NCBI GenBank assembly: GCA_030612725.1
Contig: JAUWNJ010000023.1
Span: 1-47,947 of the forward strand
Reading direction: 5' to 3'
Length of the DNA stretch: 47,947 nucleotides
From: Planctomycetales bacterium
GTDB lineage: Bacteria > Planctomycetota > Phycisphaerae > SM23-33
Positions within the stretch are counted from its first letter, which is position 1, and the number at the start of each line of letters is the position of its first letter. The translations under genes and the position numbers were made by a program. Shown piece by piece: positions 1-47,947 of the stretch. Under the pieces are notes generated by a model. It was given only the letters and a program-made list of their open reading frames with translations, was not told the DNA's origin and ran no database searches.

Positions 1-1
1 C

Positions 2-169
2 GCCCCGTCCGACACGCCAGCACCAGGCACGCCCCACACGCCCCCCGCCGCCAAGCCCGAGAAGCCACCGCCCGCCCAGGGTGATACGCCGCCGCCCGTC
101 AAGGCCGATACGCCGCCACCTGCCGAGGTTGATACGCCGCCACCTGCCGCTGCATTAGAAGCGGAATAA
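2..169 (+). CDS. C-terminal end of an unidentified proline-rich protein (5' end outside window)
   Basis: An open frame enters from the left edge and stops with TAA at 167-169, giving about 55 residues. The tail is almost only Pro, Thr, Ala, Asp and Lys and includes three repeats of DTPPP. Such tails are usually disordered linkers or envelope-spanning segments of secreted or membrane proteins, but the folded part lies outside the window and no function can be assigned. Frame choice rests on the in-phase 24-base repeat and the uninterrupted frame; no start codon is visible. Confidence 0.6.
   Translation, partial: APSDTPAPGTPHTPPAAKPEKPPPAQGDTPPPVKADTPPPAEVDTPPPAAALEAE
83..154 (+). repeat. Three tandem 24-base units encoding DTPPP-type octapeptides
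   Basis: Units at 83-106, 107-130 and 131-154 each begin GATACGCCGCC. They encode DTPPPVKA, DTPPPAEV and DTPPPAAA at the end of the partial gene. Units 2 and 3 are nearly identical in their first 19 bases, so the array looks recently expanded. Confidence 0.85.
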
Positions 170-378
170 TCCCAGGCGATATAATATAATACCACCGTCG
201 CATCAAGTTTGTGCGCCGGGTATAAGTATTCCAGTTTTCATTTTACACCCTTGCCTTTGCGTACATTCCGGGCGTTTGCTGGTTTCAAACGGAACCTTAC
301 AGGATACGCCCCCAATCCTTCGGATGGAATTTGCCCTCCAGGGTTACGGGGTCAAAGGCTTTTATTGCTCAAAAACGC

Positions 379-407
379 TTGAAAAAGAAGTTCGACGGTG
401 ATATATG
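379..407 (+). promoter_or_regulatory. Promoter of the tRNA-Arg gene
   Basis: TTGAAA at 379-384 and TATATG at 402-407 are separated by 17 bases, a good sigma70-type spacing. Transcription would start near 414, about 11 bases before the mature tRNA 5' end. Confidence 0.6.
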
Positions 408-424
408 AAGTAACTGAACGTCGG

Positions 425-498
<74 letters not shown>

Positions 499-503
499 GT
501 TTC

Positions 504-535
504 AGAACCCCTTGTCAAACAAGGGGTTCTTTTTT
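504..535 (+). terminator. Rho-independent terminator after tRNA-Arg
   Basis: A perfect 11-bp stem, AGAACCCCTTG (504-514) with CAAGGGGTTCT (520-530), has a 5-base loop and is followed by TTTTT. It lies 6 bases after the tRNA. The stop codon of the integrase remnant on the opposite strand falls in its loop. Confidence 0.93.
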
Positions 536-805
536 GCCCTTTCGACCCCTCTGGCCCGGAAAATACCGTTTTTGCCCAAAGTGCGTCAAAAGTGGATCGG
601 TCGGGTCGGCTTTGGGGATTCCCGTCAGGACCGCTGACTGTACCGCCTGGGCCTTGCTCAAGTCCTCGGGCTGGACAGAAAGATAGAACTGCTGGGTCGT
701 CTTAATGTCGCTGTGGTCGGCCAACTGCTGGACCACATGAATGGGGAAGGTCCCGACCCATCCGTATCTGTCGAGATTCCTGCGGGGCGAAGATGGGTTC
801 TGCAA
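515..805 (-). pseudogene. Tyrosine recombinase (phage-type integrase), C-terminal remnant
   Basis: The 96-residue frame contains FPIHVVQQLADHSDIKTTQQ followed by FYLSV, the C-terminal part of the catalytic domain of tyrosine recombinases: the late His (in HSD) and the nucleophile Tyr (in FYLSV). The normal stop region is present. The core-binding domain and the first half of the catalytic domain, including the first Arg and the HxxR box (usually in a DLRRSCIT-like stretch), are missing. The first ~20 residues match nothing recognisable and are probably degenerate sequence. The remnant reads toward the tRNA and ends inside its terminator, the usual place for an integrase of a tRNA-integrated element. 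It cannot be an active recombinase alone. Confidence 0.82.
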
Positions 806-1380
806 TTTACGGAAGGTAATCTGAAGAATTGACTAACCGGAGAACCTACGGAAAATATGTTCCCACAATCGTTGGGACGATAACCGGCGTGGCTTGGTGT
901 TGACGAATTGTCCTTGCGGACAAGAAATGGTGGGGATTGGACTTTTGGGGGGTTTGGGCGGTTTGGGGGGTTTGGGCTTTTTAGGGGATTTCATTAACGG
1001 GCCCGTAGTCATATGCCGATAAGCATGAAGATAAGGATAAAAAGGGGTCGGAACCCTAAGCGGCACCAGGGATATGTGGGCGATTTGCTTCCCACGCATT
1101 TGCCGCGGAAGATGCCTGTTTTGCTGGAAAAAGAGCTACATCTACGATCCGTAAGCGGTTCACTCGGCGGCAGCAAGTACGTCATGGGATTCTGTCCCAC
1201 AACCCCGCCGTTGGATTCCTTTGCCTCATCAACCCATCGGACAATGTCATTTCCAGCGCATCTCGAGCGAGAGACATCGTGCGGCGAAGCATCATATTTG
1301 CCTGTTTGCGCTCCAGATAGTTGGAGTTTTCATGCTTTTCAAGAGAAAGCCGGCGTGGAACCTCCAGCAGGAGAGGACCA
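806..1380. other. Gene-poor stretch between integrase remnant and exopolysaccharide locus
   Basis: No convincing gene was found on either strand. Short open frames here are low-complexity or lack recognisable domains and ribosome sites. The stretch holds a G-rich run (947-976) and, near its right end, the small hairpin CTCCA/TGGAG about 60 bases before the first gene of the locus. It must contain the promoter and untranslated leader of that locus unless transcription starts further left, but no clear -35/-10 pair could be picked. Confidence 0.55.
947..976 (+). other. G-quadruplex-type motif
   Basis: Four G runs of 6, 3, 6 and 3 bases are separated by TTT, CGGTTT and TTT, satisfying the canonical four-run pattern with short loops. 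The run is partly an internal duplication (GGGGGGTTTGGG occurs twice). On the opposite strand it would encode a KPPKPP tract, which could mean decayed coding sequence instead. Confidence 0.6.
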
Positions 1381-1929
1381 ATGAAAATCGAGAGCCCTGG
1401 ACTTTTCATCACATCGGCCGTTGCGTCGGTTGTTGTGGTGTCCGCAGCCGTGGCGATGTATGTTTCCGCGGCGTCCAATACCGTCGCTTCCGCTCCGGTA
1501 ACAGCCCTCGATTTGAGTAGCCCCAAGGTGGTCCAGGCAGCGATGGAGTTCGACCCGTTCGATTTTGGGAACGTGGTACCCGAAGCTGGCCCACGACCGG
1601 AGGCTGGCGATGCCCTTTTGGCATCGGTTAGCCGGCAACCCACCGATCCCCCGGCAGCCGGGGGCGAGAATGCGCCGAAGGCTGATCCCTCTGGCGAAAG
1701 AGTGCCGACCGACGATAAAACGAAGACTGCGAGTTCCAGGCAGACCGCGGCGCAGAAAGGCGACATCAATGCCGTGAAGACCACCGCGAAGACTACGGGC
1801 AAGATGAAGTTAGGCCTCGGCGCTGCTGTCGCAGGGGGTGTTGCTGTGGTGGGCGTCAGCGCTGTAGCCCTGAGAATCACCCTGAGCGACGATTCGAAAA
1901 CCGTTGTCCGCAGTCCGTCAACGCCGTGA
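1381..1929 (+). CDS. Small membrane protein of unknown function, first gene of the exopolysaccharide locus
   Basis: 182 residues. The ATG at 1381 is preceded by GGAGAGGA; an in-frame ATG at 1321 lacks a good site and would precede the hydrophobic segment with a charged stretch. Residues ~8-32 are hydrophobic (signal anchor or signal peptide), a polar Pro/Ala/Asp-rich middle follows, and residues ~142-164 form a second Gly/Ala/Val-rich hydrophobic segment near the C-terminus. This suggests a double-anchored or hairpin protein exposing its middle outside the cytoplasm. No family was recognised. It lies 233 bases upstream of the polysaccharide export lipoprotein on the same strand, so a role as an accessory of the assembly machinery is only an inference from position. 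Confidence 0.7.
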   Translation: MKIESPGLFITSAVASVVVVSAAVAMYVSAASNTVASAPVTALDLSSPKVVQAAMEFDPFDFGNVVPEAGPRPEAGDALLASVSRQPTDPPAAGGENAPKADPSGERVPTDDKTKTASSRQTAAQKGDINAVKTTAKTTGKMKLGLGAAVAGGVAVVGVSAVALRITLSDDSKTVVRSPSTP

Positions 1930-1996
1930 CGAGCAAGTCGGCGACAGGATGTCGTAGAGAAAGAACAAGGAACCGTGTGCTCAGGGGCGGCATGTG

Positions 1997-2019
1997 CCGG
2001 GCTGCTCTCGGCAGGCCGG
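1997..2019 (+). promoter_or_regulatory. Leader hairpin before the export gene
   Basis: CCGGGCTGC (1997-2005) pairs with GCAGGCCGG (2011-2019) with one mismatch and a 5-base loop, inside the 233-base gap between the first two genes of the locus. No T-run follows, so it is not an intrinsic terminator. It might act in RNA processing, pausing or translation control. Confidence 0.3.
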
Positions 2020-2162
2020 TGTGGCGCACGTTAAAACATGGGACTGTAACAATGGAACAGATCAGAACGAATGCGACAGACAGGGCATTGGTGCAGGTTA
2101 CAAGTATGGAACTGAGCTCGACAAGGCACAATGACCGTCATGGACGGGGGATACCGGCGGCA

Positions 2163-3191
2163 ATGAAGATAATTTCTCTTGTCGCGGCGATAGCCCTTTC
2201 CGTCCTCCTGAACGGTTGCGGCCCCAGGCATGAGCAATCCGACATGGAGCTCAGCGCCTTTGAGAAGGCGGGCCCCGTGCGTTTCAACGTTGAATGTAAG
2301 CAGGCTCTGCCAGTGCGGATGTCCAGCGGGCCGTACCGGTTTGTCCCCGGCGATCTGGTAGAGTTTCAGATGCCGGCAGTCGTCAGCCTGCTACCGGACA
2401 GGGACGGTGACGATACGAAGCCTTACAGGTGCCGGGTTGACTCGGCAGGGCGAATTGTTCTTCCCATCATCGGGAACCAGAAGGTCGCGGGCAAGACGCT
2501 CTCGGAAGTCGAGGCCGATATTGCGAATCTGTATTATCCCAAGTATGTTCGCCAGGAGCCGAGTATTGTCGTCAGCGTAGTCGAGTACCGCCTCTCATCT
2601 CTCTCTGTAGCAGGAGCAGTGAAATGTCCCGGTATCTACCGGTTTCACAGTAATGAGATGACGCTGATCGCGGCGCTCATGAAGGCTGGGGGTATTGTCG
2701 AAGGCGGGGCGACGGTCATCCACATCAGCGAATCGAGTTCCAATAGCAAACGGTCCCGTACGATTTCTGTGCTGAACATGAACATACCCGCCAGGGACGT
2801 GCAACTCGCCGACGGCGATACGATTATCGTTGAGGCGATGGAACCCCGGACCGTCGCTGTAGTCGGGTTGGTGAACAAGCCCGGCTCGTTCCCCTGGCGT
2901 CCCAGGGTTCGATGCACCGTTATGGACGCACTTGCTTTGGCGGGCGGGGTCAACGACTTGGCCGATCCGCAGTATGCCAGGGTTTACAGGCAGGACGCCG
3001 GTGGTGAGATTGTGTCATTGCTGATCAGGCTCAACGGTCCCTCTGCTGCCGGCGCCGGTAAGCTCCATCTTAAACCCGGCGACATCGTCGCCGTCGAACA
3101 GACCCCGCGAACGCGAACGCGATTGTTCCTGTCGCAGATCATTCGAATGGGACTCGGCGTGAATGCCGGGGCGAGTGTGGGTGGGCCTTAG
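2163..3191 (+). CDS. Polysaccharide export lipoprotein, Wza-like
   Basis: 342 residues. It begins with a lipoprotein signal, hydrophobic residues 3-16 followed by LLNGC with Cys19 as the lipidated residue, which decides the ATG at 2163 over longer in-frame starts at 1926 (GTG overlapping the preceding stop) and 2052. A Poly_export (PES) domain runs from about YRFVPGDLVEFQMP to the EPSIVVSVVEY strand. Two SLBB beta-grasp repeats follow (LSVAGAVKCPGIYRF and VAVVGLVNKPGSFPW). In this family the protein forms the outer-membrane or periplasmic ring through which capsule or exopolysaccharide leaves the cell, in contact with the Wzc-like partner encoded next. The size is normal. Confidence in the family is high; the exact polymer is unknown. 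Confidence 0.92.
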   Translation: MKIISLVAAIALSVLLNGCGPRHEQSDMELSAFEKAGPVRFNVECKQALPVRMSSGPYRFVPGDLVEFQMPAVVSLLPDRDGDDTKPYRCRVDSAGRIVLPIIGNQKVAGKTLSEVEADIANLYYPKYVRQEPSIVVSVVEYRLSSLSVAGAVKCPGIYRFHSNEMTLIAALMKAGGIVEGGATVIHISESSSNSKRSRTISVLNMNIPARDVQLADGDTIIVEAMEPRTVAVVGLVNKPGSFPWRPRVRCTVMDALALAGGVNDLADPQYARVYRQDAGGEIVSLLIRLNGPSAAGAGKLHLKPGDIVAVEQTPRTRTRLFLSQIIRMGLGVNAGASVGGP

Positions 3192-3250
3192 ATGTTTGCA
3201 CCCTTGGCGCCGTTTGATGCTCAAGGTCGGATACACGGAAAGGAAAACCG

Positions 3251-5512
3251 TTGAATACTGAAAAGACTTCCGATATCGTGCGAGTATCGCGTTGGTCGAT
3301 GGAGCCTCGACGGGTTCCCTCAACGGCGATTGAGGTAGTCTCCCCATCTGAACCTCTCGTGCCTCGCTACAGCGTTCTGAAAGTCCTCTGGCGACGTCGG
3401 TGGCTTGTGCTGCTCTCGATCATGGCGTGCGTAGGCGCGGGCATCGTCTATCTTTCCGAGGCAACTCCGATCTATTCAAGCTCGTCCCGACTGCTCGTGG
3501 AGCAGACGGGGCCTAAGGTTATCGTAACCAGCGACGGCTTTACGGCGCAGTCGAAGAACTATCTCTATACGCAATGCGAACTGCTGAAATCGACTCCGAT
3601 CCTCTCGGGAACGGTAAATCTGCTTGCACCAAGGAAGATGTTGACCTTCGGCGGGATGACCGATGGCGTAGCCTTCCTGAAGGCGAATGTGCAGGCGTCC
3701 GTCGGCAGGGCCGACGACATCATCACGGTGTCGCTGGAGTCTCCCTACCCGCAGGAAGCCGCAGAGATCGTGAACGCAATCGTGGAGTCGTACGTTACAT
3801 ACCAGTCCAGCCAACAGCGGAACACAGCAGCCGAGATACTGAAGATCCTTCAGCGGGAGAAGGTGCGTCGGGACGCTGAACTGAAACAGTGCTTCAAGGC
3901 CGCCATGGCCTTCAAACGAGAGAACGAGGTCGTCTCTTTCGGGACCGACGACAGCAATATCATCATCAAGCGCCTGGACATGTTGTCGAACGCACTTACG
4001 CAAGCCGAGATATCGCTGATGGAGGTGAAGGCCCGATGCGAATCGACCGAGGCCCTTCTGTCCGATCCGCACAGAATCCTGCACCTGAAGGGCCAGTTGT
4101 TCACCGGTCAGGGAGCCGCGCCTCCGGAAACCGGCACGCTGGAGGAGAAAAGAAGCCGGTTGAGGCTGCAACTCATTGCGCTCCAGCAGAAGTGCACCGA
4201 GGACCACCCGTCGATTCGGACAATAAATCTGAAGTTGAAGCAACTTGACAAGCAAGAGAAGAAACACGTCCGTGAATTGGCGGAAGCCCATCTGGGCTGG
4301 CTGAAACAGCAGGCCGTCGCCGCCGAGAGTCGTGTCGAGGACCTCGACAAGTCGCTCGAAACGCAGCGAAAACTTGCGCAGGATCTGAACTCCAAAGCGG
4401 TCCAATACGCGATGCTGAAGGCGGAGCGGAAGCGGGCGGAACGCATATGCGACATTCTGGACAGCCGGATCAAAGAAATCGACATCACCAATGACGGGGG
4501 GGCGCTTAACATCAGTCTTCTCGAAACGGCCCACCCTGCGAACACGCCGTCCAAACCGCAGAAAGCGCAGATCATGGGCATCGCCCTTACGCTGGGGATG
4601 CTCCTGGGTGTCAGCCTGGCGCTTATTGGCGAATGGATGGATCACCGTCTCAAGTCGGCAGAAGAAATCTCCGAGGCGTTGGGACTTCCAGTACTCGGTG
4701 TCGTGCCTCTGCAGGCGGGCAAGAAAGAATTTGCTTGTGTGGCCAAGGCGGTCGATCTTGAGCCAACCTCGCAGGCGGCAGAGGCGTACCGGACAATTCG
4801 TACAGCCCTCTACTTTGGCGCTCCCGACATCAAGACCAAGACACTGCTGGTTACGTCGCCCGCGCCGAAAGATGGAAAGAGCACGCTGGTTAGTAATCTG
4901 GGCGTGGCTATGGCCCGTGCCGGACAGAAGGTGATTATTCTGGATGCCGACTTCCGCGAGCCGAGTCAGCAGAACATCTTTGAAATTGACGCAGAGACTC
5001 CCGGTGTTACGAATGTGTTGGTTGACGACGGGTCTATGGACGACACGATTGTGCGGACAAACATCGAGGGTCTGGACATCTTGCCGTGCGGAAAGATACC
5101 CCCCAATGCTTCGGAGATACTGAACAGCCAGGCGTTCGGCAATCTGCTCACCGAGCTTTCTCAGCGGTACGACCGCGTTCTGGTCGATGCGCCTCCGGTT
5201 CTCTCTCTAGCGGACTCGCGCATCCTGGGCGCGAGGTGCGATGCGACCCTGTTGGTGCTCCGTGCCGACAAGTCCAAGCGCAAGCCGTCTCAACAGGCCG
5301 TCGAATCCCTGTTGAGTGTGGGCGCGCGAATCCTCGGAGTTGTCGTCAACGGCGTCAACAGCCGCAAGCGAGGATACGGGTATGGCGACTACGGCTACGG
5401 CTATGGCTACGGCTATGGCTATGGCTACGGTCATTCCGGCAGGGAACTGGTAACCAAGGCAGACAATTCCCGACAATCCGGTAACGAGATCGAAGCGGAC
5501 AACGCGGCGTAG
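3251..5512 (+). CDS. Chain-length determinant and tyrosine autokinase (Wzc/BY-kinase type)
   Basis: 753 residues. The TTG at 3251 follows GGAAAGGA closely; ATG 3299 is a possible internal start. An N-terminal Wzz domain has a first membrane helix around residues 50-70 (RRRWLVLLSIMACVGAGIVY), a long periplasmic coiled-coil region and a second helix near residues 438-460. The cytoplasmic kinase domain has Walker A (APKDGKST, K543), Walker A' (VIILDADFREP) and Walker B (VLVDAPP, D646). The C-terminal tail is a GY run with nine tyrosines between residues 709 and 726, the expected autophosphorylation cluster but unusually regular. In the family, cycles of tail phosphorylation control oligomerisation and polymer length together with the Wza partner. 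Kinase and Wzz parts are fused, as in Proteobacteria. Confidence 0.95.
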   Translation: MNTEKTSDIVRVSRWSMEPRRVPSTAIEVVSPSEPLVPRYSVLKVLWRRRWLVLLSIMACVGAGIVYLSEATPIYSSSSRLLVEQTGPKVIVTSDGFTAQSKNYLYTQCELLKSTPILSGTVNLLAPRKMLTFGGMTDGVAFLKANVQASVGRADDIITVSLESPYPQEAAEIVNAIVESYVTYQSSQQRNTAAEILKILQREKVRRDAELKQCFKAAMAFKRENEVVSFGTDDSNIIIKRLDMLSNALTQAEISLMEVKARCESTEALLSDPHRILHLKGQLFTGQGAAPPETGTLEEKRSRLRLQLIALQQKCTEDHPSIRTINLKLKQLDKQEKKHVRELAEAHLGWLKQQAVAAESRVEDLDKSLETQRKLAQDLNSKAVQYAMLKAERKRAERICDILDSRIKEIDITNDGGALNISLLETAHPANTPSKPQKAQIMGIALTLGMLLGVSLALIGEWMDHRLKSAEEISEALGLPVLGVVPLQAGKKEFACVAKAVDLEPTSQAAEAYRTIRTALYFGAPDIKTKTLLVTSPAPKDGKSTLVSNLGVAMARAGQKVIILDADFREPSQQNIFEIDAETPGVTNVLVDDGSMDDTIVRTNIEGLDILPCGKIPPNASEILNSQAFGNLLTELSQRYDRVLVDAPPVLSLADSRILGARCDATLLVLRADKSKRKPSQQAVESLLSVGARILGVVVNGVNSRKRGYGYGDYGYGYGYGYGYGYGHSGRELVTKADNSRQSGNEIEADNAA

Positions 5513-5532
5513 GGCATTGCGACAGTGGTGAT

Positions 5533-8079
5533 ATGGAAAAAACAGGCTCATTTCGGCGACAACGGCGCACACCGTCCAGAACTTATACCGCCCAGCGTGT
5601 GGATGTCCACTGTCATTGCCTCCCCGGTCTGGACCAGACCATAGACAGATTATCCATCTGCTTCGACGGCGTGATCGAATGCCTGATGGCGACCCTGCTG
5701 GCGTTCATGCCATTCGCATTCGGCGTCGCCGATGCCTGGGGCGAGGAGGTTGTCGTCCTGATTTCCGGGGTCATGGTCGCATGCCTTCTCCTGAAGGTCG
5801 TTTTCGTTCGCCGCGCCTCGCTTGTGTGGACGTGGGCCTACGTTCCCCTTGGCCTGTTTCTACTACTGGTTGTGGTTCAACTGGTTCCGCTGCCGCAGGG
5901 TGTTCTGGCCGCCATCACGCCCAACACGGTGGCGATGAAAACGAACCTGTCCGGTATCCTGTCGAAGCCGTCGGAAACGGGCATGACGATTTCTTTCTAC
6001 TCGCTGGCGACAGAGCGGGCACTTCGCCTGGCGTTGGCGGTCTCGGCGGTCTTCGTCGTTACGGTCAACGTGTATCGGCGGGCGAACCAGATCAAGAGGT
6101 TGCTGGCGGTAGTCGTGATCGTCGGCGGGGCGGTAGCGTTGCTGGCTATGGCGCAGATCGCCACCAACGCCCACAAGATATACTGGTGCGTCCCCGCCGT
6201 GGCGACAGGCGGCCCATACGTCAATCGCAACAACTACTGTCAGTTCATGAACCTGTCGGTGGGGGCTGCCCTGGGTTTGCTTCTGGTGTACCTCAAGAGG
6301 GGATTCCATCGGACGCCCGTCGTACTATCGCGGGCGGTCGAACGACTGGGCGCGAAGGAACTTCGTCCGGCGTGGTATCTGTCGGGGATGATTGTCCTGG
6401 CCGTCGCCTCGATCTTTCTGTCGCTGAGCCGCGGGGGGATGATCTCTCTGCTGGTTGCCTGGGGAGTTACGATAGCGGTGCTAGGCCTGAAGCGACGCCT
6501 CGACAAGTGGGGCTGGGTTATGTGTGCGCTGACCGTCGGTGCCTTCGCGTGCGTGCTCTATGTCGGATTCGACTCGGTTTACGATCGCCTCGCGAGCCTG
6601 CGGAATCTCCAGGAAGACACGGGTCGTTGGCATCTTTTGCGGGACAGCGCACGCGCCTGGGCTGCATTCCCGCTGGTCGGCGCGGGCCTGGGGGTGCACG
6701 AGTACATCTATCCGATATTCGACCAATCCACGATCCTCGCTACTGCCAGTCATGTCGAGAACGAGTACGTGCAGATGGCGGAAGAGACAGGTATCGCCGG
6801 GCTGGTTCTCATTGGAGCATTCGCGGCGGTCATTCTGCGGAGCTACTTACGATGTCTCTGGAAGCATCGCTCCGTCAGCGGCGCGGTCGCCATCGGACTC
6901 GGTGCGGGCCTTCTGGCAGTCCTGATCCAGAGCGTGTGTGATTTCGGTCTGCATTTACCGTCGAACGCTGTTCTTGCGGTGGCGTTCTGCGGGCTTCTGG
7001 TGACGATGTCGCGAGCCGACTTACCGTACCGCGAGGAGACGCCGAATCGACGAAGCACCGCTGCCCGGAGGTGGGGGGCCGTCATCTGCATGTTGGGATT
7101 AGCGGGTGTTTGGGGCTGGGCTGTAACCGGGGCGCACGCAGCAAGTCGAGCGGATGAATCCTGGGACAAGGCGCAGCGGCTTGAGAAGCAGATGCGAGAG
7201 GAGAACTGGGTCGTCGCAGATGCGGACTACGTAAGGCTGATAGACCTGACCCGGGAGGCGACCCGACGGCAGCCTGGGAACGTTGTTTACCGATATTGGC
7301 TGAACGCACACCGTTGGCGCGCCGTCAGCCGAATTACCGAACCGAAAACCGGAAAGACAATCATCGGCCCCGTGGCTCTGCGGACTGCCAAGGCCGTCGT
7401 CGCGGACCTTGAACACGCCTATACCCTCTGTCCCACGTTCGGACCGAGCTATTCGCTGGTCGGTCAGTTGAGAATGTTTGTGCTCGACGATCCTCAGGGG
7501 GCGGATTTGATTCGAAAAGGACGCGCCTTGGCGCCGTGCAATCCCGCAGCCTGCCTTGCCGAAGGGGTCCTTGACGCTTGCGAAGGGAACACCGCCGCAT
7601 CTCTGGCGACGTTTCAGCGAACGCTGGCGCTGAAGGGGATTTGGTTCGAGCGGATCATCAATATCTGCGTGTTCCAGCTTGATCGACCAGACATGGCTGT
7701 CGAGATTGCCGCCGGCGAGGTTGGGCGGCTTCTGTTTGTTGCTAACATTCTCGAAGGGCGGCACAAGACCGATCTGGCTGCGAAGGCCCGGACCGAAGCG
7801 ACCACCTTGCTGCTTAACCAGTGCGATTCGCCGGATGCGACGGCGTGGATGCTGGTCAAAGCGGCAGACATCTGTCTCCAGAACAAGGAATATGAGCGGG
7901 CGGCGACGTACTACCGACGTGCGCTATCTCGTGAATGCGGTAATGTTACGTGGCGCCTGAATTTTGCCAAGGCGCTCGCTGCAATGGGACAGGTGTCCCA
8001 GGCCAGGGAACAGGCAGGCATTTGCCTTAAGCTGATGCCGGGAATGCCTGAGGCCAAACGTCTGGTCGCCGGTTTGTGA
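5533..8079 (+). CDS. O-antigen ligase/polymerase-type membrane protein with C-terminal TPR region
   Basis: 848 residues. The first ~520 are strongly hydrophobic with about 12 predicted membrane helices. They contain the Wzy_C/O-antigen ligase signature: the LSLSRGGMISL segment and, after a short loop, the periplasmic stretch with VGAGLGVHEY and HVENEYVQMAEETGIAG. After the last helix (residues ~515-540) comes a ~300-residue soluble part with TPR-like helices (e.g. NKEYERAATYYRRALSRE near the end). This ligase-TPR architecture is known from exopolysaccharide loci; the helical domain probably faces outside and recruits partners. It lies 20 bases after the kinase gene. Whether it polymerises repeat units or ligates chains to a carrier cannot be told from sequence. 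The ATG at 5533 is the only good start, although its ribosome site is weak. Confidence 0.87.
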   Translation: MEKTGSFRRQRRTPSRTYTAQRVDVHCHCLPGLDQTIDRLSICFDGVIECLMATLLAFMPFAFGVADAWGEEVVVLISGVMVACLLLKVVFVRRASLVWTWAYVPLGLFLLLVVVQLVPLPQGVLAAITPNTVAMKTNLSGILSKPSETGMTISFYSLATERALRLALAVSAVFVVTVNVYRRANQIKRLLAVVVIVGGAVALLAMAQIATNAHKIYWCVPAVATGGPYVNRNNYCQFMNLSVGAALGLLLVYLKRGFHRTPVVLSRAVERLGAKELRPAWYLSGMIVLAVASIFLSLSRGGMISLLVAWGVTIAVLGLKRRLDKWGWVMCALTVGAFACVLYVGFDSVYDRLASLRNLQEDTGRWHLLRDSARAWAAFPLVGAGLGVHEYIYPIFDQSTILATASHVENEYVQMAEETGIAGLVLIGAFAAVILRSYLRCLWKHRSVSGAVAIGLGAGLLAVLIQSVCDFGLHLPSNAVLAVAFCGLLVTMSRADLPYREETPNRRSTAARRWGAVICMLGLAGVWGWAVTGAHAASRADESWDKAQRLEKQMREENWVVADADYVRLIDLTREATRRQPGNVVYRYWLNAHRWRAVSRITEPKTGKTIIGPVALRTAKAVVADLEHAYTLCPTFGPSYSLVGQLRMFVLDDPQGADLIRKGRALAPCNPAACLAEGVLDACEGNTAASLATFQRTLALKGIWFERIINICVFQLDRPDMAVEIAAGEVGRLLFVANILEGRHKTDLAAKARTEATTLLLNQCDSPDATAWMLVKAADICLQNKEYERAATYYRRALSRECGNVTWRLNFAKALAAMGQVSQAREQAGICLKLMPGMPEAKRLVAGL

Positions 8080-8209
8080 ACGTAATGATCGGCGATCAGG
8101 ACTCAACTGAATATAGCGCAGCCTGCTCAGAACGGGCGTTGAAAAAACCTTGTCGGTACGCCGACGGGGACGGAGTGCGCGCCGCAGCCGGCGGGTAAGG
8201 GATATTGAC

Positions 8210-8764
8210 ATGCTGAAAATTTCGGAAGAGCCGCCCATGGTTCCACCTGGGGTATCGAGCATTACCGAGCTTTCGGGGAAGTGGTGGATCGCGCACACGA
8301 AGTCCCGATTTGAGAAGGCGTTCGCTCGCGACCTGCTCTACCGGGGTATCGGGTACTTCCTGCCGCTCGTTCAACGGGTAAAGGTTGTTGGGGGAAAAAA
8401 AAGACACACTTTCCTGCCGCTGTTCCCCTCATACGTATTCTTCTGCGGCGACGAAGAAAGTCGGATGATTGCCATGAAAACGAATCGAATCTGTCAAACC
8501 ATAGAGGCGACGGATCAGGACAAACTCTTGTCGGAATGCGTCGCCATTGAACGGACGCTGATCCACGGCGCTGATCTGGATCCATATCAGGGCGTCTCCG
8601 TGGGCCAGCGCTGTCGGGTAATCGCCGGGCCTTTTCGGGACATCGAAGGAACCGTGATCCAAAGAGGCGTCCGAAGCCGGATCGTGCTGGAGATCGGCGC
8701 TCTTGGCATGGGCGCCAGCCTGGAGATAGAGGCCGACCTGCTGGAACCGATTCCGGGTTGCTGA
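8210..8764 (+). CDS. NusG-like transcription antiterminator (RfaH/UpxY/LoaP type)
   Basis: 184 residues. The ATG at 8210 is preceded by AAGGGA at good spacing; an upstream TTG at 8150 would add an Arg-rich stretch unlike the family. An NGN domain covers about residues 20-115 (WWIAHTKSRFEKAFARDLL, then FLPLFPSYVFF) and a KOW motif lies at about 135-160 (GQRCRVIAGPFRDIEGTVIQ). NusG paralogues of this kind bind RNA polymerase and help it pass terminators in long polysaccharide operons. Here it sits fifth in a ~26-kb run of same-strand genes, so it probably acts on its own operon. The recruitment signal was not identified. The protein is not housekeeping NusG, which normally sits next to ribosomal protein genes. 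Confidence 0.9.
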   Translation: MLKISEEPPMVPPGVSSITELSGKWWIAHTKSRFEKAFARDLLYRGIGYFLPLVQRVKVVGGKKRHTFLPLFPSYVFFCGDEESRMIAMKTNRICQTIEATDQDKLLSECVAIERTLIHGADLDPYQGVSVGQRCRVIAGPFRDIEGTVIQRGVRSRIVLEIGALGMGASLEIEADLLEPIPGC

Positions 8765-8852
8765 AAGGCGTCAGGAACTATTTGGCCCAGGGACCGGGCC
8801 GTTGACTTTCACCAGGTCATCCAGAGCGGGGTGGAATGCAGACCGGGGCAAG

Positions 8853-10358
8853 ATGATAACGTATCTGATCATATATGGCGTGGCGACGGTACTGTCGCTT
8901 ATCGCAACCGTTCTTTCGATCCGGCTGGCTCCGCGCATCGGCGCGATGGACCTGCCCGGTATGAGGAAGATTCATACCGTGCCGACCCCCAGGATCGGCG
9001 GTCTGGCGATTCTCTTTTCCGTGATTACATCTGTGTTGTTCGCCATGGTGATTAACAGGGTGATTCGGGAAAGTTTCTTCAGGGATTTCGTGCAGATCGG
9101 GGGGCTTCTCTGTGCTGCGATGTTCGTGCTGGGTGTCGGTTTGGTGGACGACATACGAGGCATCCGGGTGCGGAAGAAGCTCGTGGCGGAGTTCGCAGCG
9201 GCTGCGGCGCTTTGCGCGATTGGCGTCCGGATCGAATCGCTGGCGGTGCCCGGTCTCTTCCAGATCGATTTCGGATGGACGAGTTGGCCTATAACGATTT
9301 TCTGGATCGTGGGAATCACGAACGCCATCAACCTGATTGATGGTCTGGATGGGCTTGCAGCCGGTATTTCCGCCATCACCTGCGCAGTGGTGGCGGTAAT
9401 TGCCCTGCAGGCGCATCACACAACGGTAGCCATCCTCATGCTGACCGTACTGGGCGGGCTGACAGGATTTCTATTCTTCAATTTCAACCCGGCCAAGGTA
9501 TTCCTGGGCGATTGCGGTTCCCTGTTTCTGGGTTTCCTTCTGGCGGGCGCCAGCGTGCTCAGCTCGACGAAGACCGCCACAGCCGTCGGCTTGGCGCTTC
9601 CGGTGCTGGCGATGGGCATTCCGGTCTTCGACGTTCTGTTCAGCATTGTCCGCAGAACGCTGGAGCGACGCTCCCTGTTCGCGCCGGACTGCCGGCACAT
9701 TCACCACCGTTTGATGGAAATGGGACTGCGGCAGAAGCACATCGTTCTTGTGCTGTATGGTGTAACAGCCGTGAGTGCGGCGTTGGGGACGTTCATGATG
9801 GTTACCCGCGATGTCGGCACGCTGGCTGTATTTCTCTGTGTATTGCTGCTGTTGGGTCTTTTCCTGCGCATAGTCGGTGTATTTCGCTTCAAGGGTATCC
9901 CCGAGGCGGTTCGACACATGGTGAAACTCTCGAACGAGAGGAATAAGGTCAAAGGTATCTTCGAAGAAGCCCAACTTCAACTGCGAGAAGTCCGCTCTGC
10001 GAGATCGTGGTGGCGAGTGATAGCTGAAACGGCGGAGCGAATGGGGGCCGTTCGACTGTCGATTATCCACTGCGACGACGGCGCGAGACAAACGCTGTTC
10101 TCTAACCCCGGTTCGTTTCAGTCCGACGCAGCCGAGGCAATCCATCTGACGATTCCTCTTCCGGGCCGGTTGGTCGGCTCGGGGCTGCGAGCCGAAATAG
10201 ATGTCTGTACCGACGGTGGTCTGGAATCGCTCGGGAAGCGATTGTCGCTTTTCGGGCGACTGATTGACGAGAGCATCGAATCGCTTGATCGGCTGGAGCA
10301 CGGATCGCAACCATGGTTGCCGGAAGATGCTCAAATGCTCAACATTCATGCGGCATGA
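8853..10358 (+). CDS. Undecaprenyl-phosphate sugar-1-phosphate transferase (WecA/MraY family) with extra soluble C-terminal domain
   Basis: 501 residues. About 11 membrane helices. Family signatures are all visible: MRKIHTVPTPRIGG early, catalytic Asp pair D99-D100 (VDDIRG), NAINLIDGLDGLA (N157-A169), FLGDCGS (D220) and the HIHH box (H282-H285). It should transfer a sugar phosphate, commonly GlcNAc-1-P or another HexNAc-1-P, from UDP-sugar to undecaprenyl phosphate, starting each repeat unit at the inner face of the membrane. Beyond the last helix (~residue 350) lies a soluble extension of about 150 residues not found in E. coli WecA. The ATG at 8853 starts directly with the first helix; a longer form from 8802 is less likely. 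It overlaps the next gene by 4 bases (ATGA). Confidence 0.92.
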   Translation: MITYLIIYGVATVLSLIATVLSIRLAPRIGAMDLPGMRKIHTVPTPRIGGLAILFSVITSVLFAMVINRVIRESFFRDFVQIGGLLCAAMFVLGVGLVDDIRGIRVRKKLVAEFAAAAALCAIGVRIESLAVPGLFQIDFGWTSWPITIFWIVGITNAINLIDGLDGLAAGISAITCAVVAVIALQAHHTTVAILMLTVLGGLTGFLFFNFNPAKVFLGDCGSLFLGFLLAGASVLSSTKTATAVGLALPVLAMGIPVFDVLFSIVRRTLERRSLFAPDCRHIHHRLMEMGLRQKHIVLVLYGVTAVSAALGTFMMVTRDVGTLAVFLCVLLLLGLFLRIVGVFRFKGIPEAVRHMVKLSNERNKVKGIFEEAQLQLREVRSARSWWRVIAETAERMGAVRLSIIHCDDGARQTLFSNPGSFQSDAAEAIHLTIPLPGRLVGSGLRAEIDVCTDGGLESLGKRLSLFGRLIDESIESLDRLEHGSQPWLPEDAQMLNIHAA

Positions 10359-11608
10359 CGAAGACCATGAGCAAAAACGAACTCAACACGATTCCCTCCG
10401 TGGTCTATCTATGTCCGGTTGGTCAGGTCGGCGGGGCCGAGGTGAGCATGCTCGACCTTCTGTCACAAATGAAAGGGGATGGCTTTGGCATTACGGTCAT
10501 TCTGCTGAATAGGGGACCCCTTGAGAAGAGGCTGATGGATTTGGGCATAGACTACGAAGTGTGTCATCTTTCCCGGAAGGTCAGAACGTTATCCCGGGCT
10601 CGTCGGACGTCTCTGCTTCAGTGTCTCGTTCTGCCGTTTCTCCTGGTTTCTTCGGTTCTGAGGCTCCGCAAGATGATCTTGCGTGAGAAACCGACGGTCG
10701 TCATCTCCAATGGCGTCAAGTGCCACATCCTTAGCCCGTTTGCCACATTCAATACCCGTGCCCGACTGATCTGGCATGTCCGCGATGTCCTCGAGCCTGG
10801 TTTTGTGCGATGGTGGCTTCGGATAACGGCCAAACTATTCTGCACCCTTGTAATAACCAACACGCGCGCCGTCGCCGAGACGATCCGCACGGGGAAAACC
10901 ACGACGATATATAACGGCATCGACTCGGGGGTTTTCCGCCCCGACGTGGCGCCGTTGGACAAGGAAAAAGACCTGGGTCTCCCGCCGGACTCGTACGTCA
11001 TCGGAACCGTAGGCCACCTGGCGCCGATTAAAGGGCTCGACACTTTGATTGATGCGGCTTCGATGATCCTGGCGCAAGTACCCAAGGCGCATTTCCTGAT
11101 CGCCGGAGATGCAATCTACGAGACACACCAACAATATGAACGGCAGTTGAGGGACAGGGTCAGGAGAAACGCTCTCGAGGGTCATGTGCATTTCCTCGGT
11201 TTTTCTGAAGACGTCCCCCGGTTGTTGGCCACTTTTGACCTGTTTGTTTTGCCCTCTCGCTCCGAAGGATTCGGAAGAGTTGTCGCCGAGGCCTTGGCCG
11301 TCGGTTGTCCCGTTGTGGCCACGGCTGTCGGCGGCATTCCCGAAGTGGTTCATGACGGAATCCACGGTCTGCTCGTTCCGCCGGGCGCCCCCGAAGCCCT
11401 CGCCGAAAGCATCGTGAGATTTGTGAACGACCCTCCCCTCAGGAAGCGGCTGGCGGATCAGGGCATGCGGCGCGTCCGCGAACACTTCAGCCTTCGGAAA
11501 CAGGCATCCCTTTTCCGGTCGGCGGTTCTGTCTGTTCTATCGGGCGAATGTGGGAAGCAACACGCACGAACCCGGACGGTCGCTGTTTTGCACGGAGGTC
11601 GAACATGA
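10355..11608 (+). CDS. Glycosyltransferase family 4
   Basis: 417 residues, GT-B fold. The N-terminal half has a glycine-rich acceptor loop (GQVGGAEVSMLDLL). The C-terminal half begins near IGTVGHLAPIKGLDTLIDA and contains the donor site EGFGRVVAE (E304-x7-E312) followed by GCPVVATAVGGIPEVV. Retaining GT4 enzymes transfer a sugar from a nucleotide donor; donor and acceptor are not predictable here. The start at 10355 overlaps the previous stop (ATGA), indicating translational coupling; ATG 10367 is an alternative. Presumably cytoplasmic or membrane-associated, extending the lipid-linked unit begun by the preceding transferase. Confidence 0.92.
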   Translation: MTKTMSKNELNTIPSVVYLCPVGQVGGAEVSMLDLLSQMKGDGFGITVILLNRGPLEKRLMDLGIDYEVCHLSRKVRTLSRARRTSLLQCLVLPFLLVSSVLRLRKMILREKPTVVISNGVKCHILSPFATFNTRARLIWHVRDVLEPGFVRWWLRITAKLFCTLVITNTRAVAETIRTGKTTTIYNGIDSGVFRPDVAPLDKEKDLGLPPDSYVIGTVGHLAPIKGLDTLIDAASMILAQVPKAHFLIAGDAIYETHQQYERQLRDRVRRNALEGHVHFLGFSEDVPRLLATFDLFVLPSRSEGFGRVVAEALAVGCPVVATAVGGIPEVVHDGIHGLLVPPGAPEALAESIVRFVNDPPLRKRLADQGMRRVREHFSLRKQASLFRSAVLSVLSGECGKQHARTRTVAVLHGGRT

Positions 11609-12777
11609 ACAGGAAGATAAGCGTCCTTGCCGTTTCCCACAGCTGTCTGGTGGCGGAGAACCACAAGTTGTGGGAATGCCTTGCCAAAGATAGCGAATTC
11701 CAACTGACGATGCTGGTTCCTCCGAGATTCCGCGCGACTTTGCGGGAGCATCGACTGGAAAAGACAGACGATCCGAACTACCGAATTGAATCGGCCAGGA
11801 CGTTTCTGGCCGGTAACCGTTTCGGCAACCACCTTCATTTCTACAGGGAGAAAATCGGACAGGTTCTGCGCGACGTTCCGCCGGATATCGTATTTGTCCA
11901 GGAAGAGCCCTGGAGCCTCTCCATGCAGCAGGTCGCCCTTTTGCGAAACAAGCGAAGCCGCGTTATCTTCTATACGGCTCAGAACCAGATCAAACGTTAT
12001 CCTTTTCCATTCAACGTGTTACGACGTAATGCCCTCCGCGTTTCTGACGCCGCAGTGGCGATCTGTGAGGAAGCGAGGGATGTTCTTCAGCATCAGGGAT
12101 TCACCAAGCCCATCTGCTTGTTGCCCCTCGGTGTGGATACGGACGCGTTTACCGCAAGCGAGGAGCGTCGCAGACACTGGCGTCGCAAGCTCGCCCTGGA
12201 CGGATTCGTTGTAGGGTATGTGGGACGACTGACCGCCGCAAAGGGGATATTTGATTTGTTGGAAGTCATAGCCCGTCTGGGTCGGGATTTCCGTCTGATG
12301 ATGATCGGTGACGGGCCCGACAAAAAGATGTTTCTTCGCCGCGCCGACGAACTCGGGGTATCCGGGCAACTGGCGATGGTCGGTGTGATTCCGCACAGCG
12401 ACATGCCTGACCTCATGCCGGCCATGGACGTGATGGTTCTGCCTTCGCACACCACACACGCCTGGAAAGAACAGTTCGGGCGGGTTCTGATTGAAGCCAT
12501 GTCATGCGGCGTTCCGGTTGTGGGCTCCGGTTCCGGTGAGATTCCAACAACGATCGGCGAGGCGGGGCTTGTCTTCCCCGAAAAGAACCAGCCGGCCCTC
12601 GCGGACGCACTTATGAGGCTGTGTTCCTCTGCGGAACTTAGAGACTCCCTGATAAAAAAAGGCGTCAAACGGGCACGACAGTTCGATTGGGATGTTATTG
12701 CGAGTCAGTTGGGTGATATTTTCCGTGATGTGCTCAAGGCGCGAAAGTCGCCCTTCGGGCTTCTTTCGGCAGCATGA
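11605..12777 (+). CDS. Glycosyltransferase family 4
   Basis: 390 residues. The ATG at 11605 overlaps the previous stop (ATGA) and has GGAGG 11-12 bases upstream. Two Rossmann-like halves are present; the second starts near VGYVGRLTAAKGIFDLLEV and carries the donor-binding motif EQFGRVLIE (E289-x7-E297) and the following GVPVVGSGSGEIP. The N-terminal segment LAVSHSCLVAENHKLWECLA is seen in several GT4 enzymes of polysaccharide loci. It should add one sugar to the growing lipid-linked oligosaccharide; the specificity is unknown. Confidence 0.91.
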   Translation: MNRKISVLAVSHSCLVAENHKLWECLAKDSEFQLTMLVPPRFRATLREHRLEKTDDPNYRIESARTFLAGNRFGNHLHFYREKIGQVLRDVPPDIVFVQEEPWSLSMQQVALLRNKRSRVIFYTAQNQIKRYPFPFNVLRRNALRVSDAAVAICEEARDVLQHQGFTKPICLLPLGVDTDAFTASEERRRHWRRKLALDGFVVGYVGRLTAAKGIFDLLEVIARLGRDFRLMMIGDGPDKKMFLRRADELGVSGQLAMVGVIPHSDMPDLMPAMDVMVLPSHTTHAWKEQFGRVLIEAMSCGVPVVGSGSGEIPTTIGEAGLVFPEKNQPALADALMRLCSSAELRDSLIKKGVKRARQFDWDVIASQLGDIFRDVLKARKSPFGLLSAA

Positions 12778-12826
12778 TGTCTCACGCTTACCGGCGCTTT
12801 TTCTGATAGGTGCATTGGTTATTCAA

Positions 12827-13996
12827 ATGAACAATAAACGAAGTTTGATTCCCGCCGTCAGGCCGGTCTTGAAGAAGGCTCTGCTGCCGCTTCTCACCTG
12901 GCCTGCTCACCAGGCATTGCGATGCGCGGGGTACTACCGCCCAAACACCGAGATTGCGCGGGGGAGCAGGATACTCGTAGCCCTGTACGGCGGTATAGGT
13001 AATGTCGTCCTTGCGACTCCGATGCTCCAGGCCATTCACCGGGGGTTTCCCGAATCCGTTTTGCACGTTTGGTGCCAGGTTCGCCCATCTGCGGAGATAT
13101 GCCGGACTATCCCATACGTCGAGAGAGTTCTGATTGACGGGGGAGCCTCCGTTTCGTCCGACTACGATATATTTGTGGTCAACTGTGTGGCGCCGCCGCT
13201 TCGGGCTTCGCTGTTTGGGCTGAACTCGGGCGCATCCCTCATGGTCGGTGAAGACTCCACGAAATCGCACCTGGGGTTCCTGTTCAATTGCTGCGGTGTC
13301 GCCGATGTATCTGCTCATGAAGTGGACCGGAACCTGGGTATTCTGCGGCGCATCGGACTGCGACCGTTACAGGCAAGGCCCTTTATCAATATCGGCGAAG
13401 AGCACCGTATTGCGAGCCGGGAGTTCCTTCGCGACGGCGGGCTTTCCGGCAGGCCTGTGGTCGGTCTCCATCCCGGTTCCGGTCCGGCCCAGTCCTTCAA
13501 GCGATGGCGCCGTTCAAAATTTGCGGAGTTGGCCCGAAGACTGTGCGAAGACCACGGCGTGACGGTGCTTCTGTTCGGGGGCGAAGATGAAATCGAACTT
13601 GCCGAAGCAATCGCAGATGAAAGCGGATGTGGGCATGTGGTTGCGGGAAGACTGTCGATTCTGGAAACCGCAGCCCTGATTGAGCAGTGCAAACTTTTTA
13701 TCAGCAACGATTCCGGGCTGATGCACATTGCCGCAGCCGTCGGAACGCCCACCATCGGGATATTCGGACCGACTCGCCCTGAGAAGAACAGGCCCTATGG
13801 GACGGACCATCTGGTGGTAACCGCCGGTATGCGATGCCAGCCGTGTTACAGCACAGAGAGCACGATTAAGTGCAGCGATCCCCTTCCGTGCATGGAGGCG
13901 ATCCGCGTGGAGCATGTGCTGTCGGCAGCCGCCGGGGCTCTGACAAAACCGGACTCTTCGACCATTTCCGCCGCGTGCGCGCTGCACGTTGCGTAG
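12827..13996 (+). CDS. Glycosyltransferase family 9 (heptosyltransferase-like)
   Basis: 389 residues. The GT9 hallmarks are visible: N-terminal ALYGGIGNVVLATPMLQAI, the central VVGLHPGSGPAQSFKRWR, and the donor-site segment FISNDSGLMHIAAAVGTPTI followed by FGPTRPEKNRPYG. A late CQPCYST...CSDPLPCM cluster of cysteines, common in GT9 proteins, is present. Family members transfer ADP-heptose or related sugars by inversion. Heptose itself need not be the substrate here, because no heptose synthesis genes are nearby. The ATG at 12827 begins 49 bases after the previous stop and has a weak ribosome site; upstream in-frame starts would overlap the preceding gene. Confidence 0.9.
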   Translation: MNNKRSLIPAVRPVLKKALLPLLTWPAHQALRCAGYYRPNTEIARGSRILVALYGGIGNVVLATPMLQAIHRGFPESVLHVWCQVRPSAEICRTIPYVERVLIDGGASVSSDYDIFVVNCVAPPLRASLFGLNSGASLMVGEDSTKSHLGFLFNCCGVADVSAHEVDRNLGILRRIGLRPLQARPFINIGEEHRIASREFLRDGGLSGRPVVGLHPGSGPAQSFKRWRRSKFAELARRLCEDHGVTVLLFGGEDEIELAEAIADESGCGHVVAGRLSILETAALIEQCKLFISNDSGLMHIAAAVGTPTIGIFGPTRPEKNRPYGTDHLVVTAGMRCQPCYSTESTIKCSDPLPCMEAIRVEHVLSAAAGALTKPDSSTISAACALHVA

Positions 13997-14024
13997 GTTG
14001 CGGACCGAGGAAAGACCTGTCTGC

Positions 14025-15566
14025 ATGAAAAAGCGAAGCCTCCTTGCCAACTCGACTGTTGTGGTACTGGCCCAGGTCTGGGGAATGATCCTCACGCTGG
14101 CTATCACGCCGTACGTGTACCGTTCGCTCGGGTCGGAAAGATACGGGTTATTCGCCCTGGTGCTCGTGCTGGCGAACTACCTGACGATAGTCGATTTTGG
14201 CTTCGGGTGGGGCATCATCAAATTTGTGGCCGAGTATGTCGCCAAGGCGGATTTTCAGAGGCTTCAGGGCGCTATCCGCGTCGCCGTCTGGATGTCACTG
14301 GTAATCGGTGTGCTTATGGCGATAGGGCTGGTTAGCCTGGGGCCTTGGTTGGCTCGTTCGGTTTTCAATGTGCCTCCGACCCAGACCGACGTCGTTGCAA
14401 CCGGAATCGCGTTGGCCGGCGTATTCGCCATCCTTGTCCTCCAATGCAACGTACTTGCGGGGATTCTCAAGGGGCTTCAGCGGTTTGACCTCGTCGTCGC
14501 CTTTGGCTCACTGACAACAACTTTCAGAATGGTGGGATACGTGTTGCTTTTGATGTGGGGGTACGGACTGCTCAGTTTGTGGATCGTTACGATCGCCGGC
14601 ATGCTTGTCCTCGCCCTGGCCTATCGTTCGTGCATAAAGCGGCTTATTCCCGGGATCTCGCTGTTTCCGAGGTTTGAGAGGTCCGCTTTCAGGACGATCT
14701 TCTCGTTCAGCGTTTTCAGTTTCGGGACCCGCCTGCTGACGATGCCTTACTTTTACCTGGACAAGTTGTTTATCGGCATGCTCTTGCCGGTCGCCGCTCT
14801 TTCCTACTACGTGATTCCTTTCAACCTCGCCCAGAGGATAGGGGGGGTTGGAGGCATGATGGTTTCGGTTTTGTTCCCATCGGTCAGTGAGCGGGCCCAC
14901 GACCGCCGGAGGTTTGAAGAACTGTATCGCCGCACGGCGCCGGTCGCTTATGCCCTGATCCTGCCGTTAATCCTGGTGGCCATTACCGCCGGACCTCACT
15001 TTCTGGGCTATTGGATCGACGCAAAGTTCGCCGGTCTTGCGAGCCTGCCGCTGATTCTCGTTGCCGTCGGCGTGGGCGTTATTACGTTGGGGTCTATTGA
15101 CGGTACGTTCATTGAGGGGATAGGCAAGCCGAAAATCCGCACGATTATCTACGCGGTCCTGGCCGTTATCAGCCTGCCTCTTTGCTATTTTCTGACCGGG
15201 AGGTTCGGGATCAACGGCACAGCCGTGACCATATGCCTGGCCTTCTCGTTGGGCGGGGTGCTTGAGGTGTTGTACCATCAGATTGCCGTCATGAAGAACT
15301 GGTGGTACGTGAAGAGGATTCTCCCAGCCACCATTACCCTGACCGTTCTGGGCCTGGCGGCCGGGTGGAGCGCCCGGTTCTTCATGTCGGGGCTTTGGAG
15401 CACGATTGGCGTCGGCGTTCTCCTGTACCTGCTGCTGGCGCTTTCAGCCCTGCGTATATTCCATACCGATGAACAGTTCAAGGCCCATCTGGTCCGTTTT
15501 GTCAGGCCGGCGTTCTATGTCGTCGGTATGCTGCGTTCTCGCGCCCTTTCTACGTTTGGGCGCTAG
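14025..15566 (+). CDS. Wzx-type flippase (polysaccharide biosynthesis protein, MOP superfamily)
   Basis: 513 residues, with about 12-14 predicted membrane helices across the whole length. The N-terminal pattern (NSTVVVLAQVWGMILTLAI then YRSLGSERYGLFALV) is typical of the Polysacc_synt/MurJ-like superfamily. These proteins move lipid-linked oligosaccharide units across the inner membrane, so this gene links the cytoplasmic transferases to the periplasmic polymerase. The ATG at 14025 is chosen over TTG 13989 because GAGGAAAG lies about 10 bases before it and it starts with a positively charged end before the first helix. Confidence 0.92.
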   Translation: MKKRSLLANSTVVVLAQVWGMILTLAITPYVYRSLGSERYGLFALVLVLANYLTIVDFGFGWGIIKFVAEYVAKADFQRLQGAIRVAVWMSLVIGVLMAIGLVSLGPWLARSVFNVPPTQTDVVATGIALAGVFAILVLQCNVLAGILKGLQRFDLVVAFGSLTTTFRMVGYVLLLMWGYGLLSLWIVTIAGMLVLALAYRSCIKRLIPGISLFPRFERSAFRTIFSFSVFSFGTRLLTMPYFYLDKLFIGMLLPVAALSYYVIPFNLAQRIGGVGGMMVSVLFPSVSERAHDRRRFEELYRRTAPVAYALILPLILVAITAGPHFLGYWIDAKFAGLASLPLILVAVGVGVITLGSIDGTFIEGIGKPKIRTIIYAVLAVISLPLCYFLTGRFGINGTAVTICLAFSLGGVLEVLYHQIAVMKNWWYVKRILPATITLTVLGLAAGWSARFFMSGLWSTIGVGVLLYLLLALSALRIFHTDEQFKAHLVRFVRPAFYVVGMLRSRALSTFGR

Positions 15567-15590
15567 GCGAGAGTTGAGGAATCAAGGAAG

Positions 15591-16286
15591 ATGTCGAAAC
15601 CATTTGATAATTACTGGCAGAGAATACGTATCAGGGAAGAATTCAACAACATCAGCAGCATCCCTGTGAAGCGGTGGTATTTCTCCGAACATCTCAATGA
15701 GATCGAGCAAGTGTATTTCGATGAGACCATGAAGTCGAAATCCATTCTCGAGATCGGCAGCGGGACCAATTCGCTGAAGAAGAAGTTTCAGGACAACGGA
15801 TATGGCGGGCTATACCACACGATGGACCTGAGCAGAGAATTCCTGCACGACTTCTATGACCTGAACGAAATCGAAGGCGTCTATGACAGCATCTTGATGC
15901 TGGAGGTCATTGAGCACATGAAGTTGGAGGAGTTCTACGGGCTGCTTGACTTTATTAATCGCCACCTTGGGCCTGAAGGCAAACTGGTCATATCCACCCC
16001 GCATTCGAGGTCCATTGCGCCATGGGAGTCGTGGGACATGACCCACGTTCAGCATTATCCCCTGCATGACCTGTACGCCCTGTTCAGAATGCGGGGGTTT
16101 TCGCCCCAGTGCTACCGTGTGTGGTACCGGAACCCACGGGTCGCAATTAAGCAGCGGGTCCGGTTGCTGTTGAGAAAGGTTTTCTGCTATATCCTCGGCA
16201 TTGATTATGTCGATTCGGTCGCACTGATTCTCCAAAGGGAAGAATCGTCCGAAAAAGATGCCACAAGGTCGTCAGAAGCGGCCTAA
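15591..16286 (+). CDS. Class I SAM-dependent methyltransferase
   Basis: 231 residues. The SAM-binding motif I reads ILEIGSGTNSL and the post-motif acidic residue lies in YHTMDLS; motif II-like residues are in YDSILMLEVIEHM, then LGPEGKLVISTPHSR. The fold is the Methyltransf_11/23 type common in polysaccharide loci, where such enzymes O-methylate sugars or cap the chain end. An N-terminal ~50-residue extension precedes the fold. The ribosome site AAGGAAG sits directly before the ATG. Substrate unknown. Confidence 0.87.
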   Translation: MSKPFDNYWQRIRIREEFNNISSIPVKRWYFSEHLNEIEQVYFDETMKSKSILEIGSGTNSLKKKFQDNGYGGLYHTMDLSREFLHDFYDLNEIEGVYDSILMLEVIEHMKLEEFYGLLDFINRHLGPEGKLVISTPHSRSIAPWESWDMTHVQHYPLHDLYALFRMRGFSPQCYRVWYRNPRVAIKQRVRLLLRKVFCYILGIDYVDSVALILQREESSEKDATRSSEAA

Positions 16287-16326
16287 ACCTGTGTTCATGC
16301 CTATGAGGCGGAAACGGCGTATATCC

Positions 16327-17460
16327 ATGAGAATTTCAATCGGTTTCAATGCACGCCACCTTGCCGAGAAGGAAATCCGGGGCCTGACCCGGTACACCGT
16401 GGAACTGCTCAGGGCGCTTTCGCGCCTGGACAGCGTGAGGCTGGTCCTTTTCTCCGACTTGCCTCTCCACCCCGACCACCTCGAAGGCATCCGCGCCGAG
16501 GTGGTCGTCTTTGATGCGCCGGGGCAGCTTCTGTGGGAGTGCGTCGCTCTTCCCGAAAAGATCAGGCAGGCGGGAATAGACGTGTTCCACGCTCCGGCCG
16601 ACAGAGGCCTGCCCTTCCTGAAAGTCTGCCCTCTCGTAACTACGGTTCACGACAGCTACGAGCGCACCCACTGGCGTTCTCTGATGCCGGGACCGAAGCG
16701 AAAGTTGCGTTACTGGCTTCACGAAACGGCCAACCGCTTCCTCGCCGACGCGGTCATCACGGTTTCCGACTCGACTCGAAACGAGTTGTGCTCGCTCCGA
16801 GTGGCTTCGGATAAAAAACTGGTTCGCATCTATAATGGCGTATCGCGTCGGTTCCATCCCGCCGTCGGGCCTGACGACAGGGAAACTGTCGTTCGTCATG
16901 GAGTCAAGCCGCCGTTCATGCTCTACGTGGGAGGATACGATTCCCGGAAGAACGTGGACGGCCTGATCCGGGGGTTCGACCGGTCCGGACTCGATGATTT
17001 CACGCTCGTTATCATCGCCCGAAAACCCGCGGACTTTGCGAATCGCCTGGCAGCGTGGAAGCGACTGGCGTGCTTTGAGCGAATCCGCTTCCTGGAAGCG
17101 CCGGACCACCAGTTGCCGTGCTTCTATCGCGCCGCTGAGTTCTTCGTCAACCCCTCGCTTTGGGAGTCTTTCAGCCTTCAGATTGTCGAAGCCATGGCGT
17201 GCGGGACACCCGTCATTTCCTCCAATCGCAAGGCCCTTCCAGAGATTCTCGGTGATGCCGGAGTGTATTTCGATCCGGGCGATGATTCCTCTCTGCCCGA
17301 CGTGATGCGTCGATTGGCGTCAGACGCTTCGCTTCGCGCGACCTTGCGAGACAGGGGCATACGGAGGGCTGCGACAATTTCATGGGACAGGACGGCGTGC
17401 GAGACTCTTTCAGTGTACGAAAAAGTGGCAGGCAACCGTTCGGCATTAGATCCGACATGA
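16327..17460 (+). CDS. Glycosyltransferase family 4
   Basis: 377 residues from ATG 16327, which begins directly with the first strand (MRISIGFNARHL). In-frame ATGs at 16297 and 16303 would add a basic stretch and overlap the preceding gene less neatly with the family. The donor domain starts near FMLYVGGYDSRKNVDGLI, and the motif ESFSLQIVE (E280-x7-E288) is followed by ACGTPVISSNRKALPEI. This pattern (YDSRKN, WESFSL) is close to mannosyl- and rhamnosyltransferase-like GT4 enzymes, but the sugar cannot be fixed. The stop overlaps the next start (ATGA). Confidence 0.9.
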   Translation: MRISIGFNARHLAEKEIRGLTRYTVELLRALSRLDSVRLVLFSDLPLHPDHLEGIRAEVVVFDAPGQLLWECVALPEKIRQAGIDVFHAPADRGLPFLKVCPLVTTVHDSYERTHWRSLMPGPKRKLRYWLHETANRFLADAVITVSDSTRNELCSLRVASDKKLVRIYNGVSRRFHPAVGPDDRETVVRHGVKPPFMLYVGGYDSRKNVDGLIRGFDRSGLDDFTLVIIARKPADFANRLAAWKRLACFERIRFLEAPDHQLPCFYRAAEFFVNPSLWESFSLQIVEAMACGTPVISSNRKALPEILGDAGVYFDPGDDSSLPDVMRRLASDASLRATLRDRGIRRAATISWDRTACETLSVYEKVAGNRSALDPT

Positions 17461-18224
17461 ACTCTCAAGCGACAATTTGCTCTGTGTGGGAAGATCATTG
17501 GGCCGGCGAAAGGTTCACACGGGAATCGATCCGCAAGATGGTTAACCGCGAGCTCCGAACCAGTCGCTGGAAGGCCACTCTCATGGCGCTGGAAAGAAAA
17601 TTCGGTTCCGTTAAGGGTTTGCGGACCATCGAATTGGGCAGCGGCAAGGGCGATGTCTCATTGCTGCTGGCGATGGCGGGCGCTGACGTGTCTCTGTTCG
17701 ATTGCGAGGAGAGGGCGTTTGTGTCTGCAAGAGAGCAGTTCGGATACTACGGGTTGTCGCCCGGAATCGTTCCGGGGAACCTCCTCGATCTCGATGAGAA
17801 ACTCGTGGGTCGGTTCGACGTGGCCATATCCTGGGGCGTGGTTGAGCACTTCCAGCGTCCTGTTGCCTTCGATGCGTGCCTCGCCCACCGCCGGGCCGTT
17901 CACGACGGGGGCATGGTCATTATCAGCGTACCCAATTCATGGTCGCTGCCTTACCGTCTGCACAAGTGGTGCAACGAAAGGCGAGGTACCTGGAAATGGG
18001 GGCTTGAGCTTCCGTTTTCGCCGATTGAGTTGAAAAATATCGCTCACCGCATGGACCTGAAGAATGTGCATATGCACGGCAGTCCGATTATCAGGGATTT
18101 CGATCAGTACCTTTTCCACCCTGTCATGGGGCGCCTTGAGAAGTACCTGGGGTTGAGGACGGAGGTCAGAAGCCCTCTGGATCGGTTTTTCGGTCAGGCA
18201 TTGACAGCGTTCGGAGAGGTTTAG
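17457..18224 (+). CDS. Class I SAM-dependent methyltransferase
   Basis: 255 residues. The start at 17457 overlaps the previous stop. Motif I is TIELGSGKGDVSLLLA; the second strand ends in SLFDCEE; and the acidic/aromatic stretch DVAISWGVVEHFQRP corresponds to motif II, followed by VIISVPNSW. The C-terminal third (LPYRLHKWCNERRGTWKWG onward) probably shapes the acceptor pocket. It most likely methylates a sugar or glycan intermediate, judged only from its place among glycosyltransferases. Confidence 0.86.
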   Translation: MNSQATICSVWEDHWAGERFTRESIRKMVNRELRTSRWKATLMALERKFGSVKGLRTIELGSGKGDVSLLLAMAGADVSLFDCEERAFVSAREQFGYYGLSPGIVPGNLLDLDEKLVGRFDVAISWGVVEHFQRPVAFDACLAHRRAVHDGGMVIISVPNSWSLPYRLHKWCNERRGTWKWGLELPFSPIELKNIAHRMDLKNVHMHGSPIIRDFDQYLFHPVMGRLEKYLGLRTEVRSPLDRFFGQALTAFGEV

Positions 18225-18250
18225 CGCGTATTGCAGAAGGTGATTACATA

Positions 18251-18940
18251 ATGGCTACCAGTCACTTCCATCAAATTCCCGCCCTTATGCGATATGTTGA
18301 GATGCTCTCGCCCGGCTCGATTCTTGACATAGGGGCAGGGATCGGGAAATGGGGGTTTCTGTGCAGGGATCGCCTTGAGTTTCTTGAGGGGCGGCATGAC
18401 AGAGGCTCGTGGCGCACCCGGATATACGGAATCGAGTTGTTTGCCGGGTTCCGGAACCCGGTTTGGGACTACTGCTATGACCGCCTGTGGGTGGGGGACG
18501 CCCTGGGTGTCATTGACGATACGCCATCGGTGGACCTGGTACTGCTGGCCGACGTCATTGAGCACATTCCAAAGAGCGATGGTAAAAAACTACTGGCGAA
18601 GTTGGAAGAAAAGGCGGACTACCTGCTGATTTCAACACCTGTACAGTTCTTTACGGGAGCACACGAGGATAATACACCCGGGGCAGGTCATGTCAGTTTT
18701 TGGGGCAGGGAAGACTTCTCTGGATACTCGTATGTAACCGAGGAGCATGGAAGCACCCGGTTCTTTCTCATCGACTTTCGCGGAAGCGGCAGCCGGCATC
18801 TGGCGGTGGAAGGCGCCGAGCGATACCCCTTCGCCGCGCTTCTCCGCGCCCTGGCCCTCAAGACATTGCACAAGTTCGGGCTTCCCAGCGGAAGGTTCGC
18901 CGCCCCCCGGACACTCCGGCGGCGAATCTCCGCTCGTTAG
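18251..18940 (+). CDS. SAM-dependent methyltransferase-like protein
   Basis: 229 residues. GSILDIGAGIGKWGF is a good motif I, IYGIELFAGFRNP supplies the acidic residue after strand 2, and VDLVLLADVIEHI with YLLISTPVQFF gives the later motifs. AGAAGG is placed before the ATG at 18251. The C-terminal ~70 residues include a basic tail. It is the third methyltransferase of the locus and is unlike the other two in sequence, suggesting a different acceptor. Confidence 0.82.
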   Translation: MATSHFHQIPALMRYVEMLSPGSILDIGAGIGKWGFLCRDRLEFLEGRHDRGSWRTRIYGIELFAGFRNPVWDYCYDRLWVGDALGVIDDTPSVDLVLLADVIEHIPKSDGKKLLAKLEEKADYLLISTPVQFFTGAHEDNTPGAGHVSFWGREDFSGYSYVTEEHGSTRFFLIDFRGSGSRHLAVEGAERYPFAALLRALALKTLHKFGLPSGRFAAPRTLRRRISAR

Positions 18941-18969
18941 ACTCACTGATACAATCAAGGAAATATCCG

Positions 18970-20151
18970 ATGCAGTCTTTACGAATCAAACGGTATCTGT
19001 TGATCCTGCTGATGCCAGTTGTCCTGGTGCTAATTGGCGAGACTGTCATCCTGCATCGTGGGGACAACGCTCCGGAGAGGGTAGGATCACTGACTATCGA
19101 CACCGTTCAGTACGTAAAGATAATAGAGGGACGTTTCGATGATGCGATGCTGCCTTACAGGTATCGAATTCTTGTTCCGTCGATCGCACGTCTTTTACCT
19201 TTTTCACCGCCTGCGGCATTGAAGCTTATCACCTACGTGGCCCTGTACTTCTGCTACCTGATCGGCTTATTGATCCTGATGAAGATGTCCTTCTCCATGG
19301 GCTCTTCTGTCGCGGCGATGCTTGCAGTATTTGCAATACCGTTACACCTTCTTAACTACAGCAATCCATACCTGACAGACGGGCTCGGTATGATGGTTCT
19401 GTTTCTCATGATTTGGTGTCTCCTGTACAACAGATTCTGGTCGTTCCTTGCTGTCGGCGGCGCCGGGATCCTCGTGAGGGAAGCTACGCTCTTCCTGGTC
19501 CCTGCCTGGCTGATCAGGAAGCAGTACCTTAAGGCCCTCCTGGCGATCATCATCGGCCTGTTAGCGTACGCGATTCCGCGGTACCTTCTCAGGTCTCCCA
19601 ACTACTCGCCTGATGCGCAGTCCTGGAACGCAGAGAGGATGCTTTGGGTTCTGCGGTCATGGTTCAGTTTTGGGATAATGGGGTTTCTCGGACTTCTGCT
19701 GATTCGCAAACTCTGGTTCTCCCGAGTCGCGTGGGTATTCGGCCTTCTGCTCACCGGAGCGTTTCTGGCCGGTACCTATGCAGACATATTCAGGATGTTC
19801 TCGATCCTGACCCCGGTCATGCTGATTCTGCTTGCGGCATTCTTTTACTCCCTGCAGCGGAAACACGCATTTCTTGGGATATCAATACTGATTTTCCTTC
19901 TGCTTGGAGATTTTCTGCTGGTTCCCAACCTGTTGCTTTACGATGACCGGACGCTTTGGGGTATTGATCGAAAGCACTGTGCTGCTGCGATCAAGGCAAT
20001 AGAGATACTGTTGGTTCTGTTCGCCACATACAGGCTCCGTTCTGAAATCAAAAGCGGGTTCGCCGAGAAAATCACGATTGTAACCGGCACCTTCCGTCGC
20101 CGTGAAAAGGACGAAGGCGTAAAAGGCTTCGCCGGATCGCGCCGCTCGTAA
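18970..20151 (+). CDS. Multi-spanning membrane protein of unknown function
   Basis: 393 residues. The ATG at 18970 has AAGGA about 8 bases upstream, which decides the start; longer in-frame forms would overlap the previous gene in another frame. About 10-11 predicted membrane helices are present, with one larger outside loop after helix 1 containing YVKIIEGRFDDAMLPYRYR. That PYRYR-LVP pattern recurs in uncharacterised membrane proteins of polysaccharide loci and resembles the first periplasmic loop of GT-C-type transferases, where acidic residues are catalytic. Candidate roles are a GT-C glycosyltransferase or a Wzy-like polymerase; neither can be proven. The base composition is slightly more AT-rich than its neighbours. 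Confidence 0.75.
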   Translation: MQSLRIKRYLLILLMPVVLVLIGETVILHRGDNAPERVGSLTIDTVQYVKIIEGRFDDAMLPYRYRILVPSIARLLPFSPPAALKLITYVALYFCYLIGLLILMKMSFSMGSSVAAMLAVFAIPLHLLNYSNPYLTDGLGMMVLFLMIWCLLYNRFWSFLAVGGAGILVREATLFLVPAWLIRKQYLKALLAIIIGLLAYAIPRYLLRSPNYSPDAQSWNAERMLWVLRSWFSFGIMGFLGLLLIRKLWFSRVAWVFGLLLTGAFLAGTYADIFRMFSILTPVMLILLAAFFYSLQRKHAFLGISILIFLLLGDFLLVPNLLLYDDRTLWGIDRKHCAAAIKAIEILLVLFATYRLRSEIKSGFAEKITIVTGTFRRREKDEGVKGFAGSRRS

Positions 20152-20245
20152 TGCGGAACTATCTGGGCAGGTATCCAAGGCTCTACTCGCTGTATAGAAA
20201 AGCAATGGCGCTGATTTGACATGCTGCTTTCACGGTGAGACCGAT

Positions 20246-21472
20246 ATGAAAATAGTGATTGTAACGCCGACATCGCCGCACCCGTTCAAGAACGCAGCCG
20301 CTCGCTGGTACTACGCTCTCGTGGTGCGTCTGTCGCAAATTGGACATCAGGTCGTCTGCCTGACCGGGGGGGAAGACGACCAGTCCACTGTCAACGAAAC
20401 GCGCGACTACCTGAACGGGTCGGGCGTAACCTTCCGCTATCATCCGTTCGATGACGAACGTTCTTTGGTAATTCGCAAGGCTCAAAGCCTCCTGCACCCC
20501 AGATGCGAGATGAGCGCCAACCGGCGGCTCGTGGAGGACCTCGAAAGCGAGCTTTCCAGGGGATATGACATTCTGCACCTGGAGCAGTTATGGTCCGGGT
20601 CTCTGGGGTTCAACCGTCCCCGTACGCTGCTCAACATCCACCATTTCGAGATCATCGACATTGAGCGCCATCATCCCGGATGGCGGATGTGGAAAAACTA
20701 TACGCAGATGCGGAGAGGAACCTCCCGAATCCTGAAAAATTTCAAATACGTTCGCGTTATGACACCGAGGCTCGAAGAGAAAGCCCGTTCGATTAACCCG
20801 ACCGCCCGCTACTGGACCGTTCCGATTTGCCTCGACATGGACCTGTACAAGATGCAGCCACCCGTTCAGGAACCTATTGTCGGGTTGTTCGGGTCCATGC
20901 ACTGGTATCCAACCAGTTCCGCAGCCATGCGACTGATCAAAAACATCTGGCCTCGGGTCCGGAGCAAGAGACCTGACGCGCAACTGTTCATTGCCGGGTG
21001 GAACGCAGAAAAATTCCTCGGACACCTCCTTCCCCGACCCGGTGTTACGCTCCAGGAGAACCTTCGCAGGCCCGAGGATTTCTTCTCGAAGGCTGCGGTC
21101 ATGGTCTATGCCCCAGCCAGAGGCAGCGGGATGAAGGTAAAGAACCTCGAATCAATGGCCTATGGCGTCCCCGTGGTTACCACATGGGAGGGGGTTGAGG
21201 GGATAACGTACAAGAATGGCGTGCACTGCTTCGTCGAAGAGACGGACGACAGACTTACCGAGCGGATTCTGGAACTTCTCGACAGTCGGGAGAAGCGCCT
21301 GCGGATGCGGGCCGAGGCTCGCAGGCTCATGGAGGAGAAGTACTCACCCCGACCCACTGTCGCAGCAGTGGAACAGATATACAGGGAAATACTGACATCC
21401 GACCCGCTTAATGTGCGGTTTGGCGGAGCGCGGAAGGTCGCGCCCATCTGCGAGGCATCGCTCGCGAGTTAG
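20246..21472 (+). CDS. Glycosyltransferase family 4
   Basis: 408 residues from ATG 20246, with GGTGAGA before it. The N-terminal MKIVIVTPTSPHPFKNAAAR is typical of GT-B enzymes. The donor half contains VGLFGSMHWYPTSSAAMRLI, then the substrate loop ARGSGMKVKNLESMAYGVPV. This class keeps a G-x-G-x-K-x-K-x-LE pattern in place of the usual E-x7-E, as in several sugar transferases with known GT4 fold. It is followed after 33 bases by the epimerase gene. Confidence 0.89.
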   Translation: MKIVIVTPTSPHPFKNAAARWYYALVVRLSQIGHQVVCLTGGEDDQSTVNETRDYLNGSGVTFRYHPFDDERSLVIRKAQSLLHPRCEMSANRRLVEDLESELSRGYDILHLEQLWSGSLGFNRPRTLLNIHHFEIIDIERHHPGWRMWKNYTQMRRGTSRILKNFKYVRVMTPRLEEKARSINPTARYWTVPICLDMDLYKMQPPVQEPIVGLFGSMHWYPTSSAAMRLIKNIWPRVRSKRPDAQLFIAGWNAEKFLGHLLPRPGVTLQENLRRPEDFFSKAAVMVYAPARGSGMKVKNLESMAYGVPVVTTWEGVEGITYKNGVHCFVEETDDRLTERILELLDSREKRLRMRAEARRLMEEKYSPRPTVAAVEQIYREILTSDPLNVRFGGARKVAPICEASLAS

Positions 21473-21505
21473 GTTCATACACGGGCATTGGATAAAGGAG
21501 TCATC

Positions 21506-22492
21506 ATGGCTACAAAGGCGTTAATAACAGGCGGAGCCGGTTTCGTAGGGCATCATTTGGCGAGACTGCTTCTTGAGAACGGGTGCAGTGTGTTGGTTTT
21601 GGATAACTTTTCGGTCGGCAAACGGGAGAACATCGCTTCGCTGATGGAGCATCCTGACTTTGATCTGACTGTAACCGACTTGACCGACGAAAAAGCCACT
21701 GCCGAAGCCGTGGCGAAGTTCCAGCCGGAGGTGGTGTTCCACTTGGCTGCGATTCATTTCATACCTTATTGCAACGAGCATCCCACCGAGACAATAAAAA
21801 ACAATGTAGTGGGCATCCAGCATCTGCTGGAGGCCGTCAGGAACACCCCGTCCGTCAGGCGGTTCGTTTTCGCTTCGACCGCGGACATATACAGGCAGCA
21901 GGATGAACCGAACCTTGAAGACGAGACTCCCGTGGGCAGTTTCAATATCTACGGTATCTCCAAGATCTTTTGCGAAAATCTCACCCGGTACTACCTGAAA
22001 ATCTGTCCTGACGTTACGTTCGTCAACGCCCGCTTCTTCAACATTTATGGTCCCGGCGAGACCAACCCGCACGTGCTGCCCGACATACTGGGCTATCTGG
22101 CGGAATCGGACACGCTTCCGCTCGGAAATGTCGATCCGAAAAGGGATTACATCTACGTAACGGACGTGGCTGAGGCGCTTTGGGCGATGTCGGCGAGTTC
22201 CACACCGTCCACCGAAGTGAACGTAGGCACCGGGAAGGAATACTCGGTCAGAGAACTCGTCGATTGCATAGCGGAACTAACCGGCAGGGGTCTGACCATT
22301 ACCCATGACCCCGCCAAGTTCCGCCGGTCCGAGAGGATGCACCTCGTAGCCGACATCGGAAAAATCCGTCGGCTGACGGGTTGGGTTCCAAAACACTCGC
22401 TGAAAGAGGGCCTTGCCGAACTTCTGCAAGATGAAGGTATTATCGAAGATCACCGGCCCGCCGCACGTTCGCGCATCCCGGAGGCAGCCTGA
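21506..22492 (+). CDS. NAD-dependent sugar epimerase/dehydratase (extended SDR)
   Basis: 328 residues. AAAGGAG before ATG 21506 decides the start. The Rossmann fingerprint GGAGFVG lies at residues 9-15, the acidic residue binding the adenosine ribose is in LVLDNFS, the catalytic Ser/Thr is in FASTADIY and the Tyr/Lys pair is in YGISK (Y149, K153). RFFNIYGPGE and RDYIYVTDVAEAL are typical of nucleotide-sugar epimerases such as UDP-glucose or UDP-GlcNAc 4-epimerases. It should supply a nucleotide sugar to the locus and is the only such enzyme here. The exact substrate cannot be inferred. It overlaps the next gene by one base (TGATG). Confidence 0.9.
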   Translation: MATKALITGGAGFVGHHLARLLLENGCSVLVLDNFSVGKRENIASLMEHPDFDLTVTDLTDEKATAEAVAKFQPEVVFHLAAIHFIPYCNEHPTETIKNNVVGIQHLLEAVRNTPSVRRFVFASTADIYRQQDEPNLEDETPVGSFNIYGISKIFCENLTRYYLKICPDVTFVNARFFNIYGPGETNPHVLPDILGYLAESDTLPLGNVDPKRDYIYVTDVAEALWAMSASSTPSTEVNVGTGKEYSVRELVDCIAELTGRGLTITHDPAKFRRSERMHLVADIGKIRRLTGWVPKHSLKEGLAELLQDEGIIEDHRPAARSRIPEAA

Positions 22493-23700
22493 TGGCTGAA
22501 AACTGCAAACGCGACGTTCTTGTCCTCCAGTACGCGAACGTGGACTACTACCCGCCCACGATTAACGGAATCAGGGCGATGGCGGATCGTGGACTGTCCG
22601 TGGAGGCGCTGTGCCATGAGGACTGGCCCGCCACCGGCGTTGCCTGGCCAGACGGCGTTACCATCCAACGGCTTGGGGGAAAACCGCCGGGTGGGTGGAA
22701 GGCCGGTCTGTCTTTCCTCCGTTTCCTGAAACATGCGTTCCGAATCTCGCTTTCCCGCAGGCCACGGGTCATCTACGGGTGCGACCTTCACGGGATTGCA
22801 GCCGCGGGCATCGTCGGAGAGGCGCTGGGCATTCCGTATATTCATCATTGCCACGACCTCTATCTACCCGAAGAAGGAATGGGACGTTTCGACCGCAGGC
22901 TGAAATCGCTGGAAACGCTCTTTTCAAAGCGCGCGGAGACTCTGGTCTTCCCGTCGGAAAGCAAGGCGCAGTTGTTCTTACGCACCAGCGGGATATCCCG
23001 TCCTTACGTCGTAGCAGCCAACTCGGCGCCCAGACAGCCTGAAAGACGCAGCGACGCGATCAAGACCGCGATCCGCAAGAGAGGTGGGAATCCGCGCCAT
23101 GTCGTTTTGTATCAGGGATCCATCGGGCCTGCATGTGGGATTGATGCAGCCATTCGTTCCATGCCATATTGGCCCGAAGGTGCGACACTTGCGCTTCTGG
23201 GAATCGTCAGACCCCGGGGATTCATGGACGATCTGTCGTCCCTGGCCAGGCGTATCGGTGTCGAGGACCGCGTGTTCTACCTGGGCGGGGTAGGCTATGA
23301 CGAACTTCTCGATTGGACCTGCTCGGCGGATATGGGGTTGTTCCTGCCCACCCGGGCACAATCCAACTATGTGTACTCGGGGACCGCCGTCAACAAGATC
23401 ATGGAATACATGGCCTGCGGCGTTCCCTCGCTGGTCGCCGCGTTTCCGGCCCTGGAAGAACTCATGGAAGAAACAGGCGCCGGCGTCGCCGTCGATCCGT
23501 CCAATCCCCGGGCCGTTGGGTCGAAAATAACCGAACTGTTGACCGACCACAACAAATCGGAGCAGTGTTCCCGAAGCGCACGCAAGGCCCATGTGGAAAA
23601 ATACCACTATGAATTCCAGTTCGCTCCGGTCCTCGACCTGATATGCCGTTTGAAGGAAGGAAAATCCTGCCCGAAAACTCCAATAAAAAGGTTCAAATGA
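22492..23700 (+). CDS. Glycosyltransferase family 4-like
   Basis: 402 residues. The start codon overlaps the last base of the previous stop (TGATG), implying coupling. The N-terminal part has LVLQYANVDYYPPTING and VIYGCDLHGIAAAGIVGEAL; the C-terminal half holds VLYQGSIGPACGIDAAI, FYLGGVGYDELLDW and the donor loop VNKIMEYMACGVPSLVA, in which the usual first Glu of E-x7-E is not evident. This pattern belongs to GT4-like enzymes of capsule loci. Donor and acceptor are unknown. Confidence 0.87.
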   Translation: MAENCKRDVLVLQYANVDYYPPTINGIRAMADRGLSVEALCHEDWPATGVAWPDGVTIQRLGGKPPGGWKAGLSFLRFLKHAFRISLSRRPRVIYGCDLHGIAAAGIVGEALGIPYIHHCHDLYLPEEGMGRFDRRLKSLETLFSKRAETLVFPSESKAQLFLRTSGISRPYVVAANSAPRQPERRSDAIKTAIRKRGGNPRHVVLYQGSIGPACGIDAAIRSMPYWPEGATLALLGIVRPRGFMDDLSSLARRIGVEDRVFYLGGVGYDELLDWTCSADMGLFLPTRAQSNYVYSGTAVNKIMEYMACGVPSLVAAFPALEELMEETGAGVAVDPSNPRAVGSKITELLTDHNKSEQCSRSARKAHVEKYHYEFQFAPVLDLICRLKEGKSCPKTPIKRFK

Positions 23701-24803
23701 TGAACAGGAATTACAGGATAATGACGGCGGCGGACCCCGTCTTCGGCTCCGTCGGACGAGCAGTACCGGCGTGTCTGCGGCGTTTGGGTCATGAAGTCGA
23801 GTCTGTCAACTTCCGAACGATCATCCCCAAGGTAACGACAACTCGTCTCAAGGCGCTTCGTCGATTTCTTCTGCCGTGGTTTGTTCGGGACTACAACCGC
23901 CATATTCTGAGTCTGGAACGAAGGTTCCGACCGGAGTTGTTCCTCACCGTCAAAGGCTCGTACATCCTCGCCCGGACTTTGCGCGAACTGCGCGACAGGG
24001 GCGTCAGGACGTACAACTACTATCCGGATGTTTCAGCCTTCACTCATGACAAGTACATCCCCCAGGCCCTGCCGGAATACGACCACATCTTCTCGACGAA
24101 AAGTTTCCATCAACGGGACTTCCCGGAGCGTCTGGGGATTCGAAACGTCAGTTTCCTTCCGCATGGATACGATCCGGACGTTTATAGGCCTTTCCCGCTC
24201 AGCGAATGGGACAAGGAACGTTACGGGGCGGATGTGAGTTTTATCGGTAGTCTCACGCTGAAAAAGGAACGCCTTATCGGCGCGATTGCCTGCGCGCTGC
24301 CTGATGTGAAGATAAAGATATGGGGCAATGGGTGGCGGAATCACTGTAAAACGCCTGAACTGCGCAGATGTATCATGAACCAGCCCGTGGAGGGATGGGC
24401 CTACGCCAAGGCCGTCCGTACATCAAAGATCAGCCTGGCGGTGAACAGCGAAATCGTAAAGGGAGCAAGCTCCGGAGACCTGATGTCGCAACGGTCCTTT
24501 GAGATCCCCGCCTGCGGTGGCCTGATGCTCCACGAGCGCAATGAAGAAGTGCAGTCGTTCTACGAGGACGGCGAGGAAATGCTCTCCTTCGAGACCCCCG
24601 AGGAATTGGTGGAGAAGGTGCGATACTACCTGGAACATCCGGATGAACGCCGGACCATCGCCAGAGCGGGGCGTGAACGATGCGTTCCGGCGTACAGTTA
24701 CGACCAGAGAATGAAGGAGTTCATTCACTCACACGAACAGATGACGGGGCAAGCCGGGTCGCCCGGCGACGAAGCATCTCGGCAGCGCCACGTGGCCGCC
24801 TGA
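23697..24803 (+). CDS. CgeB-like glycosyltransferase
   Basis: 368 residues. ATG 23697 overlaps the previous stop (ATGA); ATG 23700 is equally possible. The order of features matches the CgeB/Glyco_trans_1_2 group: an N-terminal domain with LFLTVKGSYILARTL, the YNYYPDVSAF segment, the central FLPHGYDPDVYRPF, then VSFIGSLTLKKERLIGAI, and a C-terminal SQRSFEIPACGGLMLHERNE and LVEKVRYYLEHPDER. These are GT-B enzymes first named after a Bacillus spore maturation protein and common in surface-polysaccharide clusters. It probably adds a sugar to the same repeat unit. Confidence 0.86.
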   Translation: MMNRNYRIMTAADPVFGSVGRAVPACLRRLGHEVESVNFRTIIPKVTTTRLKALRRFLLPWFVRDYNRHILSLERRFRPELFLTVKGSYILARTLRELRDRGVRTYNYYPDVSAFTHDKYIPQALPEYDHIFSTKSFHQRDFPERLGIRNVSFLPHGYDPDVYRPFPLSEWDKERYGADVSFIGSLTLKKERLIGAIACALPDVKIKIWGNGWRNHCKTPELRRCIMNQPVEGWAYAKAVRTSKISLAVNSEIVKGASSGDLMSQRSFEIPACGGLMLHERNEEVQSFYEDGEEMLSFETPEELVEKVRYYLEHPDERRTIARAGRERCVPAYSYDQRMKEFIHSHEQMTGQAGSPGDEASRQRHVAA

Positions 24804-24852
24804 CTGGCCGCTATTTCAGTCCAATACGACCGCACCTTTCAGGAACATACCA

Positions 24853-26409
24853 GTGAAACGCTTTAATCTTACAGAACGCGCTCTCCGTATAAACGCAGGC
24901 CGGAAAACGGTCCTTGGTTCCGTGCAACCGGCTCGCTTCCTGCTGTTCTGCTCTGTCATGGCGGCGTGTCTGGTGCTTATGATCTCGCAGGCGTCAAAGG
25001 ACGGCGAGTGGACTTTCTGGGTCTCCAATTTCATATTCCTTGGGCTGCTGCTGAACTACCTGTTCTTCATACGGCTCCGGAATGATATTTTTGAGCCGGT
25101 CATTCTGGTGGCGGGGATGTTCCTGCTGGTGTTTATAGCGCGTGGGATGTTCCTTTATTTCGACCTCGATCCTGTGCATATCAATTCGTGGGTGTCTTCT
25201 AACTTGAGCCTGCTTGGCCGGATGAGTTTGTACACCGTTGCGGGGTTCGCTATGTTCCTGCTTGCGTATTGCTCTGGTTTGGGGCCTTTTCTTGCCGGGC
25301 GGTTGCCCAGAATGAAAACCACCTGGAACATGGATATGTTGGGAACCAGTGCGATCCGCGCCTACTGCTTCTGCCTTCCGGCAAAACTGCTGATCATCTT
25401 TCCTCAAGGAACGTACGCGTTTCAGGATGTGCTCATGAGGTATCTGGGAAACATCATCGGGTTAATCGCCTCGCTTACGGATGTGGCCCTCTTGCTGTAT
25501 GGCGTCTATTACTACCACTACAGGAAACAGGGGGTGGTCCGGGGCGCGACGCCGTTCTATATCATGCTCATCGTGCAACTGATCGCGGGATTTCTGACCG
25601 GCTACCGGGAGCCTATGTTCATTACGCTTCTGGCGTTGCTGTTAGTCAGGCATTACACGTGGCGCCCTCTGAAGGCCCGGATTGCCATCATTGGCTTCCT
25701 GGGGTTAATACTCATTGTTACCCCGATAAGCCGGTCGTACCGGAATCTGGTGTGGGTGGAGCGAAAGAATCCGACGGACGCCGTTGGCAGTCTTCTTCAG
25801 GAATCGCTCTCTTCGGGGAAGAAGCAACACGCCTCCGATAACAACTCTCCCGCAATATTCGACTCGAAAGCCCTGTTGAACATATCAGGCAGGTTTCATG
25901 GCGCCGACTCACTGATCGCCTGCATGGCCACGGTGCCTGACTACATGCGGTACCAAAACGGAGAGACGCTCTATCTCTTGCCGATAACCGTCTTTGCGCC
26001 CAGAGCCTTCTGGCCGGAAAAACCGAAGATCGGGTTGGGAACCTTCTTTCGGGAGAATATCTGGAAAGGGCCGGGCAACGAATCTAAAAGCGGCGGGCAG
26101 ATTGCGATTACACAGATGGGGGAGCTCTACATCAACTTCGGGCCATGGGGAATTCTGATCGGGATGCTCATCCTGGGCGTCTTCCATCGTTTCATTTATG
26201 CCTACTTGATAGTCGGTCACAAGCACAACAACTATAACGTACTGGTGTTCTATTTCGCCGCCGTTCTGTGTTTCCTGGCGATTGAAAGAAACTTCGCTTT
26301 TTCCTACGGCTACCTGATCAAACTGTTCGTTGTCCTCTACTTCCTGTGCAGATACTTCAACAGAGGCCCCGTCTTTTCCAAATCAAGACAGGGTGCGCTG
26401 AGAGAATAG
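24853..26409 (+). CDS. O-antigen/exopolysaccharide polymerase (Wzy-like)
   Basis: 518 residues from GTG 24853, with AGGA at 24840-24843; ATG 24958 is a less likely internal start because it would drop an N-terminal cytoplasmic segment. About 11-12 membrane helices are present. A large outside loop lies roughly between residues 300 and 430 (after VTPISRSYRNLVWVERK) and contains RFHGADSLIACMATVP and FAPRAFWPEKPKIGLG. The FWP.KP and G.IAITQMGELYINFG pattern is typical of the oligosaccharide repeat-unit polymerase group. It likely joins flipped units at the outer face of the inner membrane. With the ligase-type protein at 5533 it gives the locus two polymerase-class proteins. Confidence 0.84.
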   Translation: MKRFNLTERALRINAGRKTVLGSVQPARFLLFCSVMAACLVLMISQASKDGEWTFWVSNFIFLGLLLNYLFFIRLRNDIFEPVILVAGMFLLVFIARGMFLYFDLDPVHINSWVSSNLSLLGRMSLYTVAGFAMFLLAYCSGLGPFLAGRLPRMKTTWNMDMLGTSAIRAYCFCLPAKLLIIFPQGTYAFQDVLMRYLGNIIGLIASLTDVALLLYGVYYYHYRKQGVVRGATPFYIMLIVQLIAGFLTGYREPMFITLLALLLVRHYTWRPLKARIAIIGFLGLILIVTPISRSYRNLVWVERKNPTDAVGSLLQESLSSGKKQHASDNNSPAIFDSKALLNISGRFHGADSLIACMATVPDYMRYQNGETLYLLPITVFAPRAFWPEKPKIGLGTFFRENIWKGPGNESKSGGQIAITQMGELYINFGPWGILIGMLILGVFHRFIYAYLIVGHKHNNYNVLVFYFAAVLCFLAIERNFAFSYGYLIKLFVVLYFLCRYFNRGPVFSKSRQGALRE

Positions 26410-26466
26410 CGTCGCCCGCCTCCGACAACCTTTGCATGGCCATTGAAACAAATCGAAAAAAAACGA

Positions 26467-27630
26467 ATGATTGAAATCCTCCATGTCGGAAAATTCTACC
26501 ACCCTCACCCCGGTGGCATCGAAACCGTTCTCCTCGGGATGGCAAGGAGCCTCGCCGCACGCGACGGCGTATCCCTGAAAGTGCTTGCCTTCAACGATAC
26601 GACAAGAACAGTGAGCGATCTGGTCGATGGCATCCCGGTCAGGAGGCTGGGGACACTGGGCACGGTGGCGTCCCAGGCTATTTGCCTCAACATGCCGTAT
26701 TGGCTTTCGAGAGAGAAAGCGGATATCGTCAACCTTCACTTGCCCAATCCACTGGCCGGTCTGTCATGTCTCCTGGCGGGGTTGAGAAGTCCGCTCGTTG
26801 TTACCTACCACGCGGATATCGTCCGACAGCGCTACCTGATGGCTCCGTACCTCTTGCTGCTGAACGAAGTTCTACGCCGTGCCGACAGGATCGTGGTGGC
26901 GACTCCGAACCACATCAAGTACTCGCGCATACTGGGCAGATACAGGAATAAATGCGCCGTTATTCCGTTTGGGATTGACGTATCGCGGTTTTCGCTCACC
27001 CCCGAGATCGAAAAAACTCGAAACGCGATTCAAAGCGCCGACCACAGACCGACGTTGCTGTTCATCGGGCGATTGGTGTACTACAAAGGACTGGAATACC
27101 TGATTCGGTCCATGGAAGCGATTGACGCGAGGCTGGTTGTCATTGGAACCGGACCCCTGGAGACCAGCCTGAACGCACTGGTCCACTCACTGGGATTGGA
27201 CGAGAAAATCGTTTTCCTGGGCGGGGTAAGCGACCAGGAGAAAGTCGCGCATCTCCATGCATGCGACTTGCTCGTATTGCCGTCCGTCGAGCCTAGCGAG
27301 GCCTTTGGCATGACGCAGCTCGAGGCGATGGCGTGCTCAAAACCGGTTGTTTCAACCAATCTCCGCTCCGGGGTTCCCTACGTCAACAAGCATGGTGTAA
27401 CCGGCCTTGTGGTCGAACCCAAAGACAGCCGTACGCTGGCGGATGCAATCAACCGGTTGCTCAGAGACGACGTCCTGCGAAGGAAACTCGGAACGGCGGG
27501 GAGGAATTTGGTGGAAACCGAGTACACGGAAGAACTCATGGGACAACGATATCACGATCTTTACCTTGAGATACTGAACGGGTCCAAACTACAGGAGGCG
27601 AGCCGCTCGGCGATTTCTAAAGCAGCCTGA
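26467..27630 (+). CDS. Glycosyltransferase family 4, last gene of the locus
   Basis: 387 residues from ATG 26467 (MIEILHVGKFYHPHPGGIE, the usual N-terminal strand and acceptor loop); TTG 26443 would add a Lys-rich end. The donor domain begins at LLFIGRLVYYKGLEYLI, and the motif EAFGMTQLE (E278-x7-E286) is followed by ACSKPVVSTNLRSGVPYV. This closely follows the WbdB/WbaZ/mannosyltransferase-like GT4 layout. It is the last + strand gene of the run; the next gene converges on it from the other strand 66 bases later. Confidence 0.92.
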   Translation: MIEILHVGKFYHPHPGGIETVLLGMARSLAARDGVSLKVLAFNDTTRTVSDLVDGIPVRRLGTLGTVASQAICLNMPYWLSREKADIVNLHLPNPLAGLSCLLAGLRSPLVVTYHADIVRQRYLMAPYLLLLNEVLRRADRIVVATPNHIKYSRILGRYRNKCAVIPFGIDVSRFSLTPEIEKTRNAIQSADHRPTLLFIGRLVYYKGLEYLIRSMEAIDARLVVIGTGPLETSLNALVHSLGLDEKIVFLGGVSDQEKVAHLHACDLLVLPSVEPSEAFGMTQLEAMACSKPVVSTNLRSGVPYVNKHGVTGLVVEPKDSRTLADAINRLLRDDVLRRKLGTAGRNLVETEYTEELMGQRYHDLYLEILNGSKLQEASRSAISKAA

Positions 27631-27652
27631 AAGAGGGGCGTCGCATATAAAT

Positions 27653-27680
27653 CACCGGCGGCGTCCGGGTGGGTCGTTTT
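27653..27680 (+). terminator. Possible terminator at the end of the exopolysaccharide locus
   Basis: CACCGG (27653-27658) can pair with CCGGGTG (27665-27671, one bulged base), followed by a short TTTT at 27677-27680. The stem is weak and the T run is interrupted, so this is only a candidate in the 66-base convergent gap. Confidence 0.3.
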
Positions 27681-27696
27681 CGTTTCAGAGGCTTCT

Positions 27697-29124
27697 TTAC
27701 TTCGGTCCTTTCGGCGAATTGGACGTCTTGGTGCGGCGGTAGGTGTAGCGGCGGCTCGGCGTGATGTAGTTGAAGACCTGCTCAGTCTTTTGAGTCAATT
27801 TCCGGATATTAAACGCGGTTCGCAAGACACGTGTGGTTCGAACATCCTGGAACACCATGATTCGACGCGGGTCTTTCCTGTTGCCCACGGCGTCCATCAG
27901 GATGGTTACGCTTGTGAGGCGTCCGGCTGGGTTTTGTGCGGACAGAACGCGAACCTCCCGCAGGGCGGCATTGTCTATGGGCAGAGCCAGCAACCTCACC
28001 AACCCGTATAGGATGCCCTCGAACCTTACCTCGGCCCTGCCTCCTTCCAGCGGCTCGAACAGGACGACGGTTTCGGCGGTGTGGACTTCCTTCGGCTGGA
28101 TGGTAATTCTCGTCCCGCCTCGAAAAACGATCGCCGGCTGCATGAAGTGCAGGTTTGCCAGTCTCAACTGGCGACCTGGCTTGATATTTAATGTAAATGA
28201 AACGATCGGCTGGTCTTTGTCATATCGGAACTCAATCAGCATCGAGTCCACACGGTCCCATTGCCTGATGAACATCTCCAGCAGTTCGATCATCCGTGGT
28301 GCTATGGCAAATGTTCCGCTCAGGAGTTTCCTGAGTTGACTTCCGGACTTGGCCGGCGGGGCCTGCTCCGCCTCTTTGAGCAGCGTTTTGGCGAGGGTCT
28401 TTTCGAGGGTCTCCGGACGCTTGGCTTGACGCATCATCTTTGTAACCGTTTCGCGCAATGCGGGCGGGTCCTGCTTACCGGCGGCGGCGAAACTGACCCG
28501 CAGGACTACCTGAACCAGGACTTCTCGAAGTTGACCGACCTGACCCGGCTCCATACCGGCCAGCAGATTGCCCTCGGAGCGTTCGTTCAGGTAGGCCGTC
28601 AGCATCTGTATCATCGGACCGGCGGACCAGCCGAGTGGGTCGCCGGTCTTTTTGTCGTCGTTCCGCCCCTCTTCGGCTGTGGCGGCACGGGAGATTTTTT
28701 CAGTCAGAACCAGCACCTTGGCAACGGCGGAAGACCATTTTTCCGGCGTCTTGGGGGTCTCCGGATCGGCAATTTCGCGAAGGTCTTCAAGCGTGCTGCG
28801 CAGGTCGGACAGAACAGTCAACATCATTGAGGCGTGCGCGGGGCTGATGGCGGCGTTGAATTCCTCGCTACCGGCCTCAAGTTTGTCAATCGCACGGACG
28901 ATGCTGACGGTGGACCAGATCAAACTAGGCTCCTGGCGAAGGACCCAACGCGAAGGTAGTTGTTTACCGGCGAGGTTGAGCGTTCGGCGTTTGGCCTGAC
29001 CCCAGGCATCTGCCTGAAGATACCAGTAATGGTCAATCTCGCCCTCTCTCAGCGCCTGGCTGGGAATACAGCCTGCGACCGTCGCGATTAGAAGCACGAA
29101 GCAAATGTACTGCAAGTTACGCAC
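27697..29124 (-). CDS. Predicted lipoprotein of unknown function
   Basis: 475 residues. The N-terminus is a lipoprotein signal: hydrophobic residues 6-17, then VAGC with Cys19. The middle (residues ~60-260) is mostly helical and charged; residues ~290-420 are beta-rich (VSFTLNIKPGRQLRLANLHF, RAEVRFEGILYGLVRLLALP), and the end is basic and Ser/Lys-rich (PSRRYTYRRTKTSNSPKGPK). No family was recognised. It lies 47 bases downstream of the LNS2-domain lipoprotein gene on the same strand and probably shares its promoter. Export and lipid anchoring are inferred from the signal; no enzymatic motif is visible. Confidence 0.82.
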   Translation of the reverse strand: MRNLQYICFVLLIATVAGCIPSQALREGEIDHYWYLQADAWGQAKRRTLNLAGKQLPSRWVLRQEPSLIWSTVSIVRAIDKLEAGSEEFNAAISPAHASMMLTVLSDLRSTLEDLREIADPETPKTPEKWSSAVAKVLVLTEKISRAATAEEGRNDDKKTGDPLGWSAGPMIQMLTAYLNERSEGNLLAGMEPGQVGQLREVLVQVVLRVSFAAAGKQDPPALRETVTKMMRQAKRPETLEKTLAKTLLKEAEQAPPAKSGSQLRKLLSGTFAIAPRMIELLEMFIRQWDRVDSMLIEFRYDKDQPIVSFTLNIKPGRQLRLANLHFMQPAIVFRGGTRITIQPKEVHTAETVVLFEPLEGGRAEVRFEGILYGLVRLLALPIDNAALREVRVLSAQNPAGRLTSVTILMDAVGNRKDPRRIMVFQDVRTTRVLRTAFNIRKLTQKTEQVFNYITPSRRYTYRRTKTSNSPKGPK

Positions 29125-29171
29125 AATGATTCTCCCGCTCCTTGAACGGAGTACGCTCAGGGATTATTCAT

Positions 29172-30146
29172 TTATTCTGCGGCGTTTTTTTTCTCAGGCT
29201 TAAGGGCATCAGCCTTCTTTTTCAATTCTCGCTGCATTTCTGAACGCGGATAGGAACCGTTCTCAAAAAGTACGTTTTCGATCTGCGGCCACGACGTAAC
29301 CACCTGCACCTGGTCGGGTAAGGTTTCCAGAGATTTCGCCAGCGTGCGGAGTTGTTCAGCCGTGGCGGCCTGCGGAACGCCGATTATCAGGAATGCCCGA
29401 ATTCCGTTTTCGTGATACGATTTTGCGTCCGACACCTTGTCGCCGATGCCGATCTGAATGTTCTTGAATCGGCTGCACAGTTGTTGAATGGCCTTGGTTT
29501 TGAAAGCGGCGCTTCCGCTGAAGAAGCCGCCGATATCGGACAGGAGGACAGGCCCGGTGGGATAGTTATACTTACCGAGCCAGGCCTTGGATTTCGGGCC
29601 GAAGTAGTCGGGTCGGTGGGTCAGGTAAATCACCGAGTGCTTCTTGGCCAGCCTCTGCATCACCCTGGGCGAGTCCGGCATCGGTTCCGGTTCGCCGATT
29701 AAGACGAGATGGAAACCCGAAGCCACCAGCGTCTTGTCCAAATCGACGATTATTGCCGGTTCGTCGCTCCTGCGGCAGGCCACTAACAATTCCCGAGGTG
29801 GAGGCGGGGTGTCCGGGAAACCGTTGGGCGACAACTCGGCAGTGAACCGATACACGCCGGGCTTCTCGGGCGTGAAGGTAACTACGGCGACGCCGTCGTC
29901 ATCGGTTTCGGCGGCCTTGTACAACTGACCGTCCCTGATGAATCGCACCACGCATCCGCCCCTGGATTTGAGCAGGTCGCCTACCTGAAGCCTGGCCCGC
30001 AATTCAACCCTCTCGCCGGGCAGAGCCAGTGCGTCGAACGCGGTGAACAGATATTCGCCTTCACCTTCGAATAGAATTGATTGCGATCCGCAGCCGCAAG
30101 AGGCGAGGAGAACCAGAAGTAAGAGTGTTGCCGTCGGACGAGTCAT
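29172..30146 (-). CDS. Lipoprotein with a lipin/LNS2-type HAD phosphatase-like domain
   Basis: 324 residues. GGAG lies ~9 bases before the ATG at 30146, which starts a clean lipoprotein signal (LLAS then Cys17); an upstream in-frame start at 30173 would spoil it. Residues ~35-120 look like a beta-sandwich domain (LPGERVELRARLQVGD ... PEKPGVYRFTAELSP). The second half is a HAD-superfamily domain of the LNS2 (lipin/Ned1/Smp2) type: VDLDKTLV with D135, D137 and T139, then VIYLTHRPDYFGPKSKAWL, and IGIGDKVSDAKSYHENG as the C-terminal acidic motif. All catalytic positions seem intact. Lipins dephosphorylate phosphatidate in eukaryotes; the substrate of this exported version is unknown. It is apparently first in a two-gene unit. 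Confidence 0.86.
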   Translation of the reverse strand: MTRPTATLLLLVLLASCGCGSQSILFEGEGEYLFTAFDALALPGERVELRARLQVGDLLKSRGGCVVRFIRDGQLYKAAETDDDGVAVVTFTPEKPGVYRFTAELSPNGFPDTPPPPRELLVACRRSDEPAIIVDLDKTLVASGFHLVLIGEPEPMPDSPRVMQRLAKKHSVIYLTHRPDYFGPKSKAWLGKYNYPTGPVLLSDIGGFFSGSAAFKTKAIQQLCSRFKNIQIGIGDKVSDAKSYHENGIRAFLIIGVPQAATAEQLRTLAKSLETLPDQVQVVTSWPQIENVLFENGSYPRSEMQRELKKKADALKPEKKNAAE

Positions 30147-30182
30147 AGAAAGGCTCCAACATTTTACGTCCACATATATTTA

Positions 30183-30211
30183 AATCTAGTTTGTCCGGGT
30201 ACGGGAGTCAA
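30183..30211 (-). promoter_or_regulatory. Promoter for the LNS2 lipoprotein and downstream gene
   Basis: Read on the minus strand, TTGACT (30211-30206) and TAGATT (30188-30183) are 17 bases apart. Transcription would begin near 30176, leaving a leader of about 30 bases before ATG 30146. Confidence 0.65.
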
Positions 30212-30307
30212 CAGTATTACTGATTTTCAATGGTTGCCATGCGGGTTGGTTTGGGGTAGCCTCTGGAATAGATCAGGTGCTGCGTATCTCTTTGGTGAGG
30301 AGATGTT

Positions 30308-31237
30308 ATGGCCAAACCACATCTATCTTCGCTTCTACTCTTCGCGATGTCGTTCCTTGCAGTTGGTTGCGGCGGGCCTGTGCTTTCTATCAGGCACGTG
30401 CTTCCGCCCGACCTGCCTGCGCCGTATTCCGCTCAAGCCATAACCGTCGGCCGGTTCACCGCGGCATCGGGGCCTGAGAACTCATATGCCGACAAGACCG
30501 CCGAGGCGCTCAAAGAGCGGCTTGTGCGCCGGATTCGAGAAGGCAAATCAACCGGCCTTGGGACTTCACGGACCGGTCCTGTGATTGTTACCGGCGAGGT
30601 TCACGTCGAAACGAAGGACATGAAGGGAACCAGGACGATTCGCCGGCGTTCTTCAGATGCGTCGGTCATGGCATCGCATGAAGTGGAGACCCTGATTCGC
30701 ACTGCTGTGGTCCGGGTGGATTTTATCATCACGCGGAAGTCGGATAATGTCCGGCTTGGTGCGGCGGAGGCGCGACAGGCTTACAGTTCATTGACGGATC
30801 CGCGAGTTCGCGGCGATCTGGGGCTTGGTCGGCCTGACGACCCATCCGCTGTGCCGAAGGCAGGGACCATCGTGCATGAACTGCTTGGAAAATGCGTGGA
30901 TACTTTCTGTCGAATGATTACGCCGCCCGTGGTCGTAGCGGAGGTTCAGTTGCGGGGTACGCTTCAGGACGACGGTCAAAAGGCCCTGGCGGCAGCAGAA
31001 GCGAAGGACTGCAAGCCCGCCCTTGTCCATGCCCGAGCGGCGGTGCGAGCAGAACCGAATAACGTGAATCTGCTTTTCAACCTGGCCGCTATCGCCGAGT
31101 CGTGCGGCGAATTAAAAACCGCCCTGAACCACTACGAGGAGGTCGTCAAACGGACGGGTGGACGCGATCGGCAGGCCGGTGAGGCGGTCGTGCGGCTGCG
31201 GCGCGTAATAGCGCGAAAAGGCAGACCGATCGACTAA
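30308..31237 (+). CDS. Predicted lipoprotein with C-terminal TPR-like region
   Basis: 309 residues. GAGGAG lies before ATG 30308. The signal ends in LAVGC (Cys21). Residues ~40-200 form an alpha/beta region with a strand pattern typical of proteins whose core reads 'gene product level X increases with Y' in no known family: no named domain could be assigned. Residues ~215-300 contain two TPR-like helical pairs (QKALAAAEAKDCKPALVHAR, NLLFNLAAIAESCGELKTAL, then HYEEVVKR). Such a tail usually mediates protein contacts. It is transcribed divergently from the LNS2 gene and converges on the M48 protease gene, with only 8 bases between the stop codons. Confidence 0.82.
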   Translation: MAKPHLSSLLLFAMSFLAVGCGGPVLSIRHVLPPDLPAPYSAQAITVGRFTAASGPENSYADKTAEALKERLVRRIREGKSTGLGTSRTGPVIVTGEVHVETKDMKGTRTIRRRSSDASVMASHEVETLIRTAVVRVDFIITRKSDNVRLGAAEARQAYSSLTDPRVRGDLGLGRPDDPSAVPKAGTIVHELLGKCVDTFCRMITPPVVVAEVQLRGTLQDDGQKALAAAEAKDCKPALVHARAAVRAEPNNVNLLFNLAAIAESCGELKTALNHYEEVVKRTGGRDRQAGEAVVRLRRVIARKGRPID

Positions 31238-31245
31238 AATCAATC

Positions 31246-32112
31246 TTACTTTTCCGCCAATTCGCTTACCGCCGAGAATAATATCCTTCGCATTCTTAAG
31301 AAGCGTGCGGCGTTGGGATCGGCTTTGGTTGGCGAGAAGTCCTTGTGTTTGTCCTCGATAATCTCTTTTGCCTCTTCAATTCTTTTAGTGGTCAGCGGAT
31401 GTGTCTGGAACATCTCTGTCAGCGACCCCGGTTCGGACTCCGAGAGATTTAACAGAACGGTGAGCAGTTCGACCATTCCCCACGGGTTGTATCCCGCGCG
31501 GGTCATGTAGCGGATGCCGAGTTCGTCGGCTTCGTATTCGTCGTTGCGGCTGTACCTGAGACCGGCCATTCCGGCGACGACCTTGGTAACTGCTTCTGCC
31601 GCCCCGGCTTTGTCTTCCCCGGCGAGTTGTCCGGCGATATCAACGAGGACGGCGACCCCCACTTGGCGCTGCATACCCATGACATTGTGCTGTGCGGCGA
31701 CGTGTCCGGTTTCGTGGCCAAGCACAGCCGCCAACTGTCTTTCGTTGGTCATTTTGCTCATCAGACCGGCGGTGATGAATATCTTCCCGCCCGGCAGAGC
31801 GAAGGCGTTCGGGATTTTTGAGGCCACCAGCGTGAATTCGTAAGGTATCCCCTCGCGTTCGGAGACAGCGGAGACCTTTGACCCTACCATCTGGACGTAC
31901 GCCTGAAGTTCCTGATTGGGCACCTTTCCCTCGAATTCTTTCTCGAACTCCGGAGCGGCCTCGGTGCCTATGGATATCTCCTGCTCCTGTGAAATAAAGA
32001 TAAGATGCTTTTTCCCAGTAGCGGGATTCATGCTACAGCCTCCCGCCACGAACGGAAACAGCAACATCGCAAACATCGCTATTCTTTTTCTTGTAATGTG
32101 TTTAGACATCAT
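31246..32112 (-). CDS. M48-family metalloprotease, predicted lipoprotein (BepA/LoiP-like)
   Basis: 288 residues. The lipoprotein signal ends in VAGGC (Cys26). The sequence following, SMNPATGKKHLIFISQEQEI, is the usual start of mature lipid-anchored M48 proteases. The zinc site HETGH lies at residues 133-137, and the third ligand is in EYEAD (E192), followed by the conserved TRAGYNPWGM and FQTHPLTTKRIEEA segments. Family members act in periplasmic quality control of outer-membrane and lipoprotein assembly. There is no C-terminal TPR domain, unlike BepA. The ATG at 32112 is followed by a second ATG, either of which could start; AGGAAAGGG lies upstream. A promoter precedes it, so it is separate from the AsmA-like gene behind it. 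Confidence 0.93.
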   Translation of the reverse strand: MMSKHITRKRIAMFAMLLFPFVAGGCSMNPATGKKHLIFISQEQEISIGTEAAPEFEKEFEGKVPNQELQAYVQMVGSKVSAVSEREGIPYEFTLVASKIPNAFALPGGKIFITAGLMSKMTNERQLAAVLGHETGHVAAQHNVMGMQRQVGVAVLVDIAGQLAGEDKAGAAEAVTKVVAGMAGLRYSRNDEYEADELGIRYMTRAGYNPWGMVELLTVLLNLSESEPGSLTEMFQTHPLTTKRIEEAKEIIEDKHKDFSPTKADPNAARFLRMRRILFSAVSELAEK

Positions 32113-32147
32113 CGCACCCTTTCCTGAAGAAGAATATCAGTCAATAG

Positions 32148-32175
32148 ATTATCTTGGCAATGGTGAGTTTTTCAA
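32148..32175 (-). promoter_or_regulatory. Promoter for the M48 protease gene
   Basis: On the minus strand TTGAAA (32175-32170) and GATAAT (32153-32148) are 16 bases apart, directly before the gene and within the 68-base gap after the AsmA-like gene. Confidence 0.5.
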
Positions 32176-32180
32176 CACCG

Positions 32181-35100
32181 TTATTTCGGATTCGAGGGTT
32201 TGGGCTTTTTCAGTAGATCGAACAGTGAATCCAGAAAGGGGTCGATCTCTTCAGTCTTATCTTTATCCTTGTCTTTGTCTTTGGGGTCTTTATCTTTCTT
32301 CCGGCGGTCTTTGAGGAGGTCTTCGAGCATCTTACCGGCCTGTTCGGCCAGAAGCGACTTGATCGCACGATCAATCAGCGGGCGGATATCGACTTTCGAG
32401 AAATTCAGCCGGGGTTTAAGACGGCTCCCGACCATGGGGATGTCCACACGAGCGCCGGCCAGAAGCCGGGCATAATCAATGACGGGGCCTCGGACGTTGA
32501 ATTTCTCCAACAAGGCTGCGCTGATCGGAACCGATACAGCCAGGTCCAGCGTATCGTCGAAGCCCACCGAGCCGTAAAATTTCAAGTCGAACCCGCCGGG
32601 GAGAACCAACGTGAAATTGTCGTAGTTTATTCGTCCGTCGCGGATAACAAAATCCACACCACGCACTTGCACGGGCGATTGGTCCCGCGCGTCGGCCATA
32701 CCAAATTTTACAAGTTTCGCGAGGATTCCCTTCGGGCGGACCTTCAGTTTTTGCAGGTCGAGATGTCCCCGTCCGCTACCGATTTGTTTGATCCTGTCGT
32801 TCAGGGGAAGCAGAAGGTCCGTCGTATCCAGGGAGACCTTGCCTTCGACGTCGACAAGTTCGGCGAATATCGGATTGAATCGTGTCAGTAGTTCCTTGTT
32901 TAATTGGGGGGTGATTTTCAGATTCTCCAGCACTCGCACCCGTCCCGGCAGGCGGAAGACGGGATCATCGCCCCGCAGGTCGATCGTTCCGGCCAGGCGT
33001 ACTTTACCGTCGCCGGCGACGACGATTGTTTCGGGTATCCGCACCTGCCCGTCGGCGAGGACCGGCGACAGTTTGGCCTGCTCGACGCCGATACCGAAGA
33101 AATCAGCATGTTCCCACCCAAATGCTGTCTTTGCTTTCACTCCACGGAATGCCGGGCGAACTTCGGGTTTTCGAGCGGGGCCTGTAATGACCACCTGCCC
33201 GCCCGTCTTCCCGGTGAGCGAGACTTTCGCCTTTGTAGCCGGGGCAAATTCGTGCAGCAGGGCGGTCAGGTCTTTCCATGACCCCTCATACGAACCGGAC
33301 AGGTCCAGCATCCAGTCACTGCCGAATCGGTCAATCGTTCCGCCCATCTTCAGCGAAAGCGCCTTGGAGGCTACGTCCATCTTCTCAAGCGTAATCCGTT
33401 TCCTGGCGTGATCCAAAATGGCGACGTGGGCGAAAGTTATATTTTTCTGGCGGAGAGTCTTTTCACCGCTACCAACGCTTATATCTTTAATCTTACCGTT
33501 TCCGGAAAGTCGAACGTCTTTACCGGTATAACTACTTTTGCCTTTCCAGGTCAGAGCGCCGGAAATACGTGGCGGTTTTTCCCATTTCACAAACGGCTGG
33601 GCGGCGGCCAGACATTTCGCAAGATTCGCGGAAATATCGACTTTCCCTTCCGCCCGGAAGTCCTCACTCAGGATCAAGCGGACCTTCTCTGCCAGCAGGG
33701 TCATCGGATCGCTTACCAGTTTGGCAGAGGCGACGTCCATCCGGCGGAAGTCCGGGTCGAGTTTCAGCCCGGACCATTCGAGGTTGATGGGCCTATCGGT
33801 GGGCGATTGCCCGTCAACACGGAGGTTCAGCAGAGTCGCACCGCCGCTGGAGACCAGGTGTTTCCCGCCAATGGGACGGGAAAGGGCGATTTTACCGGTC
33901 AGCGAGCCGGATATTTTCGGCAGGTCGGCGGGTATCCAATTCCTGAAACGGTGTTTCAGCGGCATCAAGTCGGCCTTCTCTATGTCCACGTCGCATTGAA
34001 ATGTCTTCTTATCGAAGTGATAGCGTCCGGACACCGCTAACAACAATTCCTTCGCCAGTTTGATTTCGCCGGATGTGACGACCGCTTCGAGAAGTTTGCG
34101 CTTTTGCAGCAGGAGGTATCCCTTTTGTGTAATACGGAGTTTGTCGAGATGGAGCGTTCGCTCGCCGGCGCGGTACTTAAAGTTCTCGACTTCAACGTCC
34201 GAAAGAAGGTCCACGCGCCCGGCCTTGCGGCGAGCCAGATTTAAGGTTCCTTTGATTAGGCCCTGCGGGAATGCCGAACCGATATCGAAAATTTCCCCCG
34301 GTTTTTCGTGGAACCGTTTCAGATTCAGTTGGTAATGCGTCGTAAAATCCGCGGCGTCCCCTTCGCCTTCGGCGCTGCCGAATCCTGACGTGAATTTGAA
34401 TATGTCGATTTTGAGACCCGCCTCCCGGTCAATGGCGGCATTTAGACTAAGCGAAATGGGTCGGCAGGAGACTTCCGCCTGCCCCTTGCGAGCGGCCCGT
34501 AGTTCGTTCAAGGTTACTCGGCCCTGCACCGACGGTCTGGACCCGCCGCGAATTGAGATATCTTTGGCCACTATCGTTCCCGACGTAATCTCCACGTCGG
34601 GAAGGACCTTCAGCATCGCTGGAACCGCACGGGCCAATTTGGGTAGATTAATATCAGCCTTCGGTACGTCCAGCGAAACGCCCGGCAGCGTTATCGATTC
34701 ACCGCCGAACGCAGCGGCAAGAATATCCTCCCACGACAACCGCAACGGGGCGTCCGAAGGCTTATAGGAAAAAAACGCGTGTAGATTTACCGCCTCGCCG
34801 GTTAGTTTCGCATCCCCGCTGATCTCCTCTTTCGTGGCTTTGAAATTTCCGATAAGGTTCAGGTCAGTCGGACGCAGACTGGACCGCTCCGAACCACCCG
34901 CCCGCAGCCCAAGGACGACCATATCAAAGCCCGCCGTAACCTCGCCGGCAGCGATATTCCCATTTACACTAATTCTCGCTGCTCCGTCAAGACCGCTCCG
35001 GCTGCCGGCGAATTCCGCAAGCCGGGCAAGAGACACCGGCTCGTCCGTTACCAAAGAAAAAGTACCTCCGGCATTATCAAGCCGGAATTCTTCCCCGTCA

Positions 35101-35756
35101 GTCAGGTCCGACAGATTCATCGCGACCGAAATCCGTCCGCCGCCGGAAGGAGCGAAATCAATATTACCTTTAATACGATCCAGCGTATCGAGACTGATCA
35201 AGGCGTTTATTCCCTGTATCTCGTATTTCCGCCCATCCGCACGGATTATCGTAACCATACCGTTGGTAACGGCGATGCCGCCTTTTGGCGCAGATGCGCC
35301 TTTGGTCGGCGAAGGTTCGGTTGGTTCAAAGGCTTTGGACAACGAAGGGACGCCTTCGGCGTTCAGGTACAACATCACGTGAGCCGATGCAATGCTGACG
35401 TGCTCGAAGCGTTCGGCGTTCTTCAACAGGCCCAGAAGTCCGGCGTCCAGTCTGATTTCTTCGACTCGCAGGACCTCCCGCCCGTTAAGGTCAATTGCCC
35501 GCAGGTCGCTTACCCGGCAAGGCCCAAACCAGGAAAGCGAAATCTCACCAATGCGTAAGGTTCCCTTAATCCGGTCATTTATGATCGACACGATCAGATC
35601 ACAGCCTGGGCCTGTTGAGAAGAGGTAAGGCGTCAGCCACACCGTCCCCGCCAGCAGCAGCACAACTGCGAGCAGGAATCGGCGCCGGCGCCGCCGCCGT
35701 TTCTTTTCAGGTACAGCAACCGGATGCCCCACGTTTGATGACGCAAGTTGCTTCAT
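32181..35756 (-). CDS. AsmA-like envelope protein
   Basis: 1191 residues. A basic N-terminus (KKRRRRRRR) precedes one membrane helix at residues ~27-47 (LLAVVLLLAGTVWLTPYLF). The rest is a very long beta-rich repeat region of AsmA/DUF748 type: an N-terminal module with IKGTLRIGEISLSWFGPCRV, many strand repeats of similar length, and a C-terminal AsmA-like module ending GVDFVIRDGRINYDNFTLVL and VGSRLKPRLNFSKVDIRPLID. The last ~40 residues are a Lys/Asp tail (DKDKDKDK) with a final helical stretch. AsmA-like proteins form bridge-like lipid-transport or outer-membrane homeostasis factors anchored in the inner membrane. The length and topology fit a periplasm-spanning protein. The gene next to it encodes an M48 envelope protease, which supports an envelope role. 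Confidence 0.88.
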   Translation of the reverse strand: MKQLASSNVGHPVAVPEKKRRRRRRRFLLAVVLLLAGTVWLTPYLFSTGPGCDLIVSIINDRIKGTLRIGEISLSWFGPCRVSDLRAIDLNGREVLRVEEIRLDAGLLGLLKNAERFEHVSIASAHVMLYLNAEGVPSLSKAFEPTEPSPTKGASAPKGGIAVTNGMVTIIRADGRKYEIQGINALISLDTLDRIKGNIDFAPSGGGRISVAMNLSDLTDGEEFRLDNAGGTFSLVTDEPVSLARLAEFAGSRSGLDGAARISVNGNIAAGEVTAGFDMVVLGLRAGGSERSSLRPTDLNLIGNFKATKEEISGDAKLTGEAVNLHAFFSYKPSDAPLRLSWEDILAAAFGGESITLPGVSLDVPKADINLPKLARAVPAMLKVLPDVEITSGTIVAKDISIRGGSRPSVQGRVTLNELRAARKGQAEVSCRPISLSLNAAIDREAGLKIDIFKFTSGFGSAEGEGDAADFTTHYQLNLKRFHEKPGEIFDIGSAFPQGLIKGTLNLARRKAGRVDLLSDVEVENFKYRAGERTLHLDKLRITQKGYLLLQKRKLLEAVVTSGEIKLAKELLLAVSGRYHFDKKTFQCDVDIEKADLMPLKHRFRNWIPADLPKISGSLTGKIALSRPIGGKHLVSSGGATLLNLRVDGQSPTDRPINLEWSGLKLDPDFRRMDVASAKLVSDPMTLLAEKVRLILSEDFRAEGKVDISANLAKCLAAAQPFVKWEKPPRISGALTWKGKSSYTGKDVRLSGNGKIKDISVGSGEKTLRQKNITFAHVAILDHARKRITLEKMDVASKALSLKMGGTIDRFGSDWMLDLSGSYEGSWKDLTALLHEFAPATKAKVSLTGKTGGQVVITGPARKPEVRPAFRGVKAKTAFGWEHADFFGIGVEQAKLSPVLADGQVRIPETIVVAGDGKVRLAGTIDLRGDDPVFRLPGRVRVLENLKITPQLNKELLTRFNPIFAELVDVEGKVSLDTTDLLLPLNDRIKQIGSGRGHLDLQKLKVRPKGILAKLVKFGMADARDQSPVQVRGVDFVIRDGRINYDNFTLVLPGGFDLKFYGSVGFDDTLDLAVSVPISAALLEKFNVRGPVIDYARLLAGARVDIPMVGSRLKPRLNFSKVDIRPLIDRAIKSLLAEQAGKMLEDLLKDRRKKDKDPKDKDKDKDKTEEIDPFLDSLFDLLKKPKPSNPK

Positions 35757-36058
35757 GTCGTAACGCGTTGCGAGTATTCACATCGACCGCTTATTATTCA
35801 GACTAATCAATTCTACCTGATTATATCTCGCAAGTCTCATTTTTTCTCGAAAAGCGCATTGTAAGGCCTTGTGTTTTCGCATATCATAACCCGCGCGATA
35901 CCCCACGGAACCGAGGGTTGCAGGTTAGAGTCCTGAAAACGCGTGGCTTGTTGTAAAGTAGATGCACCTGAAAAATCGGCGAAAAGCGGGAACAAATTGC
36001 TTTCTCCTGCGTCATAATAATTAGGTTAACCACACAGCCGAAGATCAGGGAGCATTGA
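35757..36058. other. Divergent intergenic region with promoter element and tRNA-Arg fragment
   Basis: 302 bases between the AsmA-like gene (-) and the 1532-residue protein gene (+). A TATAAT on the minus strand at 35825-35820, ~65 bases before ATG 35756, is a probable -10 element for the AsmA-like gene, though no good -35 was found. The middle holds a degenerate 3' tRNA-Arg segment (35905-35935). The right part before 36059 must contain the promoter of the next gene, but no clear pair was found; AGGGAG lies before the ATG. Confidence 0.6.
35905..35935 (+). pseudogene. Degenerate tRNA-Arg fragment (possible attachment-site remnant)
   Basis: Aligned by eye to tRNA-Arg positions 459-489 (anticodon to T arm) it matches 27 of 31 bases without gaps. 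It starts with the 10-base identity ACGGAACCGA and continues with GG-TT-CAGGTT-GAG-CCTG. CGCGCG just before it (35892-35898) and CGCGT just after it (35939-35943) resemble the acceptor strands, but the D arm is missing and the T loop has lost its invariant C, so it cannot be a working tRNA. It is either a tRNA pseudogene or the far attachment site of an element integrated at tRNA-Arg. Confidence 0.7.
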
Positions 36059-39000
36059 ATGGCCCGACGGGTCATCACAGTTTTGGTCGCCTTCGGTCTG
36101 GCGGGGCTTTTATGCTCTACGCTTTCTCCCGCCCGTCAGGCAGACCTATCAGGCGAAGTTGCACGCGCGGTTTTGCGGCATGAGAAGCTGCTTTCCGACG
36201 CCCGTTTCGAAATTCCCACCGGCCTGTATCATTATTATCTGCGCGACCTGCGAAATCCCGAACGTCTCAAATTCGACTCGCCCATCCCGTACATCGCCGA
36301 AGCCGGAACGTATCACCTCACCGTCAAAGCCGATTCGGCCTCGACGCTCGAAGCCAGGGTGCGACTGCGGGTTTTTGATCCGGTCAAATGCCTGAACCTC
36401 CCGATCTTCGGTACAAAAAATGTAATCTGGAAAGACCTCGCCACCGGCGACAAAGACGCCAAACTGACGATAACGAAAGGCTGGGTGCGATTTAGCGCGA
36501 CCGAGCCGGGGACGTACACGATTACAGGCCGATTCGGCTCGACCGGAGCCATTGGGCTTGACGTTATCCGCACGGTCAGGACGGCAGTGGTTTTCGATTC
36601 GCCCGGTGCGTGGGAAGTTCGAGCGGGGTCGCAGGTCGCGGGGCGATTCGTCGGTACCGCCGAGAAGGGGACCCATGGCCTGCTCGCACTGAAACCGACG
36701 AACCGGTTGTCGATAAATTACACCAGGCCGATGCCGCGTCGCGCCCGCCCGCCGAGATATTCGCTGCACGGCGACGTAGCCTGGAACCTCGGCGCTGCCG
36801 CTCAACAAGTAACTGCTACACTGAAGGCGACCATTGCGTCGGGGGCTTCCGACCGGATCGTGCTGCTGCTGCCGGGGGGTGCAGACCGCGTGAAAATCAC
36901 AGGCCCGGAAGTCCGCAGAGTGCAGGTTTCCGGCGGAAGGGCGGTGGTGAATCTGCGGGGTAAAATCCTCGGCCCGACAATCCTGAATGTTTCCCTCGAG
37001 CGTCCTGCGGGTGCAGGTAACAGGCTTGGGCGGTTCGGCGTAGAAGGCGGGCGATGGACCGGCGGAACGCTTATCGTTACAAACTCTGCCGGTGGAAGCG
37101 AGATTCTACCGGCTTCGATGACGGGACTGCGGCAGATGTCGCTTACCGAAGTTCCCGTCTCGGCCAGGGCGATATTGTCGGCTCCGGTGGTGTTGGCGTA
37201 TGAGATTACTTCGCGCGATTTTTCGGCGGAGGTCGAAGTGCTCCGCCTGGGCGAGTTCGCGCTTCGTGAGTCCATCGCCGACCTTGCGCATTACGAGGTT
37301 TTCCTCGCCGGCGACGGTGCGGTTATCTGCCGGGTGAGATACGAAATCCGCAACAGTAACAAGCAATTCCTCCGCCTTCGCCTCCCGTCCGACGCCCAAG
37401 TGCTGCTCGCCCGCGTAAATGAAAAGTCCTGCCCAATCTCACCACGTACCACGGGCGTCCCGCCCGTGAAAAAAGAAAACACGGGCGAGACGCCCGTGGT
37501 ACATTCCGAATGGCTGTTGCCTTTGGAACGCTCGCGCGCCAGCGTGATGGGGCTGGTGAGTTTCCCGGTGGATGTGGTCTTCATGTGCAGGACGGGAAAA
37601 TTGGCTTACGAAGGCGTCGCGGAAATCCCGCTGCCTGGAATCGACCTGCCAATCGCCTACGCATGGTGCGAGACTTACGTCCCGCCCGGAATGGAAGTAA
37701 AGAAATGGTCCGGCGTGCTGAAAAAGGTCGCCCGTTTCAGCAGCGAGACAGCCACAGCCTCCCTGGACTATGGATGGGGCGAAATGGCGGAGGGGTACTC
37801 CAAAGACGACCGCCCGACAGTCAAACCGAAGCCGACGACTACTCCTCAGCCGACGACCACCCAGCCGATTCCCGGCAAACCATCGACAGTCAGCAGGCTC
37901 GTTGCCGACAGCAGTGCGATTTCGTCGCTGGCGAGGAACTATTATCGCGCGGGCAAGGATTATTACGACAAAAACGAATTTGCCGAGTCTGCGAAGTATC
38001 TGGAGCAGGTTGTCAAACTTGCTCCCGGATCGACCGAAGCCGACAACGCCAGACGCCTGCTTGCCAATCCGCAGATGCCCAAAGCGCGGAAGTTGAAAGG
38101 CAAGGCGGAAAAGGCGGCTGGCAGGGGAATCGAGCGACGATTGGAAGAGCAGAGGCGCCCGATGGAGCGCAGGCAGGAGAAATTACTAGCAGAAGCCCTC
38201 GAGGCTACACGTGCGGGAAAGGAGGCCGAGGCGAAGGCGAAACTCGCTACGGTACACATCCTGCATGAAAAATTGATTGCTCAACACGCGGACGTTTATA
38301 AGCAGCGGGCGCTGATGCAGCAGGCCCAGCCGGGGATGAAAAGACTCCGCAGGCAGAGCGCCTCCAAGATAGCCGAACTCCGTGACGAAGTGAGCGAACT
38401 CAAGAAATCCGGTAAATACGAAAAGGCCCTGAAAGCGGCAAGCGAACTCCGCCGGTACAGCAGCGAACTTACTGTCGTCGATGCCTCCGACAAAGAGGAT
38501 TCCCGCGCCGCCCGGCTGAAGCGAGTCGAACGCGAAAAACTGCAAAAGGAGATAGCCGAACTCGCCGCCTCTGCAAGCAGGGAGAGGCAGAAACGGACCA
38601 AGGGCAAAGGCAAGCGATATCGTATTGTCAAGGCTCCGGTTGCTACAACCCGCCCGCAGCGCCGATCGGCCGGTAGCGGCGGTGGCGGTGGCGCCGGTGC
38701 GATAACCCGCCTTGATCGCACCCGCCGAATCCGTATGCAGCAGCAGGACGCCAGGCAGCGCACCGAGATTGATCGGCTAAGAACCCCGCGTGATGATTGG
38801 GGCAGGTTGCCACACAGGGGTAAGATGACACCGCAGAAGCGCGAGAAAATTGCAGCATTGAAGGCTCGTACCGAGGCCCTTTGCAATGAATATAAATACA
38901 AGCAAGCCATAGAGGTCTGCGACAAAATTCTCAAACTTGCTCCCGATGACGCCTGGGCGAAGAAATCGTACAGATTACTGGACCGCTTCGTGCAAATCCT

Positions 39001-40657
39001 CGACGCAAAGGATGCGCACAGAACCTCTATGCGAGAGGAAATCAAGCAGTTGAATAATATCCGGTGGTCGAAGGTTACGTGGCATGTACTAATGAATTAT
39101 CCGGGAAAATGGCCCGCTATTACCCTCAGGCGCAAACCAATCAGCGCAGGACAGACTACTGAAAGCGAAGCCGATAGCGCCGTTCGCCGACGATTGAACA
39201 CCGTTCTGCCCAAACTGGAACTTCCCGGTGTGGAATTCAAGGACGTTGTGCAGTTCCTCCGCGAATTCGGAAACGTGAGCATCCACGTCAGATGGGCTGC
39301 ACTTGAGATGGTGGGTGTTACCAGGAAAAGCAAAGTCAATGTCCATCTGACTAACGTAACGCTGAACAAAGCCATTCGGGTAATTCTGGACGATGTCGGC
39401 GGGGGCAATCCTCTCGGCTTCGTGCTGGATGAGGGCGTCATCACGATATCAACCATGGACGACTTGTCCAGACGGACCGTAACTCGCGTGTACGACATCC
39501 GCGATCTGGTCGTTCGTATGCCCAACTTCAAAGGGCCGAATATCAACCTTCGCCGGTCGGGTAATAATAACAACAATGCCGGCGGATGGGGCTGGGGTGA
39601 TGACGACGATGACGATGACGATGACGAGAAAACACGAGATGAGATGATTGAGGATGTTCTGGACTTGATTCGCTCTACCATCGATCCGGACACTTGGCGT
39701 AAGACAGGCGGAAAGCACGGCTCCATCCGTGAAGTGGGCGGACAGATTATCATTACGCAAACTGCCGAGAACCAGCGGGCCCTGACGGACCTTCTGAGCC
39801 AACTTCGTCAGGCCCGTGGCCCGCAGGTCGAAGAAGGTAAGAAGATCGCCCAGCAAAAGGCCTCTGAACCACTTACCGGCGCGAGGCTGCGGGATACGGA
39901 TGGCTATTTGCGGCAGTGGCATGGTGGGAGACAGGTCCAAATCAAAGACAGGGCACTCGATGAATTTATCCGGCGGAACTACGACTGGGCGCTGCAAGGC
40001 CGAACGCGGGGAGACCTGAAGACGACCATTACGGTCCCCGATGGCGGGACGCTCATGCTGGGGGGGCAACGGGTCAGCAGCCGCGAACTTATCTCGAAAC
40101 TCCGATACAATCTTGACCAGAAGGTTGCGGTTCACAGCCTCAATGTCAACGCCGATGCCCGCGCCACTGCTGCGCTTGGCGTGCGGTTCAGGCGTGGCAG
40201 CAATAACGTCAACTGGGCTGTGATTAACGAGGCCCAGTTTCGCGCACTGGTGGAACTGGAGGCCGAGTCGTCCCGCCGCAGCGGGTCGGTGGCGGAAACC
40301 AACGCCCGCCTCCAGGAAACCATCGTCGGAACCGACGCTCGCCTGTCCAACGAAATGTTCGCTAACCTCTCCTACGCCGGCGACAAGGGCAACGTGCTGG
40401 ATATAAGCGGCAACGCTATAAACCTCGCGCACGAGGGTTATCTGCTGCTATACGCGGGCGGACACCTGACAGTCGTCCAGGCCGGCGCTATGCAGCACTG
40501 GCGCGAAACGCCGGCGAGCGTCGGGTTCGTCGAGGTTCCGCAGAATATCGAAGTGCCCCGCGTGGGGCGACTTTTCAGATTTGAACGGACGCTGCTGAAA
40601 CCGTCCGACAAAATGGTCATTCGTGCAGAATATCAACAGAAAGGAGCATCAAGATGA
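36059..40657 (+). CDS. Very large secreted multidomain protein with TPR, coiled coil and STN-like domain
   Basis: 1532 residues with a signal peptide (about residues 1-25, ending near LSPARQA). Residues ~30-580 are beta-rich modules; part of them (RYEIRNSNKQFLRLRLP to about residue 525) aligns with the next gene's product. A Pro/Thr linker (PTTTPQPTTTQP) sits near 590-610, a TPR near 620-670, a long charged coiled coil at ~680-870, and a second TPR near 936-975. An STN-like (secretin/TonB short N-terminal) domain lies at about 1049-1136 (LPGVEFKDVVQFLREFG, then FVLDEGVITIST), and a second related alpha/beta piece at about 1198-1252 (GGQIIITQTAENQRALTDLL), separated by N5 and D9 runs. No secretin pore domain follows. 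The last ~30 residues match the end of the next protein. Function unknown; the gene overlaps the next by 4 bases. Confidence 0.85.
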   Translation: MARRVITVLVAFGLAGLLCSTLSPARQADLSGEVARAVLRHEKLLSDARFEIPTGLYHYYLRDLRNPERLKFDSPIPYIAEAGTYHLTVKADSASTLEARVRLRVFDPVKCLNLPIFGTKNVIWKDLATGDKDAKLTITKGWVRFSATEPGTYTITGRFGSTGAIGLDVIRTVRTAVVFDSPGAWEVRAGSQVAGRFVGTAEKGTHGLLALKPTNRLSINYTRPMPRRARPPRYSLHGDVAWNLGAAAQQVTATLKATIASGASDRIVLLLPGGADRVKITGPEVRRVQVSGGRAVVNLRGKILGPTILNVSLERPAGAGNRLGRFGVEGGRWTGGTLIVTNSAGGSEILPASMTGLRQMSLTEVPVSARAILSAPVVLAYEITSRDFSAEVEVLRLGEFALRESIADLAHYEVFLAGDGAVICRVRYEIRNSNKQFLRLRLPSDAQVLLARVNEKSCPISPRTTGVPPVKKENTGETPVVHSEWLLPLERSRASVMGLVSFPVDVVFMCRTGKLAYEGVAEIPLPGIDLPIAYAWCETYVPPGMEVKKWSGVLKKVARFSSETATASLDYGWGEMAEGYSKDDRPTVKPKPTTTPQPTTTQPIPGKPSTVSRLVADSSAISSLARNYYRAGKDYYDKNEFAESAKYLEQVVKLAPGSTEADNARRLLANPQMPKARKLKGKAEKAAGRGIERRLEEQRRPMERRQEKLLAEALEATRAGKEAEAKAKLATVHILHEKLIAQHADVYKQRALMQQAQPGMKRLRRQSASKIAELRDEVSELKKSGKYEKALKAASELRRYSSELTVVDASDKEDSRAARLKRVEREKLQKEIAELAASASRERQKRTKGKGKRYRIVKAPVATTRPQRRSAGSGGGGGAGAITRLDRTRRIRMQQQDARQRTEIDRLRTPRDDWGRLPHRGKMTPQKREKIAALKARTEALCNEYKYKQAIEVCDKILKLAPDDAWAKKSYRLLDRFVQILDAKDAHRTSMREEIKQLNNIRWSKVTWHVLMNYPGKWPAITLRRKPISAGQTTESEADSAVRRRLNTVLPKLELPGVEFKDVVQFLREFGNVSIHVRWAALEMVGVTRKSKVNVHLTNVTLNKAIRVILDDVGGGNPLGFVLDEGVITISTMDDLSRRTVTRVYDIRDLVVRMPNFKGPNINLRRSGNNNNNAGGWGWGDDDDDDDDDEKTRDEMIEDVLDLIRSTIDPDTWRKTGGKHGSIREVGGQIIITQTAENQRALTDLLSQLRQARGPQVEEGKKIAQQKASEPLTGARLRDTDGYLRQWHGGRQVQIKDRALDEFIRRNYDWALQGRTRGDLKTTITVPDGGTLMLGGQRVSSRELISKLRYNLDQKVAVHSLNVNADARATAALGVRFRRGSNNVNWAVINEAQFRALVELEAESSRRSGSVAETNARLQETIVGTDARLSNEMFANLSYAGDKGNVLDISGNAINLAHEGYLLLYAGGHLTVVQAGAMQHWRETPASVGFVEVPQNIEVPRVGRLFRFERTLLKPSDKMVIRAEYQQKGASR
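37446..37502 (+). repeat. Palindromic double-hairpin repeat inserted in frame within a coding region
   Basis: Two 23-base arms, 37446-37468 and 37480-37502, are reverse complements at 22 of 23 positions around an A-rich 11-base spacer. Each arm is itself a near-palindrome (CACGGGCG/CGCCCGTG). It encodes TTGVPPV, KKEN, TGETPVV within the 1532-residue protein. Peptides like these are familiar from planctomycete and verrucomicrobial proteins, where such mobile palindromes occur in many genes and spacers. It is short, has no transposase and keeps the frame. Confidence 0.9.
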
Positions 40658-42699
40658 AACGAGCAAAGGTAATGGTAATGGCTGTGTGTGTATTGGGGCT
40701 GACGGCTTCGTTGTTCGCTGCCAAACCGGACAAAGCAAAAGCAGGCGACGGTGAGAGCAAGGTAATCCTCAGCTGGGCCGAATTCGTCAAGATTACCGGA
40801 TACGGCAAGCCGGGGGTTGTGAAAGACCCAAATGTCCTGACGGTTCCCTGGAAGGATGTGCAGGAACTTCTCGGCGTGGAACTGAAGGACCTGGATGGTA
40901 TGGACAAAACGATGGTCAACCTGCCATGGAAGGAATTTAAAGTCCTTCTGGAATGGTCCGTGCGCAGACAAAAGCCCAAGGAGAAGCCCGAAATCCCCCC
41001 GCCGGCGGATTATATTATTACCTCCAGCCAATACGTCGGGACGTTGTCGGCCGACGGCGCGGAATTCACCCGCAATGTCAAACTCGACATCCTGCGCAAG
41101 AAAGGCTGGAAGCGGATACCGATCCTTCCCGCCGGCGTAGCCGTCAAAAAAGTAACACTCCCTCTCGGCGTGTACCTTCACAGCACCGGCAGCGTTTATG
41201 AATTGCTGACGGAGAAATCCGGGCGTATGGACATCGCACTGGAATTTTCCGTAGCCGTCCGTAAAAGCACCGGCGCAAGCAGCGTCAGTTTCGTCAGCAC
41301 GCCGCATTGTTCGAGCGTTCTGGATTTGACGGTCGCCGGTAAGGACGTTGACGTGAAGGTCGCCGGTGCGCAATCGCTGGTAACGCTGGTCGCCGACGGA
41401 AAGACTACCGTCGCCGCCGCTATCGCTTCGGGCGTGGGCGTCAACATCACCTGGCAGCGCGCCCTGCCCAAAGTCAAAGCCGCTCCGACAAAACTCTACG
41501 CCGAAACACGGACGCTGGTGGCGGTGGCTGAAGGAATCCTCATCTGCACCGAGTCGGTGGATTTCAACATTCTTCACACTGCAGTGAAGGAACTGAAACT
41601 GACCGTTCCGGAAGGCGTCAGCGTTCTGGAAGTCGTAGGCCGGAATGTGTATGACTGGCGCGTGGACAAGGGGCAACTGGTGGTCCTTCCTCGCGGCGAG
41701 GTCATTGGGCCTTATAACCTGCGGATTTCCTATGAGATGCAGTCGGCCGGCGCGGTCGAGATTCCGGTCCTTCGCGCCGACGGCGTCGAGCGCGAGAAAG
41801 GTTTCGTGGGCGTAATCGCCCTTGCCAACGTTGAAATCAAAGCCGGTAAAGTCTCCGGCGCAACCGTTATCGACGTCAAGCGTCTCCCGTCGTCGATATC
41901 GGCGATGACGAATCAGCCGATCCTGCTCGGTTTCCGCTACGTCAGCGACAAATTCAGCATTCCGCTGACGGTCAAGAAGCACGGCGAGGTAAGCGTGCTG
42001 GTAACTATCGTCGATAGCGCGATGTACACGATAATGCAGTTGCCCGACGGGCGGCGAATGACCAGGGCGATCTACACTGTCCGAAACAATCGCAACCAGT
42101 TCCTGCGGGTGAAGATGCCGGCAGGGGCCGATATATGGTCCGCGTCCGTCGGTGGTAAGATGGTCGCACCGGCAGTGGACGAGAAGAAAAACGTGCTGAT
42201 TCCGCTAATCCGCAGCGCCGTCGGCGCGAGGGAACTGGCGAGTTTCCCGGTGGAACTTGTCTATGTGGAAACGCCGGAAAAAACGGCTCCGACCAGCGGG
42301 AAGATGCACGTGGAATTACCGAAACTGAACACTCCGGCGATGCACGTGATGGCGAATTATTACGCGCCGGCCGAGGGTAAGTACGGTCGGCCCGGCGGGC
42401 TTTTCGCCGCACCGAAAGGCGGTTTTACAGGTACGCTCCGCCCGGTTGAGGAATTCACCAGCATGTCGGCCGACCGGGGCGGAAAGGTCGTCGTGCGTGA
42501 TGCGGCAAGACGGGCGCAGAGAATGCAGAAACAGTTTAACGTGAAGATGACCACCGAAGCACAGGCAGCAGGCGTTACGCCCATTCGCGTCCGCCTGCCG
42601 ATCAACGGTAAAATCTTCAAACTCGAAAAAATCCTGGCGTTGCCCGGAGATGACCTGTACTTCGACGTCGTGTACAGCGACTGGAAGGCATCCGAGTAA
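40654..42699 (+). CDS. Secreted beta-rich protein, partner of the preceding large protein
   Basis: 681 residues. The start overlaps the preceding stop (ATGA) and has AAAGGAG upstream, indicating tight co-expression. Signal peptide at about 1-22 (AVCVLGLTASLFA). Residues ~25-110 include repeated helical VPWKD/LPWKE elements. The remainder consists of beta-sandwich-like modules. The stretch MYTIMQLPDGRRMTRAIYTV, then RNNRNQFLRVKMP and FPVELVYVE, is paralogous to a segment of the large protein; its last residues (LPINGKIFKLEKILALPGDD, LYFDVVY) match the other C-terminus (VPRVGRLFRFERTLLKPSDK, MVIRAEY). No enzymatic motif was found. The pair probably forms a surface or periplasmic complex. A strong terminator follows. 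Confidence 0.85.
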   Translation: MKRAKVMVMAVCVLGLTASLFAAKPDKAKAGDGESKVILSWAEFVKITGYGKPGVVKDPNVLTVPWKDVQELLGVELKDLDGMDKTMVNLPWKEFKVLLEWSVRRQKPKEKPEIPPPADYIITSSQYVGTLSADGAEFTRNVKLDILRKKGWKRIPILPAGVAVKKVTLPLGVYLHSTGSVYELLTEKSGRMDIALEFSVAVRKSTGASSVSFVSTPHCSSVLDLTVAGKDVDVKVAGAQSLVTLVADGKTTVAAAIASGVGVNITWQRALPKVKAAPTKLYAETRTLVAVAEGILICTESVDFNILHTAVKELKLTVPEGVSVLEVVGRNVYDWRVDKGQLVVLPRGEVIGPYNLRISYEMQSAGAVEIPVLRADGVEREKGFVGVIALANVEIKAGKVSGATVIDVKRLPSSISAMTNQPILLGFRYVSDKFSIPLTVKKHGEVSVLVTIVDSAMYTIMQLPDGRRMTRAIYTVRNNRNQFLRVKMPAGADIWSASVGGKMVAPAVDEKKNVLIPLIRSAVGARELASFPVELVYVETPEKTAPTSGKMHVELPKLNTPAMHVMANYYAPAEGKYGRPGGLFAAPKGGFTGTLRPVEEFTSMSADRGGKVVVRDAARRAQRMQKQFNVKMTTEAQAAGVTPIRVRLPINGKIFKLEKILALPGDDLYFDVVYSDWKASE

Positions 42700-42724
42700 A
42701 TCCGATTTGCTAATCGGTATGTTC

Positions 42725-42765
42725 AGCGGCCTCGGAGTGAACGACACAATCCCGAGGCCGCTTTT
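42725..42765. terminator. Bidirectional rho-independent terminator
   Basis: AGCGGCCTCGG (42725-42735) pairs perfectly with CCGAGGCCGCT (42752-42762), an 11-bp stem with a 16-base loop followed by TTT on the + strand. It closes the 36059-42699 unit; the convergent kinase gene ends 78 bases further on. Confidence 0.9.
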
Positions 42766-42842
42766 CATACCGCCGCGACCTTCGGGGCAGAAGAAATCGG
42801 TCGGTTTAAGTAATTAAATGCCGGTGGTATAACGTGCCGAAT

Positions 42843-44510
42843 TTACGGCGTATGGGTGTCGTCCGGGGAGCGGAGTTTGTCCGGGTTTGTTGAGAGTGTT
42901 ACGGTGAAGGTTGTTCCTTCCCCAGCCGGTGAGGTTACATCAATTTTCCCGCCATGTTCGTCGATAACTTTTTTCGCTACCGCCAGACCCAGCCCCGTTC
43001 CTTTCTGCCCCTTGGTCGAGTGGAAGATGTCGAAAATCCGGTCGATCTGATCAGGCTCGATTCCGACGCCGTTGTCGGCGACGCTGACGATAATCTGTTG
43101 GTTGGCGGGGTCGGATCGGCTTGAGATGGTAATGATTCCGGTATTATCGCTTATGGCGTCGAGGGCGTTCGTTACAAGGTTCAGCAGCGCCTGGTGAAAA
43201 CCGGTTGGGTCTGCCGGTATTTCCGGCAGGTCGTTGATGTCGGTTATTATTGCCACGCCTCGCTCGTCGGCATAAGGTGTCATCAGATCGATACATTCGT
43301 TGATGATATGATTGACATTGACCAATTCCCGAAGCGGCTGTTTAGACCTTGAAAACGCCAGCATGTTGAGGATGACGGCATTGATTCGGTCCAGACTTCG
43401 ACGGACGATAGGCCAGGCGTCAGCGGCCTTTTTGGCGTTACCTTCGGTAATGGCTTTTTCCACAATATCAGTCCCGCCGAGAAGCCCCTGAAGGATGTTT
43501 TTGATATGGTGGCTGAGGAAGGCGACGGTTTCTCCAATGGCGGCCAGTCGTTCGCTTTTCACAGCGGCTTCGTATAATCTGACGTTTTCCGCTGCAAGAC
43601 CGGTCTGGTAACCGATGGCGGTCAATAGGCGTAACTGCTCCGTTGAGTAAATGTGGTCGGAAACGCCGCAATCAATGTGGATGACGCCGAGAATTCTGTC
43701 CAGACCTTTTATCGGTGCGCAAATGGCGGAACGAATCCCGTATTCAAGGACGCTCTTTCCGGGTCCGAAACGCTTGTCACGCATGGCATTGGAACTCAAT
43801 ACACCGACCTGCTTGGTAAGGACCTCGTTGATAATTGTCCGGCTTATGGGGATGGTGGAAATATCAGGAATAGCGGATTTCACCGGTGATTCACTGGATG
43901 CGTCGGGTGTCGGTTCGTTGCGGTACCTGGCGGCTTTGGGGATAAACCGGCCTTCTTCATCGACCATGAGGATAAATGCGTGGTCGGCGGGGACAACCTT
44001 GAAGATTACATTTATGGTTCGCTGCAACAGCGTGTCCAGGTCGAAGGCGGATGTCAGTTCTGTGGCGAGGTTGTAAAGGATGCGGAGGTTTTCGATTGCT
44101 TCTGCGCCGGCTTCGGGAGTGGGGATAATTATCGAGTCGTCATTGGCGGGGACAGTCGCTACTATTGCGGCATCGGTCAGGTGTTTGTCGGACCCGTTCA
44201 TCCTCATCGGCGTCGCCCGTGAAGCCGAACCGCCGAACACCAGAAGAGTCGTACCGCAACGAATCTGGTCGCCAATCTGTACGGGGGTCGCTTTTTTTAT
44301 TTGCGAACCGTTGAGGAACGTTCCGTTTGCCGAACCGGCATCCTCGATTGTCCATCTTTCATCGTGCATACTCAGGCGTGCATGTTCGCGCGAAACGGTA
44401 CCGTCTGTCATAGGGAGAGACTCGCTCTTGCGGCCGATAACGGCTTCGTCGTCAATCTGGAAGACTCTGCCCTTATCAGGACCCCGGATTACTTCAACGG
44501 TAACACCCAT
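42843..44510 (-). CDS. Sensor histidine kinase with FHA and GAF domains
   Basis: 555 residues. The ATG at 44510 (MGVTVEVIRGPDKG) is chosen; a TTG at 44576 would add 22 residues not needed by the FHA fold. An FHA domain (about residues 5-95) has the phosphothreonine-site signature GRKSESLP, SREHARL and SANGTFLNG. A GAF domain follows at about 140-310, then a dimerisation helix with SHHIKN (phospho-acceptor H334; the next residue is His instead of the usual Glu/Asp), the N box NLVTNALDAI, G1 DNGVGI and G2 GTGLGLAVAK. There are no membrane helices, so it is cytoplasmic. No response regulator is encoded beside it, so its partner lies elsewhere. An FHA domain suggests that it also senses Ser/Thr phosphorylation. 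Confidence 0.93.
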   Translation of the reverse strand: MGVTVEVIRGPDKGRVFQIDDEAVIGRKSESLPMTDGTVSREHARLSMHDERWTIEDAGSANGTFLNGSQIKKATPVQIGDQIRCGTTLLVFGGSASRATPMRMNGSDKHLTDAAIVATVPANDDSIIIPTPEAGAEAIENLRILYNLATELTSAFDLDTLLQRTINVIFKVVPADHAFILMVDEEGRFIPKAARYRNEPTPDASSESPVKSAIPDISTIPISRTIINEVLTKQVGVLSSNAMRDKRFGPGKSVLEYGIRSAICAPIKGLDRILGVIHIDCGVSDHIYSTEQLRLLTAIGYQTGLAAENVRLYEAAVKSERLAAIGETVAFLSHHIKNILQGLLGGTDIVEKAITEGNAKKAADAWPIVRRSLDRINAVILNMLAFSRSKQPLRELVNVNHIINECIDLMTPYADERGVAIITDINDLPEIPADPTGFHQALLNLVTNALDAISDNTGIITISSRSDPANQQIIVSVADNGVGIEPDQIDRIFDIFHSTKGQKGTGLGLAVAKKVIDEHGGKIDVTSPAGEGTTFTVTLSTNPDKLRSPDDTHTP

Positions 44511-44674
44511 CACGTTCACACCTGAGCAGGGATGCAGGACATGCTCGAAATCCGATAAACCAGACTTCCATCGCAACTCTATCCGACAAAAGCATTCAAC
44601 GCACGTCTGCTGACACCAAAAAGATATGATCTATGGATGAAGTGCCGGCCCACTGACCCGGTGCGTCTATTGTA

Positions 44675-44703
44675 AATCTATCCTTAACCTCTTGTTTTGT
44701 CAA
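44675..44703 (-). promoter_or_regulatory. Promoter of the histidine kinase gene
   Basis: Minus strand TTGACA (44703-44698) and TAGATT (44680-44675) with a 17-base spacer. The -10 sequence and spacer length are the same as at the LNS2 promoter. The leader to ATG 44510 would be about 158 bases. Confidence 0.68.
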
Positions 44704-44787
44704 TGGAAATCCGGCTTGCGAAAATAATTTTTACAATAAGTTTCGCCCCGATTCACTAAATGTCGTGTTTAATAAAATAGTGTTGGC

Positions 44788-44817
44788 TTGGACTAGATAC
44801 AAAAAACAGTGTATAAT
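44788..44817 (+). promoter_or_regulatory. Promoter for the secreted protein gene at 44920
   Basis: TTGGAC (44788-44793) and a perfect TATAAT (44812-44817) with an 18-base spacer in an AT-rich stretch. Transcription would start near 44824, about 95 bases before ATG 44920. The region 44577-44919 is otherwise free of genes and holds only these two divergent promoters. Confidence 0.65.
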
Positions 44818-44919
44818 AATTAAAAGAGAGAGAATCTCGGTCAAGATGCGACCTTCTTGTTGCCGATGACGGAAGATGTCGAGTGGATTTACGGAAGGCG
44901 AGCAAGGACCAGTGTAGTC

Positions 44920-46092
44920 ATGCCTCGTTTTATAGCGGTAATTTGTACGGTTGCTGTGGTTTGGGCAATAGGTTCCGGTGCTCCGCGTCAAGAGCAGCCT
45001 GCAACCTCCACATCCACTACTCCCTATGTACGTCGGCAACCGACGACAGGTTTGTCGATTACCGAATCTGATTTTGTCGTTGTCCTGCGCAATCTGTACA
45101 AGGACGGTAAGTACAACGACTTGCTTCGGAAAACGGCGAGAATTGACTACGATGAGCGTGGTTTTTCGTACTGCTGGGAAGTGCTGATGCTTCAATCGCA
45201 AGCATATCGGCGGATTGGGAGTCACCTTGCAGCCGAGACCACGGTCAGAAAACTCCTGAAGTATGCCCAAAAGCGCCCCGGGCCGGGCAGACGGCGAAGG
45301 ATCTTCCGCGGATCGAAGCGATACGACAAAATCGAGGGATACTGGGACTTTGACGCTGCCGGAAAGGGAACATATCGGCATCGTCCCCTGGAAAAGATAC
45401 GGTTCGTCTCGTTTCTGCTTGAGGTTTATAAATGCGTCAAGAAAGGCGTCTATTACAGTCCCGGCACCGGCAAGCCCCTGCAGGGTAAGAAACCCATTTC
45501 GGACGATGGGGCATGGGGGGCTGCCAAAAAGGATTACGCCCGCTGTGCCTTGAAGCATCTTGACAGTGTGATGGAGAAGTTAAGCGGTCTCGGCTCAACG
45601 GACCGTTTGATGACCGAGCTGATTAAGTCGCTTCGGATAATAGACATTGTCAGGACGCACCAGTCCAGGCAGGCCAACGCAAAGGCCGTTCCGGTCATCA
45701 ACGCATTCATCAAACGATACGAACAGGTGGTCGATTCACCCTGCAAAAAAAGTGCCAAGCGAGTCGAAAAACTCCGCAAGCGAAAATTCTGGCCTAGGCA
45801 TAAATTCATGACACTTGCCCAGAGGAAGGCAATCGTCAACAAAGTCCGGAATACATCGAAGCGACTTTATGTAACCAATTACAAATGGGGTGCGATGCTA
45901 ACTTCTTACTCGCGCCGGAATGGGATACTCCCGAAGGTCCAGGCCCAAATCAAGAAACTAGCAGACCGTCGGGGCCAACTGGAGAAATCTTTTGTGATGG
46001 TTGATGAATTTATTGAGAAGAATTATCGTACGCGCTCGCCGAGTAAACCGGGCCGGACGGCTCGCTCGAAAATCCCAACCGCCTCCTGGTAA
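44920..46092 (+). CDS. Predicted secreted protein of unknown function
   Basis: 390 residues from ATG 44920, which starts directly with a signal peptide (MPRFIAVICTVAVVWAIGSG); the longer in-frame form from 44857 would bury it. The mature part is helical and strongly basic, with many Lys/Arg, and includes paired-helix stretches such as SDFVVVLRNLYKDGKYNDLL and CWEVLMLQSQAYRRIGSHLA that resemble TPR-like repeats without a clear consensus, and KKDYARCALKHLDSVMEKL. No catalytic motif is seen. Single gene with its own promoter and a terminator. It could be an envelope scaffold, but nothing stronger can be said. Confidence 0.8.
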   Translation: MPRFIAVICTVAVVWAIGSGAPRQEQPATSTSTTPYVRRQPTTGLSITESDFVVVLRNLYKDGKYNDLLRKTARIDYDERGFSYCWEVLMLQSQAYRRIGSHLAAETTVRKLLKYAQKRPGPGRRRRIFRGSKRYDKIEGYWDFDAAGKGTYRHRPLEKIRFVSFLLEVYKCVKKGVYYSPGTGKPLQGKKPISDDGAWGAAKKDYARCALKHLDSVMEKLSGLGSTDRLMTELIKSLRIIDIVRTHQSRQANAKAVPVINAFIKRYEQVVDSPCKKSAKRVEKLRKRKFWPRHKFMTLAQRKAIVNKVRNTSKRLYVTNYKWGAMLTSYSRRNGILPKVQAQIKKLADRRGQLEKSFVMVDEFIEKNYRTRSPSKPGRTARSKIPTASW

Positions 46093-46120
46093 TCCTGAAC
46101 TGCCGCCTGTGCCTTGGGGT

Positions 46121-46139
46121 AACGGGGGCGCCCGTTTTT
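46121..46139 (+). terminator. Terminator after the secreted protein gene
   Basis: AACGGG (46121-46126) pairs with CCCGTT (46131-46136) with loop GGCG and a following TTT, 29 bases after the stop codon. The stem is short but GC-rich. Confidence 0.55.
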
Positions 46140-46200
46140 CCAGGGCTGCCTGTGCAAATCAAGCATCGACTCGACCAGCGAGACCATGCGATCAGCACCA

Positions 46201-46278
46201 GCCCTGAAAGGGCGAAAGAAGTTAGCCGTGGGCGTAAGCCCACGGTCAACGGCCCAAAATCTCAAGCCCCAACGGGGC
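46201..46278 (+). repeat. Three-hairpin extragenic repeat, copy 1
   Basis: Three hairpins in order: GCCCT/AGGGC (46201-46213), CCGTGGGC/GCCCACGG with loop GTAA (46226-46245), and GCCCC/GGGGC (46266-46278). The spacing, 12 then 20 bases, closely mirrors copy 2 on the other strand. No coding potential. Such palindromic clusters are widespread in genomes of the PVC group. Confidence 0.85.
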
Positions 46279-46314
46279 GATGGAAACTTTTTTCCCGTGG
46301 CGAGCCTCTCCGCC

Positions 46315-46394
46315 GCCCCGTCGGGGCTGAATTTATTGGGGGACTTTTTCCGGTGGCTCACGCCACCGGCTACCATCCTCCGGCCCTTCGGGCC
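46315..46394 (-). repeat. Three-hairpin extragenic repeat, copy 2 (inverted)
   Basis: Read on the minus strand: GGCCC/GGGCC (46394-46382), CCGGTGGC/GCCACCGG (46369-46350), GCCCC/GGGGC (46327-46315). The gaps are 12 and 22 bases. It is the same element as copy 1 in opposite orientation, 36 bases away, and ends 3 bases from the stop codon of the restriction-enzyme remnant. Confidence 0.85.
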
Positions 46395-46396
46395 TG

Positions 46397-46486
46397 TCAA
46401 CCCGTACCCTCTTCAACAATCGCAATTTCTTCGTCCGTCAGGCCGTACAATTCATAAACTGCTTGTGCAACGAAAGAGTCGGCTCC
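46397..46486 (-). pseudogene. C-terminal remnant of a type IIG restriction-modification enzyme
   Basis: The minus-strand frame directly after the nuclease gene reads FVAQAVYELYGLTDEEIAIV, then EEGTG and a stop at 46399-46397. A VYxLYGLTxEEIxIVE tail is the usual C-terminal end of Eco57I/TaqI-like DNA methylase-nuclease fusions (type IIG). Only about 30 codons remain, and the frame runs open into the 3' end of the neighbouring nuclease gene without a start. The matching N-terminal piece lies on the other side of that gene (47621-47716). Confidence 0.62.
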
Positions 46487-46490
46487 AGTC

Positions 46491-47624
46491 CTATTCTTCG
46501 TCGGTGAAATATTCGACTACTTGCTCCAAGAAATCCGGTTTCATTGAAGATGTAAGCCCCAGTTTTTGGATACCTTTAATTTTTTCCGTCAGATCTGAAA
46601 TAGGGAGAAACCCACATATTTCTGAAAGAGGCTTTTCTCGCAAATTGAAAGTCGGCCTCATAATCTCTCGCTCGATTTTGTCTCTTCGCTCATCGGGTGC
46701 GACGATATATAACTTTATATTCAGATTAGGTTGCAAGGCCAACAAATCGCTCATACGCAGCAGCCCGGAATAGATAGCAGTGGTACATTCCAGTTCAAAG
46801 GCTGCAACGATGGAATTACCCTTCAACCAAAGAACATCTATGAGTTCGATTGTTTTATTAGTCGCTTCGTTGAATTGGGTAGGAAGCGCCTCGACCATTC
46901 GTGACATATTTCCTAACGTTTCGCCGTTATAGGTTTTTCCACGATCATTACGTGCAACCCAAACATTGAAGCCCATATCAGATCCGAGGCGTAACAAACG
47001 ATACTGAATCTCCACGTGTTGAGTTGAAGATGCGGTCGAACTTTCACCATCGGCGGTCTTTGTGTCCCCCTCGATATCCTCCCGCTCGGGGATGCTGACC
47101 AAAGCCTCAATGGCCTTCCTGCCTTTTTTTCTTTGCACTTTAAAAAGTGGCTTACGTGCAAGCTTCGCCGGATCGACCGGACGCGCAACTGGATTTTTTT
47201 CAGCCCCCCGTAGCATTTCTACGAGCAGATCACCATCTTTCGGTCGTTTAAAAACCCTTGGGCTACCCCTGAGAAAACCCTTGAACTTGCCGCGGTCAGC
47301 CGGAAATTCGTAGAACTCGACACGCCCTTCCAGATGTTCCATCGGAACACCGTTTTCTGCATCCAGCATTACAAGGGGCCGGACTGTTAGACGAACCGGA
47401 AAATCCGCAACGCTCCAGATGTGGCGCTTGTCATCACTTGGGCCAAGAACTTCCAGCGCACCAACCCATCGCATTACACCTGTCATGTAACAAAGCAGTA
47501 TATCTCCCTGCTGGATTTTGCTCACGGTGTTCCGCATACGGTGGCGAAAACCACTTACGCTAGCCCCGTCTTTGCGAAACTCATCCCAAGTTGTTCCTGT
47601 AAATAGGTCTATCCAGTAATTCAC
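46491..47624 (-). CDS. Predicted modification-dependent nuclease: PUA-like (EVE-type) domain plus PD-(D/E)XK-like domain
   Basis: 377 residues. The start is GTG 47624, set by AAGGAG at 47637-47632; a longer frame from 47753 has no support. Residues 1-130 resemble the EVE/PUA-like fold (VNYWIDLFTGTTWDEFRK, GDILLCYMTGVMRWVGALEV, FPVRLTVRPLVML), which in restriction proteins reads modified bases. After a charged linker, residues ~220-340 form a nuclease-like domain: IELIDVLWL (D263), AFELECTT (E277, E279) and the conserved AIYSGLLRMSDLLAL and LYIVAPDERRDKIEREIMRP. The usual Lys of the active site is replaced in an E-x-E variant. The likely role is defence against modified foreign DNA, inferred from domains. 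It is flanked by remnants of another restriction gene. Confidence 0.8.
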   Translation of the reverse strand: MNYWIDLFTGTTWDEFRKDGASVSGFRHRMRNTVSKIQQGDILLCYMTGVMRWVGALEVLGPSDDKRHIWSVADFPVRLTVRPLVMLDAENGVPMEHLEGRVEFYEFPADRGKFKGFLRGSPRVFKRPKDGDLLVEMLRGAEKNPVARPVDPAKLARKPLFKVQRKKGRKAIEALVSIPEREDIEGDTKTADGESSTASSTQHVEIQYRLLRLGSDMGFNVWVARNDRGKTYNGETLGNMSRMVEALPTQFNEATNKTIELIDVLWLKGNSIVAAFELECTTAIYSGLLRMSDLLALQPNLNIKLYIVAPDERRDKIEREIMRPTFNLREKPLSEICGFLPISDLTEKIKGIQKLGLTSSMKPDFLEQVVEYFTDEE

Positions 47625-47716
47625 TTTGATGCTCCTTGTATGCCTCTGTGATAATCGTCGCGGTGTCGTGCGAATCGTTCTGTGAGGGACTGTACTAATT
47701 GCGGTGGCTTTGTCAT
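47621..47716 (-). pseudogene. N-terminal remnant of a type IIG restriction-modification gene, now a coupled mini-ORF
   Basis: From ATG 47716 a 31-codon frame reads MTKPPQLVQSLTERFARHRD, then DYHRG and a short unrelated tail before TGA at 47623-47621. LVxSLxERFxRxRxxY is the usual start of type IIG enzymes, which continue with a YNExQLRxEF motif that is absent here. The TGA overlaps the GTG of the nuclease gene (GTGA), so translation of this remnant could be coupled to it. The conserved part ends ~27 bases before the new gene's start. Confidence 0.58.
47632..47637 (-). promoter_or_regulatory. Ribosome binding site deciding the nuclease start
   Basis: AAGGAG on the minus strand ends 7 bases before GTG 47624. 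It is a full Shine-Dalgarno match and the reason for choosing GTG over the upstream ATG at 47753. Confidence 0.75.
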
Positions 47717-47947
47717 GGCGTAACATACTAACCGGAACACCCGCCTTCGCCAAGTTGTAGAAATATCCCGCTCCCTACCCTTCGGGTCTGAGCCTCAGGG
47801 TCGAAGACCGGTCGCGGCTAGCACGCCACCTTGATCGCGCTGTGTTCGCATCTGCGCGCGCAAACGCGAACGTAAAAATCGGGCGAACGAAAAATTCCAA
47901 AAAAACTTTCCCCAAGGCCACCAAGGACTTATGGCGTCGCTATCCGT
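47717..47947. other. Right edge without genes
   Basis: No gene was recognised on either strand. A symmetric hairpin lies at 47844-47871 (GTTCGC ... GCGAAC around TGCGCGCGCA). The region probably holds the promoter for the minus-strand nuclease unit, but no convincing pair was found. Confidence 0.5.

Follow-up and report, generated by a model that had tools for sequence, protein, structure and literature searches.

Within the window analysed here, a 47,947-nucleotide stretch of DNA from a Planctomycetales bacterium, two overlapping genes (A and B) pose a puzzle. The larger product carries an STN-like domain of the kind found in secretins, with no pore domain after it. Where did this orphan domain come from, and does it define the gene pair in which it sits? 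Both open reading frames, and the 4-base overlap that a first-pass annotation had described, were confirmed (Table 1). The stop codon of A (TGA) occupies 40655-40657 and the ATG of B starts at 40654, giving the shared ATGA. Shine-Dalgarno-like stretches precede the starts of A (AGGGAG) and B (AAAGGAGC), and inspection by eye revealed signal-peptide-like N-termini on both proteins and a coiled coil in A. An AsmA-like gene (32181-35756, - strand) lies divergently on the 5' side of A, and a histidine kinase gene (42843-44576) follows B on the opposite strand. Outside the genus, neither flanking gene was repeated at A-B loci, except for distantly related kinases at two of them, and no third gene was conserved across the loci compared. 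No pil or gsp neighbour recurred at A-B loci, so the pair showed no linkage to a type II/IV secretion operon.

Table 1. Features of genes A and B, with positions in the window and residue numbers in the respective protein
Feature	Position	Strand	Remarks
Gene A	36059..40657	+	1532 aa; signal-peptide-like N-terminus, three-domain beta-module, TPR, secretin-derived insert, C-module, tail
Three-domain beta-module of A, ~46-552	36194..37714	+	Homologous to B ~85-600; includes NKQFLRLRLP
TPR of A, 625-657	37931..38029	+	Pfam TPR_2, E=4.5e-6; same place in most A homologues
Secretin-derived insert of A, 894-1291	38738..39931	+	TPR, N0 (STN), N1 (Secretin_N); 61% identical to L051 secretin 349-776
STN (N0) domain of A, ~1039-1138	39173..39472	+	By alignment to secretin; exactly the part absent from sister species L056
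N1 / Secretin_N domain of A, 1198-1253	39650..39817	+	Pfam PF03958, E=0.02-0.12; E=8e-37 in homologue L059
Remnant of secretin core in A, 1320-1340 (TVPDGGTLMLGGQR)	40016..40078	+	Matches secretin 942-962
C-module of A, ~1345-1480	40091..40498	+	24-54% conserved outside genus among A homologues; high-confidence model
G-F-E tail of A, 1492-1526	40532..40636	+	hhalign to B tail
Gene B	40654..42699	+	681 aa; ATGA overlap with A; homologues 41-95% identical
N-terminal region of B, 36-104	40759..40965	+	Three [LVI]xW.[ED][FV]..[LI] repeats; not in A
Three-domain beta-module of B, 116-604	40999..42465	+	Predicted fold like Ost1/ribophorin I, M1 aminopeptidase N-domain, VIT
G-F-E tail of B, 641-675	42574..42678	+	hhalign to A tail

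A and B matched one another directly by BLASTP (E=6e-25). Profile alignment with hhalign joined their beta-modules over 499 columns (prob 100, E=3.2e-43; E=1.6e-22 from single sequences), and each of the three beta-domains of B was found separately in the alignment to A (E=9e-10, 1e-12, and 4e-26). Compared with each other, the three domains of B had no sequence similarity beyond their overlap. The NQFLR segment noted earlier as paralogous is therefore a motif inside a larger block of ~500 residues, and the G-F-E module proposed for both C-termini was recovered by a separate alignment of the 35-residue tails (prob 97, E=4e-10). Both shared segments were thereby confirmed, and the first extends further than had been described. 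As for the TPRs ascribed to A, one was supported (Table 1) and a second (residues 932-968) was weak. A and B are co-translated sister proteins of a nameless family, exported as judged by eye.

Structure prediction gave B an all-beta model (23-sequence alignment; mean pLDDT 76, pTM 0.37) preceded by three strand-helix units, which the alignment and the model both place in the N-terminal repeats. Given the pTM, the arrangement of the domains is uncertain. By Foldseek, Ost1/ribophorin I structures took the first eight places among the PDB matches (E as low as 1e-8, prob 1.00, ~420 columns). Identity was 10-12%, and the poor global superposition (TM 0.2-0.3) can be ascribed to the uncertain domain arrangement. 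M1 aminopeptidase N-domains and the VIT domain of ITIH1 followed at E ~1e-3 (ITIH1 E=8e-4). The likeness of B to all three is a statement about predicted fold. Among 23 B homologues, no Pfam family was matched, the VIT family included, and ribophorin I (PF04597) found no match in any of them at E<=1. The core common to A and B likewise corresponds to no Pfam family. A PDB profile search by sequence with B returned nothing, and the catalytic (thermolysin-like) domain of M1 aminopeptidases had no Pfam match in A or B.

To delineate the distribution of the pair, GTDB genomes were scanned with the B alignment, which revealed 22 loci, mostly in MAGs of Phycisphaerae or unclassified Planctomycetota; Verrucomicrobia and Lentisphaerales contributed one MAG each. 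At all 19 loci whose contig extends 5' of B, A lay directly in front of it, frequently with an identical 4-base overlap; the other three contigs begin at B itself or no more than ~150 bp away from it. Of 60 relatives, 17 had the C-module of A, and 16 of these also had a strong B. In the 17th (G004) the contig ends before the B region, and in G002 B is present on a contig starting inside the B gene. The phylogenetic profile across planctomycetes that had been proposed as a check thus revealed a pair that is adjacent and strictly co-inherited wherever both genes could be seen. Phylum-wide, the C-module occurred in 2 of 294 genomes and weaker B-like modules in 81, the latter mostly as tandem copies in gene pairs of ~1100 + ~2500 aa. 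A PilQ-type secretin was found in 58 of the 60 relatives, compared with only about 17 carrying the A-B pair; with no pilus genes beside A-B, these counts give no indication of an obligate link to the pilus.

The origin of the orphan domain was found in the same genome. Secretins contain a core (PF00263) that forms an outer-membrane barrel. A PilQ-type secretin of 1017 aa with a full core (PF00263, E=1e-23) is encoded beside a PilM gene on a different contig from A-B (L051:6720-9773). The A insert carries both periplasmic domains of this protein, N0 and N1, at 61% identity, and the two genes are 77% identical in DNA over about 990 bp (window 38834-39804). The STN domain of the first-pass annotation, weak by Pfam (E=0.07), is certain by homology to this true secretin. 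Its claim that no pore domain follows also held, as PF00263 was not matched in A. It had overlooked N1 and the secretin-core remnant, which is 67% identical to the secretin in protein (E=3e-4). In DNA, a further isolated match of 35 bp (86%, E=4e-5) codes for the end of the core, TVPDGGTLMLGGQ. Insert and remnant are separated by ~166 residues in the secretin versus 28 in A, so the barrel-coding part is gone from A; VPDGGTLMLGGQ is the scar left in its place. The expectation that the pair would lack a confident match to any known secretion component thus failed for the insert and held for the A-B core.

In a tree of the insert segment (small, with one partial row), A grouped with the secretins of its genus (support 0.94) and not with A of two congeners. 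Residues 1011-1110 of A were 78-82% identical to the own secretin versus 51-66% to the congener's A, which suggests gene conversion. Conversion after a first capture is probably the best explanation for the tree and for these identities alike. Gene mosaicism accounts for the orphan STN domain.

The C-module that follows the remnant was modelled well (~1349-1480, pLDDT ~90). Foldseek with the C-terminal model of A gave no significant match in the PDB, and a PDB profile search by sequence with the same region returned nothing. Its first strand aligned weakly to secretin (hhalign prob 10-36%, E=0.003-0.0004), a hint that the C-module may be secretin-derived at this point.

The insert occupies a slot between the TPR region and the C-module whose content varies among A homologues. 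In the closest species (L056; B 95% identical), an in-frame deletion has removed N0 and a Pro/Thr linker stands in its place; N1, the C-module, and the tail are kept. We had considered the STN domain as an ancestral, essential element and rejected this upon finding the deletion: the sister species keeps an otherwise intact pair without N0, which is therefore not essential. Elsewhere, Pfam identified Secretin_N in the slot of L059 (Table 1) and L061 (E=6e-6), STN in L063 (E=2.5e-7), three STN units in G031, and a VWA domain in L072 only (E=5e-8). Overall, the slot holds one to three STN/Secretin_N units, VWA, or none, and in some homologues nothing in it was recognisable. The nearest relatives of the G031 and G034 inserts are secretins of the respective genus, and A of G004 retains a longer stub of the secretin core (FLDDIQVDFLVRATQA), so capture apparently occurred more than once. 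Since the domain is absent in the sister species and the slot is otherwise filled or empty elsewhere, STN is best read as an exchangeable, recently captured insert. The earlier idea that it defines the system is not supported: it is a piece of the organism's own PilQ-type secretin gene. As judged by conservation among the homologues, the core of A is the beta-module, TPR, C-module, and tail. We consider the conservation of the pair together with the capture from a secretin to be almost certain.

What the pair does is a matter for more cautious proposals. Strict co-inheritance and the adjacency of paralogues make joint assembly plausible, and A and B probably form a physical complex. As an overall picture we tentatively favour an envelope scaffold formed by the pair and fitted with an interchangeable docking insert, a reading for and against which the balance is nearly even. 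Coupled translation, and perhaps the common tail too, would bring the beta-modules of A and B together. These homologous modules would pair as a hetero-oligomer, forming a periplasmic or outer-membrane-facing scaffold to which the TPR and C-module of A would contribute further contacts. The slot of A would work as a docking adaptor whose content can be exchanged. With the captured N0-N1, A of this lineage would attach to the pilus machine through the PilQ ring itself, or alternatively through the inner-membrane partner that normally grips the N0 of PilQ (PilP for type IV pili; GspC for type II secretion). In other lineages, a VWA domain or nothing would occupy the slot. N0 of PilQ binds PilP (PMC3441751) and N0 of GspD binds GspC (PMC3169554). 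As secretin N0 domains grip inner-membrane partners in this way, a captured N0-N1 could link the scaffold with the pilus apparatus. That N0-N1 has such a docking role at the pilus we regard as rather doubtful, and, since the sister species has lost N0, the docking step is optional at best. More far-reaching, and improbable in our view, is the idea that PVC bacteria repeatedly excised ring domains from their pilus secretin and used them in a distinct A-B scaffold of the envelope, making a second, poreless collar docking on a pilus or secretion machine. The C-module of A, be it a novel fold or a secretin core that has become a soluble domain, would then be a new machine part, as would the ribophorin-I-like module of B.

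The insert could also be a passive passenger. In this main rival, it would lack a function of its own within a tolerant linker that gathers STN/Secretin_N fragments by recombination, and A and B would be beta-sandwich proteins of the surface or matrix (VIT/ITIH-like glycan/matrix binding). Such an explanation is possible, and it accounts for the in-frame loss of N0, for slot contents that are unrelated between lineages, and for the many STN/Secretin_N genes per genome that could act as donors. VWA is the usual partner of VIT domains, and both the VWA domain in one A homologue and the similarity of the B fold to the VIT domain of ITIH1 agree with it. What it fits less well is that the reading frame and domain boundaries were kept in each capture, and that at least six lineages have secretin-related segments in the slot, more than random fragments would give. 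The C-module, moreover, may itself be secretin-derived (E=4e-4).

Closer to the donor's own activity, A could be an accessory secretin subunit, in a mixed ring with PilQ or in a separate poreless periplasmic ring, with B as the outer partner. The TPR-N0-N1 part of A is 71% identical to PilQ over the segment (61% over A 894-1291), with only the barrel and last segment missing; the C-module opens with an N1-like end and strand (a weak match); and in G004 a secreted four-fold STN protein is encoded directly 3' of A. N0-N1 is not universal among A homologues, however, and A-B occurs in a minority of the PilQ-bearing genomes, and we consider such a subunit unlikely. The VPDGGTLMLGGQ remnant and deleted barrel might instead mark A as a degraded secretin gene (a pseudogene or assembly chimera) that lies 5' of B by chance. 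This is scarcely credible for an open frame of 1532 codons with homologues at 19 loci in independent assemblies. Secretin origin is limited to the insert, and we rejected this possibility because A is conserved on either side of it, in the N-module and the C-module.

Relative to PilQ/GspD-type secretins (PF00263 + PF03958 + PF07660), A has at 894-1291 a TPR-N0-N1 part copied directly from the genome's own secretin, together with a core remnant, whereas core and barrel are missing and the flanking modules are unrelated, bar the weak match at the start of the C-module. Ost1, an oligosaccharyltransferase subunit, has two similar beta luminal domains (PMC7226087), and B may share its tandem beta-sandwich luminal fold. 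B differs from it in its low identity, the lack of PF04597, a model without a transmembrane helix, and its setting in the bacterial envelope. VIT-VWA proteins (inter-alpha-trypsin inhibitor heavy chains and bacterial relatives) share the fold match to ITIH1 and the VWA domain of one A homologue, but B has no VIT family match and VWA is exceptional, being absent from the window's pair. Of M1 aminopeptidases, B resembles only the N-terminal beta domain in predicted fold, no catalytic domain having been matched in A or B. The planctomycete ~1100 + ~2500 aa gene sets likewise comprise two adjacent secreted genes with the same module (B ~270-440), but their modules are repeated and they lack the C-module of A.

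The building blocks (VIT/M1N/Ost1-like sandwiches, secretin N-domains, and TPR) are already known. The A-B pair itself was not described in the open-access literature searched. It apparently constitutes an undescribed family, spread over three PVC phyla, whose members are strictly paired. B represents a predicted ribophorin-I/VIT-like fold matched by no Pfam family. A is a clear case of machine-part copying, in which the N0-N1 ring domains of a pilus secretin passed to another envelope protein and the pore was removed. This transfer apparently occurred more than once, including probable gene conversion within one genus. The A-B pair makes the portability of secretin N-domains as docking modules testable.

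STN and Secretin_N domains that are followed by no pore recur outside A, the larger of the two adjacent paralogues in the window. They form a secreted protein encoded directly behind A in a relative (G004), in which no other recognisable part was found beyond its four STN-Secretin_N units, and two further proteins of the genome to which the window belongs (table). The longer of these two has relatives of ~370-420 aa in most related genomes. In one homologue of A, a VWA domain occupies the position of N0-N1 in the window's A.

Modules resembling the beta-module of B, the smaller paralogue, were detected in 81 of 294 Planctomycetota genomes. In relatives (L078, L079, L080, and L081), several such modules make up secreted proteins of giant size, ~1100 aa and ~2200-2550 aa long, whose genes usually adjoin.

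A large locus for exopolysaccharide spans window positions 1926-27630 and encodes SLBB/Poly_export and Wzz-BY-kinase-like proteins, a TPR-bearing O-antigen ligase, glycosyltransferases, and a flippase.

Secretin-related and neighbouring features
Feature	Location	Strand	Length (aa)	Remarks
Secreted protein directly behind A	L116:2-2497 (relative G004)	-	832	Four STN-Secretin_N units
STN/Secretin_N protein without pore	L052:5551-6585 (own genome)	+	344	Lipobox-like LCAFVSTGC
STN/Secretin_N protein without pore	L053:5500-6753 (own genome)	-	417	Two STN-like units
Secretin	G000:C50:29624-39487 = L123:625-10488 (own genome)	+	3288	30 tandem Secretin_N (N1), then full secretin core
A homologue with VWA domain	L072:5073-9896	+		VWA in place of N0-N1
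AsmA/DUF748-like protein	Window 32181-35756	-	1191	Weak GspN match; divergent from A

The 3288-aa secretin encoded by the window's own genome has homologous secretins in relatives across the class (open frames of ~2400-5100 aa). A literature search for a secretin with such an N1 array returned no match. If each N1 domain forms a ring, the protein would build an exceptionally long periplasmic tube.
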